From: Thermolongibacillus altinsuensis
GTDB taxonomy: Bacteria; Bacillota; Bacilli; Bacillales; Anoxybacillaceae
DNA: 64,000 bases
Direction of reading: 5' to 3'
NCBI RefSeq assembly: GCF_004341205.1
Contig: NZ_SLUL01000008.1
Location: 62,001 to 126,000 of the forward strand
A program made the position numbers and the translations under genes. Each line of letters starts with the position of its first letter. Positions within the stretch are counted from its first letter, which is position 1. The notes beneath the pieces were generated by a model. It had not been told where the DNA came from. It searched no databases and worked only from the letters and a program-made list of their open reading frames with translations. This document shows positions 1 to 64,000 of this stretch, piece by piece.

Positions 1-136
1 CAATGGTCTTTGCTTCCTTCCAAAACGATTGAGCATACAATGTGTTTGCAATGGCTTCATTTTGCCGGTTTCTTATTTCATCTGTCATATTGGCAATGAT
101 CATTTTCATTTCATGACGAAGCGCTTTTTTATCCAT
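1..136 (-). CDS. yqgN: 5-formyltetrahydrofolate cyclo-ligase, N-terminal fragment
   Basis: The first 45 codons of a minus-strand gene that runs off the left edge of the window. The ATG at 136 follows a strong GGGGGGAG ribosome binding site. The visible protein begins MDKKALRHEMK and continues through an R-x-x-Q-x-x-A helix to FWKEAKTI, the usual N-terminus of the 5-FTHF cyclo-ligase family. That family converts 5-formyl-THF to 5,10-methenyl-THF using ATP. In B. subtilis yqgN also follows an rpmG gene. The catalytic part is outside the window, so the assignment rests on the N-terminus and gene order. Confidence 0.75.
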   Translation of the reverse strand, partial: MDKKALRHEMKMIIANMTDEIRNRQNEAIANTLYAQSFWKEAKTI

Positions 137-151
137 TTTTTCTCCCCCCCT

Positions 152-187
152 AATAAAAAAGCAGCAGGAAATCGACTCCTACTGCTT
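152..187 (-). terminator. Terminator after rpmG
   Basis: On the minus strand a 10-bp stem (AGCAGTAGGA against TCCTGCTGCT, one G-T pair) at 160-187 is followed by a T-rich run. It overlaps the rpmG stop codon and separates rpmG from yqgN. Confidence 0.75.
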
Positions 188-335
188 ACTTTGTTTCACG
201 ATGAAGAGTTGCTTTTCTATCTCTTGGGCAATATTTTTTTAGCTCCAGACGATCTGGATTGTTGCGCTTATTTTTTGTTGTAATATAGTTGCGTTCGCCG
301 CATTCTGTGCATGCTAACGTAATATTTACACGCAT
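186..335 (-). CDS. rpmG: 50S ribosomal protein L33
   Basis: A 49-residue protein beginning [17 protein letters not shown] and ending TLHRETK, matching bacterial L33 along its length. It has the CxxC pair (C9, C12) and one later cysteine in KKYCPRDRK rather than a full second CxxC. B. subtilis RpmGA also has CPRD here, as far as I recall. The ATG at 335 follows a GGAGGGG site. L33 is a small component of the large ribosomal subunit near the E site. Confidence 0.93.
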
Positions 336-418
336 GTTCTTTTCCCTCCAAACAATATTATATTGTAATCAGACCATTCTATGATACCATTTTTCTAAGG
401 CAATTTCCATATTAAATT

Positions 419-2812
419 TTAGGCATTTTGATATTGACGAATTTTCTTTATATAATATTTTGCCGTTTCCTTTGCTTTTTGTAAATCGGCTGCTTGCGAA
501 TAAATGGTTAATACAGGTTCATCTAATTCCGGCAAAATCAATGTCCACCCTCCATCTTCATGATATACCTTAATTCCATCGATGAAGTCAATTTTTCGCT
601 CATGCATTTCCGAAATTAATTTTCGCATGACCATTCCTCGTTCGCTCCATGGACAAGGAACGTGATGGCGCAGCAAATGAATGTTTGGAAGCAAAGCAAT
701 AAACGAGGACAGCGAGCATCGCTCAATCGATAAAAGCTGAATCATTTGTACACACGCATATAAGGCATCGAAACAAAAGTGAAAAGGATGTGAATTCATC
801 TTCAACATGTCTCGTCGCGTTTCGTTTACATAAACCACTTGACCGTTCAAACGCTCCGCCAATAGTTCCAACGCAGAAGAAGCATAAGAAGGAACAGCCA
901 CAACCCTATTCATGTTTACAAGCAATGAAGCAATGACATACAGAGATAATTTCTCCTCCGGCGTTATTTTGTTCCCTTGATCATCAAAAAGGTCAAAACT
1001 TTCCCCGTTTTTACAAAAAATAACAGCGAAATCTGCTTGTACTTCTTTCATTTTTCGTGCGATTTGCTCATCGCTTTCCTGTTCCATAAAAACAACGTCA
1101 CAATTTAATCGGTTTAACGTGTTTACAATTACTTCTTTCATTGCAAAATGGCTGCAAACAAGCGCCTTAAACCTCTTATAAGGGGAGAGATCAACCTGTT
1201 TGATCAAAGCGCGAACATACTCTTCATCCGTCTCAAATCCATCCACACATGTTCCGATTCTCTCAAGAGATATGCGTCGAATATTTTCTTGAGCGAGCAT
1301 ATTCTCTAATTTTTTTTCCGTTGTTGAATCGATTGGATATCCGTTCTCGTCATAAAAATCAATAATCACTTCGTTTTCTCGTTCGTTTGTAAAAAGAAAT
1401 ACTCCTCCTCGATAATTTTTTTTTGCTAACGTATAACGAAACGCTGGTAATAGCGTAGAACCATATTCATTTGTATCAATTCCGCATGCATGCATCGCTT
1501 GGGTAAATACCGTTTGAAGCAGTCTCGAAAATGGATGATGATCCGAACCAATAAGCACTTGATCTCCAACATCGTGCATACTTCCATAAGCGGAAGCGAT
1601 TTTGGCAACAAACTCGGGAGTCATTTCAATATTGGCGCTTCCCTTTATCCCAAATTTTCCAAACAGTGAAGGTTTAAATTTTTTTCCCCACATGAGTGAT
1701 TGGTTAACGGTTGCCCCTTTCGTCAATAATTTTCCCGGCCAAATTTTAACGGATGGCTTTACTTTTACCTTATCGTTTAATTTGCATTGCGTTCCAATCA
1801 CGGTATCATCTAAAATTTCGCTATTTTTTCCGATGTACACTTTGTCCGCAACAATTGTACCTCTCAATTCGCTATTTCGATCCACATACACATTTGGCCA
1901 AAGAACGCTTCGCTTGACGGAAGCATGTTCGCCAATGACCGAACGAGGACCAATCACCGTACAAGGTTCAATTTTTGCATGTTTGTGAATGACCACATCA
2001 TCGCCAATGAAAACAGGCCCATTGATCGTTGCTCCCTCTTCAATATAAACGTTGTTCCCCACCCATACGTTGGGAGCAATCTCTTTTCCGCTCAACGGAA
2101 TACAAATTTTTCCTTGAAAAACATCAAGGTGTGTTTGATGATATTGTTCAATGGCGCCAATGTCCGACCAATATCCATTACCAAGAAAACCATATAGGTT
2201 TTCTCCGCTTTCGAGTAAAGTCGGGAATAAATGTTGACCAAAATCATAGTGGATGGCTTCTTCCATATATTCAAAAATCTTCTGTTCAAAAATGTAAATT
2301 CCCGTATTCACCGTATCACTATATACTTCATTCCATTTAGGTTTTTCAACAAAACGCTGGATTTTTCCGTTTTGATCTGTGATGATTCCACCGTACGAAA
2401 GAGGATATGCTTCATGGTGCATTAAAATTGTGGCGATTGATTTTTTGGAGAAATGAAAGTGGATGGCTTCTGCTAGGTTAAAGTCGGTAATGGTATCTGC
2501 ACTAATGACAACAAACGTGTCATCTAAAAAAGATTGGGCGTGTTTCACACTCCCTGCTGTGCCAAGCGGCGTCGTTTCTTCAAAATAATAAAGATGCACA
2601 CCAAAGCGGCTTCCGTCCCCGAAATAATGCTGAATTTTGTCGCTTAAATATTGAACCGTTACAGCAATTTCGGTAATGCCAAATTTTTTTAACCACTCGA
2701 TGCTATATTCCATAACGGGTTTATTCATAACCGGTACCATTGGCTTTGGAACATGACAGGTAAGCGGGCGCAGTCGCGTTCCTCTCCCTCCCGCCATAAT
2801 GACCGCTTTCAC
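419..2812 (-). CDS. Sugar-phosphate nucleotidyltransferase fused to a degenerate phosphomutase-like domain
   Basis: A 797-residue protein. The N-terminal ~230 residues are a nucleotidyltransferase with the signature MAGGRGTRLRPLT and the KPM motif. A hexapeptide-repeat (left-handed beta helix) stretch follows to about residue 370. The C-terminal ~420 residues follow the phosphoglucomutase/phosphomannomutase layout, but the expected catalytic motifs are missing (see findings). The family is usually annotated mannose-1-phosphate guanylyltransferase. I chose the GTG at 2812 because GGGAGGGG lies just upstream and the protein then begins VKAVIMAGG; an upstream ATG would add 26 unrelated residues. 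Likely role: NDP-sugar supply for surface glycans. The exact sugar is not determinable. Confidence 0.8.
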   Translation of the reverse strand: MKAVIMAGGRGTRLRPLTCHVPKPMVPVMNKPVMEYSIEWLKKFGITEIAVTVQYLSDKIQHYFGDGSRFGVHLYYFEETTPLGTAGSVKHAQSFLDDTFVVISADTITDFNLAEAIHFHFSKKSIATILMHHEAYPLSYGGIITDQNGKIQRFVEKPKWNEVYSDTVNTGIYIFEQKIFEYMEEAIHYDFGQHLFPTLLESGENLYGFLGNGYWSDIGAIEQYHQTHLDVFQGKICIPLSGKEIAPNVWVGNNVYIEEGATINGPVFIGDDVVIHKHAKIEPCTVIGPRSVIGEHASVKRSVLWPNVYVDRNSELRGTIVADKVYIGKNSEILDDTVIGTQCKLNDKVKVKPSVKIWPGKLLTKGATVNQSLMWGKKFKPSLFGKFGIKGSANIEMTPEFVAKIASAYGSMHDVGDQVLIGSDHHPFSRLLQTVFTQAMHACGIDTNEYGSTLLPAFRYTLAKKNYRGGVFLFTNERENEVIIDFYDENGYPIDSTTEKKLENMLAQENIRRISLERIGTCVDGFETDEEYVRALIKQVDLSPYKRFKALVCSHFAMKEVIVNTLNRLNCDVVFMEQESDEQIARKMKEVQADFAVIFCKNGESFDLFDDQGNKITPEEKLSLYVIASLLVNMNRVVAVPSYASSALELLAERLNGQVVYVNETRRDMLKMNSHPFHFCFDALYACVQMIQLLSIERCSLSSFIALLPNIHLLRHHVPCPWSERGMVMRKLISEMHERKIDFIDGIKVYHEDGGWTLILPELDEPVLTIYSQAADLQKAKETAKYYIKKIRQYQNA

Positions 2813-2968
2813 TAAAAATCCCCTCCCACGATCCGTCATCTTGCGGTTTAGCATTTGTTTCATCATATCATTGTTCCAAAAGTCGAACAATATATGAAAA
2901 TTGTCGATTGAAAAACAAAATGGTGCAACGTTACATTACTTATATGTATAATGGAATGGGGTGGAAAT

Positions 2969-3328
2969 ATGAACAGTATGATGGAATATACAATCTTTGC
3001 GCTCATTGGCTTTTCCATTATTCTTTTATTCGTTTCTTTTTTTCGAAAAGACCGTGTGAAAGAAATTGAAGAGCAATTGGATCAGCTCACGTTATCGACC
3101 ATGCAAGAAATATATCAAATCAAAAAACGATTAAAAGCGTTAGAAGAAGAATTATTGATGAGCGAAGAGGATTGGATCAAACCAACTCACACGTATTCCA
3201 AACAAGAAAAAATTTTTTTACTGTACAAGCAAGGGCTGTCTAATGAACAAATTGCTCGACAAATTGGATTGCCAATTGAAGAAGTGAACATGATCATTCA
3301 ACGAATGATGGCGAGGAATGAGAAATGA
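2969..3328 (+). CDS. Small membrane-anchored protein with a C-terminal helix-turn-helix-like segment
   Basis: A 119-residue protein. Residues about 5-24 form one hydrophobic membrane segment. A charged coiled-coil stretch follows (VKEIEEQLDQLTLSTMQEI). The C-terminus, YKQGLSNEQIARQIGLPIEEV, resembles a resolvase/sigma-type helix-turn-helix. The ATG at 2969 is preferred over one at 2951 because GGGGTGG sits five bases upstream. It overlaps the next gene by four bases (ATGA), so the two are probably translationally coupled. By position next to the pst locus it may correspond to B. subtilis yqzD. That is a synteny guess, and the function is unknown. Confidence 0.7.
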   Translation: MNSMMEYTIFALIGFSIILLFVSFFRKDRVKEIEEQLDQLTLSTMQEIYQIKKRLKALEEELLMSEEDWIKPTHTYSKQEKIFLLYKQGLSNEQIARQIGLPIEEVNMIIQRMMARNEK

Positions 3329-3741
3329 ACAAAACAACCATTCGTGCGTTTGCTGCCGGGATTTTATTTGCGACAACCGCGATCGGAACCGTTCAATATT
3401 ATGTGAAACCCAGTTCGATCAATGAAAAGAAAACGAACGATCAGCTTGTAACCATCAAAAAAGAAGAATACGAAAAGTTGCTAAGGATAAAGGAAGCAAG
3501 TGAAAAACACCCGAAACCGTCCGAACAAAAAACAACCTATGTGTACACGTTAATCATTAAAAAAGGGGAAGCGAGCCGCGAGATCGCTCATCGGCTTGAA
3601 CAAGCAAAAATCATTCAAAACGCAAAATCGTTTCTCACCTATTTAGAACATAAACATTTAACGCGAAAAATTCGCCCTGGTACATATACAGTAATAAGCG
3701 AAATGACGTATGAAGAGATTGAAAAACTCATTACAAAATAA
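3325..3741 (+). CDS. Exported protein with a YceG/MltG-like N-terminal subdomain
   Basis: A 138-residue protein with an N-terminal hydrophobic segment (residues about 7-25) that could be a signal anchor. The C-terminal ~65 residues (VYTLIIKKGEASREIAHRLEQA ... RPGTYTV) resemble the LysM-like subdomain of MltG endolytic transglycosylases. The catalytic transglycosylase part is absent, so the enzyme activity should not be assumed. It is coupled to the upstream gene by a 4-bp overlap and may correspond to B. subtilis yqzC by position. Confidence 0.65.
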   Translation: MNKTTIRAFAAGILFATTAIGTVQYYVKPSSINEKKTNDQLVTIKKEEYEKLLRIKEASEKHPKPSEQKTTYVYTLIIKKGEASREIAHRLEQAKIIQNAKSFLTYLEHKHLTRKIRPGTYTVISEMTYEEIEKLITK

Positions 3742-3773
3742 CCGAGCTGCCTTTTATTGCGAAGGCAGCTCGG
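3742..3773. terminator. Bidirectional hairpin between convergent genes
   Basis: A perfect 12-bp stem (CCGAGCTGCCTT / AAGGCAGCTCGG) lies between the plus-strand gene ending at 3741 and phoU ending at 3782. The flanking T-runs are weak, so termination efficiency is uncertain. Confidence 0.6.
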
Positions 3774-3781
3774 CATCTTGG

Positions 3782-4441
3782 TTAGTCATTTAAATCGTAA
3801 TGTCTTCCTTTCACCAAATAAAACACATTTTCCGCAACGTTTGTTGCATGGTCTGCTACACGTTCAATATAGCGAGCAACGAACGATAATTGTGTAATTT
3901 GTGACATTGCATCTGGATGAACTTGTGTCCGCTCAAGCAATTCGCGAATCGTTTCACCGTACAATCGATCGACTTCATCGTCCATATCCGCCACTTTTTT
4001 CGCTGATACAACATCTTCTTCATAATACGCTTTTAACGAAAGAGAAAGCATTTCCACGGCAATACGATGCATCTCCTCAATTTTTTCCAACGAAATAATA
4101 AACGGTTGTTCACCGATGCGAATCGCTGATTTTGCAATATTGACGGCAAAATCGGCCATCCGTTCAACATCGGTTGAAATTTTAATGGCAACAATGATTC
4201 TCCGTAAATCAATTGCCACTGGCTGTTGCTTTGCAATAAGCAAAATCGCAAAATCGTTAATCTCTTCATCAAGCAAGTCTATTTTCGAGTCGTTGTCTAA
4301 CACTTGCAAGGCTAAATCGATATTTTTTGTTTGCAAAGCCTCAAACGATTGGCTTAACGCAATTTCCGCCAAACTCCCAATTTCCAATAACTTTTCTCGC
4401 AACGTATTTAAATCATAATGAAATTTTTCACGTACAGCCAT
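3782..4441 (-). CDS. phoU: Phosphate signalling and transport regulator PhoU
   Basis: A 219-residue, all-helical protein of normal PhoU length. It shows the duplicated helical layout with the E/D-x-x-x-D type metal-binding clusters (for example DVERMADFAVNIAKSA and RYIERVADHATNVAENV). PhoU links the Pst transporter to the PhoR kinase in phosphate-replete cells. The ATG at 4441 follows GGAGGGAG; an upstream extension of 47 residues is unrelated to the family and runs through the pstB terminator. It is the last gene of the pst cluster and is separated from pstB by a strong terminator hairpin. B. subtilis lacks a typical phoU here, to my knowledge, so this resembles the Geobacillus arrangement. 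Confidence 0.93.
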   Translation of the reverse strand: MAVREKFHYDLNTLREKLLEIGSLAEIALSQSFEALQTKNIDLALQVLDNDSKIDLLDEEINDFAILLIAKQQPVAIDLRRIIVAIKISTDVERMADFAVNIAKSAIRIGEQPFIISLEKIEEMHRIAVEMLSLSLKAYYEEDVVSAKKVADMDDEVDRLYGETIRELLERTQVHPDAMSQITQLSFVARYIERVADHATNVAENVFYLVKGRHYDLND

Positions 4442-4468
4442 CAAGCTCCCTCCTGTAAAATAGTTTTG

Positions 4469-4501
4469 AAAAAATCGTGCGAATGGCTCGCACGATTTTT
4501 T
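4469..4501 (-). terminator. Terminator/attenuator between pstB and phoU
   Basis: A perfect 14-bp stem (AAAAAATCGTGCGA / TCGCACGATTTTTT) with a 5-nt loop and its own T-run. It overlaps the pstB stop codon. It probably reduces phoU transcription relative to pstB. Confidence 0.85.
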
Positions 4502-5315
4502 ATCCGAATCGTCCTGTAATATAATCTTCTGTTCGTTTGTCAGATGGATTGGAGAACAATTTGTCTGTGTCGCTATACTCAATGACTTCTCCGTTTAAGA
4601 AGAACGCTGTTTTGTCAGAAATACGTGCCGCCTGCTGCATGTTATGTGTAACAATGATGATGCTGTAGTTTTTCTTCAACTCTTGAACTAGCTCTTCTAC
4701 TTTCAGCGTCGAAATTGGGTCGAGCGCTGATGTCGGCTCATCCATTAAAATAACATCCGGCTCAATGGCTAAACAGCGCGCAATGCATAAACGCTGTTGC
4801 TGTCCACCTGATAAGCTGTAAGCGTTGGCATGAAGACGATCTTTCACCTCATCCCAAATCGCTGCCCCACGTAGGCTACGCTCAACGATTTCATCTAAAA
4901 TTTTCTTATCGCGAATTCCATGAATACGCGGACCGTAAGCGACGTTATCGTAAATAGATTTTGGGAATGGATTTGGCTTTTGGAATACCATCCCTACTTG
5001 TGTGCGCAATTCTTCAACACGGTAAGACTTATCAAAAATGTTGCGCCCGCGGTACGTAATCTCTCCTGATATGCGCACATTTGGAACTAACTCAATCATT
5101 CGATTTAACGTTTTAATGTACGTTGATTTTCCGCAACCGGAAGGACCGATGATCGCTGTCACTTCATTTTCGTAAATATCTAAATCAATATTTTTTAACG
5201 CATGATGTTCACCATACCATAAGTTTAAGTTTTTCGTACGATATACAATATTTTTTTCGCATTTTTCCTCTTCCGTCTTCTTGTTCTTTCTTTCTTTCGC
5301 AACCGCTAATTCCAT
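4500..5315 (-). CDS. pstB: Phosphate ABC transporter ATP-binding protein PstB
   Basis: A 271-residue ATPase. Walker A is GPSGCGKST, the signature is LSGGQQQR, and Walker B is [13 protein letters not shown], followed by the switch histidine in [10 protein letters not shown]. The protein powers phosphate import through PstC and PstA at the membrane. The N-terminus carries about 25 charged residues ([12 protein letters not shown]) before the ABC domain. The ATG at 5315 is preferred; a TTG lies one codon upstream. It follows pstA in the operon by about 30 bases. Confidence 0.96.
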
Positions 5316-5346
5316 CAATAAAGTCCCCTTTCATTTCACCCAAGGA

Positions 5347-6228
5347 TTAATAACGCTTTTGAAACTTATTGCGAATGAACACGGCAATGGAGTTCATAAA
5401 AATTAACACGACAAGCAACACGACAATCCCCGCTGCGGCAACATGTTGAAACTCTTCCTGCGGTCTTCCTGTCCAGTTATAAATTTGCATTGGCATAACC
5501 GTAAACGTATCAAGAATTCCGTTTGGCAAGTAAGCAATGAACGTCGGAATTCCCAATACAACAAGAGGCGCTGTTTCACCAATGGCACGGGATAATGCTA
5601 AAATACTGCCCGTTAAAATCCCTGGAATGGCTGCAGGTAATACAATTCGATAAATCGTTTGCCATTTTGTCGCTCCCATTCCATATGAAGCTTCGCGCAA
5701 TTGATTCGGCACCGCACGAATCGCTTCTTGTGCCGCTACGACGATGACAGGAAGAACCAACAAGCTCATTGTCAAACCAGCGGCAAGAACGCTACGACCA
5801 AGTCCTAGTTCACGAACAAAAATCGTTAACCCTAACAACCCAAAAACGATTGACGGAACACCGGCTAAGTTCGAAATATTGGTTTGAATAAAATCCGTAA
5901 AACGATTTTTCTTCGCATACTCTTCTAAATAAATGGCTGTACCCACGCCTAAAATTAAAGAAACCGGAGCAACGATCACCATCAACCAAAGAGAGCCAAC
6001 CAATCCCGCTTTAATTCCCGCTCGCTCCGGTCGACGGGAAGGGAAATTCTGCAAAAAGTCAGCATCGAGCCAGCCAATTGCTTGAGTGAATATCCGATAT
6101 AGAAGTACGACTAAGACGATCAGTCCAAACAATGTCGAAAGAAAGAAAATAAATTTAAAAAAGTTGTTTTTTATGATCCGACCCATCATGTTTTGAACAA
6201 CTTTTTGTTTATCCACTAACTTTTCCAT
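5347..6228 (-). CDS. pstA: Phosphate ABC transporter permease PstA
   Basis: A 293-residue membrane protein with six predicted membrane segments and the binding-protein-dependent permease loop (EASYGMGATKWQTIYRIVLPAA, EAA motif). It pairs with PstC to form the phosphate channel. The ATG at 6228 lies two bases from the pstC stop codon and uses a GGGAGG site inside the end of pstC, so translation is probably coupled. Confidence 0.95.
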   Translation of the reverse strand: MEKLVDKQKVVQNMMGRIIKNNFFKFIFFLSTLFGLIVLVVLLYRIFTQAIGWLDADFLQNFPSRRPERAGIKAGLVGSLWLMVIVAPVSLILGVGTAIYLEEYAKKNRFTDFIQTNISNLAGVPSIVFGLLGLTIFVRELGLGRSVLAAGLTMSLLVLPVIVVAAQEAIRAVPNQLREASYGMGATKWQTIYRIVLPAAIPGILTGSILALSRAIGETAPLVVLGIPTFIAYLPNGILDTFTVMPMQIYNWTGRPQEEFQHVAAAGIVVLLVVLIFMNSIAVFIRNKFQKRY

Positions 6229-6230
6229 GA

Positions 6231-7181
6231 TTAATATTCCTCCCTAAAGCGACGAGAAATATATTGCGCAAGCAAGTTCATCAACAACGTAAAGACAAAC
6301 AACGTCATCCCTACCGCATAAATGCTGTAATACACTGTTGTACCGTAACCCGCATCACCTGTCGTCACTTGCACGATATAAGCGGTTAACGTTTGAATCG
6401 ATTGCGTGACGTCAAACGTAAACACCGGAGATGAACCGCCTGCGACTGCGACGATCATCGTTTCACCAACAGCGCGTGAAATCGCCAGCATGAATGATGC
6501 CGCAATACCTGAAGTCGCTGCAGGAAGGACCACTTTAAGCGCTACTTCCAATTTGGTTGAACCAAGTCCAAGCGCTCCTTCGCGAATGGCATTTGGTACC
6601 GAACTCATCGCATCTTCTGATAATGACGCAACCATTGGAATAATCATAATTCCCATGACAATTCCCGGACTTAATGCATTAAAAATCCCTAAATCCGGAA
6701 TAAATTTTTGCAACAGCGGTGTAACAAACGTTAACGCAAAAAATCCGTATACAATCGTCGGAATTCCAGCTAGTACTTCTAATATCGGTTTAATGATCCG
6801 CCGCGACTTCTCAGATGCATATTCACTCAAGTAAATCGCTGACGCTAAGCCAACTGGGATGGCGACAATCATCGCAATTCCCGTCGTTAACAGCGTACCT
6901 GTTACGAGCGGAGCAATTCCAAACGAACCTTCTTCCTCATTCCATGGCAACCACTCTTTGCTTGTCAAAAATTCGACGATCGATACACGCTCAAAAAAGA
7001 TGAATGTTTCAAATAAAAGCGTAAATAAAATACCAAGAGTTGTTAAAATCGAAACGATCGCCGTCAACAACAATAATTTGGGCATTAACCATTCAACAAA
7101 CTGCTGTCCGCCTTGTTTTTTTTTATTCTCTTTAATCATTTCACGGACAGAATACGAACGATGATCATCTGTCATAGCCAT
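6231..7181 (-). CDS. pstC: Phosphate ABC transporter permease PstC
   Basis: A 316-residue permease. A cytoplasmic N-terminus of about 35 residues precedes six predicted membrane segments, and the EAA loop reads EGALGLGSTKLEVALKVVLPAA. It is the PstA partner. The ATG at 7181 is preceded by AAAGGGG; a second in-frame ATG two codons later is equally possible. A perfect hairpin separates it from pstS, which would let pstS be expressed at a higher level than the membrane components. Confidence 0.95.
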   Translation of the reverse strand: MAMTDDHRSYSVREMIKENKKKQGGQQFVEWLMPKLLLLTAIVSILTTLGILFTLLFETFIFFERVSIVEFLTSKEWLPWNEEEGSFGIAPLVTGTLLTTGIAMIVAIPVGLASAIYLSEYASEKSRRIIKPILEVLAGIPTIVYGFFALTFVTPLLQKFIPDLGIFNALSPGIVMGIMIIPMVASLSEDAMSSVPNAIREGALGLGSTKLEVALKVVLPAATSGIAASFMLAISRAVGETMIVAVAGGSSPVFTFDVTQSIQTLTAYIVQVTTGDAGYGTTVYYSIYAVGMTLFVFTLLMNLLAQYISRRFREEY

Positions 7182-7212
7182 TTAGTGAAAACCCCTTTCC
7201 ATTTCATGGCAA

Positions 7213-7243
7213 GATGAGAAGCAATACGATATTGCTTCTCATC
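7213..7243 (-). terminator. pstS-pstC intercistronic hairpin
   Basis: A perfect 14-bp stem (GATGAGAAGCAATA / TATTGCTTCTCATC) with a 3-nt loop, directly after pstS. No T-run follows on the minus strand, so it is better read as an mRNA-stabilising or attenuating hairpin than a full terminator. Such structures are known between pstS and pstC in other Bacillaceae. Confidence 0.7.
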
Positions 7244-7256
7244 TTTTACAACTTAA

Positions 7257-8228
7257 TTATTTTAATCCTTCAAGCTTTTTCAATTGTTCTTGATATTGTT
7301 CTTCAGGAAGAGCAACATAACCAACTTCTTCCGCAAACTCTGCACCGTTTTCTAAAATAAATTTAGCAAAATCATACACTTGTGCTTTTTCTTTTAACGA
7401 TTTGACGTTCACATATGTGAACAATGGACGAGAAAGTGGCGTATATTTACCGCTTTGAATCGTTTCATGTGTCGGCTCAACAGGTCCGTTTCCAGCATCG
7501 ATTGGAACGACTTTTAATTTATCTTTATTTTCAAGATAGTAAGCAAAACCGAAGAAGCCGATTGCGTTTTTATCGCCTGCGACACCTTGAACAAGAACGT
7601 TATCGTCTTCCGATAACTGCGCTGTTTTATTTAATGGTTTTTCTTCAAGAATAACTTCATTAAAATAGTCAAATGTACCAGAGTCATGTCCTGGAGAGAA
7701 GAACTTAATTTCTTCATCTGGCCACCCTTCGCGAATGTCTGACCATTTTACTTTGTCATTGCCGCTTACTGCGCCAGATGTCCACATTTTCTTTAATTCC
7801 TCTACTGTTAAATGATCAACCCAATCGTTCTCTTTGTTCACAACAATAGAAATACCATCGAACGCAACTTTGAACTCTTCAAACTCGATCCCATTGTCTT
7901 GTGCTGCCTTTTTCTCTTCGTCTTTAATCGGACGAGAAGCGTTGCTGAAATCTGTTTCGCCTTTTGTAAACTTTTCAAAGCCGCCGCCTGTACCAGATAC
8001 ACCGACAGAAACTTGTACATTTGGTTGCTCGATCATATATTCTTCTGCGATTGCTTCCATAATAGGGAATACTGTTGAAGAGCCATCCATTGCGACATTC
8101 CCTTGAAGTTGTTTTTGATCCGCTGCCCCTTCATCTTTTCCTGCATCTTGGCCGCCTCCACATGCCGCCGTAAATGCCATCACCGTGCTCGTCATTGCTG
8201 AAAGTGCTAAAAACTTAAATTTTTTCAT
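7257..8228 (-). CDS. pstS: Phosphate-binding lipoprotein PstS
   Basis: A 323-residue extracellular phosphate-binding protein. The signal peptide (MKKFKFLALSAMTSTVMAF) ends in TAAC before GGG, a lipobox whose -3 residue is threonine rather than the usual leucine. The family motifs DGSSTVFPI and SGTGGGFEKF, which contact phosphate, are present. The ATG at 8228 is supported by AGGGGGA and by the signal peptide; a longer frame of 27 residues lies in the promoter. It is the first gene of the pst operon, under a PhoP-box promoter. Confidence 0.95.
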   Translation of the reverse strand: MKKFKFLALSAMTSTVMAFTAACGGGQDAGKDEGAADQKQLQGNVAMDGSSTVFPIMEAIAEEYMIEQPNVQVSVGVSGTGGGFEKFTKGETDFSNASRPIKDEEKKAAQDNGIEFEEFKVAFDGISIVVNKENDWVDHLTVEELKKMWTSGAVSGNDKVKWSDIREGWPDEEIKFFSPGHDSGTFDYFNEVILEEKPLNKTAQLSEDDNVLVQGVAGDKNAIGFFGFAYYLENKDKLKVVPIDAGNGPVEPTHETIQSGKYTPLSRPLFTYVNVKSLKEKAQVYDFAKFILENGAEFAEEVGYVALPEEQYQEQLKKLEGLK

Positions 8229-8273
8229 CGACAAATTCCCCCTAATTTCTCTGCGTTTTGTCCCACGAGTTTT

Positions 8274-8327
8274 AGCATAAAGGAAGCGTATTAAATCCGT
8301 TTTAATCAAATGTTAAGCTTTTGTAAA
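8274..8327 (-). promoter_or_regulatory. PhoP-activated promoter of pstS
   Basis: On the minus strand four 6-base repeats, TTTACA, TTAACA, TTAAAA and TTAATA, are spaced by exactly five bases (8289-8327). They match the B. subtilis PhoP box TT(A/T/C)ACA at 11-bp periodicity. Nine bases separate the last repeat from the -10-like TATGCT (8274-8279). No good -35 is present, as expected for a PhoP-dependent promoter. Confidence 0.85.
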
Positions 8328-8373
8328 TTTAAACTCCCTATGTTTAGATTGCCTATCACGATTCAATGTTATT

Positions 8374-10473
8374 CTATTCTTGTTCATGGTCTGTTTGTGA
8401 AGGTTGCTCTACCTTCTCAGCTTGGCGTTTTTCTTTCAATTCAAAATAAGCGTCTAAAATTTTTCTGCCAATGTACTTGTTAATCGGAGAATTTGAATCT
8501 TGAACCCATGGGACAACAACAGAGAAAGCAACTTCAGGATCGTCATAAGGAGCATATCCAACCAACGTTAAGTTATAAGTAGGGGTCATTCGTTTTGATT
8601 TAATTGGACCGTCATAAAACGATTGGGCTGTTCCTGTTTTGCCGGCTGGTTTATATGGAGCATTCGCAAAAAAGGCTCTTGCCGTTCCGTTTGCTCCTTG
8701 CATCACCCGGCGAAATCCTTCTTGCACGCGCTCGATATATTCCGTTTTCATATCGACGCGATTTAACACTTTCGGCTCAAAGGAATAAATGATGTTCCCT
8801 AGTTCATCTTTATCGTTATTCGGTTCACGAATTTCTTTCACAATCTGCGGTTTCATTCGATATCCACCGTTCGCAATGGTGGACACATACTGCGCCATCT
8901 GCAGCGGCGTATACGTATCAAACTGACCGATCGCCAAGTCAAGCAAATGCCCTGGCAACGTGCTGTTTCCTGGCCACCCGATAATTTCGCCAGGCAAATC
9001 AATTCCCGTCTTCACGCCGAGCCCAAATTGGCTGAAATAATTGCGGAAAATCGAAAAAGCTTCCGGATTAATCGGTAACGATTGATACGGTCGATACTTC
9101 GTGCCGGCAATAGCAATCGCTGTTTTAAACATATAGACGTTTGACGACATTTCCAATGCTTTTAAATCATTAATCGCACCCATTGTTTTATATGATTTTT
9201 TTTCTGGTGTCCCTTTAATATGCAGCGGTTCGTCAATCAGTACGGTTCCCGGCTTAATCACTCCTGTTTGAAACCCTGTTAGGACTGTCGCGCCTTTTAC
9301 AGCCGATCCCATCGCATAAGCAGAAGTCATTGTGCCAAGCGCATAGTCTTTTAATTGTACTTTGCCATTTTCATCTTTCGTATACTGCTTTCCAGCCATC
9401 GATAAAATTTCGCCTGTTTTCGGATTCATCATGACGACAAACGCGCGGTCTAACAATTCTCCTCCGCCACGCCGCTTCGCCGCCATTAATTCTTCCTCAA
9501 TAATCTGTTCGACGCGTTGCTGCAGCTCCATATCGATCGTTAACACAATATCTTTTCCGCGCTGTCCTTTTGATACTTCGATTGTTTCAATGATGTTCCC
9601 GGCTTTATCCGTTATATTCTTAATTTTCGCTTTTTTTCCACGAAGCACATCTTCGTATTGTGCTTCAATATAGCTTTTGCCAACCCGATCGTTTCGGCTA
9701 TAGTCCCGAGATAAATAATAATCGAGTTTTTCACGCGGTAAGCCTTCTTCAGAAGAAGTAATGTTGCCAAGGACCGTGCGCAATGTATTTCCATAAGCAT
9801 AATGTCGATTCCAATCGGTTGTGACATCGACTCCCGGCAATTCTTCCAAATGTTCGCTTACAATCGCATATTCATCATTGGTGACTCCTTCATTTTTAAT
9901 CATTTGCGGCGTCAATGCATATCCGCTATTCATTTCTCGAAAAATCGCTACCACTTCTAATTCATCCGAAGTGATTTCTTTTAAATCTTCATCCGTAATT
10001 CGTCTCAATTGTCGTTGATAAATATCTTTATCCGTCAATTCTTTATTTTTAAACTGTTTCCATTCTTTTTTCGTAATTTTTGCTTTTGCTTTTTCTTCTC
10101 TTGTTAAAATCCAGTAATCTTTTAAATCCCGTTCCGTTACTCGGTCTGTCGGTTTATCAATATATTTCGCCAACTTTCGTGCAACATCCAACATCTCATC
10201 CGGTTTTGTTGTTTGCGTTCGGGTATACGTAATCGCATTGAGCGGTTCGTTATCAACGATAATTTGATGGTTTCGATCATAAATTTTTCCGCGAGGAGCA
10301 GGGGTATTGACCGTCACATTTTCCGTTCGCTCAACCTCTTTTCGATATTGTTCTCCATAGACAATTTGTACGACACCTAATCGTAAAATGAGAGCAGAAA
10401 ACAATAAAAAGACGACGAAGAAAAGAATATTTAATCGAAACGGAATTTGCGCTTTTTTCTTTTTCTTCTTCAA
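8374..10473 (-). CDS. pbpA: Class B penicillin-binding protein 2A
   Basis: About 699 residues: an N-terminal membrane anchor, a PBP dimerisation domain, then the transpeptidase domain. Active-site motifs are visible: SAVK (SxxK), SSN (SxN) and KTGTA. It makes peptide cross-links during lateral wall synthesis and spore outgrowth. I chose a TTG at 10473 because AAGGAGGTG lies nine bases upstream; an ATG at 10509 would add 12 residues but has no comparable site. The C-terminus is charged ([14 protein letters not shown]). Order yqgE-pbpA-pstS matches B. subtilis. Confidence 0.92.
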
Positions 10474-10533
10474 TTGAGGAAGCACCTCCTTACTTGTCAT
10501 CTTCCTCATTGTAAAAGAAACCCCACTAAATTT

Positions 10534-11748
10534 CTACCTTGAAACTCGAATGTTTCGTACAAAAAAATAAATGATCAAATGACCTGCGCCGACAATCAAC
10601 ATTAAAACGGGAATGCTTTTTTCAGGCTGAAATAACATAACCGCCAACAAAAACAGAACGACTGAAACGGCTCTCCCTCCGTTTAAAAATAGTTCCCGTA
10701 CAACAATGTACTCCACGCGTTGCGTTTTTGCATGTGCGCTTTGACCAATCACATCAAATGTAAGTGATAAATATGGAACAAGTAAAATTGGATAACCAAT
10801 CGCAATCAAAACACCATACAGTAACAACCTTATGTAAGAAGGGTCAAAAAATAATAAAAAAACAGAACTATACAGCAACAAACCGCCGAATAAAACCGCT
10901 TTCATTCGCCATTCTTTTTTAATCAATCTAGATGCCATGTAATAAACAACGAAAGAGGTCAGTGAATTAATAAATCCGAATACTCCTAATGATTTTTCGC
11001 TCCCTGTCGTAATAAAAATAAGGACGGAAACAACAAATACAAATGTCCCTTCGCGAATTCCTTGAAAAAAATGAGCGGTTGTAATCGCTCGCCAATTTCG
11101 ATTCTCTTTTCGTTCTTGCAAAACGGATTTAAGTGAAAAATGCCCCGAAGATGGACGGCGATGTAAAAAAAAGCTAAATGCCACTGCAACAATAAATAAA
11201 CAGAGGGAAATTACAAAAATAACCATATACCCTTTAAATTGCTCTCTTGAAGAAATGATCCATCCTGCTAGAGGTGGTCCAATCATTCCCGCAACAGATG
11301 TCAGCACTCCTAAAAATCCGTTAAAAAAATCGCGCGTATCCGGCTCGGTAATTTCAAAGGTTAGCACATTAAAAGCAAGCCAATAAAACCCGTAACCGAT
11401 GCCAAGCAATCCGCCAAGCAAAAACAAATAATGCATCGCGTGATCACCGGTAAACAAAACCGTCAGAAAGAAAAGCGCTAGAAATGACACGCCAAAACGT
11501 AAAACGATCACGCGGTCGACTTTTTTGGCGATTCGTCCGGCAATCATAAAAGCAAGCGGTTGAAATGTAACCACCGCTAAGTTGTATAAGCCAAGCGCTT
11601 GAAAATCATTCGATTTTTTCCATAAGTACACATTGACAAAGGTGTTCGATAAGGCAATGCTCAATGAATAAAATCCCCCTATAAACAACAAAAGAAGTAA
11701 ATCACGATTAACGCTTACATCACCAATTAACTTTTTCCATACACTCAT
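10534..11748 (-). CDS. yqgE: MFS transporter YqgE
   Basis: A 404-residue membrane protein with about 12 hydrophobic segments and short loops, consistent with the major facilitator superfamily. The loop GRIAKKVDRVIVLRFG fits the MFS motif A region between segments 2 and 3. The substrate is unknown. The ATG at 11748 follows AAAGGAGAG. It lies between sodA and pbpA as in B. subtilis, and may be co-transcribed with pbpA, which starts 60 bases downstream. Confidence 0.85.
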   Translation of the reverse strand: MSVWKKLIGDVSVNRDLLLLLFIGGFYSLSIALSNTFVNVYLWKKSNDFQALGLYNLAVVTFQPLAFMIAGRIAKKVDRVIVLRFGVSFLALFFLTVLFTGDHAMHYLFLLGGLLGIGYGFYWLAFNVLTFEITEPDTRDFFNGFLGVLTSVAGMIGPPLAGWIISSREQFKGYMVIFVISLCLFIVAVAFSFFLHRRPSSGHFSLKSVLQERKENRNWRAITTAHFFQGIREGTFVFVVSVLIFITTGSEKSLGVFGFINSLTSFVVYYMASRLIKKEWRMKAVLFGGLLLYSSVFLLFFDPSYIRLLLYGVLIAIGYPILLVPYLSLTFDVIGQSAHAKTQRVEYIVVRELFLNGGRAVSVVLFLLAVMLFQPEKSIPVLMLIVGAGHLIIYFFVRNIRVSR

Positions 11749-11807
11749 AGCAAACTCTCCTTTATTCTTAAAAGGTAGTTTGCCACTTCATGCTTTTTCA
11801 TATACGA

Positions 11808-11840
11808 AATAAAAAGAGCTCGACAAATGTCGAGCCCTTT
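11808..11840 (-). terminator. sodA terminator
   Basis: An 8-bp stem (GCTCGACA / TGTCGAGC at 11818-11835) followed on the minus strand by CTTTTTAT, immediately after the sodA stop codon. Confidence 0.8.
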
Positions 11841-11844
11841 TCGA

Positions 11845-12453
11845 TTACTTCGCCTCGTTGTAGCGTCTTGCAACTTCTTCCCAGTTTACAACATTCCAGA
11901 ACGCCGCAATATAGTCTGGACGGCGGTTTTGATATTTTAAGTAGTATGCATGCTCCCAAACATCTAAACCAAGAATTGGTGTTTTTCCTTCCATAAGCGG
12001 TGTATCTTGGTTTGGTGTGCTTGTAATTTCTAATTCACCGTTATTCACAACAAGCCAAGCCCAACCAGAACCGAAACGAGTTGCAGCTGCTTTTGAAAAT
12101 TCTTCTTTAAATTTTTCAAAGCTGCCAAACTTTTTATTAATCGCTTCTGCTAATTCACCTGTTGGTTCGCCGCCGCCATTTGGTGAAAGAATCGTCCAGA
12201 AAAGAGAGTGGTTCGCATGTCCGCCTCCGTTGTTGCGAACAGCCGTGCGAATATTTTCAGGAACTGCATCTAAATTCGCCAATAACTCTTCAATTGTTTT
12301 ATTTTGTAACTCTTCATGTCCCTCTAATGCCGCGTTTAAATTTGTCACATACGTATTATGATGTTTTGTGTGGTGAATGTTCATCGTTTCTTTGTCAATA
12401 TACGGCTCCAATGCGTCATACGCGTAAGGCAATTGTGGTAATTCAAATGCCAT
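11845..12453 (-). CDS. sodA: Manganese superoxide dismutase
   Basis: A 202-residue Fe/Mn superoxide dismutase. All four metal ligands are visible: H27 (NIHHTKHH), H82 (GHANHSLFW), D164 and H168 ([10 protein letters not shown]). It converts superoxide to peroxide and oxygen in the cytoplasm. The ATG at 12453 follows AAAAGGAGG; an upstream extension of 42 residues would lie across its promoter. It has its own promoter and terminator. Confidence 0.97.
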
Positions 12454-12550
12454 ACCAATTCCTCCTTTTAAAAATTTATGTAGTCGCTCGCTTACGAAAC
12501 CGTTTTTCATCATTAAGAAACAGGAATGTTTCGTAAGTTGGCTTAATTTA

Positions 12551-12579
12551 AGAGTACCAAAATTGCTAGAATGTTTCAA
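12551..12579 (-). promoter_or_regulatory. Sigma-A promoter of sodA
   Basis: TTGAAA (12574-12579), 17 bases, TACTCT (12551-12556) on the minus strand. It starts directly after the tRNA terminator. Confidence 0.65.
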
Positions 12580-12587
12580 TTTATTTG

Positions 12588-12619
12588 CAAAAAAACCTCG
12601 CTGTAAAAACAGCGAGGTT
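12588..12619 (-). terminator. tRNA terminator
   Basis: A perfect 11-bp stem (AACCTCGCTGT / ACAGCGAGGTT) followed by a run of T on the minus strand, just after the tRNA. Confidence 0.88.
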
Positions 12620-12624
12620 CATGA

Positions 12625-12698
12625 TGGACCCTGCAGGACTCGAACCTGCGACCAGACGGTTATGAGCCGTCCGCTCTAACCAGCTGAGCTAAGGGTCC
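12625..12698 (-). tRNA. tRNA with CAU anticodon, probably Ile2 (lysidine type)
   Basis: A 74-nt cloverleaf: acceptor GGACCCT pairs with AGGGTCC, the D arm is AGCTCAGCTGGTTAGAGC, the anticodon stem is GACGG/CCGTC around loop CTCATAA, and the T arm has GGTTCGAGTCC. The CAU anticodon fits elongator Met or Ile2. The C4-G69 and C5-G68 acceptor pairs, and my recollection of the B. subtilis Ile-CAU tRNA, favour Ile2, which TilS converts to lysidine to read AUA. CCA is not encoded: TCA follows the discriminator A. Confidence 0.92.
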
Positions 12699-12851
12699 AT
12701 AATTTTTATTATGTTTTTTCTTACCTCTTAAACGTTCGTCCCAATCTCGGTATGTTTACTCAAGCTACGGCTCGATGGTACGCTGATGCTCTTCCTTTGC
12801 AGCTTATTCGGACACGCTCTGACCAGCTCAGGGAGCGATTTTCCGTTGCTA

Positions 12852-12880
12852 ATTTTAACAAAAAATTGATGAGGCGTCAA
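12852..12880 (-). promoter_or_regulatory. Promoter of the tRNA gene
   Basis: TTGACG (12875-12880), 17 bases, TAAAAT (12852-12857) on the minus strand. It predicts a leader of about 145 nt before the mature tRNA. Confidence 0.65.
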
Positions 12881-12905
12881 CGCACTTCACTTAAAGACAA
12901 AACTA

Positions 12906-12935
12906 TTGTACGATTAGCATCAAAAGCAGTAGAAT
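12906..12935 (+). promoter_or_regulatory. Promoter of yqgB
   Basis: TTGTAC (12906-12911), 18 bases, TAGAAT (12930-12935). The start site would fall near 12942, supporting the downstream yqgB start at 12970. Confidence 0.45.
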
Positions 12936-12969
12936 GAACATGGATGATTGTAAAAGGGTGTGTGAATCG

Positions 12970-13737
12970 ATGACAATGTTTAAGCAACTGTTTGTAAGCC
13001 TCTATTCTCCTGTACATATCGCACGTTTTCGCTTTCAAAAAATCGGAAAAGCCATCGGATATGTTTTCTTTTTAACCTTTATTGCTGCGCTTCCAATGGG
13101 TGCTTACTTTGCTGTCAGTTTAAATAAAACGATTGTCAATGCAAGTGAACTGCTAAAGGATGAATTGCCTCCTTTTGAAATTATCGATGGCAAACTCGTC
13201 TCTTCTGCTACAGAACCCATTGAAATTTTTAAACCCGGACTGACGATCGTCTTTGATAGTACAGGAACATTAACAAAGGATGACGTGGAGCGATATCCAA
13301 ATGCGATTGGCTTATTGCAAAAAGAAGCTGTTCTCGTCGCCAATACACATGCTCAATACTACAGTTATGCCATGTTGCAAGATAGGCAAATAAATGCTGA
13401 AGACATTCACGCCTTTATTCGCACCGTACAGTCGCTTTTACCAGTTATTATTCCGGTGTCATTTCTCGTTTTATATCTTTTTACAAGCGCCACGAAATTT
13501 GTTCATATTACCATTTTAGCTTTTATCGGCCTCATTTTGAAAGGCACTCTCAATAAACGAGGAAACTATCGGCAAATGTGGACACTATCGGCCTACTCCA
13601 TTACGTTATCGACCGTTTTTTTCACCATTATGGAATCGCTGCAAATTGTCGTTCCGTATGCTGTGGCACTCGACTGGTTTGTATCCATCACGGTTTTGTT
13701 GCTCGTTATTAAAGAACTTCCATCGCTAAAGCAATAA
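12970..13737 (+). CDS. yqgB: DUF1189 membrane protein YqgB
   Basis: A 255-residue protein. It has a membrane segment at about residues 28-50, an extracytoplasmic region of about 110 residues, then three or four membrane segments toward the C-terminus. It matches the DUF1189 family, to which B. subtilis YqgB (near sodA) belongs. No enzymatic motif is visible and the function is unknown. The ATG at 12970 is preferred over one at 12934 because AAAAGGGTG precedes it and the earlier ATG overlaps the predicted -10. Confidence 0.8.
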   Translation: MTMFKQLFVSLYSPVHIARFRFQKIGKAIGYVFFLTFIAALPMGAYFAVSLNKTIVNASELLKDELPPFEIIDGKLVSSATEPIEIFKPGLTIVFDSTGTLTKDDVERYPNAIGLLQKEAVLVANTHAQYYSYAMLQDRQINAEDIHAFIRTVQSLLPVIIPVSFLVLYLFTSATKFVHITILAFIGLILKGTLNKRGNYRQMWTLSAYSITLSTVFFTIMESLQIVVPYAVALDWFVSITVLLLVIKELPSLKQ

Positions 13738-13770
13738 GCAGGCTTCGCAAAAAAGCCTGCTTATTTTTAT
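13736..13770. terminator. Bidirectional terminator, yqgB / chemoreceptor
   Basis: A perfect 10-bp stem (AAGCAGGCTT / AAGCCTGCTT) followed by ATTTTTAT on the plus strand. It overlaps both the yqgB stop and the end of the convergent chemoreceptor gene. Confidence 0.82.
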
Positions 13771-15458
13771 AACCGAAACGATTTTGTTAAATCAGACAAC
13801 GATTGTGATAACGCATTTAATTTTAAACCAATTTCATATGTACCTTTCATTTGTTCCATTTGATGCTCAGAAAACGAAAGCATTTGCTCCGCGCTTGCTA
13901 ATGTTTGTTGCGCGACCGATGCAAACTCAAGCGTCGCTTTCTCCATCATCGGCAGTGAGTCGCTGAATATTTTTAACTCTTCTTTCATTTTCGCTAAGTT
14001 CCTGCTGACGCGAGAAATTTCGTTCATTAAATGATCAAATGACTGTTTGGCTCCATTCGCATTCGTTAAATGAGCATAAAGATTGGTTGCCATTTCTTCA
14101 AACTGTGAAGTTGCTTTTCCCGCAACCTCTTCCATTGCAAAAATCGATGTTGTAATTTCTTCTGTTGCGGTTGCTGATTGCTCGGCCAGTTTTCGCACTT
14201 CATTCGCCACGACAGCAAACCCTTTTCCTGCTTCACCTGCTCTAGCCGCTTCGATCGCCGCGTTCAATGCAAGCAATTTTGTTTGTTCGGCAATTTGACG
14301 AATTAAATCCACAATTTTCGTAATGGAAATCGAATGTTGTTTGACTCCCTCAATCGTTATTTTCATTTTTTGAAAATCGTCAGCAAACTCATGAATTCCC
14401 TCAATTAAATTCTCCATTCTCTTTTCGCCATCAATAGCAGATACATCCATATCTTTGGCGCTACCAGAAATTTTATCCATACTTTTCCACACAACATTCA
14501 TCCGCTCTTTCATCTGCTGAAAATGATGAACGCTTTCATCGGATGATGCTGCCGTTTCTTCCGCTCCGTGCCTGACCATTGAAATCGCATTCATTAGCTG
14601 ATCATTGGACTTCAGTGCATACTCTGAAGTTTGTTTCAATTCATCGCCTGTTTCGGAAAGCTGTAAAGTCGTCTGGCCAATTTCTACAATGATTTTTTTC
14701 ATGCTTGTTAGCATTCGATTAAAGCTTCTCACAAGCGACTCAATTTCAGGAGTCGTTGAATAAATATTCTCCGTAACGCTTAAGTCTCCCCTTGACAATT
14801 TACTCATCGCTGCGCGCAATCGGGAAAGCGGATTGGTCAAGCTGCTTACTAACCATTTAATCATAAGAGCTGATACAATCATGCTGACAATAATTGTCGT
14901 AATGGTTAATCTCGATAATTCATAAATCGGTTTCATAAATAATTCATCTGGAACAACAATAATGTATGTACCCTTGAGCTCTTGAATCGCTTTGTAAGCA
15001 AACGTATAGTTTTTACCATTCACTTGAAAATGGGATACGCCATTTTTTTGTTTACGGATGGTATCGATCATTTCTTTCGTAAATGAAAATGTTGTTTTTT
15101 TATTTGCCTCAAACGGTTGAACTCCCTTTTCATCTAATAAAAAAAATTCTGCCGCCAAACCATCTTGCATTAATTCTGACTTTTGTTGATTAACGCTAAA
15201 GTTAAATTTTTTTTGAAAAAGCGTTTGATCTCCTGCGTGAATGTACATTAAGCTGCGAGCAATTTCGTACATCATCGTTGCTTCGCGCTCTAAACGATTT
15301 TCTATTGCGCTTGTGATCGCTTGTTTCGCTTTATCATATGCAATAAACCCGACCACACTAATCGAAACAATGAGCGAGCCCAAAAATAAAACAAACAATC
15401 GATTTTGCAAGCTAACTTTTAACAGCGACTGTTTTACGTTGATGATTCGCCCCTTCAC
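13767..15458 (-). CDS. Methyl-accepting chemotaxis protein
   Basis: A 563-residue chemoreceptor. Order: membrane segment 1 (about 20-42), an extracellular ligand domain of about 140 residues (possibly single-Cache-like), membrane segment 2 (about 182-202), HAMP, then the cytoplasmic signalling coiled coil. The hairpin tip that contacts CheA/CheW is intact ([20 protein letters not shown]). It should signal to the flagellar motor through CheA. The GTG at 15458 follows AAAAGGAGG. Unusually, its promoter carries PhoP-type repeats (separate entry), suggesting induction by phosphate starvation. The ligand is unknown. Confidence 0.9.
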
Positions 15459-15490
15459 TCCAATTCCTCCTTTTCGACAATCACAGACAA

Positions 15491-15533
15491 ATTGTACCAA
15501 CGAAATGTTAACGCCATGTTAAGGTTGTTTAAA
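15491..15533 (-). promoter_or_regulatory. Putative PhoP-box promoter of the chemoreceptor gene
   Basis: On the minus strand three hexamers lie at exact 11-bp steps: TTTAAA (15528-15533), TTAACA (15517-15522) and TTAACA (15506-15511). Nine bases then separate them from an extended -10, TGG TACAAT (15491-15496). The repeat spacing and the 9-base gap match the pstS promoter in this window. There is no convincing -35. Confidence 0.55.
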
Positions 15534-15604
15534 TTTTCAAGCGCATATTTTCGTTGGACGGGCCATAAACATGAACCAAATCGTTTTCTTTGGGGGATTG
15601 TGGT

Positions 15605-15916
15605 GTGAAAAAACTATTGCTTTTGCTCACAATATGTTTTATTTTCTATATCGTTTATCACGATTTAACGAAAGGGACGCTCCCAGTTGCAACAACCGCA
15701 GCAACGCCACCGAAGGAAAACATTCCTGTTCCATATAAAATCGTCAAGGTGAACGCAGGGGATACGCTTCTATCCATTGTTGAGGAAGAATTGAATCAAT
15801 CTCTTCCTGTTTCCATTGATCGTCTGATCCGAGATTTTCACTCGTTAAATCCGGGAGCGAAAGCCGAGTCATTGCAAATCGGGAAGAAATACCGAATCCC
15901 AATCTACACAAAATAA
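15605..15916 (+). CDS. yqfZ: LysM domain protein YqfZ
   Basis: A 103-residue protein. An N-terminal hydrophobic segment (KKLLLLLTICFIFYIVYH) anchors or exports it. A LysM-like domain follows from about residue 45 (YKIVKVNAGDTLLSIVEEEL ... LNPGAKAESLQIGKKYRIP), a fold that binds peptidoglycan. The GTG at 15605 follows GGGGGA. Placement next to ispG matches B. subtilis yqfZ-yqfY. The biological role is unknown; sporulation is plausible but not shown by the sequence. Confidence 0.8.
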   Translation: MKKLLLLLTICFIFYIVYHDLTKGTLPVATTAATPPKENIPVPYKIVKVNAGDTLLSIVEEELNQSLPVSIDRLIRDFHSLNPGAKAESLQIGKKYRIPIYTK

Positions 15917-15996
15917 TTGTCAATTTCACAAAAACATTGTTACAATAATTCAGAAAGAAAATTTGAGCCATATTTTCTTGGCATGAACGAATATGT

Positions 15997-16032
15997 ATGA
16001 TAAAAGATGTCGGAAACTCAACTTTAATTTAT
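15997..16032 (+). repeat. Dispersed repeat, copy 1 (ispG leader)
   Basis: A 36-nt stretch identical at 32 positions to 20602-20637, with an exact 18-base core, ATGTCGGAAACTCAACTT. It lies about 27 bases upstream of the ispG start. Both copies are on the plus strand. Confidence 0.7.
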
Positions 16033-16058
16033 CCCGATTTCAAAGGAGAGAATCATGC

Positions 16059-17147
16059 GTGAGTGAAATCATTCATCGTTCCAAAACCCGCCCTGTTCGT
16101 GTTGGTAACATTACAATCGGCGGAAATAACGAAGTCATTATTCAAAGCATGACAACAACGAAAACACACGACGTTGAAGCAACGGTTGCTCAAATAAAAC
16201 GTTTGGAAGAAGCCGGATGTCAAATCGTCCGCGTCGCTTGCCCGGATGAACGCGCAGCAAACGCGATTGCTGAAATAAAAAAGCGCATCAACATTCCGCT
16301 TGTCGTCGATATTCATTTTGATTATCGTCTCGCTCTAAAAGCGATCGAAAACGGTGCGGATAAAATTCGGATCAATCCAGGAAATATCGGACGCCGCGAA
16401 AAAGTGGAGGCGGTTGTAAAAGCGGCAAAAGAACGCGGTGTTCCAATTCGGATTGGCGTAAACGCCGGTTCGCTTGAAAAGCGAATTTTAGACAAATATG
16501 GCTATCCGACGGCTGATGGAATGGTTGAAAGCGCATTGCACCATATTCGCATTTTAGAGGAACTCGATTTCCATGATATTATCGTTTCCTTAAAGGCTTC
16601 CGACGTTCGTTTGGCGATTGAAGCATACGAAAAAGCAGCAAGAACGTTTGATTATCCGCTTCACCTCGGCATTACCGAATCGGGGACATTGTTTGCCGGA
16701 ACAGTGAAAAGCGCGGCTGGTCTTGGCGCCATTTTAAGCAAAGGAATCGGCAATACGATTCGCGTTTCACTGAGCGCGGATCCTGTTGAAGAAGTAAAAG
16801 TGGCTCGCGAGCTGCTCAAAGCATTTGGCCTTGCTTCCAATGCGGCCACGCTGATTTCTTGTCCAACATGCGGCCGAATTGAAATTGACCTGATTCGCAT
16901 CGCAAATGAAATTGAGGAATATATTGCAAAAATTAAAGCGCCAATTAAAGTAGCTGTTCTCGGTTGTGCTGTTAACGGTCCGGGGGAAGCGCGTGAAGCT
17001 GATATTGGAATCGCTGGGGCGCGCGGTGAAGGATTGCTTTTCCGTCACGGAAAAATTGTACGCAAAGTACCAGAAGAAACAATGGTCGAAGAATTGAAAA
17101 AAGAAATCGACAAATTAGCAGAAGAATACTACGCTAAACAAAAATAA
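16059..17147 (+). CDS. ispG: 4-hydroxy-3-methylbut-2-en-1-yl diphosphate synthase (IspG)
   Basis: A 362-residue two-domain enzyme: a TIM barrel with bound substrate loops ([17 protein letters not shown]), then a C-terminal domain binding a 4Fe-4S cluster through cysteines in SCPTCGR and [11 protein letters not shown]. It reduces MEcPP to HMBPP in the MEP isoprenoid pathway, one step before IspH, also in this window. The GTG at 16059 follows AAAGGAGAG by eight bases. It is monocistronic, with its own terminator. Confidence 0.96.
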
Positions 17148-17172
17148 GAGGGGAAAACTCCCCTCTTTTTTC
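17146..17172 (+). terminator. ispG terminator
   Basis: Stem AAGAGGGG / CCCCTCTT with a 6-nt loop, then a run of T; it overlaps the ispG stop codon. Confidence 0.85.
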
Positions 17173-17184
17173 ACTAAAATATAT

Positions 17185-17529
17185 TTACCAAAATCTAAAA
17201 AAGAAACTTAAAATGATGGAAACTGCTCCTATCCCGATCGCCCACGATCCTAACGTTTCTGCTCCTCTTCTTCGAGCGATGAAACCGAAGATAATTCCTG
17301 CAGCTCCCATAATTATTGGCATAATGAAAAGTGAAACAACAGATAAAGCAAGCGCTAGCCAACCAAATCCTCGGCCGTTTTCTGTCTCTTCCGCATATTG
17401 ACGCCTTTCACCGAATCGAATCGGTTCTGATACCTCTCCCGCCGTTTCTTCCATAAAATCTGCTTCCATGTTTGGCACTGTATCGGCTTGAACTGAACTT
17501 TCGTTATACTGATTACGCTCATTCGCCAT
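17185..17529 (-). CDS. yqfX: Small membrane protein YqfX
   Basis: A 114-residue protein. The first ~55 residues are acidic and hydrophilic (ADFMEETAGEVSEP). Two hydrophobic segments follow (LALALSVVSLFIMPIIMGAA and GSWAIGIGAVSIILSFFF), joined by FIARRRGAET, the DUF4190-like pattern. Synteny between ispG and yqfW identifies it as YqfX. The function is unknown. Either of two adjacent ATGs (17532 or 17529) could start it; the second has the better spacing from GAGGG. Confidence 0.75.
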   Translation of the reverse strand: MANERNQYNESSVQADTVPNMEADFMEETAGEVSEPIRFGERRQYAEETENGRGFGWLALALSVVSLFIMPIIMGAAGIIFGFIARRRGAETLGSWAIGIGAVSIILSFFFRFW

Positions 17530-17613
17530 CATTGTTCCCTCGCTTTCGTTAAATGAGGAGCAATATTAGTATGAAACGATCAAAGCGGAATTATAGATGC
17601 TACTTTATGTAAG

Positions 17614-17622
17614 TGCTATAAT
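17614..17622 (+). promoter_or_regulatory. Extended -10 element upstream of yqfW
   Basis: TGC TATAAT at 17614-17622 forms an extended -10. No good -35 is visible. It lies 38 bases before the yqfW start. Confidence 0.45.
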
Positions 17623-17659
17623 AGCATGAGAAACATGATGGAGAGGAAGTGTAGTAATT

Positions 17660-18241
17660 TTGCGAAAACGACGACTAGGCATTGACATCGATGGAACCGT
17701 GACATGTCCGAGCACATTTATTCCGTATTTAAATGAATCATTTAATAAAAATTTAACGCTTGAGGATATTACTGACTACGATTTGCTTCCATTTTTAGAA
17801 ACAACCGAAGAAGAACTCAATCGTTGGATGGAAGAATATGAACCAATCATTTATAGCCGGGCTCCTTTAGCTCAACATGCACTCGATGTCATTAATGAGT
17901 GGAAAAATGAGTATGAATTATATTATATTAGCGCCCGAGGAAAACATTTATACGAAATTACAGAGAAATGGTTTAAAGAGAATAACGTTCATTACCATCA
18001 TATTGAATTGATCGGTTCACATGATAAAGTGGACGCAGTAAAAAAGTACAAAATTGATGCTTTTTTTGAAGATAAGTACGATAACGCTTGTGCCATCGCT
18101 GAGCAATGCAACATTCCGGTTATTTTATTTGATACTCCGTACAATCGAGGACCGCTTCCAAACGGTGTCATTCGGGTTTATAACTGGCTTGAAGCCAAAA
18201 AACATATCGAGCATTTTTTTGAAAAAACAAAGCTGACTTGA
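17660..18241 (+). CDS. yqfW: HAD-family nucleotidase YqfW
   Basis: A 193-residue protein resembling 5'(3')-deoxyribonucleotidase-type HAD phosphatases. Motif I is GIDIDGTVT (the two catalytic aspartates), motif II is YISARGK, and the C-terminal acidic motif is DAFFEDKYDN. It probably dephosphorylates a nucleotide; the substrate is not defined. The start is a TTG at 17660 after GAGAGGAAGTG. Between yqfX and zur, as in B. subtilis. Confidence 0.82.
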   Translation: MRKRRLGIDIDGTVTCPSTFIPYLNESFNKNLTLEDITDYDLLPFLETTEEELNRWMEEYEPIIYSRAPLAQHALDVINEWKNEYELYYISARGKHLYEITEKWFKENNVHYHHIELIGSHDKVDAVKKYKIDAFFEDKYDNACAIAEQCNIPVILFDTPYNRGPLPNGVIRVYNWLEAKKHIEHFFEKTKLT

Positions 18242-18263
18242 ACTGTTGTTCAGTCAGCTTTTT
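18229..18263. terminator. Bidirectional terminator, yqfW / zur
   Basis: Stem AAGCTGACT / AGTCAGCTT with a 13-nt loop and TTT following; it lies between convergent yqfW and zur. Confidence 0.75.
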
Positions 18264-18675
18264 CCATTACATAACAGGACGGGCATTTTCCGTATATTTC
18301 AAATTTATGTCCGGATATTTCATATCCTTGCAAATCCTCTAACAATTGATCCATTGGACAAGTAATGATTTCTTTCGTTTTCCCGCACGTCATACAAATA
18401 AAGTGATGATGATGGTGAGTATCGCATTTAAAACGAAAATGTTTTTCCCCTGAAAGCTCGGTCATTTCCAATATTCCCAATTCCACAAATACCGATAAAT
18501 TCCGATAAACCGTATCGAAACTTAACCCAGGATAACGTTCCTTCATTACATCAAGCACATCTTTTGCCGTTAAATATTTATCCGTTTGTGCAAATAATTC
18601 AAGCATCTCTTCGCGTTTTCCCGTATGCTTAAACCCTTTCTCTTTCATAAGCCGAATGGCTTCAGCAACGTTCAC
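18250..18675 (-). CDS. zur: Zinc uptake regulator Zur (Fur family)
   Basis: A 141-residue Fur-family repressor. The winged-helix domain (residues 1-80, with [15 protein letters not shown] as recognition region) is followed by the dimerisation domain, with zinc ligands in [13 protein letters not shown] and CPSC. With zinc bound, it represses zinc-uptake genes. The GTG at 18675 matches the B. subtilis start (MNVQEA); GGAAGAGAGG lies in the end of znuB, five bases away. Here zur is the third gene of znuC-znuB-zur, so the upstream Zur box would make it autoregulated. Confidence 0.93.
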
Positions 18676-18680
18676 GCTTT

Positions 18681-19514
18681 TCATCCTCTCTTCCATTTTT
18701 TCCATCCTATTGAACCCATTAAAATAAGAACGGCCAATAACACAATTGTTCCGCCGGGTGCTAAATCTAAATAGTAAGAAAGCATGAGCCCGGCAATGAC
18801 CGCAACTTCGCCAAACAACACAGACAGCCACATCGCTTGCTTGAATCCGCGCGCTAGGCGAATGCTTGCAGCAACAGGAAGCGTCATGAGCGAAGAAACG
18901 AGCAAAATGCCAACGATACGCATCGATGCGGCAATGACTAAAGCGACAAGCACAATAAAAATGAAATGAAGCGCCTTCACTCTCACTCCAGAAGCTTGTG
19001 CATATTCTTCGTCAAAAGAAAGAAGAAAAAGTTCCTTATACAGCGCCATAATAACCATGATCACTAAAAGCGAAATGAGTAAAATCGTCCAAACATCTTC
19101 TCGGCTTACCGCGCTAACACTTCCAAACAAATATGAAAATAAATCCGTATTAAACCCGTCCGCCAGCGAAATAAAAATAACGCTTAACCCGATTCCTCCT
19201 GATAAAATAATCGGAATCGCTAATTCTTGATAATGTTTATACACGGTGCGCAGTTTTTCAATGAACAATGAACCCGCTACTGAAAACGCCATGCCGATAT
19301 ATAGAGGATTAACGGTTGAAAAAGCAAATACCTTTTTCTGTAATAAAAGGCTTGCGGCGATCCCCGATAACGTCACATGGCTAAGCGCATCAGCGATGAG
19401 CGACAAGCGGCGGACGACAATAAACACTCCTAATAACGGAGCAATCAAACCGATTAAAATACCGGCTAAAAAAGCATTTTGTAAAAATTGATATTGAAAC
19501 AGCGCCTCGATCAT
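18681..19514 (-). CDS. znuB: Zinc ABC transporter permease ZnuB
   Basis: A 277-residue membrane protein of the ABC-3 (ZnuB/MntB) permease family, with eight or so hydrophobic segments and the conserved [23 protein letters not shown] stretch near the N-terminus (residues about 29-51). It forms the zinc channel with ZnuC. It lies 14 bases after znuC and five before zur. No ZnuA-type binding protein is encoded nearby, so that component must come from elsewhere. Confidence 0.92.
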
Positions 19515-19528
19515 TCACAGTCCCCCTC

Positions 19529-20290
19529 TTATGCATGATCATGCGTCAGCAAATGGAGATGATGCCCATAAAACATCGATAAATCTTCCGTTTTTAATTT
19601 TGCAAACTCGCTGACGCTGCCATGGAAATGTAAATGCTTGTTTAAACAAGCAACGTGTGTCACTTTTTCTGTGATCGTTCCGATATCATGCGTCACAAGC
19701 AAGAGGGTTATGTTCAACTGTTTATTTAAACGCTCTAACATATTATAAAAATTTTGAACGTGATGAACATCTACCCCAACCGTCGGTTCATCTAAAATAA
19801 GAAATTCAGGTTGGGAAACGATCGCACGAGCGATAAACACACGTTGTTGTTGCCCGCCAGAAAGCTCACCAATATTCCGATGAACAAAATCGCTCATCCC
19901 GACCGCTTCGATCGCCTCAAACACAGCTTCTTTATCCTTTTTTTTCAATGAGCGAAACAAACCGATTTTTCCTGTTAAACCGCTGGCGACTACTTCATAA
20001 ACCGTCGCCGGAAATCCTGTATTGAAGCTGTTCGCTTTTTGCGAAACGAACCCAATTTTGTGCCACTCTTTAAATTGGGCAATCGGCGTTTCAAACAAAA
20101 AGATTTCTCCCTCTTGTGGCTTTAATAATCGTAAAATGCACTTTAATAATGTCGATTTTCCTGATCCGTTTGGACCGACTAAGCCAACAAAAGCACCTTT
20201 TGGAATCGACAAGTTAATGTCTTGTAGCACATACTCGTCATCATAACGGAAAGACAAATGGCGAATTTGTAAAATAGATTGTTCGTTCAT
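19529..20290 (-). CDS. znuC: Zinc ABC transporter ATP-binding protein ZnuC
   Basis: A 253-residue ATPase: Walker A GPNGSGKST, signature LSGGQQQR, Walker B FLILDEPTVGVD, switch histidine in LLVTHDIG. The C-terminus is histidine-rich (FYGHHLHLLTHDHA), a pattern seen in metal transporter ATPases that may bind zinc. It is the first gene of the znuC-znuB-zur operon. The ATG at 20290 follows AGGTGA, and a Zur box and sigma-A promoter lie just upstream. Confidence 0.93.
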   Translation of the reverse strand: MNEQSILQIRHLSFRYDDEYVLQDINLSIPKGAFVGLVGPNGSGKSTLLKCILRLLKPQEGEIFLFETPIAQFKEWHKIGFVSQKANSFNTGFPATVYEVVASGLTGKIGLFRSLKKKDKEAVFEAIEAVGMSDFVHRNIGELSGGQQQRVFIARAIVSQPEFLILDEPTVGVDVHHVQNFYNMLERLNKQLNITLLLVTHDIGTITEKVTHVACLNKHLHFHGSVSEFAKLKTEDLSMFYGHHLHLLTHDHA

Positions 20291-20304
20291 CTCCGAATCA
20301 CCTA

Positions 20305-20325
20305 AATTAAGAATGGTTACGATTT
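20305..20325 (-). promoter_or_regulatory. Zur operator
   Basis: Minus-strand AAATCGTAAC followed by CATTCTTAATT. The left half-site matches the B. subtilis Zur consensus AAATCGTAAT-N-ATTACGATTT at nine of ten bases; the right half is degenerate, about six of ten. It lies just downstream of the -10, where binding would block transcription. Confidence 0.75.
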
Positions 20326-20337
20326 AACTACAAACGT

Positions 20338-20366
20338 AGTATACATGAGCGTGGTCTGTTTGTAAA
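20338..20366 (-). promoter_or_regulatory. Sigma-A promoter of znuC-znuB-zur
   Basis: TTTACA (20361-20366), 17 bases, TATACT (20338-20343) on the minus strand. Confidence 0.7.
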
Positions 20367-20417
20367 TAAAACGGTTTCGATTAATGAACAGCCGATTTAA
20401 AATTCCCGTTTCCTTTC

Positions 20418-20423
20418 TATAAT
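20418..20423 (+). promoter_or_regulatory. Possible promoter feeding the structured element
   Basis: A perfect TATAAT, with a weak TTTAAA 16 bases upstream, on the plus strand. It sits about 30 bases before the structured element and points into it. Confidence 0.4.
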
Positions 20424-20453
20424 ATGATAAGCTTAATTTTCCAACATGAACAA

Positions 20454-20589
20454 GCTTTTCTGCCACTCCCCAGAACGAAAACGCCATCAGACAAATGAAT
20501 TTGTCTGCTATGCGTTTCACGTTCGGGATCGGCATGCTAGAAGCATGCCGAGGCGGCAAGAAAAATCTTGCCGCCTATGGCAGAAAAGC
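20454..20589 (+). ncRNA. Highly structured element, candidate ncRNA or leader RNA
   Basis: Four nested helices account for most of 136 nt. A perfect 12-bp closing stem, GCTTTTCTGCCA (20454-20465) with TGGCAGAAAAGC (20578-20589), encloses three arms. Arm 1: GAACG and AAACGC pair with GCGTTT and CGTTC (20473-20524), carrying a distal perfect 9-bp hairpin (20488-20507). Arm 2: perfect 10-bp TCGGCATGCT / AGCATGCCGA (20529-20551). Arm 3: perfect 10-bp GGCGGCAAGA / TCTTGCCGCC (20552-20575). It lies in the 460-bp gap between divergent znuC and yqfT. No poly-U terminator follows, so it could be the yqfT 5' leader, an independent RNA, or a palindromic repeat element. The strand is inferred only from the upstream TATAAT. 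Confidence 0.5.
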
Positions 20590-20601
20590 GGTCTTCTATT
20601 C

Positions 20602-20637
20602 ATGATGAAATATGTCGGAAACTCAACTTAAATCTAT
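20602..20637 (+). repeat. Dispersed repeat, copy 2 (upstream of yqfT)
   Basis: Matches 15997-16032 at 32 of 36 positions. It lies 12 bases after the structured element and about 115 bases before yqfT. Its origin is not recognised; it could be an insertion-sequence end or a shared leader motif. Confidence 0.7.
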
Positions 20638-20751
20638 ACATGCTGTCCGCTGTATAACATCTTCCCCCATTGTTTTTTTCGTTATACCACGACAAAAATG
20701 GGCGCACGCCTTCTCTTTCTTTTCATATCGTGAAGAAGAGGAGGGGAAAGC

Positions 20752-21006
20752 ATGAACATTTATCACAAAATTGTTCAACAAAAAATAAAATCGCTCACGG
20801 CGGACGAGTTAATGACATATGGGAAAGAATATGGCATCACGCTTTCTAAAGAAGAGGCGATAAAAATCATTGAACTCATTCGCAAAGAGACGATCGATGT
20901 CTTTAATGCAGAGGAGCGAATCAAATGGATTCGAGAATTAGCAAAACTGACATCGCCACAAATTGCCAAACAAGCAAATGAGCTATTGCGCCAATTCGTA
21001 AAGTAA
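20752..21006 (+). CDS. yqfT: DUF2624 protein YqfT
   Basis: An 84-residue, largely helical, charged protein with no membrane segment or catalytic motif. Length, sequence (KIVQQKIKSLTADELMTYGK) and position before nfo match B. subtilis YqfT, DUF2624. The function is unknown. The ATG at 20752 follows a strong GAGGAGGGG site. A long leader containing the structured element and the dispersed repeat precedes it. Confidence 0.82.
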   Translation: MNIYHKIVQQKIKSLTADELMTYGKEYGITLSKEEAIKIIELIRKETIDVFNAEERIKWIRELAKLTSPQIAKQANELLRQFVK

Positions 21007-21030
21007 AAGGCTGTCCGCTTCGACAGCCTT
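21007..21030. terminator. Bidirectional terminator, yqfT / nfo
   Basis: Perfect 9-bp stem AAGGCTGTC / GACAGCCTT with a 6-nt loop between convergent genes; flanking T-runs are weak. Confidence 0.65.
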
Positions 21031-21033
21031 CGA

Positions 21034-21927
21034 TTATTCCATCATTATTTTTTCTCGGAAATCCGGGTCAAATTGTTGAGCGCGCAACATGGCAATTTCG
21101 AATTTATATGGCGGCTTTTGTGAGTTTTTATCTTCGCCTACATATGGCGTTTCTAAAATTTTTGGAATGTGTGTGAGCTGTGGATGATGAACGATATAAT
21201 TTAAAGCAGCAAAACCGATATGACCAAAGCCGATGTTTTCATGCCGGTCTTTTCGGCTGCCGCACGGATTTTTACTATCATTAATGTGCAACACTTTTAA
21301 ACGATCGAGACCAATAATTCGGTCAAATTGTTCTAATACACCGTCAAAATCATTTACGATGTCATAGCCGGCATCATGTGTATGGCACGTATCAAAGCAA
21401 ACCGATAGCTTGTCATTATGGGTCACGCCGTCAATAATTTTCGCTAATTCTTCAAAGCGACTGCCGCATTCAGATCCTTTTCCTGCCATCGTTTCAAGGG
21501 CAATTTGCACATTTTGATCACGCGTTAACACTTCATTTAACCCTTCAATAATTTTCTGTAATCCCGCCTCAATTCCAGCACCGACATGGGCTCCTGGGTG
21601 GAGAACAAGCTGTTTGGCTCCAATCGCTTCTGTTCGCTCAATTTCCGAGCGCAAAAATGAAACACCGAGCGAAAACGTATCTGCATTGACCGTGTTTCCG
21701 ATGTTAATAATGTATGGAGCATGAACAACAATTTCTTCAATGCCATGCTCTTTCATATGGGCGAGTCCAGCGGGAATGTTTAATTCTTCAATCGGTTTTC
21801 GACGCGTGTTTTGCGGTGCACCTGTGTAAATCATAAACGTATTCGCACCATAAGAAACGGCTTCTTCACTCGCCGCAAGCAACATTTTCTTCCCGCTCAT
21901 CGATACATGAGAACCAATTTTTAACAC
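21034..21927 (-). CDS. nfo: Deoxyribonuclease IV (endonuclease IV)
   Basis: A 297-residue AP endonuclease with the TIM-barrel layout of EndoIV. Zinc-ligand motifs appear in order: [42 protein letters not shown] and [11 protein letters not shown]. It cleaves DNA at abasic sites during base-excision repair. The start is GTG at 21927, after GGGAGAAG. Order yqfT-nfo-cshB matches B. subtilis. Confidence 0.95.
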
Positions 21928-21969
21928 TTTCTTCTCTCCCTTATTTTATTTCTTTTTTCATCCCTTACC

Positions 21970-23277
21970 TTATTTCTTTTTCATTCGAAGCAATCGTTTT
22001 CTCTGTTTTTCTAATTGTTCACGCAATTTTTTCTTATAACCAGGTTTTACTTTTTTCTGCTTCTTCGCTAATTTTTCTACAAGCTCCTCTACTTCATCTT
22101 GTTTCTTTTCTTTTTTTCGACCGTTCCATGCATCTAGCTCTACCCATTCGCCATCGCGAAGATCGCGATGAAGGAAGTGGATTCCTTTTTTCTCTAATTT
22201 CACTAACGTATGCTGATCAGATGGTTCATAAATTGTTGCCGCAATACCCGAATAGCCGGCGCGCGCTGTTCGACCGACGCGATGAACGTAAAAATCAAGG
22301 TCGGTTGGCAACTCATAGTTAATAACATGGCTTACACCTTCAATATCAATTCCACGTGCGGCTAAATCGGTCGCCACAATATATTGAAACTCCAAATCAC
22401 GAATTTGTTTCATCATTTTTTTGCGCTCACGCGGTGTTAAATCACCGTGCAACACGCCCACTTTCAACCCTTTTTCAATAAGCTGATTCGCCACTTCATC
22501 CGCCATTTTCCGCGTATTGACAAACACGATCGCTAAATACGGATTGTAAGCAAGCAATACGTCGTGTAAAAGCTGCAAACGATCACGATGACGCAACGGA
22601 ATCAAAACATGTTCAATGTTTGCGGCGGTTACTTGCTTTGGTGCGACATGAACATATTTTGGATTTTCCATATACTTTTTCAAAAACGGTTTTAGCTTTT
22701 CTGGAATCGTTGCGGAAAAGACAAGCATTTGCAGTTTTTCAGGCATTCTTCCTGCAATTTGGTCGACATCGACAATAAATCCCATATCGAGCATTAAATC
22801 TGCTTCATCGACAACCAATGTATGTGCTGTATGCACAAATAACGCTTGCTCGCGAACGAGATCGTTAATTCTTCCTGGCGTGCCGATGACAAGATGAGGT
22901 TGTGTTTTTAATTTTTCAATGGTGCGCAATTTATCCGTTCCACCGACAAAACAACGCACTTTTATTTCTTGGCCTGATGGACAAAATTTTGTAATTTTTA
23001 ACGCTTCATGATAAATCTGTGTTGCTAGCTCTCGCGTCGGAGCAGTAATGACCGCCTGCACTTCCGCTACATTTGGATCGATGTTATGAAGAATGGGCAA
23101 TAAATATGCGTGCGTTTTTCCTGTCCCTGTTTGAGACTGACCGACCACGCTTTCCCCGCGCATAACAGCAGGAATGACGCGCTCTTGAATTTCGGTCGGT
23201 TTATAAAACTGTAAACTTTTAATCGCCTCTATGATAAACGGTTGAAACGCAAAACGCTCAAACAATGTTTTTTCCAT
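21970..23277 (-). CDS. cshB: DEAD-box RNA helicase CshB
   Basis: A 435-residue helicase. Q motif and motif I QTGTGKT, motif Ia PTRELA, motif II VVDEADLM, motif III SAT, then the second RecA domain with TDLAARGID and HRVGRTARAG. The basic lysine-rich C-terminal tail (KKQKKVKPGYKKKLREQLEK) suits RNA binding. It probably remodels RNA in cold adaptation or mRNA turnover. The ATG at 23277 follows AAAGGAG with proper spacing; a TTG three codons earlier has none. Confidence 0.93.
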   Translation of the reverse strand: MEKTLFERFAFQPFIIEAIKSLQFYKPTEIQERVIPAVMRGESVVGQSQTGTGKTHAYLLPILHNIDPNVAEVQAVITAPTRELATQIYHEALKITKFCPSGQEIKVRCFVGGTDKLRTIEKLKTQPHLVIGTPGRINDLVREQALFVHTAHTLVVDEADLMLDMGFIVDVDQIAGRMPEKLQMLVFSATIPEKLKPFLKKYMENPKYVHVAPKQVTAANIEHVLIPLRHRDRLQLLHDVLLAYNPYLAIVFVNTRKMADEVANQLIEKGLKVGVLHGDLTPRERKKMMKQIRDLEFQYIVATDLAARGIDIEGVSHVINYELPTDLDFYVHRVGRTARAGYSGIAATIYEPSDQHTLVKLEKKGIHFLHRDLRDGEWVELDAWNGRKKEKKQDEVEELVEKLAKKQKKVKPGYKKKLREQLEKQRKRLLRMKKK

Positions 23278-23417
23278 GTTTTTCAACTCCTTTCCGATCC
23301 TTTTTCACGGAAAAAACGAACCAATTAAATATTATATAGGATTGCGAATCGCTCATTCAACTCTATAGACAGTTGCGCATATTGTGTAGGTAGAAATAAA
23401 AGAAAGGAGGGATCGAT

Positions 23418-23870
23418 TTGCGACATCCTTTTATGCCCCCGTTTCCACCGCGAATGACACCGATGTTTCCGCAACCAATGATGCGGCAGCCAATGTTTCC
23501 GCAACCAAGAATGGGCGGAATGTTTGCGCGATTGTTTGGCAGCCAAACACCTCTTCAAGGGATCGGCGGAGGTGCTGGCGTAACCAATATTGAGACAATG
23601 CTCGCAAACGTACAAAAGATGTTAAACATGGTTCAGACGGTTGGCCCAATGGTACAACAATACGGCCCATTAGTCAAAAGCTTGCCATCCATGATGAAAT
23701 TGTTTCGCGAATTAAAAACGAATGATGAGAGTGAGAAAAAAGAAACAGAACAAAAAGAAACGGAAAAATCAAATAAAACGGAAGAAAACAAAAAACGTGA
23801 CATTCCAAAACGAGAACAAGAAAGAAAAACAGAAGAAAAAGGAATATCCAAACCAAAACTTTATATTTGA
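23418..23870 (+). CDS. yqfQ: YqfQ (VrrA-like) low-complexity protein
   Basis: A 150-residue protein. Residues 1-32 are Pro/Met/Phe-rich with an imperfect repeat (MFPQPMMRQP MFPQPRMGG). The middle (about 50-95) is a hydrophobic helical core, and the last ~50 residues are a charged Lys/Glu tail. It matches the YqfQ/VrrA family, whose B. anthracis member is a known variable-repeat locus. The function is unknown; a spore association has been suggested for relatives. The start is a TTG at 23418 after AAAGGAGGG. Confidence 0.8.
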   Translation: MRHPFMPPFPPRMTPMFPQPMMRQPMFPQPRMGGMFARLFGSQTPLQGIGGGAGVTNIETMLANVQKMLNMVQTVGPMVQQYGPLVKSLPSMMKLFRELKTNDESEKKETEQKETEKSNKTEENKKRDIPKREQERKTEEKGISKPKLYI

Positions 23871-23957
23871 TGACATCGTTTCTTTGTATTCTTGCTTCTT
23901 CTCTTATATAATAAAGAAGATTACAAGAGTTACGCGAGAAGGAGCGATGAAATAGAG

Positions 23958-24908
23958 ATGGAAGTCATTAAAATTACACCTCGTGGATATTGCTACGGGG
24001 TCGTCGATGCGATGGTGATTGCTCGCAACGCTGCTTTAGACCCAACGTTGCCAAGACCGATCTACATTTTAGGGATGATCGTTCATAATAAACATGTGAC
24101 CGACGCCTTTGCTGAAGAGGGAATTATTACGCTCGATGGCCCGAATCGCCTGGAAATTTTGGAGAAAATTGATAAAGGAACCGTTATTTTTACGGCGCAT
24201 GGCGTTTCACCCGAAGTAAAACGCCGCGCGCGCGAAAAAGGTCTTGTAACCATCGATGCAACTTGCCCAGATGTGACAAAGACACACAATTTAATTCGTG
24301 AGAAAGTCGCTGACGGATACGAAGTCATTTATATCGGAAAAAAAGGACACCCTGAGCCAGAAGGAGCGATCGGGGTTGCTCCGCATGCCGTTCATTTAGT
24401 CGAAACGATCGAGGACGTGGAACGATTAACCATTCAAAGCGATAAAATTATTGTCACGAATCAAACGACGATGAGCCAGTGGGATGTCGCTCACATTATG
24501 GAAAAAGTGAAAGAGAAATATCCACAAGTCGAAATGCATCGCGAAATTTGTTTAGCGACTCAAATTCGTCAAGAAGCAGTAGCTGAGCAAGCGAAAGAGG
24601 CAGATGTGACCATTGTCGTCGGCGACCCTCGCAGCAATAATTCGAACCGACTTGCTCAAGTGTCTGAAGAAATCGCGGGAACAAAAGCGTATCGCGTTGC
24701 CGATGTAACCGAAATTGAAATCGAGTGGATTAAAGACGCCAAAAAAGTAGCGGTCACCGCCGGAGCTTCAACCCCAACACCAATAACGAAAGAAGTCATT
24801 GATTTCCTTGAACAATTCGACCCGAACAATCCAGAAACATGGAAACGAGAACGAAAAGTGCCGTTATCAAAAATTTTACCAAAAGTAAAACAAAAAAGAG
24901 GCGAATAG
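23958..24908 (+). CDS. ispH: 4-hydroxy-3-methylbut-2-enyl diphosphate reductase (IspH)
   Basis: A 316-residue 4Fe-4S enzyme making IPP and DMAPP, the last step of the MEP pathway. Cluster cysteines are visible in [15 protein letters not shown] and REICLATQ; the histidine motifs are VHNKHV and FTAHGV, and TNQTTMS is conserved. It closely resembles B. subtilis IspH (YqfP) from its first residues, which fixes the ATG at 23958. A two-codon mini-ORF (ATG AAA TAG) with the good AAGGAG site lies just upstream and may affect initiation. Confidence 0.95.
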
Positions 24909-24924
24909 CAATCGCCTCTTTTTT
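24895..24924. terminator. Terminator between ispH and yqfO
   Basis: Stem AAAGAGGCGA / TCGCCTCTTT with TTT following, between convergent ispH and yqfO. Confidence 0.85.
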
Positions 24925-26041
24925 AAATAAACGTAAACGGCTCTGTGTTTACTTCTGATTCATATACGTCCACTGCAAAACGCTGCTTTGCAAATTGTGT
25001 TCTCAATACTTCAGCTAATCCTTTTTTCATCACTTTCTCGACATTATGTCCCGGATCGACAATATTGATCCCTAACATCATCGCATCGTGAGCAACATGA
25101 TAATAAAGATCGCCTGTTACATAAACATCCGCACCGCTCATTTTCGCTTGATGGATATATTTATTTCCATCACCGCCGATGACCGCTACTTTTCGAACAC
25201 GGCTTGATCTGTCGCCAACCACGCGAACAGCAGGAACTTCGAATGATTTTTTGACATGTTCAGCAAACTGCTCTAACGTCATCTCTTCTTTTAACTTTCC
25301 TATTCGTCCAAGGCCAAATACATGCCCTTCGTTGTCTAATGGATAAATATCATAAGCGACTTCTTCATATGGATGGGCCTTCAGCATGGCTTGAATGACT
25401 TTGCGTTGAATCGATGCTGGAAAAATCGTTTCAATTCGCACTTCCTCAACCATCTCTAGCTTTCCTTTTTCACCGATAAACGGATTCGCTCCTTCTTCCG
25501 GCAAAAATGTGCCAATGCCGCGACTATTAAAGGTGCAATGACTGTAATTACCAATATGTCCTGCACCCGCATCACCAATGGCTGCACGAACGGCGTCCGC
25601 ATGCGTTTCCGGCACGTAAACGACCAGCTTCTTCAATTTTTCTTCATATGTTGGGACAAGCACTTGAACATCTTCTAATTGAAGCGCTTCCGCTAACCAA
25701 TCATTTACGCCGCCTTCAGCGATATCTAGGTTCGTATGGGCAGCATAAATCGCAATGTCATGTTTGATGCATTTTTCAATCATTCGACCATATGGCTGAT
25801 CGGTAACAATTTGTTTAAGCGGACGGAAAATGGGCGGATGATGCGCAATAATTAAATCAATCTTCTTTTCAATTGCCTCATCGATCACTTCCTCCAAAAC
25901 ATCCAAAGCGATCATCATCCGCTGAATCGGTTTATTTAACGTGCCAATTTGCAAGCCGATTTTATCCCCTTCCATCGCTAAATGCTTCGGCGCAAATTGT
26001 TCAAGTAATTGAATAATTTCATATCCATTTGGCGTTTTCAC
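24923..26041 (-). CDS. yqfO: Nif3-like dinuclear metal centre protein YqfO
   Basis: A 372-residue member of the Nif3/GTP cyclohydrolase I type 2 family. The metal-binding motif LIIAHHPPIF is near the N-terminus and VDPGHNVEK near the C-terminus. A PII/CutA-like insert occupies about residues 130-230 (KKLVVYVPETHADAVRAAI), as in B. subtilis YqfO and B. cereus relatives. The molecular function is not settled. It starts with GTG overlapping the trmK stop by four bases (GTGA). Confidence 0.9.
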   Translation of the reverse strand: MKTPNGYEIIQLLEQFAPKHLAMEGDKIGLQIGTLNKPIQRMMIALDVLEEVIDEAIEKKIDLIIAHHPPIFRPLKQIVTDQPYGRMIEKCIKHDIAIYAAHTNLDIAEGGVNDWLAEALQLEDVQVLVPTYEEKLKKLVVYVPETHADAVRAAIGDAGAGHIGNYSHCTFNSRGIGTFLPEEGANPFIGEKGKLEMVEEVRIETIFPASIQRKVIQAMLKAHPYEEVAYDIYPLDNEGHVFGLGRIGKLKEEMTLEQFAEHVKKSFEVPAVRVVGDRSSRVRKVAVIGGDGNKYIHQAKMSGADVYVTGDLYYHVAHDAMMLGINIVDPGHNVEKVMKKGLAEVLRTQFAKQRFAVDVYESEVNTEPFTFI

Positions 26042-26739
26042 CGCAATGCCTCCTCAACCATCTTTAATTTTCGTGTTAGCTCGCGTTTTTTCTCATCCGC
26101 TTCTTTCGTTGTTGCATGTTTCAACTGCTCAATAATTTTTCGCCACTGATTCATTTCCATCGTCCATTTTTTTCGAAACGCTTCGTTTTGTTCTTTTATT
26201 AAAAATGGTCCGAGCAATAATTCTACTTCTAATTGTTCATACGGCTTTTTTCCGTCACCTTTTTCAGCGACTAATACTTCATAAATTCTCCCGTCTTCTT
26301 CTAAAATTCGTTCAGTGATGAGCTCCCAATCGTGTTCAAGCAGCCAGCGTCGAACGATATGGGCACCGACATTTGGCTGTAAAATAAGCCGCTTGACACC
26401 AATCAATTTTTCTTTCCCGGCATCTAAAATATTGGTGATTAACGTTCCACCCATACCGGCAATCGTAATGCAATCGACTTCATTCGGCTCAATTACTTGC
26501 AAGCCATCCCCTTTACGAACGGAAATGACATGCGCTAAACCCGATTTTTTTACTTGTTCTTGTGCAGAACGAAGCGGACCGTCTGCCACCTCTCCAGCAA
26601 TCGCTCCCTTAACATACCCATGCAAATAGGCATAACAAGGCAAGTACGCATGGTCAGATCCAATATCCGCCAACATGCATCCTTTCGGAATAAAAGAGGC
26701 GACCGTTTCTAGCCGTTTCGAAAGCTGTAATTCATTCAT
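26038..26739 (-). CDS. trmK: tRNA (adenine(22)-N(1))-methyltransferase TrmK
   Basis: A 233-residue class I methyltransferase. The SAM-binding motif is LADIGSDHAYLP, followed by GEVADGPLRSA and the catalytic-region sequence RLILQPNVGAHIVRRWL. A helical, lysine-rich C-terminal extension is typical of TrmK and probably grips tRNA. It methylates A22 in the D-loop. The ATG at 26739 is preferred to an upstream frame of 22 extra residues. Coupled to yqfO. Confidence 0.9.
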   Translation of the reverse strand: MNELQLSKRLETVASFIPKGCMLADIGSDHAYLPCYAYLHGYVKGAIAGEVADGPLRSAQEQVKKSGLAHVISVRKGDGLQVIEPNEVDCITIAGMGGTLITNILDAGKEKLIGVKRLILQPNVGAHIVRRWLLEHDWELITERILEEDGRIYEVLVAEKGDGKKPYEQLEVELLLGPFLIKEQNEAFRKKWTMEMNQWRKIIEQLKHATTKEADEKKRELTRKLKMVEEALR

Positions 26740-26785
26740 GACGTTCACCACTCTATTTTTTCTCAGTTTAACATATTTTTTATGG

Positions 26786-26820
26786 AAAAGGAAAAAGCCC
26801 TTCACCGAAGTAGGGCTTTT
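26786..26820 (-). terminator. cccA terminator
   Basis: Perfect 9-bp stem AAAAGCCCT / AGGGCTTTT (26793-26820), with T-rich sequence following on the minus strand. Confidence 0.82.
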
Positions 26821-26829
26821 ACCGTTTCA

Positions 26830-27192
26830 TTATTTTAACTCAGCAAGCCATTTTGCCATTTCTTCCGCTTTGTCAGCAGGAACTAAACCCGCTGGCATGT
26901 TGCCGCGTCCGTTTACTAAAACGTCTTTAATTTGGTCTGGAGATAGACGATCACCAACACCTTTTAATGCTGGACCTACGCCGCCTTCATAGTTTGCTCC
27001 ATGACAGCCAACACAGCTTTGTTTGTAAATATCCTCTGGATTTGCCGCCGCTGCTTCTTCTGTCTTTGCTCCGCCTTCTTTCTCAGCAGCAAGCTCTTTC
27101 ATATCCCCTAATCCTTTGAAGGACAAGAAAAAAATTAGGCCGATCCCAAACACCATAATAAGAGCGAATGGGATTAACGGATTTCGGTTCAT
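26830..27192 (-). CDS. cccA: Cytochrome c-550, membrane-anchored
   Basis: A 120-residue cytochrome, the same length as B. subtilis CccA. The N-terminal segment (PLIPFALIMVFGIGLIFFLSF) anchors it to the membrane. A flexible Ala/Glu linker follows, then a c-type domain with haem motif CVGCH and the methionine ligand in GRGNMPAG. It carries electrons on the outer face of the membrane, probably to a terminal oxidase. The ATG at 27192 follows GGGAGGTAAGG. Confidence 0.93.
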   Translation of the reverse strand: MNRNPLIPFALIMVFGIGLIFFLSFKGLGDMKELAAEKEGGAKTEEAAAANPEDIYKQSCVGCHGANYEGGVGPALKGVGDRLSPDQIKDVLVNGRGNMPAGLVPADKAEEMAKWLAELK

Positions 27193-27302
27193 ATCCTTAC
27201 CTCCCTTATGTATAAAGCATACTTTCCAAAATGAAAACGTTATAAACAACTTTATTTTACTGTAAATTGTCGAGAAGGAAAAGCCCTACACCTCAAAATT
27301 TT

Positions 27303-27845
27303 TCAAAGAAAGAATGAGAAGAGAACAAGAAAAAGCCCCAGAGCTCCGGAAATAGAAAAATATAAAAATTTTAACCGCCACCCAACAAAAAGCCACAACA
27401 AACAGTTGAGCGTAATCGCAAGGCGCAACACCATCGTTTCTCCTGGAAAATACCATTCGCATATTCGAACGGAAAGAAGAAGTAAAATAAGCGCTCCGAT
27501 CATTAGCGGAATATGGATGAATGCGCGCTGCTTTGCAAAAAAAAGTACGGCACTCAAACAAATTATGACAAAAAGTGACAAAAGGAGCATTTGCAAAACG
27601 AAAGACAATTCAGTAAAATAAATGACAAGTAAAGTAATCGGTACCAACAGACAAATCGTTACAAGAAGTGATAAGCGCAGTAAACGCATAAAATTTTTGT
27701 TTCTTTTCTCTTTTTTTGTATATTCATGCTCGTTTCCTTCCGTATATAACGCTAATAAATAATCGCAATATTGTTCTGGTAAAAGGCGCGTCTGTTTCCA
27801 ATACTTAATTTCATTGATGATAATTTCTTTACGCTTTTGTTCCAT
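27303..27845 (-). CDS. Unknown multi-pass membrane protein between cccA and sigA
   Basis: A 180-residue protein I do not recognise by name. The first ~55 residues are soluble (EIKYWKQTRLLPEQYCDYLLALYTEG), with a short-helix motif reminiscent of the DUF2157-like N-terminus. Five or so hydrophobic segments follow, packed to the C-terminus with few charges. The ATG at 27845 is plausible, though the ribosome binding site is ordinary. It lies directly downstream of sigA but is separated from it by a strong terminator. No hairpin is visible after its stop. Confidence 0.65.
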   Translation of the reverse strand: MEQKRKEIIINEIKYWKQTRLLPEQYCDYLLALYTEGNEHEYTKKEKRNKNFMRLLRLSLLVTICLLVPITLLVIYFTELSFVLQMLLLSLFVIICLSAVLFFAKQRAFIHIPLMIGALILLLLSVRICEWYFPGETMVLRLAITLNCLLWLFVGWRLKFLYFSISGALGLFLVLFSFFL

Positions 27846-27861
27846 TGAATGCGCATTCCTT

Positions 27862-27911
27862 CCTAAAAAAAGAAATAGCTTACTTCTATTGTAAGAAGTA
27901 AACTATTTCTT
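27862..27911 (-). terminator. sigA terminator
   Basis: A long stem, AAGAAATAG and TACTTCT pairing with AGAAGTA and CTATTTCTT, followed by TTTTTT on the minus strand. Confidence 0.88.
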
Positions 27912-27919
27912 GTAAATGT

Positions 27920-29044
27920 TTATTCTAAAAAGTCTTTCAGGCGCTTGCTTCGGCTCGGATGACGCAATTTTCGCAACGCTTTTGCTTCAATTTGGCGAAT
28001 GCGCTCACGCGTCACGCCAAATACTTTTCCAACTTCTTCAAGCGTCCGCGTCCGTCCGTCATCTAATCCGAAGCGAAGACGAAGAACATTTTCTTCACGA
28101 TCTGTTAACGTATCAAGCACATCTTCTAACTGTTCTTTTAACAGTTCATAAGCTGCATGTTCAGCAGGAGAAGTTGTATCTTGGTCTTCAATGAAATCGC
28201 CTAAGTGAGAGTCGTCCTCTTCACCAATTGGGGTTTCAAGTGAAACAGGTTCTTGAGCGATTTTCAAAATTTCGCGAACTTTCTCTGGCGTTAAATCCAT
28301 TTCTTCCGCAATTTCTTCTGGAGTTGGTTCGCGGCCAAGATCTTGCAACAATTGACGCTGAACGCGAATAAGCTTGTTAATGGTTTCAACCATATGAACA
28401 GGGATGCGAATTGTCCGCGCTTGGTCAGCAATCGCTCGCGTAATCGCTTGACGGATCCACCAAGTGGCATACGTACTAAATTTATATCCTTTGCGGTAGT
28501 CAAACTTTTCAACAGCTTTAATTAAGCCCATATTTCCTTCTTGGATAAGGTCTAAAAAGAGCATTCCGCGACCGACATAGCGTTTTGCAATGCTTACAAC
28601 AAGGCGAAGGTTTGCTTCTGCCAAACGACGTTTCGCTTCTTCATCGCCTTGTTCGATTCGCTTCGCTAATTCAATTTCTTCTTCAGCAGACAACAACGGA
28701 ACTCGACCGATTTCTTTTAAATACATGCGGACAGGGTCATTAATTTTTACACCTGGCGGAACACTTAAATCATTTAAGTCAAACTCTTCTTCATCTTTCA
28801 CGAGATCATCTAAATCAGAATCGTCTAAATCAGGGTCATCTAAATCAGATTCACCGACCACTTCAATTCCTTGTTCATTTAAATATTCGTAATATTCATC
28901 CATTTGGTCAGAATCTAATTCAAATGGGGATAATCGTTCAGCAATTTCTTCGTACGTGAGAACACCGCGTTTTTTTCCTAATTCAACTAATTGCTCTTTT
29001 ACTTGCTCTAACGTTAATTCGGAATGTGTTGACTTTTCAGCCAT
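27920..29044 (-). CDS. sigA: RNA polymerase primary sigma factor SigA
   Basis: A 374-residue vegetative sigma factor. Order: a short acidic N-terminal region with a triple [15 protein letters not shown] repeat, region 1.2 ([16 protein letters not shown]), region 2 with the -10-reading helix ([15 protein letters not shown]), region 3, and region 4 with the -35 helix-turn-helix ([20 protein letters not shown]). The ATG at 29044 follows GGAGGGGAATCG and overlaps dnaG by eight bases. It terminates at the strong hairpin downstream. Confidence 0.97.
28806..28850 (-). repeat. Three in-frame 15-bp tandem repeats within sigA
   Basis: Three consecutive 15-mers at 28806-28820, 28821-28835 and 28836-28850 share the core CTAAATCAG and differ at only a few positions. 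They encode [10 protein letters not shown] and SDLDD in the acidic N-terminal region. Confidence 0.9.
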
Positions 29045-30857
29045 CGATTCCCCTCCTTCCAAAACTTGAAGAAATAGAATGTAATGATTTTTTAATCATT
29101 AAAATTTCGCTGGCAATCATCGCTGCTTGCTTGTAGTCCTTTTGTCTTTCTGCTTCGCGCAACTGCTCCTCTTTTTGTTTGAGCATTTGCCATTTCGGAT
29201 AATTTAATACACATTGAATGTAGTCTCGCAACTCTGCTTCGGACACATGTTCATTGATCAATAACATCGATAATTCCGTGGCAACTCCCTTTAAGTGCGA
29301 ATCCGGCAACCGCTCGATAAATGAACTAACATCCGGTTCGTTTCCTTCTTCGTAAAAAGCGTATAAATAAGCGACAATCGCCCGATGCTCTTCAATATTA
29401 AAAGCGCCTTGGATCGCATTTTGAACCGTTAAAGCAATTTCCTTATCGCGCAACATGTGCGCAATCAACATTCTTTCCGCATTGTGGAAAGCGGGGAGCA
29501 ATTTCGTATTAGCTACAGGCCGCGGAATTTCAATCTTTTTTTGCGCCTTTTTTCGAGTGCGCTCATACGATTTGATTTGTTCGCGTAACACATCAAACGA
29601 AATGGAAAATTCGTTTGCTAATTGGCGCAAATAATGATCAACTTCAATCGCATTGTTTAATTGACTAATCTCTTTCACAGCGTCTTCTATATAGCGAAGG
29701 CGTTCGCTCTCATCTTGAAGATTCCGACCTTTTTTCAAGTAATTTAGCTTAAACGCCGTTAATGAGATACTTGCGTCAATTACGTCCGCTTTGAAGCGTT
29801 CAGGACCATATTGACGAACATAGTCATCCGGATCTAGCCCTTCCGGCATTGTAGCAACTTTAACATAACATCCGGCTTCTGCAAGCATTTCCGCTGCTCG
29901 AAGCGTGGCATCTACACCTGCTCGATCTCCGTCGTAGCAAATAATAACAGACTCTGCATTGCGACGAATCGTCCTCGCTTGTTCTTCTGATAATGCGGTT
30001 CCCATCGTGGCAACTGCATGATGGATTCCTGCACGTACAGCGGCAATGACGTCAGCAAATCCTTCAAACAAAACCGCTTGTTGTTTTTGCCGAATATGTA
30101 GCCGTGCTTCATGAAAATGATAGAGAATTTTTCTTTTATTGAAAATAGAAGTTTCTGGGCTATTTACATATTTCGGCTCACCGCTACCAACAATTCTTCC
30201 TGAAAAAGCAACCGTTTCGCCTTGGTGATTATGAATCGGAAACATAATGCGGTTGCGAAAACGGTCAAAGTAAGAACCATCTTCCTCTTTTTTACTAACA
30301 AGACCAGCTTTCTCCATTAGCTGCAACGAAAAACCTTTGCTTGCCAAAAATTTCGTTGCTGCATCCCATGAATTCAACGCATAACCAATTTCAAACTGAT
30401 CGATGATTTCACGGGTGAAGCCGCGGCTCAACAAATAATCAAGGGCAACTTGCCCTTCTTTCGTATGAATAAGCAAATGATGATAAAATTTTTTCAGAAG
30501 ATTATGCGCTGCAATCATTGCAGCCGTCTCTGTTCCATTTGCAGTTGGGCGATCATCAATATGCGACAGATCGATGTTCGCTTTTGGGGCTAAACGCTTG
30601 ACCGCCTCGATAAAAGTGAGGCCTTCCATCTCCATCAGGAAAGAAAAAACGTTGCCGCCTGCCCCGCAACCAAAGCAATGGTAAATTTGTTTTTCTGGTG
30701 ACACGGAAAACGACGGTGTTTTTTCGCCATGGAAAGGACATAGTCCAAAGTAGTTTCTTCCTTGTTTTTTTAACTGAACATATTCGCTGACGATTTCAAC
30801 AATATCGACGGAACGACGAATGGATTCAATCGTTTCCTCAGGAATGCGATATCCCAT
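29037..30857 (-). CDS. dnaG: DNA primase DnaG
   Basis: A 606-residue primase. The N-terminal zinc ribbon is [13 protein letters not shown] ... CFGCGAGG, the TOPRIM catalytic core contains EGFADVIAA and [11 protein letters not shown], and the C-terminal helical domain binds replicative helicase. It makes the RNA primers for replication. The ATG at 30857 has only a modest ribosome binding site. It precedes sigA with an 8-bp overlap, as in the classical sigma operon, but without the upstream yqxD gene of B. subtilis. Confidence 0.96.
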
Positions 30858-30957
30858 GGCTTACAACAGCTCCACGATTTTGACATATTTTTTCATTTTT
30901 CGACATGATCGCTTCTTATAACAGAAGGGTCACCTTTGTTTAACAACCGTGCTTTCT

Positions 30958-30986
30958 TTATTCTACACGGTCGAAAAGAATCCTTC
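30958..30986 (-). promoter_or_regulatory. Candidate sigma-H promoter of dnaG-sigA, within a 320-bp gap
   Basis: GAAGGATTC (30978-30986), 11 bases, GTAGAATAA (30958-30966) on the minus strand fits the sigma-H consensus RNAGGAWWW-N11-RNNGAATWW. In B. subtilis the sigA operon has a sigma-H promoter (P3). The 320-base gap 30858-31180 otherwise holds an extended -10 (TGATAAAAT, near 31080) with no clear -35, the ppsR terminator, and no convincing gene. Confidence 0.6.
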
Positions 30987-31129
30987 TTTTTTTCAAAAAA
31001 TCTTGTCGAAAATTCCGATGCATCGTTACTTGACAATCAGCTATAAATAGTTTATTCGTCCTATCTTAAGTCTAAACCTATTTTATCACAATTTTTTATT
31101 ATAATATAAAAAATTGAACTTGGCTATAG

Positions 31130-31167
31130 AAAAATAAATAGCACATCTCACCTTTTGCGATGTGCTA
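31130..31167 (-). terminator. ppsR terminator
   Basis: Perfect 9-bp stem TAGCACATC / GATGTGCTA (31139-31167), then TTTATTTTTC on the minus strand. Confidence 0.85.
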
Positions 31168-31180
31168 CAACAATGAACGC

Positions 31181-31987
31181 TTACTTTCGTCGCTTTTCTA
31201 TAATGTTCATAATGACATTGGCTGTTTCTTCCACTGCCTTATTTGTCACATCGATCACATCACAGCCAATTTTAGCTACAATTTCATCAAAATAGTTTAA
31301 CTCCTCTTTAATGCGATCAATGTTGGCATAAATAGCTCCATCATCTAAACCAAGCGACTTCAAGCGTTCTCTCCGAATATGGTTAAGCTTTTCAGGGCTA
31401 ATTTTTAAACCGAAACATTTTTTTGGAGAAACTTTAAACAGTTCTTCTGGCGGTTCAACTTCTGGAACAATTGGTACGTTAGCGACTTTAAAACGTTTAT
31501 GTGCCAAATATTGCGAAAGCGGTGTTTTTGAAGTACGCGATACGCCGATTAACACAATATCGGCACGCAAAATTCCACGAGGGTCGCGACCGTCATCATA
31601 TTTGACAGCGAACTCGATTGCTTCGATTTTTTTGAAATAGTCTTCATCAAGAACGCGAACAGGCCCCGGCTCGCAACGTGGCGTCATTCCAAATCGATCT
31701 TGCATTTTTTCAATAAGAGGACCGATGATATCATAAACTTCTACTCCTTCGCGGGCCGCTTCGGTCAAAAGAAACTCACGCATTTCTGGAACGACCAGCG
31801 TGAAGGCGATAATCGCTCGATTCATTTTGGCCAAAGCAACGACTTCGGCAAGCGTTTCTTTATCCTCTACATACGGGATGCGTTTAAACTGAATCGATGC
31901 AGCATTAAATTGGCTCGCTGCCGCCTTTACGACAAGCTCGGCCGTCTCTCCGACTGAATCGGATACGACGTACACTAAATGATTCAT
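31181..31987 (-). CDS. ppsR: PPDK/PEP synthase regulatory protein (bifunctional kinase/phosphorylase)
   Basis: A 268-residue DUF299 protein. The N-terminal [13 protein letters not shown] and the P-loop [15 protein letters not shown] are diagnostic. These enzymes switch pyruvate phosphate dikinase or PEP synthase off and on by ADP-dependent phosphorylation and phosphate-dependent removal. In B. subtilis the equivalent yqfL is co-transcribed with ccpN, as appears here (12-bp gap). No ppdK or ppsA gene lies in the window. Confidence 0.9.
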
Positions 31988-31999
31988 TTTATTCCCCCT

Positions 32000-32599
32000 C
32001 TAAAGCACATCTTCTTTTGCTAGTGCAACTAATACTTTCGTCATATTCGTTTTCGTAATTCGCCCCACCACTTCGTAGCCTTTGTCCGTTTTTTTCACAA
32101 CGGGCATCGCATCAATTTGTTTTTCAATGAGCTTTTGTGCGACATCGATTAACAAATCATCTTTTTCACAAAATGTAATATTCGGCATTCTTGTCATAAT
32201 GATATTAACAGGAATGGACGTTAATTCTTGTTTTCCAATACTTGCACGAAGCAAATCTTTGCGCGAAAGCACCCCGACGAGTAACGAATCATCATCAACA
32301 ACAAACAAAGTACCAACATCTTCCAAAAACATCGTGACGATCGCATCATACACACTGACATTTTCATTAACGACAACAGGAATGGATTGATAATCGCTCA
32401 CTTTAATTTTTTTTATTTTATCAGCTAACAGTTGTGAGCCTGTTTTTCCTGTATAAAAATAACCAACGCGCGGCCTTGCTTCTAAATAACCGGCCATCGT
32501 TAAAATCGCCAAATCCGGACGCAACGTTGCCCTCGTTAAATTTAACTTCTCAGCGATATGCTCTCCAGTAATCGGTCCGTGATCTTTGACGATTTGCAA
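32000..32599 (-). CDS. ccpN: Transcriptional repressor CcpN (start uncertain)
   Basis: At least 199 residues: an N-terminal winged helix (GEHIAEKLNLTRATLRPDLAIL) and two CBS domains, as in B. subtilis CcpN, which represses gluconeogenic genes. The TTG at 32599 is the first standard start in frame, but the frame stays open upstream and encodes TIELNKRQEQI, which matches the B. subtilis N-terminus (STIELNKRQEHI). The expected GTG AGC at 32634-32639 is out of frame by one base. Either an extra base exists near 32633, or initiation is unusual (for example ATC at 32629). Confidence 0.85.
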   Translation of the reverse strand: MQIVKDHGPITGEHIAEKLNLTRATLRPDLAILTMAGYLEARPRVGYFYTGKTGSQLLADKIKKIKVSDYQSIPVVVNENVSVYDAIVTMFLEDVGTLFVVDDDSLLVGVLSRKDLLRASIGKQELTSIPVNIIMTRMPNITFCEKDDLLIDVAQKLIEKQIDAMPVVKKTDKGYEVVGRITKTNMTKVLVALAKEDVL

Positions 32600-32699
32600 A
32601 ATTTGTTCTTGGCGTTTGTTCAGTTCGATTGTCGCTCACCACCTTCAAATAGGTTATACTTATAAGACAATAGTATATCTCAATTATGTATTTTGCAAA

Positions 32700-32735
32700 C
32701 AAAAGTCGCAAGCGGACGAAGTGGTTTGTCCGCTT
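32700..32735 (-). terminator. recO hairpin terminator
   Basis: Perfect 8-bp stem AAGCGGAC / GTCCGCTT, followed on the minus strand by GCGACTTTTG. The U-run is weak. Confidence 0.55.
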
Positions 32736-32746
32736 GTTTCATTGTG

Positions 32747-33502
32747 CTATTTCCATGTTTGCTTCAAAGAATCGATTTGTTGCAAAAACCGCTTCGTCTT
32801 CAACGTGAGTCCAGAGTATTCATCATAATATGCCGAGATGATTTGATTTAGTTCTCGTTTTGTTTCTTCCTTCACGTTGATTTTGCCGAGACGCGATAAA
32901 TCAAAATAATAAAATAGACGAAGCAGCTTTAATGTGTGAACAGACATCGGCAGACGGTGTGGATCATGCTCGAAGCAACGATGGCAAAGAAATCCTCCTT
33001 CTTTTAAGGAAAAAGCAAACGTCCCTTCCGTACTTCCGCAAAGGGCACATCCATCCAATTTCGGATATAACCCTAGCACATTTAACATTTTCATTTCATA
33101 AATATACGTTAATATTTCGGCATCTAACCCTTCATTGATGTACGTTAATGTTTGTAGAAGAAGTTCAAACAAATACGGATCTGGACGTTTTTCTTCTACC
33201 GCTTTGTCCGTTAGTTCAACAATGTAAGAGGCATAAGCCGTTAAAAAAATATCTTCGCGAATGTTGCGCATCGTTGCAATCATTTCGCCTTGTTGTAAAC
33301 TTCCTATTCCGCGGCTTTTTTGAATGAGAAAATATCCATATGTAAACAGCTGTGTGACAGCGGAAAGGCGGCTGTTTGGCTTTTTTGCCCCTCGAGCCAT
33401 CACAGCCACCTTTCCCCACTGCCTTGTCAAAAGCGTCACAATTTTATTGGTTTCACCGTAATCGATCGTTCGAATCACAATTCCTTCACACTTTTCAAAC
33501 AT
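32747..33502 (-). CDS. recO: DNA repair protein RecO
   Basis: A 251-residue recombination mediator. An OB-fold N-terminal domain ([20 protein letters not shown]) precedes a helical domain holding a zinc site with CALCG and CHRC. It loads RecA onto single-stranded DNA with RecR. The ATG at 33502 matches the B. subtilis start; a GTG two codons earlier is also possible. B. subtilis has glyQS downstream, absent here. Confidence 0.94.
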
Positions 33503-33528
33503 CGCCACATAACCTTCCGTTTAACAGC

Positions 33529-33672
33529 TTAAAAAACCGGATAATCCGCTTGTGTCAATGTCTGTTCTTCATCATCCAATTTCTCCTGCTTTTCCCGCTC
33601 CAACTCCTTAAAAAGGAGATACGTATCAATATTGCCTGTTTGGCTAAAAAGTTTCCAGGTGAAATCGAGCAT
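33529..33672 (-). CDS. yqzL: Small protein YqzL
   Basis: A 47-residue protein beginning MLDFTWKLFSQTGNIDTYL and ending TLTQADYPVF. Length, sequence pattern and position between era and recO match B. subtilis YqzL. The middle is a charged helix (FKELEREKQEK). The ATG at 33672 follows GGAAAGGTG. The function is unknown. Confidence 0.85.
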   Translation of the reverse strand: MLDFTWKLFSQTGNIDTYLLFKELEREKQEKLDDEEQTLTQADYPVF

Positions 33673-33791
33673 CGAACCACACCTTTCCGCCGTAAAGGCA
33701 TATGATTGAATCCATTATCTATGGTGAGTAAACCGCTCAAACTTATTTTACCCTCGTATACTCACAACGATGTTGCATAAAATTTAACAGC

Positions 33792-34700
33792 TCAATATTG
33801 ATCTTCTCGATAACCGAGATCCCGAAGTTGCGATAACTTGTTGCGCCAATCTTTTTGAACCTTTACCCACAGTTCTAAAAACACTTTCGAACCTAAAAGA
33901 GCTTCAATATCCATTCGCGCGCGCTGACCAATTTCTTTCAACATTTGCCCGCGCTTACCAATAATAATTCCTTTTTGTGAATCACGCTCGACAATAATCG
34001 TCGCTGCCACATAGACCGTATCGCTGTTTTCGCGGCGCTCAATTGACTCAACGACGACAGCAACCGAATGCGGCACTTCTTCGCGCGTCAAGTGAAGCAC
34101 TTTTTCACGAATTAATTCCGCAATAATAAATCGTTCTGGATGATCTGTCACTTGATCTGCTGGATAATATTGCGGTCCTTCTGGTAAATATTTTTTAATT
34201 TGCTCTAACAATGTTTCAACGTTGTTTCCTTGGAGAGCAGAGATCGGAACCACTTCTGCAAACGAGTGGCGTGAACGGTATTGGTCAATAAGCGGCAACA
34301 GATCATCTGGATGCACTTCGTCGATTTTATTGATGACTAGAAAAACAGGAGTATCCACCTGTTTCAAGCGCTCCATAATAAATTCATCGCCACGTCCAAG
34401 TCCTTCGACTGCATCGACCATAAATAAAATCAAATCAACCTCTTGAAGGGCGCTTTGAGCGACCTTCACCATAAAATCACCAAGCTTATGCTTTGGTTTA
34501 TGAATACCTGGCGTATCAATAAAAATGATTTGTGTATCATCCGTTGTATAAACACCTTGAATTTTATTGCGCGTCGTTTGTGGTTTATCGCTCATGATCG
34601 CAATTTTTTGCCCAATGACTCGATTTAAAAACGTCGATTTTCCTACGTTCGGTCGTCCGATAATCGCTACAAATCCTGATTTATATCCTTCCTTAATCAT
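33792..34700 (-). CDS. era: GTPase Era
   Basis: A 302-residue GTPase: G1 [10 protein letters not shown]2 region TTRN, G3 DTPG, G4 NKID, then a C-terminal KH domain ([17 protein letters not shown]). It binds 16S rRNA during 30S maturation. The ATG at 34700 follows GGAGGG by five bases. In B. subtilis cdd lies between dgkA and era; only 73 bases separate them here. Confidence 0.96.
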
Positions 34701-34773
34701 GGAACCCTCCATCGATTGATTTATTTCGCTGTATTATTTATTTTATCAAAAAATGAACGCGATTTCATCATTA

Positions 34774-35163
34774 TCACCAAAAATGTAAAGAATATTTAAA
34801 AAAATGAACAAGGTGCGGAATAAAAATAACGACTCCAATGATGATCGAAATGAAAGCAAAAAGGAAGACAGCTCCTGCTGCTATATCTTTCGCAGCTTTC
34901 GCAAGCGGATGATATTCATCAGTTGCTAAATCAACCACTCGCTCAATCGCTGTATTGATCATTTCTAAACTAAGCACAATTCCAATTGTGATGAGCAAAA
35001 TGAGCCATTCGATTTTTGAGATTTTGAAAATGATGGCTGCTATGACAACGATCGCCGCCATCAGCACATGAATTCGCATATTTCGTTCCGCTTGAATGGC
35101 CGCTTTCACACCCGACCATGCGTGCGAAAAACTTTTGCGCAATCGCTCCCGTTTTCGCATCAT
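34774..35163 (-). CDS. dgkA: Undecaprenol kinase (DgkA family)
   Basis: A 129-residue integral membrane kinase with three membrane segments and the conserved active-site region ERNMRIH ... LEMINTAIERVVDLATDEYHPLAKAAKDIAAGAV. In Gram-positives this family phosphorylates undecaprenol rather than diacylglycerol, recycling the lipid carrier. Two adjacent ATGs (35163, 35160) are possible. It starts four bases after ybeY stops. Confidence 0.92.
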   Translation of the reverse strand: MMRKRERLRKSFSHAWSGVKAAIQAERNMRIHVLMAAIVVIAAIIFKISKIEWLILLITIGIVLSLEMINTAIERVVDLATDEYHPLAKAAKDIAAGAVFLFAFISIIIGVVIFIPHLVHFFKYSLHFW

Positions 35164-35166
35164 TTC

Positions 35167-35637
35167 TCATCTTTTCAATCCATATTTTTGAAGAATTTCT
35201 TCTTGCTTCGCAAACATGACTTTCTCTTCTTCTTCCGTCTCATGATCGTAACCAAGCAAGTGTAAAAAGCCATGAACAGCTAAAAAACCAAGCTCTCGCA
35301 TAAAGGAGTGCCCATACTCTTCTGCTTGCTGCCGCGCTTTCGGTACCGAAATAATGATATCGCCTAAAACAGGGGGCAAATCGACACCGACCACCTCAAT
35401 TTCTCCTTCCCCCATTTCCTCAAGGGCAAACGAAATCACATCTGTCGGTTGATCTTTTCCGCGATAATCGCGATTAATTTCGCGAATTTTTTCGTTATCA
35501 ACAAAGGTAATGCTCACTTCGGCACCGTCACGGACATTTTCTCCATCCGCTGCCGTATTTAACAATTGCTCAAGCAAGTCCATTTGCTCCTCTGTAATTT
35601 CGTTTGTTTCATCAATAAAGTCAATAATAAGACCCAT
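35167..35637 (-). CDS. ybeY: Endoribonuclease / rRNA maturation factor YbeY
   Basis: A 156-residue metalloprotein. The zinc motif H-x3-H-x5-H appears as HGFLHLLGYDH, and TDVISFALEE is conserved. It helps process the 3' end of 16S rRNA. The ATG at 35637 follows AAAAGGAG, which overlaps the stop codon of the 36-residue ORF upstream, so the two may be coupled. phoH follows the usual order, but pgpH is missing. Confidence 0.94.
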   Translation of the reverse strand: MGLIIDFIDETNEITEEQMDLLEQLLNTAADGENVRDGAEVSITFVDNEKIREINRDYRGKDQPTDVISFALEEMGEGEIEVVGVDLPPVLGDIIISVPKARQQAEEYGHSFMRELGFLAVHGFLHLLGYDHETEEEEKVMFAKQEEILQKYGLKR

Positions 35638-35641
35638 TTTT

Positions 35642-35752
35642 TCATCTCCTTTTAATGTGATGAATATTCAATGAACGAATGAAAGTAACGCATAAAGCAT
35701 AAATCATTGTTAGGACAAGTGCAAGCGACGGAGCCGCTCCCTTAAACAACAT
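35642..35752 (-). CDS. Small hydrophobic ORF between phoH and ybeY
   Basis: A 36-residue frame (MLFKGAAPSLALVLTM ... SLNIHHIKRR) with one predicted membrane segment flanked by a basic C-terminus. Its stop codon overlaps the ybeY ribosome binding site. The upstream site is weak (GAAAG). It lies where Bacillus relatives carry pgpH (yqfF), but I see no HD or 7TM signature. It may be a genuine small membrane protein, a remnant, or chance. Confidence 0.35.
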   Translation of the reverse strand: MLFKGAAPSLALVLTMIYALCVTFIRSLNIHHIKRR

Positions 35753-35819
35753 GCTTTCAATCATTAAAATGACAAATTTCGTAAATGATCATACCGATCG
35801 ATCTAAAGCAAATTGAAGC

Positions 35820-35857
35820 ACAAAAATGACCCATGCTATAAAGATGGGTCATTTTTT
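35820..35857 (-). terminator. phoH terminator
   Basis: Perfect 13-bp stem AAAAATGACCCAT / ATGGGTCATTTTT, with A/T flanks; it overlaps the phoH stop. It separates phoH from ybeY, so ybeY probably has its own promoter. Confidence 0.88.
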
Positions 35858-36818
35858 AAATTCCTGCATTTTCATATGCATCAATAATTTTTCCGACGAG
35901 CGGATGACGTACAACATCCGTTTGTTCTAGAAAAACGAATGAAATTCCGCTGACATTGACCAAAATTTCTTTGGCAACGGCTAAACCTGATTGAACTCCT
36001 TTCGGTAAGTCCACTTGTGAAATGTCCCCGGTAATGACCATTTTTGATCCAAAGCCGAGTCGCGTTAAAAACATTTTCATTTGAGATGGAGTTGTATTTT
36101 GCGCCTCATCCAAAATCACGAACGCATCATCTAATGTTCGTCCACGCATATAAGCGAGCGGAGCAATTTCAATGGTTCCGCGTTCAATTAAACGCTGTGT
36201 ATGATCTTGTCCAAGCACATCGTGAAGCGCATCGTATAACGGTCTTAAATACGGATCGACTTTTTCTTTTAAATCTCCCGGCAAAAATCCCAGATTTTCT
36301 CCAGCTTCAACAGCTGGACGCGTTAAAATAATCCGTTTAATTTGTCCGTTCTTCAATGCTTGTACAGCCATCACAACCGCTAAATACGTTTTTCCTGTTC
36401 CAGCTGGTCCAATACCAAAAATCAAATCATGATTTTTAATCGCAGAAACGTACTGCCGTTGACCGAGCGTTTTGACGCGGATCGATTTACCTTTTGCATT
36501 TTTTGCAATTTCTTCATCATATAATTCCGGAAAGTAAGCAATCGTTCCGTTTTTTGCCATTTTAATCGCATAAAGCACATCTCGTTCTCCGATTGAAACT
36601 CCTTTGCGAATCACAGCTAATAAATGGCGAAAAAGCTCATCCACAAGTTGAACGTGTTGTTCGCTTCCTGAAACGCTCACGGACTCCCCGCGGGTCACAA
36701 TTGATACGTTCAATTCTTGTTCGATTCGTTTTAAGTGAACATCGTGAATGCCAAAAAGAGCAATCGCTTCATTTAAGTTTTGGATGTGCTGATTGATCGT
36801 TACAAATTCCTGCGACAT
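35856..36818 (-). CDS. phoH: PhoH-like ATPase
   Basis: A 320-residue protein: a KH-like N-terminal region (about 1-100), then a P-loop ATPase domain with Walker A GPAGTGKT, Walker B FVILDEAQNTT and the helicase-like SKMVITGDISQVDLP. Its role is thought to involve RNA metabolism with YbeY. The ATG at 36818 lies three bases from the yqfD stop. Confidence 0.93.
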   Translation of the reverse strand: MSQEFVTINQHIQNLNEAIALFGIHDVHLKRIEQELNVSIVTRGESVSVSGSEQHVQLVDELFRHLLAVIRKGVSIGERDVLYAIKMAKNGTIAYFPELYDEEIAKNAKGKSIRVKTLGQRQYVSAIKNHDLIFGIGPAGTGKTYLAVVMAVQALKNGQIKRIILTRPAVEAGENLGFLPGDLKEKVDPYLRPLYDALHDVLGQDHTQRLIERGTIEIAPLAYMRGRTLDDAFVILDEAQNTTPSQMKMFLTRLGFGSKMVITGDISQVDLPKGVQSGLAVAKEILVNVSGISFVFLEQTDVVRHPLVGKIIDAYENAGI

Positions 36819-36821
36819 TCT

Positions 36822-38009
36822 TCAGTCTCCTTGAATAATTGGTTGTGGTGTAGCAATATTTTCAATGATTTGATAGTGCATTTCTATTTTTACTTTACCA
36901 TTCTCTTTCGTTTGGTGCAAAACTTTTTCACCTTTAATAACAGCATCATCAGGAAGTTTCCTTTTTAGTTCTTTTCGCGCAGCCTCTTTTGCCGCACGAA
37001 ACGCCTCTTCTACAGAATAATGGCGAACAACCTCTTCTTTTTCGCGCCATACAACCTTTTCATAAGACAACGGCAAGGTCCAATGAAGAAAACGAAAATG
37101 TCTTTGCGTCGTTTCTTTTTCATAGCTAGAGAAACCATTTTTATTTTTCCACCAAATTGGAATTTGCAGCTGACCGATTCGTAAATAATGCGTTTCTTTA
37201 TAGTTTCCCGTCAATACATAAAATGTTGTTTGCAACGGAAGGACGACCGTAGACTTGTACCATGTTTCTCCTAAAATTTTGCCGCGCGCTGGCACGGTCT
37301 TCGTTTGACCTTCCTTACCGATAATTCCTGACACTAAAAGTTGGCCTCGAACAACGTGATCATGCACAGTGACGATCGGCTGTCCTTCTTCGACAAAGAG
37401 ATGCGTAATGACCGCTTTCTTCTTTGCAACGAGATGTTGCGGAGATAATGGTTCAATACGTTTCGGTTCTTTTTTTTCAACGACTTGAAAATGAAGCGTC
37501 GTTCCTTGTTGTTCGACGCCGATCCACGTAATCGCTTCAATGTTATTGGTTAATTTTCGCTGAATCGTTTCAACATCATCAAGCTTAAATTGGAGAGCCC
37601 CACGTTCAATTCCCATTTTTTTCAGTTCTTGACGCAAACGATGCTCTGTTTCTGGCTTGGCACCATCAATTTGAATACTCCATATAACATTGGAAAGAAG
37701 AAAAATAATCATCAAAAAAGAGAGCGTTCCAAAGAGAATTCCGACATTTCGCCATGTTTTTTTCAACAAAAACGGAACGCCATTTTTTTCGATAAAATAA
37801 AGCTTACATTCAGATTTTCGCATAAGAACGCGCACTTTTTTCACATCGCTTAAAAGAATAAAAAATGAGGCAACGGTTGCTTCTTCCTTTTGAACATTCC
37901 AAATGTAAACACCATTGCGTATCAATGTATTGAGAAAACGTTCAACACCTTTTCCATGCACGCGAACACGAACGCTGCCCGACAAATAGTTTAACCATTG
38001 ATTTTTCAC
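36822..38009 (-). CDS. yqfD: Sporulation protein YqfD
   Basis: A 395-residue protein of the YqfD sporulation family. A soluble N-terminus of about 90 residues precedes one membrane segment (FLMIIFLLSNVIWSIQI), with a long extracytoplasmic region after it (LRQELKKMGIERGALQF ... ARGKILGETWY). Expression in B. subtilis is sigma-E dependent. The start is a GTG at 38009 after GGGGGGAG, ten bases from yqfC. Confidence 0.9.
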   Translation of the reverse strand: MKNQWLNYLSGSVRVRVHGKGVERFLNTLIRNGVYIWNVQKEEATVASFFILLSDVKKVRVLMRKSECKLYFIEKNGVPFLLKKTWRNVGILFGTLSFLMIIFLLSNVIWSIQIDGAKPETEHRLRQELKKMGIERGALQFKLDDVETIQRKLTNNIEAITWIGVEQQGTTLHFQVVEKKEPKRIEPLSPQHLVAKKKAVITHLFVEEGQPIVTVHDHVVRGQLLVSGIIGKEGQTKTVPARGKILGETWYKSTVVLPLQTTFYVLTGNYKETHYLRIGQLQIPIWWKNKNGFSSYEKETTQRHFRFLHWTLPLSYEKVVWREKEEVVRHYSVEEAFRAAKEAARKELKRKLPDDAVIKGEKVLHQTKENGKVKIEMHYQIIENIATPQPIIQGD

Positions 38010-38019
38010 GATCTCCCCC

Positions 38020-38304
38020 CTATTCGTTCAAATAAACAACTTGATCAATTTTTCCCTCAAGTAAAATTTCTTCAGGCAAAATCGTTTTAATGACAAATGC
38101 CTCCCCTTTGACAAGGAGTTGGCCTTGCTTTAATAAAAGCCGCAATTCATGATCTGTAAACACAAGCAATCCACGGTGATTCTCTATATAAATATGAATT
38201 TGTCCAATCATTGTGATTCTTGGAAGATCCATCAACACATCTGCGGGCAGTTCCATTTTGTTTGTCAACCAATTTCGCATTTTGCTTTTCCATCTTCTCA
38301 TCAT
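38020..38304 (-). CDS. yqfC: Sporulation protein YqfC
   Basis: A 94-residue protein of the YqfC family (ELPADVLMDLPRITMIGQIHIYIENHRGLLVF), related to YabP. It is made in the mother cell during sporulation in B. subtilis. The ATG at 38304 follows AAGGGGGTTC, but this site lies inside a long hairpin (separate entry), suggesting translational or transcriptional control. Confidence 0.9.
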   Translation of the reverse strand: MMRRWKSKMRNWLTNKMELPADVLMDLPRITMIGQIHIYIENHRGLLVFTDHELRLLLKQGQLLVKGEAFVIKTILPEEILLEGKIDQVVYLNE

Positions 38305-38313
38305 AAAAAAGAA

Positions 38314-38348
38314 CCCCCTTTCATCTCATATGTATGAGTTGAAAGGGG
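38314..38348 (-). promoter_or_regulatory. Hairpin enclosing the yqfC ribosome binding site
   Basis: CCCCTTTCA (38315-38323) and CTCATA (38325-38330) pair with TATGAG (38333-38338) and TGAAAGGGG (38340-38348): 15 bp with one mismatch and a 2-nt loop. The GGGGG of the yqfC site is in the stem. The minus-strand apex reads CATACATA, resembling a sigma-E -10 (CATACANT), with no good -35. It may instead terminate yqfB, since TTCTTTTTT follows. Confidence 0.6.
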
Positions 38349-38371
38349 ATTGTAGCACTTTTTTTAAATCG

Positions 38372-38716
38372 CTAAAAACGATCGGAACGAAACGGCTTTT
38401 TCGCTCGAGGCGGTCCAATGATTTCGGAAAAAATAATTCCTTGAATGATCGCTTTTGAATGAACAGACACCTTCGGCTTTTCACTTTCCTTTGAGATGGG
38501 TACAGCTGCTTCTTTACTTTTTTCTTCGCGAACAAGTAAAGGCTCTACCTTTTCTTCTTCATGTTTGTCATTGATTTGAACTTGAATGGACGGCGATTGT
38601 TTTTCTTCTCTCGTTTTTTGATTGAATTGATTCATCCATTTAAATACGCTTGATATAAACGCAATCACAACAAATACTACAAATAGGTTGCTAAACACCC
38701 ATTCCATTATCGCCAT
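38372..38716 (-). CDS. yqfB: YqfB-position membrane-anchored protein
   Basis: A 114-residue protein. Residues about 5-25 form a membrane segment, followed by a charged Lys/Glu linker of about 60 residues. A C-terminal motif, AIIQGIIFSEIIGPPRAKKP, looks conserved and could bind a partner. The name follows position after floA and before yqfC, as in B. subtilis; sequence similarity is not verified. It overlaps no neighbour and probably belongs to the yqeZ-floA-yqfB operon. Confidence 0.65.
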   Translation of the reverse strand: MAIMEWVFSNLFVVFVVIAFISSVFKWMNQFNQKTREEKQSPSIQVQINDKHEEEKVEPLLVREEKSKEAAVPISKESEKPKVSVHSKAIIQGIIFSEIIGPPRAKKPFRSDRF

Positions 38717-38726
38717 TTTTCAATCC

Positions 38727-39716
38727 TCACTTATGTTCATCTTCGTTTTGTTCTGTCAATTTTCCAATGGAGTTGCGCATATTTGTATCCGCCATAATAT
38801 TTTTTAAGTTCATGTAATCCATCACACCAAGCTTGCCAGAACGAAGGGCTTCCGCCATCGCAAGCGGCACTTGCGCTTCAGCTTCGACAACCTTTGCACG
38901 CATTTCTTGAACGCGGGCCTTCATTTCTTGTTCAAGCGCGACCGCCATCGCACGGCGTTCTTCTGCTTTCGCTTGGGCAATCTTTTTGTCCGCCTCCGCT
39001 TGATCCGCTTGCAACACGGCACCGATGTTTTTACCGATGTCAATGTCGGCAATATCAATCGAAAGAATTTCAAACGCTGTTCCAGAGTCCAATCCTTTGG
39101 CTAATACCGTTTGCGAAATCATATCTGGGTTTTCAAGCACTTTTTTATGATCATTTTGCGAACCGATCGTGGAAACAATCCCTTCGCCGACACGAGCAAT
39201 AATCGTTTCCTCACCTGCACCTCCGACTAAGCGATCAATGTTTGCGCGAACGGTGATTCTTGCTTTTGCTTTCACTTCAATTCCATCCATCGCCACTCCT
39301 GAAATGAACGGTGTTTCAATCACCTTCGGATTGACGCTCATTTGTACCGCTTCCAGTACATTTCGGCCCGCTAAGTCAATTGCTGCACAACGTTCAAACG
39401 AGAGCTCGATATTGGCGCGTTGAGCGGCAATGAGAGCATTCACAACGCGATCGACATTTCCTCCGGCTAAATAGTGGCTTTCCAATTGATTCGTGCTAAC
39501 GTTTAATCCCGCTTTTACCGCTTTAATAAGCGGATTGATCACTCGTGACGGGATCACGCGGCGCAACCGCATGCCGATCAGCGTAAAAATGCTAATGCGC
39601 ACACCGGAAGCGAGCGCAGAAATCCAGAGCATAACCGGAACAAATGAAAAGAAAATCGCAAGCAATACAAGTCCTAAACCAATGGCAATAATGAGTAAAA
39701 TTTGATCAGGTGTCAT
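38727..39716 (-). CDS. floA: Flotillin-like protein FloA
   Basis: A 329-residue membrane scaffold. An N-terminal hydrophobic hairpin (about 1-30) is followed by an SPFH-like domain and a long coiled coil with Ala/Glu repeats ([20 protein letters not shown] ... [17 protein letters not shown]). FloA organises functional membrane microdomains together with NfeD-type partners. It follows yqeZ in an operon whose promoter fits sigma-W. Confidence 0.95.
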
Positions 39717-39735
39717 TAGATTACCTCCTCATGTT

Positions 39736-40383
39736 CTATTGCTTTATTTCGCGAACGACAACTTTCAAGCCGTCTACTCGAACAACTTCAAGCGGACGGT
39801 TTCGTTCAATGTATTCTCCTTCTGTCACGACATCTACCCGTTCATTTTCAATCCATGCTGTTCCGGAAGGGCGCAACACCGTTAATGCATATCCTCTTTT
39901 GCCAACTAAATCGAAACGAACAGCATGAGAAACATATCCTTTTTCATTCGATTGTCTGTCAGTGAGAACGATTTTTTGAAATAAAACCATCCGTTTTTTA
40001 AACACTTTGTTAAGCAATAACATCGTAATCAAAGCACTCGCAATCGCAACAGCGAGAGAAAGAGTAATAAAAGGAGAATGTTTTGCTGTCAAAAAAATGC
40101 TAGCAACCAATGTGCCGAGTCCGACGAATCCGATAATTCCCCCCGGTACAAACAGCTCGATCGTTAATAAAATTAAGCCGATCGCAAATAAAATAAAAGC
40201 ACCTATTCCCGTTAACCCTGCCGCTAAATGTGTGGAAAAGAATAGTAAAAAACAAAGAAAACTAATCGTCCCTTTCCAACTAAAGCGGGCATCATATAGT
40301 TGCCAAACAAATGTGACGCTTCCGACAATAAGCAAAAAAGCGACAACCCACGCATTCGTCAAGGCTATGATGAGTCCGTCCAC
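39736..40383 (-). CDS. yqeZ: Short-form NfeD family protein (YqeZ position)
   Basis: A 215-residue protein with about five hydrophobic segments (residues 1-125) and a C-terminal OB-fold/NfeD domain (residues about 150-212, GKRGYALTVLRPSGTAWIENERVDV). B. subtilis YqeZ is about twice as long and carries an N-terminal ClpP-like serine protease, absent here. The GTG at 40383 follows AAGGAGG and a sigma-W-type promoter; only 92 bases separate it from yqeY, so no room exists for the missing domain. Confidence 0.85.
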   Translation of the reverse strand: MDGLIIALTNAWVVAFLLIVGSVTFVWQLYDARFSWKGTISFLCFLLFFSTHLAAGLTGIGAFILFAIGLILLTIELFVPGGIIGFVGLGTLVASIFLTAKHSPFITLSLAVAIASALITMLLLNKVFKKRMVLFQKIVLTDRQSNEKGYVSHAVRFDLVGKRGYALTVLRPSGTAWIENERVDVVTEGEYIERNRPLEVVRVDGLKVVVREIKQ

Positions 40384-40413
40384 ACAAGAAAACCTCCTTT
40401 CTTGTTTTATTAT

Positions 40414-40438
40414 TACGTAACACCGCTTGAAAAGTTTC
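40414..40438 (-). promoter_or_regulatory. Sigma-W-type promoter of yqeZ-floA-yqfB
   Basis: GAAAC TTTT (GAAAC at 40434-40438), 16 bases, CGTA (40414-40417) on the minus strand fits the ECF sigma-W pattern (TGAAAC-N16-CGTA). The B. subtilis operon is a known sigma-W target. Confidence 0.75.
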
Positions 40439-40447
40439 GCAAAACAA

Positions 40448-40477
40448 AAAACACCTTACGAAGACGTAAGGTGTTTT
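40448..40477 (-). terminator. rpsU-yqeY terminator
   Basis: Perfect 13-bp stem AAAACACCTTACG / CGTAAGGTGTTTT with a 4-nt loop; it overlaps the yqeY stop. Confidence 0.88.
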
Positions 40478-40919
40478 AAGACAAATGTTGTTGCACTAAC
40501 TTATTGACAAGGGAGCCGTCTGCCTTTCCTCTTACTTTCGGCATGATTGCACCCATCACTTTTCCCATATCAGCTTTAGAGGAAGCGCCTACTTCTGCAA
40601 TCGTTTCTTTAACGATTTGCACAAGCTCTTCTTCGCTTAGCTGTTTTGGCATATACAATTCAATGACAGCGATTTCTGCTTTTACTTTATCGACAAGGTC
40701 TGAGCGACCAGCCTTTTCGAATTCTTGGAGGGAGTCTTTACGTTGCTTTAATTCTCGAGAAAGTACTGTTAACTCTTCATCTTCGGACAATTCTTTACCT
40801 AGCTTAATGGCCTCGTTTTGCAATGCGGACTTGACCATTCGAATGACCGAAAGTTTGTCTTTCTCTTTATTTTTCATCGCTTGCTTCATATCATTATTCA
40901 AACGTTCGAGAAGACTCAT
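40476..40919 (-). CDS. yqeY: GatB/YqeY domain protein
   Basis: A 147-residue, helical protein of the GatB/YqeY family ([22 protein letters not shown] ... [19 protein letters not shown]). The domain is shared with the tail of amidotransferase subunit GatB and probably binds tRNA. Its cellular role is unproven. It is transcribed with rpsU, 14 bases upstream, as in many Firmicutes. Confidence 0.92.
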
Positions 40920-40933
40920 AAATACACCCTCTT

Positions 40934-41107
40934 TTAATATTTGCGCTTTCTAGCCGCTTCAGACTTTTTCTTGCGTCTTACGCTTGGCTTTTCATAGAAT
41001 TCGCGCTTTCTTGCCTCTTGTAACGTACCTGTTTTAGAAACAGCACGTTTGAAGCGACGAAGAGCATCTTCAAGCGACTCGTTTTTACGAACGATCGTTT
41101 TTGACAT
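40934..41107 (-). CDS. rpsU: 30S ribosomal protein S21
   Basis: A 57-residue basic protein beginning [19 protein letters not shown] and ending [11 protein letters not shown], typical of S21. It sits near the platform of the small subunit and supports initiation. The ATG at 41107 follows GGAGGGAGGG. A strong sigma-A promoter lies about 70 bases upstream. Confidence 0.95.
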
Positions 41108-41175
41108 CCTACTTCCCTCCCTCCGAGCAAAACCGCTAACAATTTCCTGTGCACATGTTAAACATGTACTTCCAA

Positions 41176-41204
41176 AGTATAATATAACCAGCGTTACAAG
41201 TCAA
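41176..41204 (-). promoter_or_regulatory. Sigma-A promoter of rpsU-yqeY
   Basis: TTGACT (41199-41204), 17 bases, TATACT (41176-41181) on the minus strand. A small inverted repeat, ACATGT-TTA-ACATGT, lies in the leader. Confidence 0.75.
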
Positions 41205-41213
41205 CCGCTTTTT

Positions 41214-41882
41214 TTAATAGCTGGCCGTTCCTGTTTTTCCTTGAACAATGGCAACGCCAGAGCTTGTTCCGATTCGCGTAGCTCCCGCATCGATCATCGC
41301 CTGTGCTGTTTGCGCATCACGCACGCCACCAGATGCTTTCACACCGATTTCTGGGCCAACCGTTTTGCGCATCAACGCAACATCCTCAACAGTCGCTCCG
41401 CCTGTTGAAAAGCCTGTTGATGTTTTCACAAAATCCGCTCCAGCTTTGACCGCTAATTCGCATGCGCGCACTTTTTCTTCTTCTGTCAACAAGCATGTTT
41501 CAATAATCACTTTGACAAGCGCTTTTCCTTTTGCAGCTTCCACAACCGCACGAATGTCTTTTTCAACTAACTCATCATCTCCGCTTTTTAACGCGCCGAT
41601 ATTGATGACCATATCGACTTCTGTTGCACCGTTTTCAATCGCATTTTTCGTTTCAAATGCTTTCACTTCTGGTGTATTCGCTCCTAATGGAAACCCGATC
41701 ACCGTACATACTTTCACATCGCTGCCTTTGAGCAGCTCAGCTGCTGTTGCCACCCATGTCGGATTCACGCAGACAGAAGCAAAGTTGTATTGTTTTGCTT
41801 CTTCGCAAAGCTTCACAATTTGTTCTTTTGTTGTCTCTGGTTTTAATAATGTGTGATCAATCATTTTTGCAATGTTATTCAT
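41214..41882 (-). CDS. deoC: Deoxyribose-phosphate aldolase
   Basis: A 222-residue class I aldolase. The Schiff-base lysine is in DFVKTSTGF, the second lysine in VKASGGVRD, and [10 protein letters not shown] begins the barrel. It splits 2-deoxyribose-5-phosphate into acetaldehyde and glyceraldehyde-3-phosphate in deoxynucleoside breakdown. The ATG at 41882 follows AAAGGAG. It stands apart from other deo genes; in B. subtilis this position, between mtaB and rpsU, holds yqeW. Confidence 0.95.
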
Positions 41883-41970
41883 ACAAACATACTCCTTTCC
41901 GAAGAGGTCTGACATCTATCATCATACCATTTTTTTTGTGCATGTACACTATCTATTGTATACAAATGAT

Positions 41971-42003
41971 GAAAAGAAAAAACTCGGTTGTTTCTCAACC
42001 GAG
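41971..42003 (-). terminator. mtaB terminator
   Basis: Perfect 8-bp stem CTCGGTTG / CAACCGAG, then TTTTTTCTTTTC on the minus strand. Confidence 0.85.
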
Positions 42004-42007
42004 CTTT

Positions 42008-43360
42008 TTATGAACTTATTTTCATCTCGTCGACTGCGTCATCAAGAACGCGGACAAATTCTCCTTCATTGTATGGATAGCCCGCTTTTGTAATTTTTAC
42101 TTTCACCAATTTTCCAACCATTTCTTCTGTTGCTGGGAATTTCACTTTTAAGTAGTTATCTGTATAACCGACATATAATCCGCTGTTTGGCTCTTCTTTA
42201 TATGGCTCTTCCGGAATCACTTCAAGCACTTCCCCTTCAAATTGGGATGCATACTCTTTCGCTAATTGATCAGATAAGGCGATTAAGCGATGAACTCGCT
42301 CATTTTTTACCTCTTCAGCTACTTGATTTGGCATTCTTGCCGCTGGCGTACCTGTTCGTTTTGAATAAGGGAACACATGCAGTTCAGAGAAACGCTGTTC
42401 GCGAATAAAATTGTATGTTTCCATAAATTCTTCTTCTGTTTCTCCCGGGAAACCAACGATGACATCCGATGTTACCGCCAATTGCGGAAACACTTCTCGC
42501 AAACGCTGAAGACGTTCAGCAAAAAATTCGGTTGTATATTTACGACGCATTCGTTTCAGCACGCTATTCGAGCCAGACTGAAGCGGAATGTGTAAATGAC
42601 GAACAATTTTATCCGAATTTCTTAACACCTCAATCACTTCATCCGTGATTTGACTTGCCTCAATGGAAGAAATGCGAAGACGCTTTAATCCAACTACTTG
42701 TTCGTCAATGTCGCGTAATAACATCGCAAAATTGTAATCTTTCATGTCTTCGCCATAACCGCCTGTATGAATGCCTGTCAAAACAATTTCTTTATAGCCT
42801 GCATCAACTAATTGTTGCGCTTGACGAATGACTTCTTTCGGATCGCGCGAACGCATAAGGCCACGCGCCCAAGGGATAATACAGAACGTGCAAAAGTTGT
42901 TGCAGCCTTCTTGAATCTTTAGTGATGCACGCGTACGATCGGTAAAAGCAGGCACATCTAATTCTTCGTATACACGGGTTTTCATAATGTTTCTTACACC
43001 GTTAATCGGCTGCCGTTGTTGTTTAAACTGTTCAATATACTCAAGAATTTTCCCACGATCTTGCGTTCCAATGACAATATCCACACCAGGAATCGCCATC
43101 ACTTCGGCTGGAGATGTTTGCGCATAGCAACCTGTAACGCAAATGACCGCATCCGGATTTCGGCGAACGGCGCGTCGAATCACTTGACGGCTTTTTTTAT
43201 CGCCTGTATTCGTGACGGTACATGTATTAATGACATAAACGTCCGCAATACTGTCAAAGTCTTTTCGTTCATATCCAGCTTGTTTAAATAGCTGCCAAAT
43301 TGCTTCTGTCTCATAATGATTCACTTTGCATCCTAAAGTATGAAAAGCAACAGATGGCAT
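42008..43360 (-). CDS. mtaB: tRNA N6-threonylcarbamoyladenosine methylthiotransferase MtaB
   Basis: A 450-residue radical SAM enzyme. The N-terminal MTTase domain (TLGCKVNHYETEAI, with cysteines for an auxiliary cluster) is followed by the radical SAM motif CNNFCTFC and a C-terminal TRAM domain. It adds a methylthio group to t6A37 of tRNA. The ATG at 43360 follows TGAGGTGAG. It ends a long translation-quality cluster downstream of rsmE. Confidence 0.94.
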   Translation of the reverse strand: MPSVAFHTLGCKVNHYETEAIWQLFKQAGYERKDFDSIADVYVINTCTVTNTGDKKSRQVIRRAVRRNPDAVICVTGCYAQTSPAEVMAIPGVDIVIGTQDRGKILEYIEQFKQQRQPINGVRNIMKTRVYEELDVPAFTDRTRASLKIQEGCNNFCTFCIIPWARGLMRSRDPKEVIRQAQQLVDAGYKEIVLTGIHTGGYGEDMKDYNFAMLLRDIDEQVVGLKRLRISSIEASQITDEVIEVLRNSDKIVRHLHIPLQSGSNSVLKRMRRKYTTEFFAERLQRLREVFPQLAVTSDVIVGFPGETEEEFMETYNFIREQRFSELHVFPYSKRTGTPAARMPNQVAEEVKNERVHRLIALSDQLAKEYASQFEGEVLEVIPEEPYKEEPNSGLYVGYTDNYLKVKFPATEEMVGKLVKVKITKAGYPYNEGEFVRVLDDAVDEMKISS

Positions 43361-43370
43361 GTTTCTCACC

Positions 43371-44120
43371 TCACTTAAATTCCAATTCATACGAAACAGC
43401 TGAAAGAAAATAAAGCGGAGCCGTTTCTGCTCGTAAAATACGCGGACCGAGACTGCAAGAAATAAAACCATTTTCTTTTAACATAGCCACTTCCTGCTCA
43501 GAAAAGCCTCCCTCAGGACCGAACACAGCGACAATGGACTGTCCACGTTGCAGTTGTCGCAATATGTTCTTTAATTGCTTCCGTTCTCCTCGCTTTGCTT
43601 CTTCTTCATACGCAATGATTTTATAGTCAACGTCGCGAGACCATTCAATCAATTGTTCGATCGAAAGAGGAGAAAAAATCGATGGGATGCGCGTGCGATG
43701 CGATTGTTCCGCCGCTTCCTTCGCAATTTTTTGCCATCGCTCGATCTTTTTGTCACCTTTTTTCTCATCCCACTTTACAACAGAACGTGCCGCTTTCAAT
43801 GGAATGAACGAAAATGCACCAAGTTCCGTTCCTTTTTGGATGACAAGTTCAAATTTGTCTCCTTTCAATAACCCGTTTGCGATATACACATGGGCAGGAA
43901 GCTCAACATCAACTTGAATCCATTCTATAATACGACAACGAACAAAATCATTGGAAATTTCTTCTATTTTACAGAGAGCGGTTTGTCCATCTTCGTTACA
44001 ACAAAGAAGACGATCGCCGGTGTTCATTCTCATCACACGCGCAATGTGATGAACATCATCGCCGCGAATATCAAGGCGATCGCCATAAATCTGCTCATTT
44101 GAAATAAAATACTGCTGCAA
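43371..44120 (-). CDS. rsmE: 16S rRNA (uracil(1498)-N(3))-methyltransferase RsmE
   Basis: A 249-residue SPOUT methyltransferase: a PUA-like N-terminal domain (HHIARVMRMNTGDRLLCC) and a knotted C-terminal domain with SAM-binding VAVFGPEGGFSEQE and SLGPRILRAETA. It methylates U1498 near the decoding centre. The start is a TTG at 44120 after GAGGGTG. It lies between prmA and mtaB. Confidence 0.93.
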   Translation of the reverse strand: MQQYFISNEQIYGDRLDIRGDDVHHIARVMRMNTGDRLLCCNEDGQTALCKIEEISNDFVRCRIIEWIQVDVELPAHVYIANGLLKGDKFELVIQKGTELGAFSFIPLKAARSVVKWDEKKGDKKIERWQKIAKEAAEQSHRTRIPSIFSPLSIEQLIEWSRDVDYKIIAYEEEAKRGERKQLKNILRQLQRGQSIVAVFGPEGGFSEQEVAMLKENGFISCSLGPRILRAETAPLYFLSAVSYELEFK

Positions 44121-44134
44121 ACGAACACCCTCTT

Positions 44135-45073
44135 TTATCCTTTTCTTGCGATGAAGGCAACCCAGTCTTCCATCGTTAACGTCTCCTCAATCGTAAAGCC
44201 GGCACGAATTAATCCTTCTTTTACTTCTTGTTTTTTCGTCTGGATAATTCCAGACGTAATGAATAAGCCTCCGCTGTTTAAAAGGCGATAAGCATCATCA
44301 ACAAAACGCAGAATAATTTCCGCCAAAATGTTGGCAACAATAATATCGGCAGACCCTTCAATACGATCAAGTAAATTATTTTGCGATACAGTCACAATAT
44401 GCTGCACTTTATTTAATTTCACATTCAACTTCGCGCTGTCTACCGCAATCGGATCTAAATCAAGCGCTCTTACTTCTTTTGCCCCAAGCATCGCTGCAGC
44501 AATGCTTAAAATGCCTGAACCCGTACCAACATCAATGACCGTATCACCTTTTTTCACCGTTTTTTCTAGCGCTTGAATGCACATCACCGTCGTCGGGTGC
44601 GTACCTGTCCCAAACGCCATACCAGGATCCAATTCAATGATTAATTCATCGCTCGAAACAGGTTCGTACGTTTCCCAAGTTGGAACGATCGTAAACTTTT
44701 CAGAAACTTTGACCGGATTATAATATTTTTTCCAAGCGGTTGCCCATTCTTCTTCGTTTACTTCGCTAATCGTGATCGAATTTTTCCCTAAGTCAATATC
44801 GTACAACATTAAATTGTTAATCGCTTGCTTAATTTCTTCAATCGTTTCTCCTAAAAAACTATTCACTGGAAAGTACGCTTTAATGATGACGCCTTCTTCG
44901 GGGTAATCATCAGGATTGAGTTGGTAGATTTCCCCGTAGGAAGTATCATGCTCCTTTATAAGATCAAATGGATCTTCAATGACAACCCCGCCGGCACCCG
45001 CTTCATGCAAAATATTTGAAATTGCCTCAATCGCTTCGTGTGTCGTATGAATACTGATTTCCGTCCATTTCAT
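44135..45073 (-). CDS. prmA: Ribosomal protein L11 methyltransferase PrmA
   Basis: A 312-residue enzyme. A small substrate-recognition domain ([18 protein letters not shown]) precedes the class I methyltransferase core with [28 protein letters not shown] and [10 protein letters not shown]. It methylates lysines and the N-terminus of L11. The second of two adjacent ATGs (45073) matches the B. subtilis start. It follows dnaJ. Confidence 0.94.
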
Positions 45074-45097
45074 CATCTACCAACTCCATTCCTAAGA

Positions 45098-46222
45098 TTA
45101 CTCTCCTTTAAACGCTCTTTTTACTTTTGAAAAAAAGCTATCTTCATGCTGATGTCCTTGACTTATCTGCTCAAATTCACGCAGCAATTGTTTTTGTCTT
45201 TCGGTTAATTTCGTAGGCGTAACAACACGAACGCGAATATGCTGATCGCCTTGTCCGTAGCCGCGCACATTCGGCACTCCTTTTCCTTTTAAACGGAATT
45301 TTGTTCCTGTTTGCGTACCAGCTGGAATTTTTAATTTTACTTTTCCATACAGCGTTGGCACTTCAATCTCGCCACCTAACGCTGCTTGTGTAAATGTGAT
45401 TGGCATTTCGCAATAAATATCGTCGCCATCTCGTTCAAAAAACTCGTGCGGCTCAACATGGAACACAATATATAAATCGCCTGGAGGACCTCCGTTGATA
45501 CCCGGTTCACCTTGACCAGCGAGGCGCAATTGTTGTCCATCATCAACACCTGCTGGAATCTTCACATGGATCTTCTTCCGCTTCTTCACGCGGCCAGTTC
45601 CGCGACATGTTGCACATTTTTCTTTAATAAATTGCCCTGTCCCACCGCAATAATGGCAAGTTCGGCTGTTAACAATTCGCCCAAACGGTGTGGCTTGTTC
45701 GACTGTGATTTGCCCTGTGCCGTGGCAATGTGCACACGTTTCTTTTCGCGTTCCTGGTTTTGCACCTGAACCGTGACAAGTACCACAAGTTTCCTCACGA
45801 GGAATTTCAATCTCTGTCTCTTTTCCAAAAACAGCTTCTTCAAACGTTAATCGCATCGTATACTGCAAGTCTGCTCCTGCGCGCGGAGCGTTTGGATTCC
45901 GACGGCGACTGCCGCCAAAAAAGCTGTTGAAAATATCTTCAAAACCGCCGAAGCCGCCGAAATCAAAATCAACATTGCTTCCAAATCCGCCGAAGTTTTG
46001 GTTTGGATCGGTATGTCCGAATTGATCATAATGCGCCCGTTTTTGATCATCGATCAACACTTCATACGCTTCTTTAATCTCTTTAAATTTTTCGGCCGCA
46101 TCGGGTTCTTTATTCACGTCTGGATGATACTTTTTCGATAGCTTTCGATATGCCTTCTTGATTTCATCTTTTGTGGCATTTCTGCTGACACCGAGAACTT
46201 CATAGTAATCTCGTTTGCTCAT
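45098..46222 (-). CDS. dnaJ: Chaperone DnaJ
   Basis: A 374-residue type I J protein: J domain with HPD ([10 protein letters not shown]), a Gly/Phe-rich linker ([18 protein letters not shown]), a zinc-finger region with four CxxCxGxG repeats, then the substrate-binding C-terminal domains. It delivers unfolded substrates to DnaK and stimulates its ATPase. The ATG at 46222 follows GGGTGATC. A hairpin separates it from dnaK. Confidence 0.97.
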
Positions 46223-46308
46223 GATCACCCACTCCCGATTCACTCACATGAACGTAATTTTATCATTGTCTTATCTTTTCATGCAATATATTTAATGTTC
46301 GTCATAGC

Positions 46309-46348
46309 AAAAAAGTCAAAGCCAAGACAGGCCTGACTTTGACTTTTT
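46309..46348 (-). terminator. dnaK-dnaJ intercistronic hairpin
   Basis: AAAAAGTCAAAG pairs with CTTTGACTTTTT around a GC-rich loop (minus strand), followed by T. It would lower dnaJ expression relative to dnaK. Confidence 0.75.
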
Positions 46349-46357
46349 CGACTTCTT

Positions 46358-48190
<1,833 letters not shown>

Positions 48191-48209
48191 TCATAATCCC
48201 TCCCGTACT

Positions 48210-48818
48210 TTATTGATTTACTTTGACCATTGATGGACGAATCACACGGTCTTTTAGTTTATATCCTTTTTGAAGTTCTTCAACGACCGTATTCGGTTCA
48301 TAGTTGCTGTCTTCTACTTGCATAACTGCTTGATGAACATGTGGATCAAACGGTTTTCCAACCGCTTCGATCACTTCGACCCCTTCTTTTTTCAGAGCTT
48401 CCATAAGGGATCGATAAACCATTTCCATTCCTTGTAAAAGAGATTTTGCTTTTTCATCTTCTACTTCTATCTTCAACGCGCGCTCAAAATTATCTAAAGC
48501 TGGTAAAATATCAGTTACTAAACTTTGCGCACGATATTTCTCCGCTGCCTCCAATTCTAAACGCATGCGCCGACGGAAATTTTCAAAATCGGCATGCAAA
48601 CGCAATAAACGGTTTTCCGTTTCAGCCAATTTTCCTTCTAATTCAGCGATTTTTTCGTAAGCAGCTGTCAATTCATCTTTCTCATTTTCTGCTTTTTCAG
48701 CCTCTTCTGCTTTCTCTTCTTGCTTCATTGTTTCTGCTTGATTTTCTTCTGAAACGATTTCTTCAGTTTTTGTTTCAGTTGGTTGTGCATATGTATTTTG
48801 TTCTTTTTCTTTCTCCAT
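48210..48818 (-). CDS. grpE: Nucleotide exchange factor GrpE
   Basis: A 202-residue protein. A long, low-complexity Glu/Lys N-terminus (about 1-55) precedes the dimeric coiled coil ([18 protein letters not shown]) and the beta-wing domain ([16 protein letters not shown]). It releases ADP from DnaK. The ATG at 48818 follows AAGGGAGGTG. Confidence 0.96.
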
Positions 48819-48850
48819 TGTTTCTCACCTCCCTTAAAAGCCTTAAAATT

Positions 48851-48882
48851 GGATGGGGATGCATAGGATGCATACCCCATCC
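48851..48882 (-). other. hrcA-grpE intercistronic hairpin
   Basis: GGATGGGG and ATGCAT pair with ATGCAT and CCCCATCC, a strong stem of about 14 bp, followed by AATTTT on the minus strand. It could act as a processing or attenuation site between hrcA and grpE. Confidence 0.65.
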
Positions 48883-48906
48883 ATCATTAACATAATATTG
48901 ACACTG

Positions 48907-49947
48907 CTAATACTTTTGATACCATTGGGTCAAGACGTTTGATAAATCAGAGGCGACCCGATTTAAAATGGAAATCACGCGTGAATATTCCATTCGTGTC
49001 GGACCGAGAACGGCAATCGTTCCTAGTTTTTCATCGCCAACCGAGTATGTGGCTGTAATTAAGCTACAATCTTCCATTCCTTTTACTTCGTTTTCTTTCC
49101 CGATTTTCACTTGAATTCCCTGCTGTTGGTGTTTGCGCAACAAACGGTAAAATTCTTTTTCTTGTTCGATAATGTTCATAAGAGAACGTACTTTTTCAAT
49201 ATCGCTAAACTCTGGTTGACGAAGCATGTTCATCTTTCCGCCGAAAAACATTTGGGCGGGAGCGTTTAAATCTAAATCTAAAGAAGCAGAAATCGTTTTT
49301 AAAATGCTATCGTAGCTTTGAATGTGCGCACGAAGCACATCGGCTACTTCCGTATATATTTTTTCATTGAGATCAATCAACGGAACGCCAATTAGACGTT
49401 CATTTAAAATGTTAACCATTTTTTCCAAATCTGATGGATGAATCGTCGGTGGAATTGTAATCACATGTTTTTCAACATGCCCTGTATCTGTAACGATAAT
49501 AGCGACTGCCGTCTCTTTATTCAAAGGAACGATTTGAATCGTTTTCAGCTTATGATCCTTGACAGAAGGACCTAAAACAACCGTCGTATAGTTTGTTAAA
49601 TCCGATAAAATTTGCGCTGATTTTTGAACAATTTTTTCAAGTTCATATATTTGCTCGTTAAAGATGGATTGAATCTTCGCTAAATCTTCTTTCGTTAAAC
49701 GGACAGGCGGCAATAAATGGTCAACATAGTAACGATACCCTTTTTGCGATGGAACTCGCCCTGAGGAAATATGCGTTTTTTCAATATATCCCAACTCTTC
49801 TAAATCAGCCATTTCATTACGAATGGTCGCAGAGCTAAACGCAATTTTATCCTTTTTTGATAACGTTCTTGAGCCAACTGGCTGAGCGGATCGAATAAAA
49901 TCATCAATAATCACTTGTAAAATTAATAGTTGGCGATCTGTTAGCAA
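48907..49947 (-). CDS. hrcA: Heat-inducible transcription repressor HrcA
   Basis: A 346-residue repressor. The N-terminal winged helix ([22 protein letters not shown]) binds CIRCE; the GAF-like middle and C-terminal domains respond to GroEL. The start is a TTG at 49947 that aligns with MLTNRQLLIL of B. subtilis; GAGGTGATGAG precedes it. The first gene of the operon, controlled by the CIRCE just upstream (autoregulation). Confidence 0.96.
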
Positions 49948-49962
49948 AGCTCATCACCTCTG

Positions 49963-49989
49963 TTAGCACTCTCATTAACCGAGTGCTAA
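49963..49989. promoter_or_regulatory. CIRCE operator
   Basis: Perfect consensus inverted repeat: TTAGCACTC (49963-49971), nine bases, GAGTGCTAA (49981-49989). HrcA binding site between promoter and hrcA. Confidence 0.97.
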
Positions 49990-49999
49990 ATCTATTATT

Positions 50000-50028
50000 A
50001 AAGTATCAGATCGTTTATGAGATGTCAA
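50000..50028 (-). promoter_or_regulatory. Sigma-A promoter of the hrcA operon
   Basis: TTGACA (50023-50028), 17 bases, TACTTT (50000-50005) on the minus strand. It overlaps the last codons of hemW; CIRCE covers the transcription start region. Confidence 0.8.
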
Positions 50029-51181
50029 GGTTTGTTTCATTGTCGATCGCACCGATAAACGCTTGAAACACTTCGTTTCCAAGCAATTTCCCGCGGTGTG
50101 TGAGCCGAATATAATCGTTCGTTTCCTCAAGCAATCCGTTTTGTTTTTGTTCTTCAATTTGCTTTCCAAATACATCCTCCATCGAGCAAGCATATTTTTT
50201 CTCAAATACTTTTTTGCATACTCCTTCTGTTTTTCGCAATCCGAGAAACATTTCTTCTTCCATTTGCTCGACACGTGTGACCATGTGGCTTTCTATATAA
50301 GGAAGGCCGTTCTCTTCAACAAGTTCGATATATTTTTTTATTGGACCTGCGTTGGCATTTCTTCTCCCCGCTACATAACTATGGGCACCAGCGCCGATTC
50401 CGTAGTATTGTTCATTATTCCAATACGTCAAATTATGACGGCTTTCAAACCCTTTTTTTGCATAATTGCTTAATTCGTATTGATGATATCCGTTTCGCTC
50501 CATTTGTTCCATGATTTCTTCATACATTTCAGCCTCTTCTTCCTGACTTGGTAAAGAAAGTTGCTTTTTTTTCATTAAATTATAAAACACCGTTTTCGGC
50601 TCAATGATGAGTGAGTAAGCAGAAAAATGTTGAACATCAAGCGAAAAAGCAATGTCTAACGTTTCCTTGAGCTGCTGAAACGTTTGCGTCGGCAGTCCAT
50701 ACATCAAATCAATGTTAATATTTTCAAAACCGATCTTTTTGGCTAGTTCAATCGTTTGAATCGCTTCTTTCTTCGTATGCGAGCGTCCAATCCGTTTCAA
50801 TAAATCATCATCAAATGTTTGCACCCCAAAGCTGAGGCGGTTGACCCCCGCTTCTTTCAACAGCCGCAATTTCTCTTCGCTGACGTTGTCTGGATTGGCT
50901 TCAAATGTAAATTCAACATCTTCTGCAAGTGAAAAATAACGATGAATGCTTGATAAAAAATATTCAAGCTGATTCATTTCTAAAACCGTTGGCGTTCCCC
51001 CGCCGACAAATACGGTGCGGAGTTCGTTCATTTGAAACGTTTCGACTGTATGCTTCATTTCTTTTTCCATCGCTTGCAAATATTCATCAACAGGCTGATT
51101 TTGAAAAAAGACTTTATTGAAATCGCAATAATGACAAATTTGTGCACAAAACGGGATATGAAAATAAGCTGCTTGAATCAT
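50015..51181 (-). CDS. hemW: Haem chaperone HemW (radical SAM)
   Basis: A 388-residue radical SAM protein with the motif CAQICHYC near residue 12, the VGGGTPTVL glycine motif, and a C-terminal HemN-like domain. It lacks the extended N-terminus of true oxygen-independent coproporphyrinogen oxidase, so HemW (haem insertion) is the better call. The ATG at 51181 follows GGTGTGAAA. Order lepA-hemW-hrcA matches B. subtilis. Confidence 0.92.
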   Translation of the reverse strand: MIQAAYFHIPFCAQICHYCDFNKVFFQNQPVDEYLQAMEKEMKHTVETFQMNELRTVFVGGGTPTVLEMNQLEYFLSSIHRYFSLAEDVEFTFEANPDNVSEEKLRLLKEAGVNRLSFGVQTFDDDLLKRIGRSHTKKEAIQTIELAKKIGFENINIDLMYGLPTQTFQQLKETLDIAFSLDVQHFSAYSLIIEPKTVFYNLMKKKQLSLPSQEEEAEMYEEIMEQMERNGYHQYELSNYAKKGFESRHNLTYWNNEQYYGIGAGAHSYVAGRRNANAGPIKKYIELVEENGLPYIESHMVTRVEQMEEEMFLGLRKTEGVCKKVFEKKYACSMEDVFGKQIEEQKQNGLLEETNDYIRLTHRGKLLGNEVFQAFIGAIDNETNLDIS

Positions 51182-51203
51182 CGTATTTCACACCTTTTTG
51201 GTT

Positions 51204-51232
51204 TAATAAAAAACCGCAGAAAAATCTGCGGT
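51204..51232 (-). terminator. lepA terminator
   Basis: Perfect 8-bp stem ACCGCAGA / TCTGCGGT with a 4-nt loop, then TTTTTATT on the minus strand. Confidence 0.88.
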
Positions 51233-53058
51233 CATTTTTTATCGTCCATTTTTAATACAGCCATAAACGCTTCTTGCGGCACTTCAACAGAACCGACTTG
51301 CTTCATTCGTTTCTTTCCTTCTTTTTGTCTTTCAAGCAATTTACGCTTGCGGGAGACGTCTCCACCGTAACATTTTGCTAATACGTTTTTACGAAGCGCT
51401 TTAATGGTAGATCGGGCGATAATTTTGTTGCCAATCGCCGCTTGAACAGGTACTTCGAACTGTTGGCGCGGAATTAAGTCTTTCAATTTTTCAACAATCG
51501 CTTTTCCGCGCTCATACGCGGAGTCACGGTGAACAATAAACGATAATGCATCGACTTTTTCGCCGTTTAGTAAAATATCCATTTTCACTAATTTCGATGG
51601 TTTATAGCCAATGAGTTCATAATCGAATGAAGCATATCCTTTTGTGCTTGATTTTAAAGTATCGAAGAAGTCATAAACAATTTCGGACAACGGAATTTCG
51701 TAAATTAGGCTAACGCGCTTTTCATCTAAATACTGCATATCGCCGAAAACGCCGCGCTTATTTTGACAAAGTTCCATCACCGCACCGACGTAATCATTAG
51801 GCACCATAATCGTCGCCCGCACATACGGTTCTTCGATGCGGTCAATTTTTTGCGGATCAGGCATGTTGGATGGGTTATCGACAGATACTTCTGTTCCATC
51901 GGTCAAGTATACTTTATAAACAACGCTCGGTGCAGTTGTTATGATTTCGATATTAAATTCGCGTTCAATCCGCTCTTGAATAATTTCCATATGAAGCAAT
52001 CCTAAAAAGCCGCATCGGAAACCAAATCCAAGCGCTTGCGACGTTTCTGGTTCAAATTGCAATGCCGCATCGTTTAATTGAAGCTTTTCAAGCGCTTCAC
52101 GCAAATCGTTGTAGCGCGCCGTATCGATCGGATACATGCCGCAAAAGACCATCGGGTTTAAGCGGCGATATCCTGGCAGCGGTTCTGTTGCTGGATTGTC
52201 CGCATCGGTAATCGTATCCCCGACACGCGTATCGCTTACATTTTTAATCGATGCCGTCAAATAACCTACGTCGCCGACGGTCAGCTCATCGACAACTTTT
52301 GGTTTTGGCGTAAAGACGCCAACCTCAACGACTTCAAATTCTTTTCCTGTCGACATCATTTTAATTTTTTGTCCTGGTTTGACCGTTCCATCGACAACGC
52401 GAATGTATGCAACAACCCCGCGATAGGAATCATACAATGAATCAAAAATAAGCGCTCTCAATGGTGCATCAGGATCGCCTGTTGGAGCAGGGATTTTTTT
52501 CACAATTTGCTCTAAAATTTCATCGATACCAATTCCTACTTTCGCCGAAGCTAATACGGCTTCTGACGCATCTAAACCGATCACATCTTCAATTTCTTGA
52601 CGCACTCGTTCTGGTTCAGCGCTTGGTAAATCAATTTTGTTGATAACCGGTAAAATTTCCAGGTTATTATCCAACGCCAAGTACACATTTGCTAACGTTT
52701 GCGCTTCAATTCCTTGCGCAGCATCAACGACAAGGATCGCCCCTTCACAAGCGGCTAAACTGCGCGATACTTCATACGTAAAATCGACGTGCCCTGGCGT
52801 ATCGATTAAGTGCAAAATGTATTCTTCGCCATCTTTTGCTTTATACTTCAGTTGAACAGCATTCAACTTAATCGTAATTCCGCGTTCACGCTCAAGTTCC
52901 ATCGAATCGAGCGCCTGTTCTTTCATTTCGCGTTCTGACAAAGCACCTGTTTTCTCAAGAATGCGATCCGCCAACGTCGACTTACCATGGTCAATATGAG
53001 CAATAATCGAAAAGTTACGAATGCGATCTCTTCTCTTTAATCTTTCCTCACGATTCAT
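51232..53058 (-). CDS. lepA: Elongation factor 4 (LepA)
   Basis: A 608-residue translational GTPase: G1 [10 protein letters not shown]3 DTPGHVDF, G4 NKIDLP, EF-G-like domains II, III and V, and the unique C-terminal domain with the basic end [15 protein letters not shown]. It back-translocates or rescues stalled ribosomes. The ATG at 53058 follows AGGAG by eight bases; a GTG three codons earlier is too close. Confidence 0.97.
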
Positions 53059-53142
53059 CTTTTTCACTCCTACTATACATGCCGGACTACACTAGATTTG
53101 ATTATAGCAACATCAATACAAAGATTCAATGCATACAAAAAC

Positions 53143-53218
53143 AAAGTGTGAATCTAGTTTTTTAGTTTTTGTGAAAGATCCTTCCCCATTCGTTTTCTGC
53201 CACGGTCTGCCAAAAAAC
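53143..53218 (-). repeat. Inverted repeat, copy A (end of yqxA)
   Basis: A 76-nt stretch that is the reverse complement of 56060-56126, with a gap of about 10 nt and a few mismatches. The shared blocks include AGATCCTTCCCC, TTCGTTTT and CACGGTCTGCCAAAAAA. Copy A covers the last 18 codons and stop of yqxA and about 20 bases beyond it. Confidence 0.85.
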
Positions 53219-53575
53219 TCCCTTTCCACAAACATTTTGCTCAGTCAAAAACAAAAAAGCCGGGGAAGCACTCCCGACTTGATCGAGCAACGAAAACATT
53301 TGTTGCACAACGGAATGAACGAAAAAGGCTAATTTTTTCCCGAACTCCGAAAAAATATTCAATGTTTCCATCCGTTGCAACTGCTCCTTTTTTTCTTCAA
53401 TCGACTGCCCAAATAGAACCGTTTCTTCTTTCGAAATATGAAAAACTTCTTGAAAATCCGGATCTTTGTATCCCTTCATTTTCATCATTCCTTCATTTGC
53501 TTGTTGCATCCCTAGCAAAACACCGAACAAAAAAATCACAAGCGTTAATAAAAATTGAATCGTAAATTTAATCAT
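53162..53575 (-). CDS. yqxA: DUF3679 protein YqxA with a repeat-derived tail
   Basis: A 137-residue protein. An N-terminal membrane segment (MIKFTIQFLLTLVIFLFGVL) precedes a soluble helical region (GYKDPDFQEVFHISKE ... EKKEQLQRME). Position between spoIIP and lepA, and the sequence, match YqxA (DUF3679). Its last 18 residues, VFWQTVAENEWGRIFHKN, plus the stop codon are encoded exactly inside inverted repeat copy A, so the native C-terminus was probably replaced. The function is unknown; a sporulation link is inferred from the operon. Confidence 0.8.
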   Translation of the reverse strand: MIKFTIQFLLTLVIFLFGVLLGMQQANEGMMKMKGYKDPDFQEVFHISKEETVLFGQSIEEKKEQLQRMETLNIFSEFGKKLAFFVHSVVQQMFSLLDQVGSASPAFLFLTEQNVCGKGVFWQTVAENEWGRIFHKN

Positions 53576-53588
53576 CCTCGTTCACCCA

Positions 53589-54773
53589 TTACTGCTTTTG
53601 TGCTGGAGTGTTCGCATTCACTTTTTCTGCTTGCCAATAATATTCGCTAAATACATCCGCGACTGCGGCAGCCGTTCGATACAGCTCATTAAAATTGTTA
53701 TCAACGCCGCCAAACTCAATTAAAATCGCATTTTCCGATAAATCTTGATTGAATTTTCCATTTGTCCCTACTCCCTTTTTCTCAAACGTGCCTCGACTTA
53801 AACCCGGATATTTTTTTTCAAGCAACTGATGCAATTCCGTCACGACTTGCAAATTTTTTTGATATTTCGCGTTTTCTCCTCCGATAATAAAGGATACCCT
53901 TGCATAATCGACTCCGTTAATCGTGACCGTCGTAGCATTGCGCCGTCTAGAGTCGCGATGAATATCGATTAAGTACTTGACATCGCGATGGGTAGCCATC
54001 GCTTGAACCACGGCATTTCTTGAAACATCGTAAGCTTGATAGTATTCCATCTTATTTTTCAACAACTTGCTAATAAAGTCTGTTGTGTCAACAACGGCGC
54101 CAATCCCTCTTTTTTCCAATTCTTCCGCTAATTTTTTCCCGACTTTTGTTACGTTCATCGTTGGGTGATGAGCAAAATTCGGATTGGTTACGCTCTTTAA
54201 AGCAGGCAAATACGATTCTTGCGTATGGGTGTGATAAATATAAACAACTTTTTTCCCGTTTGTTGTCAGCGATGGCGGAGCAGATGGAGCTTCCTCCTCT
54301 TCTAAATTTTCGGATGCCGCTTCGCGTTCGGCTAATAACACTTCAAGCGGCGGTGAAGATTCATAAGGAATGTTTGTATAGTTTGTTCCTTCTCCAGCTA
54401 AAATAATTTCACTATCGTACAACGAAAATCCGGGAAGCTCTCTGCCAAGCAAACTGCGCGGATCATTTGGATTAATGCTTGTTAACATTTCAAAAAAATA
54501 ATTTGAATATTTCAATGTTTTTCGATCCTCTGGCAATATTTGCTTAAAATAGTGATTCTCAAACGCAAGCAAATGAACAAGCGACTCGGTTGAAAAATGG
54601 TTCGTTACATGATGAATCGAAGAAGAAGAAATGCGATACTCCGGTTTTAACGATGTCATCATGGCAACCATAGTCAATGTGACCATAAAAATAAATAACA
54701 ATAATAAAATCATTTTTTTTAAACTTGTCCCATTTACGGTCACGATCATTTGCCGAGAACGAATCGATTTCAT
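53589..54773 (-). CDS. spoIIP: Stage II sporulation protein P
   Basis: A 394-residue protein. An N-terminal membrane anchor (about 20-40) and a linker precede the cell-wall amidase/endopeptidase domain: VYIYHTHTQESYLP, LIDIHRDS and ILIEFGGVDN, which hold the zinc ligands and catalytic glutamate. With SpoIID and SpoIIM it degrades septal peptidoglycan during engulfment. The ATG at 54773 follows AAAGGGTGAG. A possible sigma-E -35 (TCATATT) lies upstream without a good -10. Confidence 0.95.
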   Translation of the reverse strand: MKSIRSRQMIVTVNGTSLKKMILLLLFIFMVTLTMVAMMTSLKPEYRISSSSIHHVTNHFSTESLVHLLAFENHYFKQILPEDRKTLKYSNYFFEMLTSINPNDPRSLLGRELPGFSLYDSEIILAGEGTNYTNIPYESSPPLEVLLAEREAASENLEEEEAPSAPPSLTTNGKKVVYIYHTHTQESYLPALKSVTNPNFAHHPTMNVTKVGKKLAEELEKRGIGAVVDTTDFISKLLKNKMEYYQAYDVSRNAVVQAMATHRDVKYLIDIHRDSRRRNATTVTINGVDYARVSFIIGGENAKYQKNLQVVTELHQLLEKKYPGLSRGTFEKKGVGTNGKFNQDLSENAILIEFGGVDNNFNELYRTAAAVADVFSEYYWQAEKVNANTPAQKQ

Positions 54774-54841
54774 CGTCTCACCCTTTCAAAGCTTGTCTAC
54801 CTAATGTAACAATATGACGAAGCTTTGAAACATAGAACTCA

Positions 54842-55960
54842 TTAGTGTGTATACGCCCCTGTGTTATATTGATCAATTTGGTGATGAAGCGCAGCGTTTA
54901 ATCCGCTCGCAAGAAGGTTGGCCATATCTTCAATAAATACGTCCACTTCTTTCGGCGTCACCATTAAATTATGGCCAAGAGGGGCGAGAACTTCGTGAAT
55001 TAAGCGTCGCTTTTCATCATCGCTCAACGTTCCAATCATTCCTAAAAAAACCGATCGTTGCGACTCCGACGGTAAATCTTCTTCCGTTAATTTCTTTTTC
55101 TTTCCAAACACGAAGCTAGAAGGGGCGAGAGCGCTTGCCGGCTTTTTTCCTTCTCTCATTTCTCTTCCAAAATGCTTTAATAAAAAGTCAATCGTATCGC
55201 TTGTAATCGAAACGGCATCAACAACGGTCGGTACCCCAATCGCAATGACAGGGATTCCAAGCGTATCTTTACTTAATTCCTTTCGCTTATTTCCTACACC
55301 TGAACCCGGGTGAATGCCCGTGTCCGAAATTTGAATGGTCGCATTGACACGCTCGATCGATCGAGCCGCTAGCGCATCGATCGCAATAATGAAATCGGGC
55401 TTTGTTTTTTCGATAATCCCATGAATAATGTCGCTCGTTTCAATGCCCGTCATCCCCATGACTCCTGGAGCAATCGCGCTCACTGGACGAAATCCTTCTT
55501 GAACGCTTTCAGGCTGCAGATGAAATAAGTGACGTGTGACAACTAAATTTGAGATCGCAATAGGTCCAAGCGCATCTGGAGTCACTTGTGCGTTTCCTAA
55601 TCCGACAACGAGACAACTCGCATCTTCACGAATTTGAAGCTTTTGCAAAAATGCATAAAATTCTTTCGCGAATAACGCTTCCACTTTTTGTTGCAATTGC
55701 GTATCTTGCTCTCGAATTCCTTGCGCTTCAATCGTCAAATATTTTCCTGCCTTTTTGCCGATCGATTGTGCACCTTTTTCGGTTACTTCAACATAAGAAA
55801 GGCGAATGCCATCTTGCTCTCGGTCTTGAATAATGACTCCTTCGATTTCAGAGGATGTTTGTTTTTTTTGTTGTAAACGTTCTTCTAATGCAATTTCGTG
55901 CGCTTCAATTGCTAAATCGGTCCGAATCGAATACGGGCGCAAATCTAACGGTTGTTCCAT
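54842..55960 (-). CDS. gpr: Germination protease GPR
   Basis: A 372-residue protease that degrades small acid-soluble spore proteins at germination. The propeptide ([17 protein letters not shown]) and the conserved core ([48 protein letters not shown]) match the family. The ATG at 55960 follows GGAGGG; longer frames add unrelated residues. B. subtilis gpr is forespore-specific, but I cannot identify a clear sigma-G promoter here. Divergent from rpsT. Confidence 0.95.
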
Positions 55961-56059
55961 TTCTTTATACCCTCCAACTTGTTTTATTATTGGTTTTCCC
56001 ATCTTTTTCCCTTTCCATACCATTCATGCTTTTATGGAGTAAAATGGTTATGGGAAGGT

Positions 56060-56126
56060 GTTTTTTTGGCAGACCGTGTCAGAAAAACGAAGGGGGAAGG
56101 ATCTCTAAAAACTTGACTCACACTTT
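56060..56126 (+). repeat. Inverted repeat, copy B (gpr-rpsT gap)
   Basis: A 67-nt stretch, reverse complement of copy A at 53143-53218, between divergent gpr and rpsT. The two copies bracket about 2.8 kb containing spoIIP and gpr. Confidence 0.85.
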
Positions 56127-56140
56127 TATGCCGCGAACTA

Positions 56141-56169
56141 TTGCATAATTAAGTTCTGTTTGGTAGAAT
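56141..56169 (+). promoter_or_regulatory. Promoter of rpsT
   Basis: TTGCAT (56141-56146), 17 bases, TAGAAT (56164-56169), with TGG before it as an extended -10. Leader of about 72 nt. Confidence 0.7.
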
Positions 56170-56247
56170 ATCACTTGTTCTCATTGTTCATTGAACTGTC
56201 GCATATTGAACGTATATATTTCCGATGGTTTGACGGAGGTGAAAAGG

Positions 56248-56514
56248 ATGCCAAATATTAAATCTGCGATTAAACGTGTAAAAACAAGCAATAAACGTCG
56301 CGCACAAAACGCATCAATGAAATCTGCAATGCGTACAGCGATTAAAAAATTTGAAGCGCTTGTTGAATTAAAAGATGTCGAAAAAGCACAAGAAGCGTTC
56401 ATTTTAGCTTCTAAAAAAATCGACAAAGCTGCTAGCAAAGGTTTAATTCATAAAAATACAGCTAGCCGCTACAAATCTCGCTTAGCGAAAAAATTAAACA
56501 GCATTACTGCGTAA
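56248..56514 (+). CDS. rpsT: 30S ribosomal protein S20
   Basis: An 88-residue basic helical protein beginning [20 protein letters not shown], typical of S20, which binds 16S rRNA early in assembly. The ATG at 56248 follows ACGGAGGTGAAAAGG. It has its own promoter and a strong terminator. Confidence 0.96.
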
Positions 56515-56520
56515 CATCCA

Positions 56521-56556
56521 AAAATAAAAAAGAGGCTCAAGCCTCTTTTTTATTTT
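56521..56556. terminator. Bidirectional terminator, rpsT / holA
   Basis: A perfect 17-bp palindrome (AAAATAAAAAAGAGGCT and its complement) with a 2-base centre, giving U-tracts in both directions. Confidence 0.92.
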
Positions 56557-57508
56557 GCAACTTCATAAAAAATAACTCTAAAATCAATTGTTTGTCTATT
56601 CCGCTGCTTTTCATTCGGTAATCCGCTTCCGCCAATTCATTCATAATATCCATAAGCTCATTTTCTGAAAATCCTTTCGCATATCCCGCTGCTACTTTCA
56701 CACGAAACGGATGAACTTTTAACATTGAAGCAATCTGTTGTTGTCCGTACCCTTTTTTCATTAATTCCTTCACTTGATAAATAAGGCGAAATTGGCTTGC
56801 AAGCAGCGCTAAAATTTTAATCGGTTCTTCATTTTGGCGCAATAAATCGTAGAGCGTGCGCAACGCCGCAGATAAATCGCGAGCAACAACTTGTTCAATT
56901 AAAACAAATATATTTTGCTCTAACGACCGGGCAACAAGGGAATAGACATCTTTGGCTGTAATCGTGCGGTCACCGACAAATAGTGTCAGTTTTTCAATTT
57001 CATTCGCTAATGTCATCAAGTCCGTACCAGCCAGCTTTAAAAGAGCCTCCACTCCTTCATCGTCAATGCGGCAACTCCCCCGAATCCATTCTTTCAATTC
57101 TTTTTCGTTTAACGGATTAGCAACGAATACGTTGGCCGTTTTTAACAGCATTTTCGTTATTTTTTTTCGCTCATCCAATTTATCGTAAAAGCCAACAAAA
57201 ATAACAACAGAAAAAGGAGATGGCTGCTCAATATATGCCTCTAATTTTTTTAAGTCATGTTCCACTTTCTCTTTTCCTTTTTCTGCGGTAAGAAAAAAAG
57301 GGTTTTTAATGAGCACCACTTTTCGTTCTCCGAAGAAAGGAAGCGTTTCAGCGTCTTCCAACGCCAATTCGATCGGCGTTTCTTCACAATCGTATGTACA
57401 TAAATTAAACTCCCTTTCTTCTTCCGATAACGCCTTTTTGATTAATCGTTCATACGCTTCTTTTATTAAAAAATGTTCCGTTCCATACAATAAATATAAT
57501 GGTTCCAT
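56537..57508 (-). CDS. holA: DNA polymerase III delta subunit HolA
   Basis: A 323-residue clamp-loader subunit: MEPLYLLYGTEHFLI at the start, RNGDR-type region FFGERKVVLIKNP, and the C-terminal collar with LLRQNEEPIKILALLASQFRLIYQ. It opens the beta clamp with the tau/delta-prime complex. The ATG at 57508 has GGAG nine bases upstream; an ATG at 57523 is possible. B. subtilis YqeN has about 15 more residues at its start. Confidence 0.92.
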   Translation of the reverse strand: MEPLYLLYGTEHFLIKEAYERLIKKALSEEEREFNLCTYDCEETPIELALEDAETLPFFGERKVVLIKNPFFLTAEKGKEKVEHDLKKLEAYIEQPSPFSVVIFVGFYDKLDERKKITKMLLKTANVFVANPLNEKELKEWIRGSCRIDDEGVEALLKLAGTDLMTLANEIEKLTLFVGDRTITAKDVYSLVARSLEQNIFVLIEQVVARDLSAALRTLYDLLRQNEEPIKILALLASQFRLIYQVKELMKKGYGQQQIASMLKVHPFRVKVAAGYAKGFSENELMDIMNELAEADYRMKSSGIDKQLILELFFMKLQNKKEA

Positions 57509-57578
57509 TTTTCTCGTCTCCATTCTTTGTTCGACCAGCTTCCATAAAGAACATACAATGTTTTTATATATTTTACAA

Positions 57579-57656
57579 GGGAATCGGTCGACGAGAAAAA
57601 CCGACTCCCATTTATTTAAACGTTGGACAATAAGTCCTAGGAGCCTTATTGTCTAA
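57579..57656. other. Two hairpins in the holA-yqzM gap
   Basis: Hairpin 1: GGGA and TCGGT (57579-57588) pair with ACCGA and TCCC (57600-57609), one mismatch. Hairpin 2: 12 bp including one G-T pair (57623-57634 with 57645-57656), core GACAATAAG / CTTATTGTC around a loop containing TCCTAGGA. Neither has a T-run. They lie between divergent genes; no function is evident. Confidence 0.5.
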
Positions 57657-57783
57657 CGGTATCTTTATGTTTTCCCGTACGATGCGAACTATTTGTGACA
57701 ACTCTTGTCAACAATAACAAAGCAATATAGATTTTTTCTCCTTTTTCCCTTATACTAAAAGTGAAAAAATAGGAGGGATGGTC

Positions 57784-57918
57784 ATGAACGAATTTGAAAA
57801 AAACATCCAATGTAATCGAAACGATGCAGTCGATTCAGCAGTTGGCTTTATCGTATCGTTCGGTTTTTTTGCAACGATGTTCATCATTGCTACGCTCGTT
57901 AAATTTTTTGGCGCGTAA
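57784..57918 (+). CDS. yqzM: Small membrane protein YqzM
   Basis: A 44-residue protein beginning MNEFEKNIQCNRNDAVDSA, with one membrane segment in its second half (VGFIVSFGFFATMFIIATLV). It matches YqzM by length, sequence and position between holA and comEC. The ATG at 57784 follows AGGAGGG. A plausible promoter is TTGTCA-N17-TAGATT (about 57706-57734). The function is unknown. Confidence 0.8.
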   Translation: MNEFEKNIQCNRNDAVDSAVGFIVSFGFFATMFIIATLVKFFGA

Positions 57919-57938
57919 TCGTTTACATAACGCCAATG

Positions 57939-57969
57939 AAAGAGATTGCCGCGTGCAGTCTCTTTTTTA
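57939..57969 (+). terminator. yqzM terminator
   Basis: Stem AAAGAGATTGC / GCAGTCTCTTT (one G-T pair) with a 5-nt loop, followed by TTTAT. Confidence 0.85.
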
Positions 57970-57980
57970 TTTGCTGTATT

Positions 57981-60287
57981 TTATGGCGGAAACGTCGTAA
58001 AGGTGCTTATCTTTTTTCTGTAACGAATTTGAATGGCTCCATGCTCGTCGGTACGAAAAATCGTTACACGTTTTTGTTGCAACCGCTCAATAACATCGCC
58101 GTGAGGATGATGATAACGATTATTTCGCCCAACCGAAATCAGAGCCACCGTTGGATGAATATGCGTTAAAAATGGTTGTGAAGTCGATGTTCGACTTCCG
58201 TGATGCCCCACTTTTAAAATATCGACCGGTAAAGCTGAAAAAGTTGAAGTAATGCGCTGCTCTCCTCCCTCCTCTAAATCACCCGTAAATAGCCAACGAG
58301 CTCCCCCCATTTGCACATAAAGAACAATGGAACCATCATTCGTCCCTTTTTCTTCTCCATTCGGAGAAAGAACGTAAAAGATGGCATCGTTCACTTTCCA
58401 ACGATCTCCTCTCCCCACTTCTCGAACGAGGATGTTTTGTTTTTTCGCTTGCTTCACAATTTGTTGTTCAAGTTCATTTCGTTCGTTTCGTTTTCCGACA
58501 ACCAGTTCGCGGACATTCAACGAATGAAGAACTGTTTCTGCCGCCCCTACATGATCGTAGTCGCCATGCGTCAAAATGAGCTTATCAAGCGTTCGCACTC
58601 CTTTTGCCTTCAAAAACGGAACAACGACATCTTCCCCAATATCAAATTCATTTTGACGTTTTTTCCATTTTTCTTCAGAAAACAAAAACGTCCCGCCTGT
58701 ATCAATTAAATAAACAGCCTTCCTGTACGGAAGCTCGATATAAATGCAATCGCCTTGCCCAACATCAAGCATGACCACTTCCCCAACTGGGTTAAGAAAA
58801 GGAAACGCGAAATGAAGAAAAGTGACAAAGCCAAACGCATACCAATGCAAACGATGACGAACCTTTTTTTCAAGACAAACGAAAAAAAAGAAAATCACAA
58901 CATAGTAAAAAACAACTAACCATACAGGCGGTCGGCCTAACGACAATGTAAACCATTCAATGGTTGAAATCATTTCTACCACATCGTTTGTTATATTTAA
59001 TATCTTTGTTAGCAAGAAAATGATCCATAAACCCGCTTTCGGAAGTAATAAATGAATAAAAAAGGAGAAAAGAGAAAGAGGCAAAATCAGCAATGAATAA
59101 AGCGGAACAAACAATACATTAAGCGGGATGGATAAAAGAGAAATTTCATAAAAGTGGTACAATAAAAGCGGCCATGCGCTCAGTTGGGAAATGAGCGATG
59201 TAAGAAAAAGCTGCTTAAACGTCGAATTTTCTTTTGAAATGATGGAGGAAGATAAAATAAGCGAAGCGGATACAATAAACGAAAGCTGAAAGCCAATATG
59301 AAATAGCGTATAAGGATCTTTTGCAAGCATCACTAAACATGCGAGACTGACAGCATCAAGCGCGCTTAACGAAAAATTTCTTTTCATCGCTATTAACACG
59401 AATAACCCCATTAATGAAGCGCGCACAACAGAGGGAGCTCCTCCTGCAACAACAACATAAAATGGCAGAAGAACAATCAAAATCGTTCCTGCTCGTTCCC
59501 TTGTTACTCCCAGACGAATCAAAATATAAAAACATCCGCCTGTTAACAGCGTAATATGCAACCCCGAAATCGCCAACAGATGAATAAGCCCTAACGTTTG
59601 ATAATCACTCATCAACGACGGGTCGATATCACGCCTTTCTCCATAAATAAGCGCTTGAACAAATCCAGATGCTTCGTTAGGAAAATGCGCGCGAATATAA
59701 TCAATTCCTTTTTGTCGAGCCACTTGCAGTTGTTCGATCAACGAAAGGGGCGATCGGTGACAATGCGCCATATCAAGATGATTGGGCTTAACGAGCCAAT
59801 GGATTCGCTGCCGATATAAATATTGCTGATAATCAAACGCATACGGATTCGTTGCGCGCTTCGGTTTTTCCAACTGCCCTGTAAACGAACAATTCATGCC
59901 AATGGACAGTCGTTGCCATTGCGCCTGTTCATGTTCAGACGATAGTCGATAAATGAGTTGAAGCTTCTCTCGGCCGGAGCGAACAGTTGTCTTTAGCTGA
60001 TCTCCATCGATTTGAACAGGGGAAATGATGCGGACATAAAAAGAGGTTTGGTTTGAAGAGAAGGAAGTGACATTTCGTTGTTCAGCAACGAAACTGAGCG
60101 CGAAAAAAACAATGAATACAAGCGTGCAAAAAGGAAAAATGTTTCTTTTTCGCAAAATGATAAACAATCCATACAAACACGAACCGATTCCCGCTAGCCA
60201 TGCCGTCTCAGCCAGTAAAGAGGCGATCCCACAAATCGCTGCGAAAGCGAAATACAAACCATTTCCCTTTATTTTCACCCACCTCAT
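57981..60287 (-). CDS. comEC: DNA uptake channel protein ComEC
   Basis: A 768-residue protein: an N-terminal soluble/OB-like region, a competence domain with about ten membrane segments (LLAISGLHITLLTGG), and a C-terminal metallo-beta-lactamase domain with the metal motif LTHGDYDHVGAAE and KVGHHGSRTSTS. It forms the channel for transforming DNA and may degrade one strand. It follows comEB, from which a hairpin separates it. The ATG at 60287 has a weak ribosome binding site after the hairpin. Confidence 0.94.
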   Translation of the reverse strand: MRWVKIKGNGLYFAFAAICGIASLLAETAWLAGIGSCLYGLFIILRKRNIFPFCTLVFIVFFALSFVAEQRNVTSFSSNQTSFYVRIISPVQIDGDQLKTTVRSGREKLQLIYRLSSEHEQAQWQRLSIGMNCSFTGQLEKPKRATNPYAFDYQQYLYRQRIHWLVKPNHLDMAHCHRSPLSLIEQLQVARQKGIDYIRAHFPNEASGFVQALIYGERRDIDPSLMSDYQTLGLIHLLAISGLHITLLTGGCFYILIRLGVTRERAGTILIVLLPFYVVVAGGAPSVVRASLMGLFVLIAMKRNFSLSALDAVSLACLVMLAKDPYTLFHIGFQLSFIVSASLILSSSIISKENSTFKQLFLTSLISQLSAWPLLLYHFYEISLLSIPLNVLFVPLYSLLILPLSLFSFFIHLLLPKAGLWIIFLLTKILNITNDVVEMISTIEWFTLSLGRPPVWLVVFYYVVIFFFFVCLEKKVRHRLHWYAFGFVTFLHFAFPFLNPVGEVVMLDVGQGDCIYIELPYRKAVYLIDTGGTFLFSEEKWKKRQNEFDIGEDVVVPFLKAKGVRTLDKLILTHGDYDHVGAAETVLHSLNVRELVVGKRNERNELEQQIVKQAKKQNILVREVGRGDRWKVNDAIFYVLSPNGEEKGTNDGSIVLYVQMGGARWLFTGDLEEGGEQRITSTFSALPVDILKVGHHGSRTSTSQPFLTHIHPTVALISVGRNNRYHHPHGDVIERLQQKRVTIFRTDEHGAIQIRYRKKISTFTTFPP

Positions 60288-60294
60288 TTCACGA

Positions 60295-60321
60295 AAGCGG
60301 CTGTTGAGAAAGCAGCCGCTT
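60295..60321 (-). other. comEB-comEC intercistronic hairpin
   Basis: Perfect 9-bp stem AAGCGGCTG / CAGCCGCTT with a 9-nt loop. It overlaps the comEB stop and ends eight bases before the comEC ATG. Confidence 0.65.
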
Positions 60322-60781
60322 ATCGCTTCTGTAAAAATAAATAAATGTTTTCAATATCAAACGGAACTTGTTTCACAAGCACGTTCGCTTGTTGAAACAA
60401 CTCGAGCGCAAACGGGTGGTTTTTGTAATCTTGCGCATAGTATACCGCTTTAATGCCGCTTTGAATGATCGCCTTGCAACAATGCAAACACGGGAAATGA
60501 GTGACATAGATTTCTGCACCTTCTGTCGGAATTCCAAATTTCGCGCATTGTAAAATCGCATTCATTTCTGCATGAATGGTACGCATACAATGATTGTCAA
60601 TAACGTAACATCCTTCATCGGTGCAATGAGCCCCGCCTGCGATCGAGCCGTTATATCCGCCTGCAATAATTCGTTTATCGCGCACAATCGTCGCACCAAC
60701 CGCCAGGCGTGTACATGTGCTGCGCAGCGCAAGCAAATGGCTTTGCGCCATGAAATATTGATCCCATGTAATCCGTTCCAT
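60320..60781 (-). CDS. comEB: dCMP deaminase family protein ComEB
   Basis: A 153-residue deaminase with zinc and proton-transfer motifs HAEMNAI and PCLHCCKAI. It converts dCMP to dUMP; in B. subtilis it sits in the comE operon but is not essential for transformation. The ATG at 60781 has the best spacing from GAGGAG; another ATG two codons earlier is possible. Confidence 0.93.
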   Translation of the reverse strand: MERITWDQYFMAQSHLLALRSTCTRLAVGATIVRDKRIIAGGYNGSIAGGAHCTDEGCYVIDNHCMRTIHAEMNAILQCAKFGIPTEGAEIYVTHFPCLHCCKAIIQSGIKAVYYAQDYKNHPFALELFQQANVLVKQVPFDIENIYLFLQKR

Positions 60782-60853
60782 CCTCATCGCTCCTCTCCCC
60801 AGATTTGTCCAATATGCTTTTAGTTTAGCGAGGATGCAAAGCATTCGTCAATT

Positions 60854-61444
60854 TCATTTCACGATAATTTGCTCTTTGATCTTCTCCAGCGATTTTTCGC
60901 CAATCCCGCTCACATTTAGTAGATCTTCTATTTTTTGAAACGGACCATTTTCTTCCCGATAAGCGATAATCGCATCCGCTTTTGCTGGACCGATTCCCGA
61001 TAACGTTTGCAATTCTTCGGCTGTTGCTGTATTAATATTCACTTTTTTCTCATTTCCAGCAGCGGTCGTTTGTTCACTCATGACCGTCGGCGTTTCTTCT
61101 CCTTTCTTTGGGACATAAACCATCATTTCGTCTTGAACTTTCGCAGCTAAATTCACTTTCGTACGGTCGGCCTCTTCCGTAAATCCTCCTGCCAATTGAA
61201 TGACATCTTTTATTCGGCTCGATTCATCCACTTCATAAACTCCTTCGTGTACAACTGCTCCTTTGACATCAACAAAAACCGTTAACGGCTTCGCTTCCGC
61301 TTCAACTGATTCAGCCGTTTCATTCTCAATCGGCGGAGAAATCATTTCTTTTTCGCTGTCCTTGTTGATCCAGAAAAAAATGAACGCTGTTAGCACCATT
61401 CCGCCTATATATAGCCATCGTTCATATTTTTTTATCCACTTCAT
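60854..61444 (-). CDS. comEA: Competence DNA receptor ComEA
   Basis: A 196-residue membrane-anchored DNA-binding protein. One membrane segment (about 11-27), an SLBB-type domain (FVDVKGAVVHEGVYEV), then a flexible linker and a C-terminal helix-hairpin-helix domain (VNINTATAEELQTLSGIGPA). It binds incoming double-stranded DNA at the surface. The ATG at 61444 follows AAAGGATG. No obvious ComK box (AAAA-N5-TTTT pair) is seen upstream. Confidence 0.94.
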   Translation of the reverse strand: MKWIKKYERWLYIGGMVLTAFIFFWINKDSEKEMISPPIENETAESVEAEAKPLTVFVDVKGAVVHEGVYEVDESSRIKDVIQLAGGFTEEADRTKVNLAAKVQDEMMVYVPKKGEETPTVMSEQTTAAGNEKKVNINTATAEELQTLSGIGPAKADAIIAYREENGPFQKIEDLLNVSGIGEKSLEKIKEQIIVK

Positions 61445-61529
61445 TCTCTTCATCCTTTCATAAACGAATGAATAAAAGCATACATATGATTTATAGGAAA
61501 CAGTGCTTACATAAGGAGGGACTTATGCA

Positions 61530-62360
61530 TTGAATATAGGGTTCATTGGAACAGGAAACATGGGGAGAATTTTGATTGAAGCGTTTATTGGCGTAAACGC
61601 TGTTCAACCGAATCAGTTCATCATTACAAACCGAACGCTTTCCAAAGCTTATGACATACAGAAACAATATAAAGAATTAACCGTTGTGCCAACAAACGAA
61701 GAGGTTGTAAAAAAAGCAAACATCATTTTTATTTGCATCAAGCCTTTAGACATTTACCCTGTTTTAAGCCAGCTTTCTTCTCATTTGACAGAAAGTCATT
61801 GCATCGTCTCGATTACAAGTCCCATTACGGTCGAACAGCTTGAATCGCTCGTTCATTGCCATGTCATTCGGGTTATCCCAAGCATTACAAATCGAGCGCT
61901 TGCCGGCAGTTCATTAATCACTGTCGGAAAAAGATGTACAGAACGATATCGTTCGTTCGTTGAGACCTTGTTTGCCCAAATCTCTCGTCCTATTCATATA
62001 GACGAGCCTATCACAAGAGTTGCTTCCGACTTAACAAGCTGCGGTCCTGCATTTTTCAGCTACCTATTGCAAAAGTTTATCGATGCCGCCGTGCAGGAAA
62101 CAGCGATTACAAGAGAACAAGCAACGATCATGGCTAGCGAAATGATGATTGGATTCGGAGAACTTTTGCAGAAAAGACTGTACACGCTTCCGTCCTTGCA
62201 AGAAAAAGTATGCGTAAAAGGCGGAATTACAGGCGCAGGAATTGAAGTGCTTGAGAGGGAGATTGGCGACTTATTTGTGCACGTGTTTCAAAAAACGCAC
62301 GAAAAGTTTTATGAAGAGGTGCAGAAGGTGAAAATCCAATTTGATGATACGATTCGCTAA
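61530..62360 (+). CDS. comER: ComER, pyrroline-5-carboxylate reductase-like protein
   Basis: A 276-residue P5C-reductase-like protein with the Rossmann motif GFIGTGNMG and the C-terminal CGPAFFSYLL ... KGGITGAGIEVLE. Divergent from comEA, as in B. subtilis; its role there is not in proline synthesis and has been linked to competence/sporulation regulation. The start is a TTG at 61530 after AAGGAGGG. Confidence 0.9.
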   Translation: MNIGFIGTGNMGRILIEAFIGVNAVQPNQFIITNRTLSKAYDIQKQYKELTVVPTNEEVVKKANIIFICIKPLDIYPVLSQLSSHLTESHCIVSITSPITVEQLESLVHCHVIRVIPSITNRALAGSSLITVGKRCTERYRSFVETLFAQISRPIHIDEPITRVASDLTSCGPAFFSYLLQKFIDAAVQETAITREQATIMASEMMIGFGELLQKRLYTLPSLQEKVCVKGGITGAGIEVLEREIGDLFVHVFQKTHEKFYEEVQKVKIQFDDTIR

Positions 62361-62393
62361 AAAAGGCAAAATCCCTTCTATTTAAGCGATAAA

Positions 62394-62423
62394 AAATAGC
62401 GGACATGAAAATGTCCGCTATTT
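62394..62423. terminator. Bidirectional terminator, comER / yqeM
   Basis: Perfect 13-bp stem AAATAGCGGACAT / ATGTCCGCTATTT with GAAA loop; U-rich flanks, stronger on the minus strand. Confidence 0.88.
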
Positions 62424-63158
62424 CTTTGCTATGAAAAAAATTCGCTCTGAACGTTCAGAAGGAGGCTCGTTTTTAAAATCGGCACAAATCTCTAACAGGT
62501 GAAATCCAGCCTCCTCAAGCCACTTCCTATATTGGTCAATTTCGTACGTCCGCTGCACATGGCATTCGTCATAGCGTTCGTACGTTCCATTTTCATTTTT
62601 CACAAAAAACGTTAAATCATGCTCAACACTATGCTTCCATTCGCCAGGGAAGCAATTCCATATATAACTCACCTGTTCATCATTGCTAGCAAATGTCCCT
62701 TGCCCCAAGAAAAGGTGATCGATTTTAAAAGGCGAATGAACGTCGAATAAGAACAGTCCTCCATCTTTTAAATGAGCATATACACGTTGAAAAGTTTCGA
62801 ATACATCTTTTTCCGTTTGCAAATAGTTAAGGGAATCACAAAAGCACACAATGTGGTCAAACGGTGAAAATCCGTTTAATTCACGCATATCTTGCTGAAA
62901 AAACGGAATCGTTAAACCGATCTCTTCCGCTTTTGCTTGCGCCACGGCTAACATATGCTCAGATAAATCAATTCCCGTTACAGCAAACCCTTTTTGCGCA
63001 AGACGAATCGATAATTCTCCCGTTCCGCACCCAAGATCAAGCAACGACTTCCCTTTTCCGTACTTTGCAACTTTTTCTTCGACAAACGTACACCATTCAT
63101 CGTATGGCGCGTCGCTCATTAAGTAATCGTACCAATTGGCAAATTGCTCATATGTCAT
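62418..63158 (-). CDS. yqeM: Class I SAM-dependent methyltransferase YqeM
   Basis: A 246-residue methyltransferase with SAM motif I LLDLGCGTGELS, acidic motif GIDLSEHM and DMRELNG. Position after rsfS matches B. subtilis YqeM. The substrate is unknown. It overlaps the rsfS stop by four bases (ATGA), so translation is coupled. Confidence 0.88.
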   Translation of the reverse strand: MTYEQFANWYDYLMSDAPYDEWCTFVEEKVAKYGKGKSLLDLGCGTGELSIRLAQKGFAVTGIDLSEHMLAVAQAKAEEIGLTIPFFQQDMRELNGFSPFDHIVCFCDSLNYLQTEKDVFETFQRVYAHLKDGGLFLFDVHSPFKIDHLFLGQGTFASNDEQVSYIWNCFPGEWKHSVEHDLTFFVKNENGTYERYDECHVQRTYEIDQYRKWLEEAGFHLLEICADFKNEPPSERSERIFFIAKK

Positions 63159-63511
63159 GCGCCTAGATCACTCTCTAAATTTTCAAGCGGCGCATCGCCC
63201 CAAAGTCGCTCTAAATCATAATATTCGCGGTCGTCTTTATGAAAGACATGAGCGACGACATCGCCCAAATCAACCAAAATCCATTTCGCCTCGTCAAATC
63301 CTTCTAGGCGCTTGACAGGAATTTGATGCTCTTCCGCCTTTTCTTTAATTTCTCGAGCGATGGCTTGCACTTGTTTTTCTGAGTTTCCGTGGCAAATCAT
63401 AAAATAATCCGCCACAAGCGAGATCCCTTGCATGTTTAGAGCGACAATATTTTCCGCCTTTTTTTCATCCGCCGCTTTTACAGCGACACTCAAAATGTCA
63501 CGTCCCGTCAT
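63155..63511 (-). CDS. rsfS: Ribosomal silencing factor RsfS
   Basis: A 118-residue protein of the RsfS/Iojap family (VALNMQGISLVADYFMICHGNSEKQ ... KWILVDLGDVVAHVFHKDDREYY). It binds L14 on the large subunit and blocks subunit joining when nutrients are scarce. The ATG at 63511 follows GGAGGAGAG and overlaps yqeK by 14 bases. Confidence 0.94.
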   Translation of the reverse strand: MTGRDILSVAVKAADEKKAENIVALNMQGISLVADYFMICHGNSEKQVQAIAREIKEKAEEHQIPVKRLEGFDEAKWILVDLGDVVAHVFHKDDREYYDLERLWGDAPLENLESDLGA

Positions 63512-64000
63512 TCAACAACTCTCCTCCTTTAATTTTTTTTGCTAAATCATTATATGTGTAAAACGTATCAGGATAAATCGCCTCATTTTTTTTCATTAGA
63601 AAGCTGATCGTATTTTGCAAGGCTTTCAATAAAGCGAGATCTAAATTTTGTTGAGCAAGCTCGCGCACTTCATCTACGCCAGGAAACGCCCTTCCCGGCT
63701 CAATATAATCTGCTAAATAAACGACTTTTTCGAGCACGGTCATGTTGGCCCGGCCTGACGTATGATAACGAATGGCGTCTAAAATGTCCACATCATCAAT
63801 GCCTACTTCCGTCTTCACTAAATATGCGCCAACCGGAGCATGCCAAAGCTCTGCATTATATTGTAACAAATCGCTTGGCATATTTTGTTCAATAATGATT
63901 CGCTTCATCTCTTCTTTTGGCCGAAATTTTGCGTAATCATGAAAAATAGCGGCTAACTCTGCCTTTTTTACATCGGCTCCATACTTTTTAGCGAGCTCAA
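63498..64000 (-). CDS. yqeK: HD-domain nucleotide hydrolase YqeK, 5' end outside the window
   Basis: The C-terminal ~166 residues of a minus-strand gene extending past the right edge. It shows the HD motif AAIFHDYAKFRP, then HAPVGAYLV, AIRYHTSG and YLADYIEPGR, matching the YqeK family, which cleaves diadenosine tetraphosphate symmetrically. It overlaps rsfS by 14 bases, as in other Bacillaceae. Confidence 0.9.
   Translation of the reverse strand, partial: ELAKKYGADVKKAELAAIFHDYAKFRPKEEMKRIIIEQNMPSDLLQYNAELWHAPVGAYLVKTEVGIDDVDILDAIRYHTSGRANMTVLEKVVYLADYIEPGRAFPGVDEVRELAQQNLDLALLKALQNTISFLMKKNEAIYPDTFYTYNDLAKKIKGGELLNDGT

Follow-up and report, generated by a model that had tools for sequence, protein, structure and literature searches.

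The yqxA reading frame and its ancestral end

In the 64,000-nucleotide stretch of Thermolongibacillus altinsuensis DNA analysed here (the window), the list of open reading frames places yqxA on the minus strand at 53162-53575, flanked by spoIIP and lepA, and gives it a length of 137 amino acids. YqxA (DUF3679) is a protein without known function, and a search of open-licence literature for DUF3679 returned no match. The Pfam DUF3679 profile matches residues 7-52 with an E value of 3.8e-20, and the conserved part of the protein is intact. The ancestral part is assigned to residues 1-101 (53273..53575, minus strand) on the basis of the Pfam match, tblastn alignments and the position of the stop in relatives, at codon 102.

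We found YqxA in all 41 family genomes, T. altinsuensis included. In each of the 40 relatives, which belong to other genera, the protein measures 101-115 amino acids and the tail is absent, leaving the YqxA of this genome 22-36 residues longer. The 101-115 amino acid range comes from 35 relatives read by one motif; the remaining 5 were read by a second motif and span 116 residues from stop to stop, or 112 from methionine. Start codons were chosen by script throughout. The YqxA sequences at named loci of Anoxybacillus tepidamans and A. vitaminiphilus are identical to those of two of these relatives (G014 and G036), and an abstract (PMC11407518) places Anoxybacillus in the Anoxybacillaceae, the probable family of these genomes. 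Thirteen tblastn alignments extend to residue 110 at least, the longest to residue 121, and every one of them runs over a stop codon in the sequence of the relative. The nine genomes of the most similar genus (g2; most similar by YqxA comparison rather than by a tree) align at 61-64% identity, encode a YqxA of 101 amino acids and have their stop as codon 102. The original prediction held that the tail was not ancestral, and this is borne out: no orthologue that lacks the repeat carries the same tail among the 40 relatives. Its expectation that similarity would end near residue 119 was misplaced, as the nine most similar proteins end at residue 101.

In T. altinsuensis, codon 102 is AGT. The corresponding stop of the g2 genomes, TAA or TAG, forms the tip of a terminator hairpin in nine of nine cases (L056-L064): it lies wholly in the loop in four of them (G002, G003, G005 and G009), and in the other five the T of the stop takes part in the closing pair. 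A hairpin followed by T residues is found at the end of yqxA in the g2 relatives and in several g3 relatives; among the latter, for example G013 and G014, the stop stands at the base of the stem on its 5' side. With the g2 layout, a ribosome terminating at the yqxA stop would sit on the terminator. The window retains this intrinsic terminator on the minus strand at 53257..53280, as a hairpin AAGTCGGGAGTGCTTCCCCGGCTT followed by TTTTGTTTTT, but here it lies within the reading frame. The terminator scan returned two overlapping sites against a mean of 0.4 in shuffled sequences, and the fold of 53256-53282 has an energy of -12.1 kcal/mol (z -3.07), a stability reached by 0 of 200 shuffles.

From codon 102 onwards the frame passes through DNA of two origins. 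By sequence comparison, codons 102-110 (SASPAFLFL; 53246..53272, minus strand) derive from what was once terminator sequence and from the duplicated target. A repeat element begins at the third position of codon 110, and codons 111-137 (TEQNVCGKGVFWQTVAENEWGRIFHKN) together with the stop are entirely element DNA. The new tail comprises 36 residues, 9 from the terminator and duplication and 27 from the element. The stop codon, TAA at 53162..53164 on the minus strand, is located inside the element approximately 90 bp beyond the terminator stem. The segment 53162-53218, which encodes VFWQTVAENEWGRIFHKN (the final 18 residues) and the stop, had been predicted to mark exactly the part of yqxA inside a repeat copy. 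That segment does lie inside a real repeat, but the boundary was set wrongly: the element runs from 53146 to 53246, and the segment misses nine of the 27 codons that it covers.

A miniature element between yqxA and lepA

The element, hereafter copy A (53146..53246, minus strand), was delimited by a genome search and by its flanks, and has the characteristics of a 101-bp non-autonomous MITE, putatively of ISLre2 type. It is bounded by a target-site duplication TTTGTTTTT, identical at nine of nine positions, whose left copy (53247..53255) falls within the T residues of the yqxA terminator and whose right copy occupies 53137..53145 (both minus strand). Copy A has an intact left end and a right end disturbed by extra bases. 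A second member of the family, copy B, was identified between gpr and rpsT (56037..56123, plus strand) by repeat pairing and the genome search. It pairs with copy A across three inverted-repeat arms at 77, 86 and 90%. The left end of copy B is shortened, its left flank ends in TTTTATG and its right flank is TTTTATGCC; a search by motif of six regions for the corresponding empty site found no rpsT start. When the repeat was used as query against its own genome (2.90 Mb in 39 contigs), copy B was recovered with an E value of 2.5e-15 and further copies with 9.0e-21, 5.7e-14 and 6.3e-7, in addition to weaker matches. The repeat shared by copies A and B is real, and chance is excluded.

Patterns for the left and right ends each match 13 places in the genome, compared with 1 and 0 for the reversed controls, and certain left-end matches with three mismatches are probably due to chance. 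Twelve copies, copy A and 11 others, have both ends; they measure 46-195 bp and carry no transposase gene. The copies were delimited by eye, and one-ended examples such as C4:30.2k, C15:57.7k, C3:220k and C6:169k were left out. Allowing a shift of up to 2, the best 9-mer target duplications of the twelve score 9, 9, 9, 9, 8, 8, 7, 6, 4, 4, 3 and 3, and 0 of 132 mismatched flank pairs used as a control score 8 or more. Six of the twelve thus remain below 8, four of them with 3 or 4, copy B included. Short, multicopy, devoid of a transposase gene and associated with a target duplication, the family of copy A is a non-autonomous MITE. Across the family of genomes, the right-end pattern was found in 27 of 41, with reversed-control matches totalling 3. 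Among the listed matches in open-licence literature, no title describes the repeat.

One copy of 46 bp (L130 ~1476-1521; G000:C5 ~6.3 kb) consists of hardly more than the two ends and has a duplication of 8/9. Another (L004 near 1501-1575; G000:C20 ~11.1 kb) sits, as judged by eye, within the left arm of a hairpin resembling a terminator, and its 9/9 duplication TAAAAACTA repeats part of that arm. Together with the T-tract position of copy A, this may point to a preference of the elements for terminators. Longer copies (L085 1501-1717, L103, L096, L105 and others) share a conserved core whose fold is a four-way junction, with a closing stem TTTTCTGCC/GGCAGAAAA and three hairpins. In an alignment of 29 cores, three of which are reverse-strand readings of loci already included, both partners change in 11 of 42 base pairs, and pairing is kept in 1157 of 1175 gap-free cells; the structure was itself drawn from this alignment. 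Other genera of the family carry this core between different ends, AGTGTTGATTATCC...TTAATCAACAC.

Other roles for the repeat were considered and rejected. Copy A lies upstream of lepA and copy B upstream of rpsT, as a promoter or leader might, but another copy lies beside rnc and further ones beside other genes, and no part of the lepA promoter comes from the element. As a candidate RNA family, element A folds no better than shuffled sequence (z -0.11, with 77 of 200 shuffles at least as stable). Rfam reported one tRNA in the window and no match to the element, and in four element loci only a fluoride riboswitch located elsewhere in L096. A long partner element was sought in the same genome by searching with both ends, and every pair that was read was short. 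At the rnc locus (L134 1434-1521; G000:C5 ~131.2 kb), a related element, whose left end is weak and whose duplication scores 6/9, seems to supply the rnc stop, with GAC TGA forming its left end. A second fusion was rejected here, the RNase III tail being of the usual length (within one residue, 14 of 40 relatives), and the rnc case would represent at most a stop replacement. Separately, rnc of G004 is split into two overlapping pieces (G004:C1:940172-940893), either a frameshift or an assembly error.

Downstream of copy A, the lepA promoter (TTGAAT - 17 bp - TATAAT; 53101..53129, minus strand) is intact, with 7 bp between it and the right target duplication. The promoter scan returned one site scoring 10/12, no better than shuffled sequences (mean 1.3), and the call therefore rests on conservation: identical TTGAAT and TATAAT boxes stand 5' of lepA in the relatives compared. 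With the element present, 129 bp separate the hairpin from TTGAAT; once the element and one duplication are removed, 19 bp remain. Measured in 14 of the 40 relatives (the nine g2 genomes and five of seven g3), this spacing ranges from 12 to 21 bp; many other relatives have a longer gap ahead of lepA. The empty site obtained by joining the flanks contains a yqxA frame of 130 amino acids that runs through the lepA promoter and stops in the lepA leader. Since the frame remains extended in the empty site, the extension was made by the loss of the stop and not by the repeat. As judged from this reconstruction, the element shortens nothing ancestral, and merely ends a frame whose stop was lost before or after the insertion.

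Relationship to ISLre2 transposons

The terminal inverted repeats of the MITE are similar to the two ends of a UPF0236 element of 1641 bp found in a related genus, in genome G004. This genome has 17 matches to the right-end pattern, one of which belongs to the 1641-bp element. That element has GTATGAGTAAAATGTTTGTGG as its left end, GTTTGAGTCAAGACTTTGTGG as its right end and a 9-bp duplication around it. A second G004 copy of 1640 bp also has a 9-bp duplication; the duplications flanking the two copies are TGCGTTAAA and CATCAGAAA, and that of the MITE equally measures 9 bp. The protein encoded by the 1641-bp element is a UPF0236 protein (PF06782, E 8.7e-131) and is named ISLre2 transposase by NCBIfam (NF033529, E 4.5e-85, 286 bits against a cut-off of 200). 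The left end of copy A matches the left end of this IS at 19 of 26 positions and its right end at 15 of 26. The distinction is weak on the other side, where the right ends of six other MITE copies match the IS right end at 17-24 of 27 positions and the IS left end at 14-21 of 26, and fit the former hardly better than the latter.

PMC8024623 reports that both ISGka4 and the ISLre2 family generate 9-bp duplications, and that transposition is active in Geobacillus. Copy A is thus similar in its ends and its 9-bp duplication to the ISLre2 family (UPF0236, PF06782), of which ISGka4 of Geobacillus kaustophilus is an example. Unlike these elements, it is devoid of a transposase gene and measures 101 bp, compared with 1641 bp for the G004 element. 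On these similarities we infer that the MITE was mobilised in trans by an ISLre2-family transposase. PF06782 is matched in 30 of the 41 family genomes, 28 of them above the cut-off, and in 0 of 14 control genomes. The PF06782 profile found no match in the draft genome of T. altinsuensis itself, which at 39 contigs may miss IS copies, and tblastn with one ISLre2 transposase, run without a positive control, likewise returned nothing from this draft. The elements in this genome are probably stranded, unless a transposase gene sits in an assembly gap.

Origin and consequences of the YqxA tail

Can the extended frame be explained by other means? The repeat had been proposed to truncate an ancestrally longer YqxA, and the stop codon does lie in the element. 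We consider this extremely improbable, as the lengths of the orthologues refute it: the 40 relatives examined have shorter proteins, the conserved part of YqxA is intact and the joined empty site yields a 130-residue frame reaching into the lepA promoter and leader. The proposal that the tail is a domesticated, selected extension draws on the 27 element codons over which the frame remains open, and on the commoner left end of the element (GAGTAA), from which an in-frame TAA would be expected that instead reads CAA in both copy A and the C20 copy (L004). The C20 copy carrying this same C follows the stop of another gene, however, and the shared C accordingly looks like the state of a subfamily, as opposed to the product of selection for an open frame. 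The stop is moreover placed beyond a strong terminator, and the tail is seen in one genome, the sole representative of its genus in the comparison set. Selection on the tail is thus very unlikely.

An assembly or sequencing error would place the true stop at the hairpin tip, as in g2, with a single codon miscalled. The genome is a draft of 39 contigs, and the departure from g2 at the tip covers a short stretch. Against this, the tip differs from g2 at several bases and the stem is still paired. The other two frames are free of stops from nt 273 to the element: their first stops occur at nt 329, composed of one duplication base and two element bases, and at nt 333, likewise at the junction or in the element. 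An indel near codon 102 would therefore restore no earlier stop, and a substitution would be required. We regard such an error as very unlikely.

The explanation we favour, and consider highly probable, is that the loss of a stop combined with a MITE insertion made the YqxA tail. What the DNA itself shows is the element with its duplication, the missing stop, the absence of the tail from relatives and the terminator within the frame. In this scheme, an ISLre2-family transposase acting in trans would have placed a miniature element of 101 bp in the T-tract, downstream of the yqxA terminator hairpin and upstream of the lepA promoter, with duplication of 9 bp. The yqxA stop, presumably once at the hairpin tip as in g2, would have been lost either before or after this event. 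The frame now traverses the terminator and the duplication and ends at the first in-frame stop of the element, adding 9 residues and 27 residues respectively. The behaviour of intrinsic terminators and trans-translation are both established, and form the basis for the predicted fate of the transcript. As the stop is downstream of an intrinsic terminator, a terminated yqxA mRNA would have no stop and the tail may rarely be translated. Much of the yqxA mRNA would end ahead of the stop and be treated as nonstop mRNA, by tmRNA or a similar rescue system. The 36-residue tail would be made only on transcriptional read-through, perhaps aided by ribosomes melting the hairpin, and is likely to be nearly neutral. 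The effect on YqxA itself is probably small.

Rickettsia palindromic elements sit in frame within genes; copy A differs in lying at the 3' edge of a gene, where it only ends the frame. These elements are described as small repeats inside genes in a passage of PMC2759123. The same source describes the enterobacterial repeat RU-1 fused to the amidase ECA3499. That case resembles YqxA in that a gene has a MITE-like repeat at its 3' end which replaces the stop and adds a C-terminal tail, but concerns another element, host and protein; in yqxA, the terminator still present upstream of the element also became coding. A repeat that replaces a stop and adds a tail has thus already been described, and what yqxA adds is the terminator turned coding.

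It is also conceivable, albeit very unlikely, that yqxA acts as a conditional nonstop gene, in which ribosomes either melt the hairpin, giving read-through and the 36-residue tail, or stall on an mRNA without a stop. If so, translation would set both the turnover of yqxA and the read-through into lepA, in a sporulation gene cluster, and the MITE would provide a last-resort stop whichever of the three frames is read. Under the stop loss and insertion that we favour, the YqxA tail is mostly an ordinary accident of genome evolution, in which non-coding DNA, a terminator and then a MITE, would have turned into protein by being joined to an old gene through the loss of one stop. The YqxA case also ties a repeat family of this bacterial family to the ISLre2 transposons.
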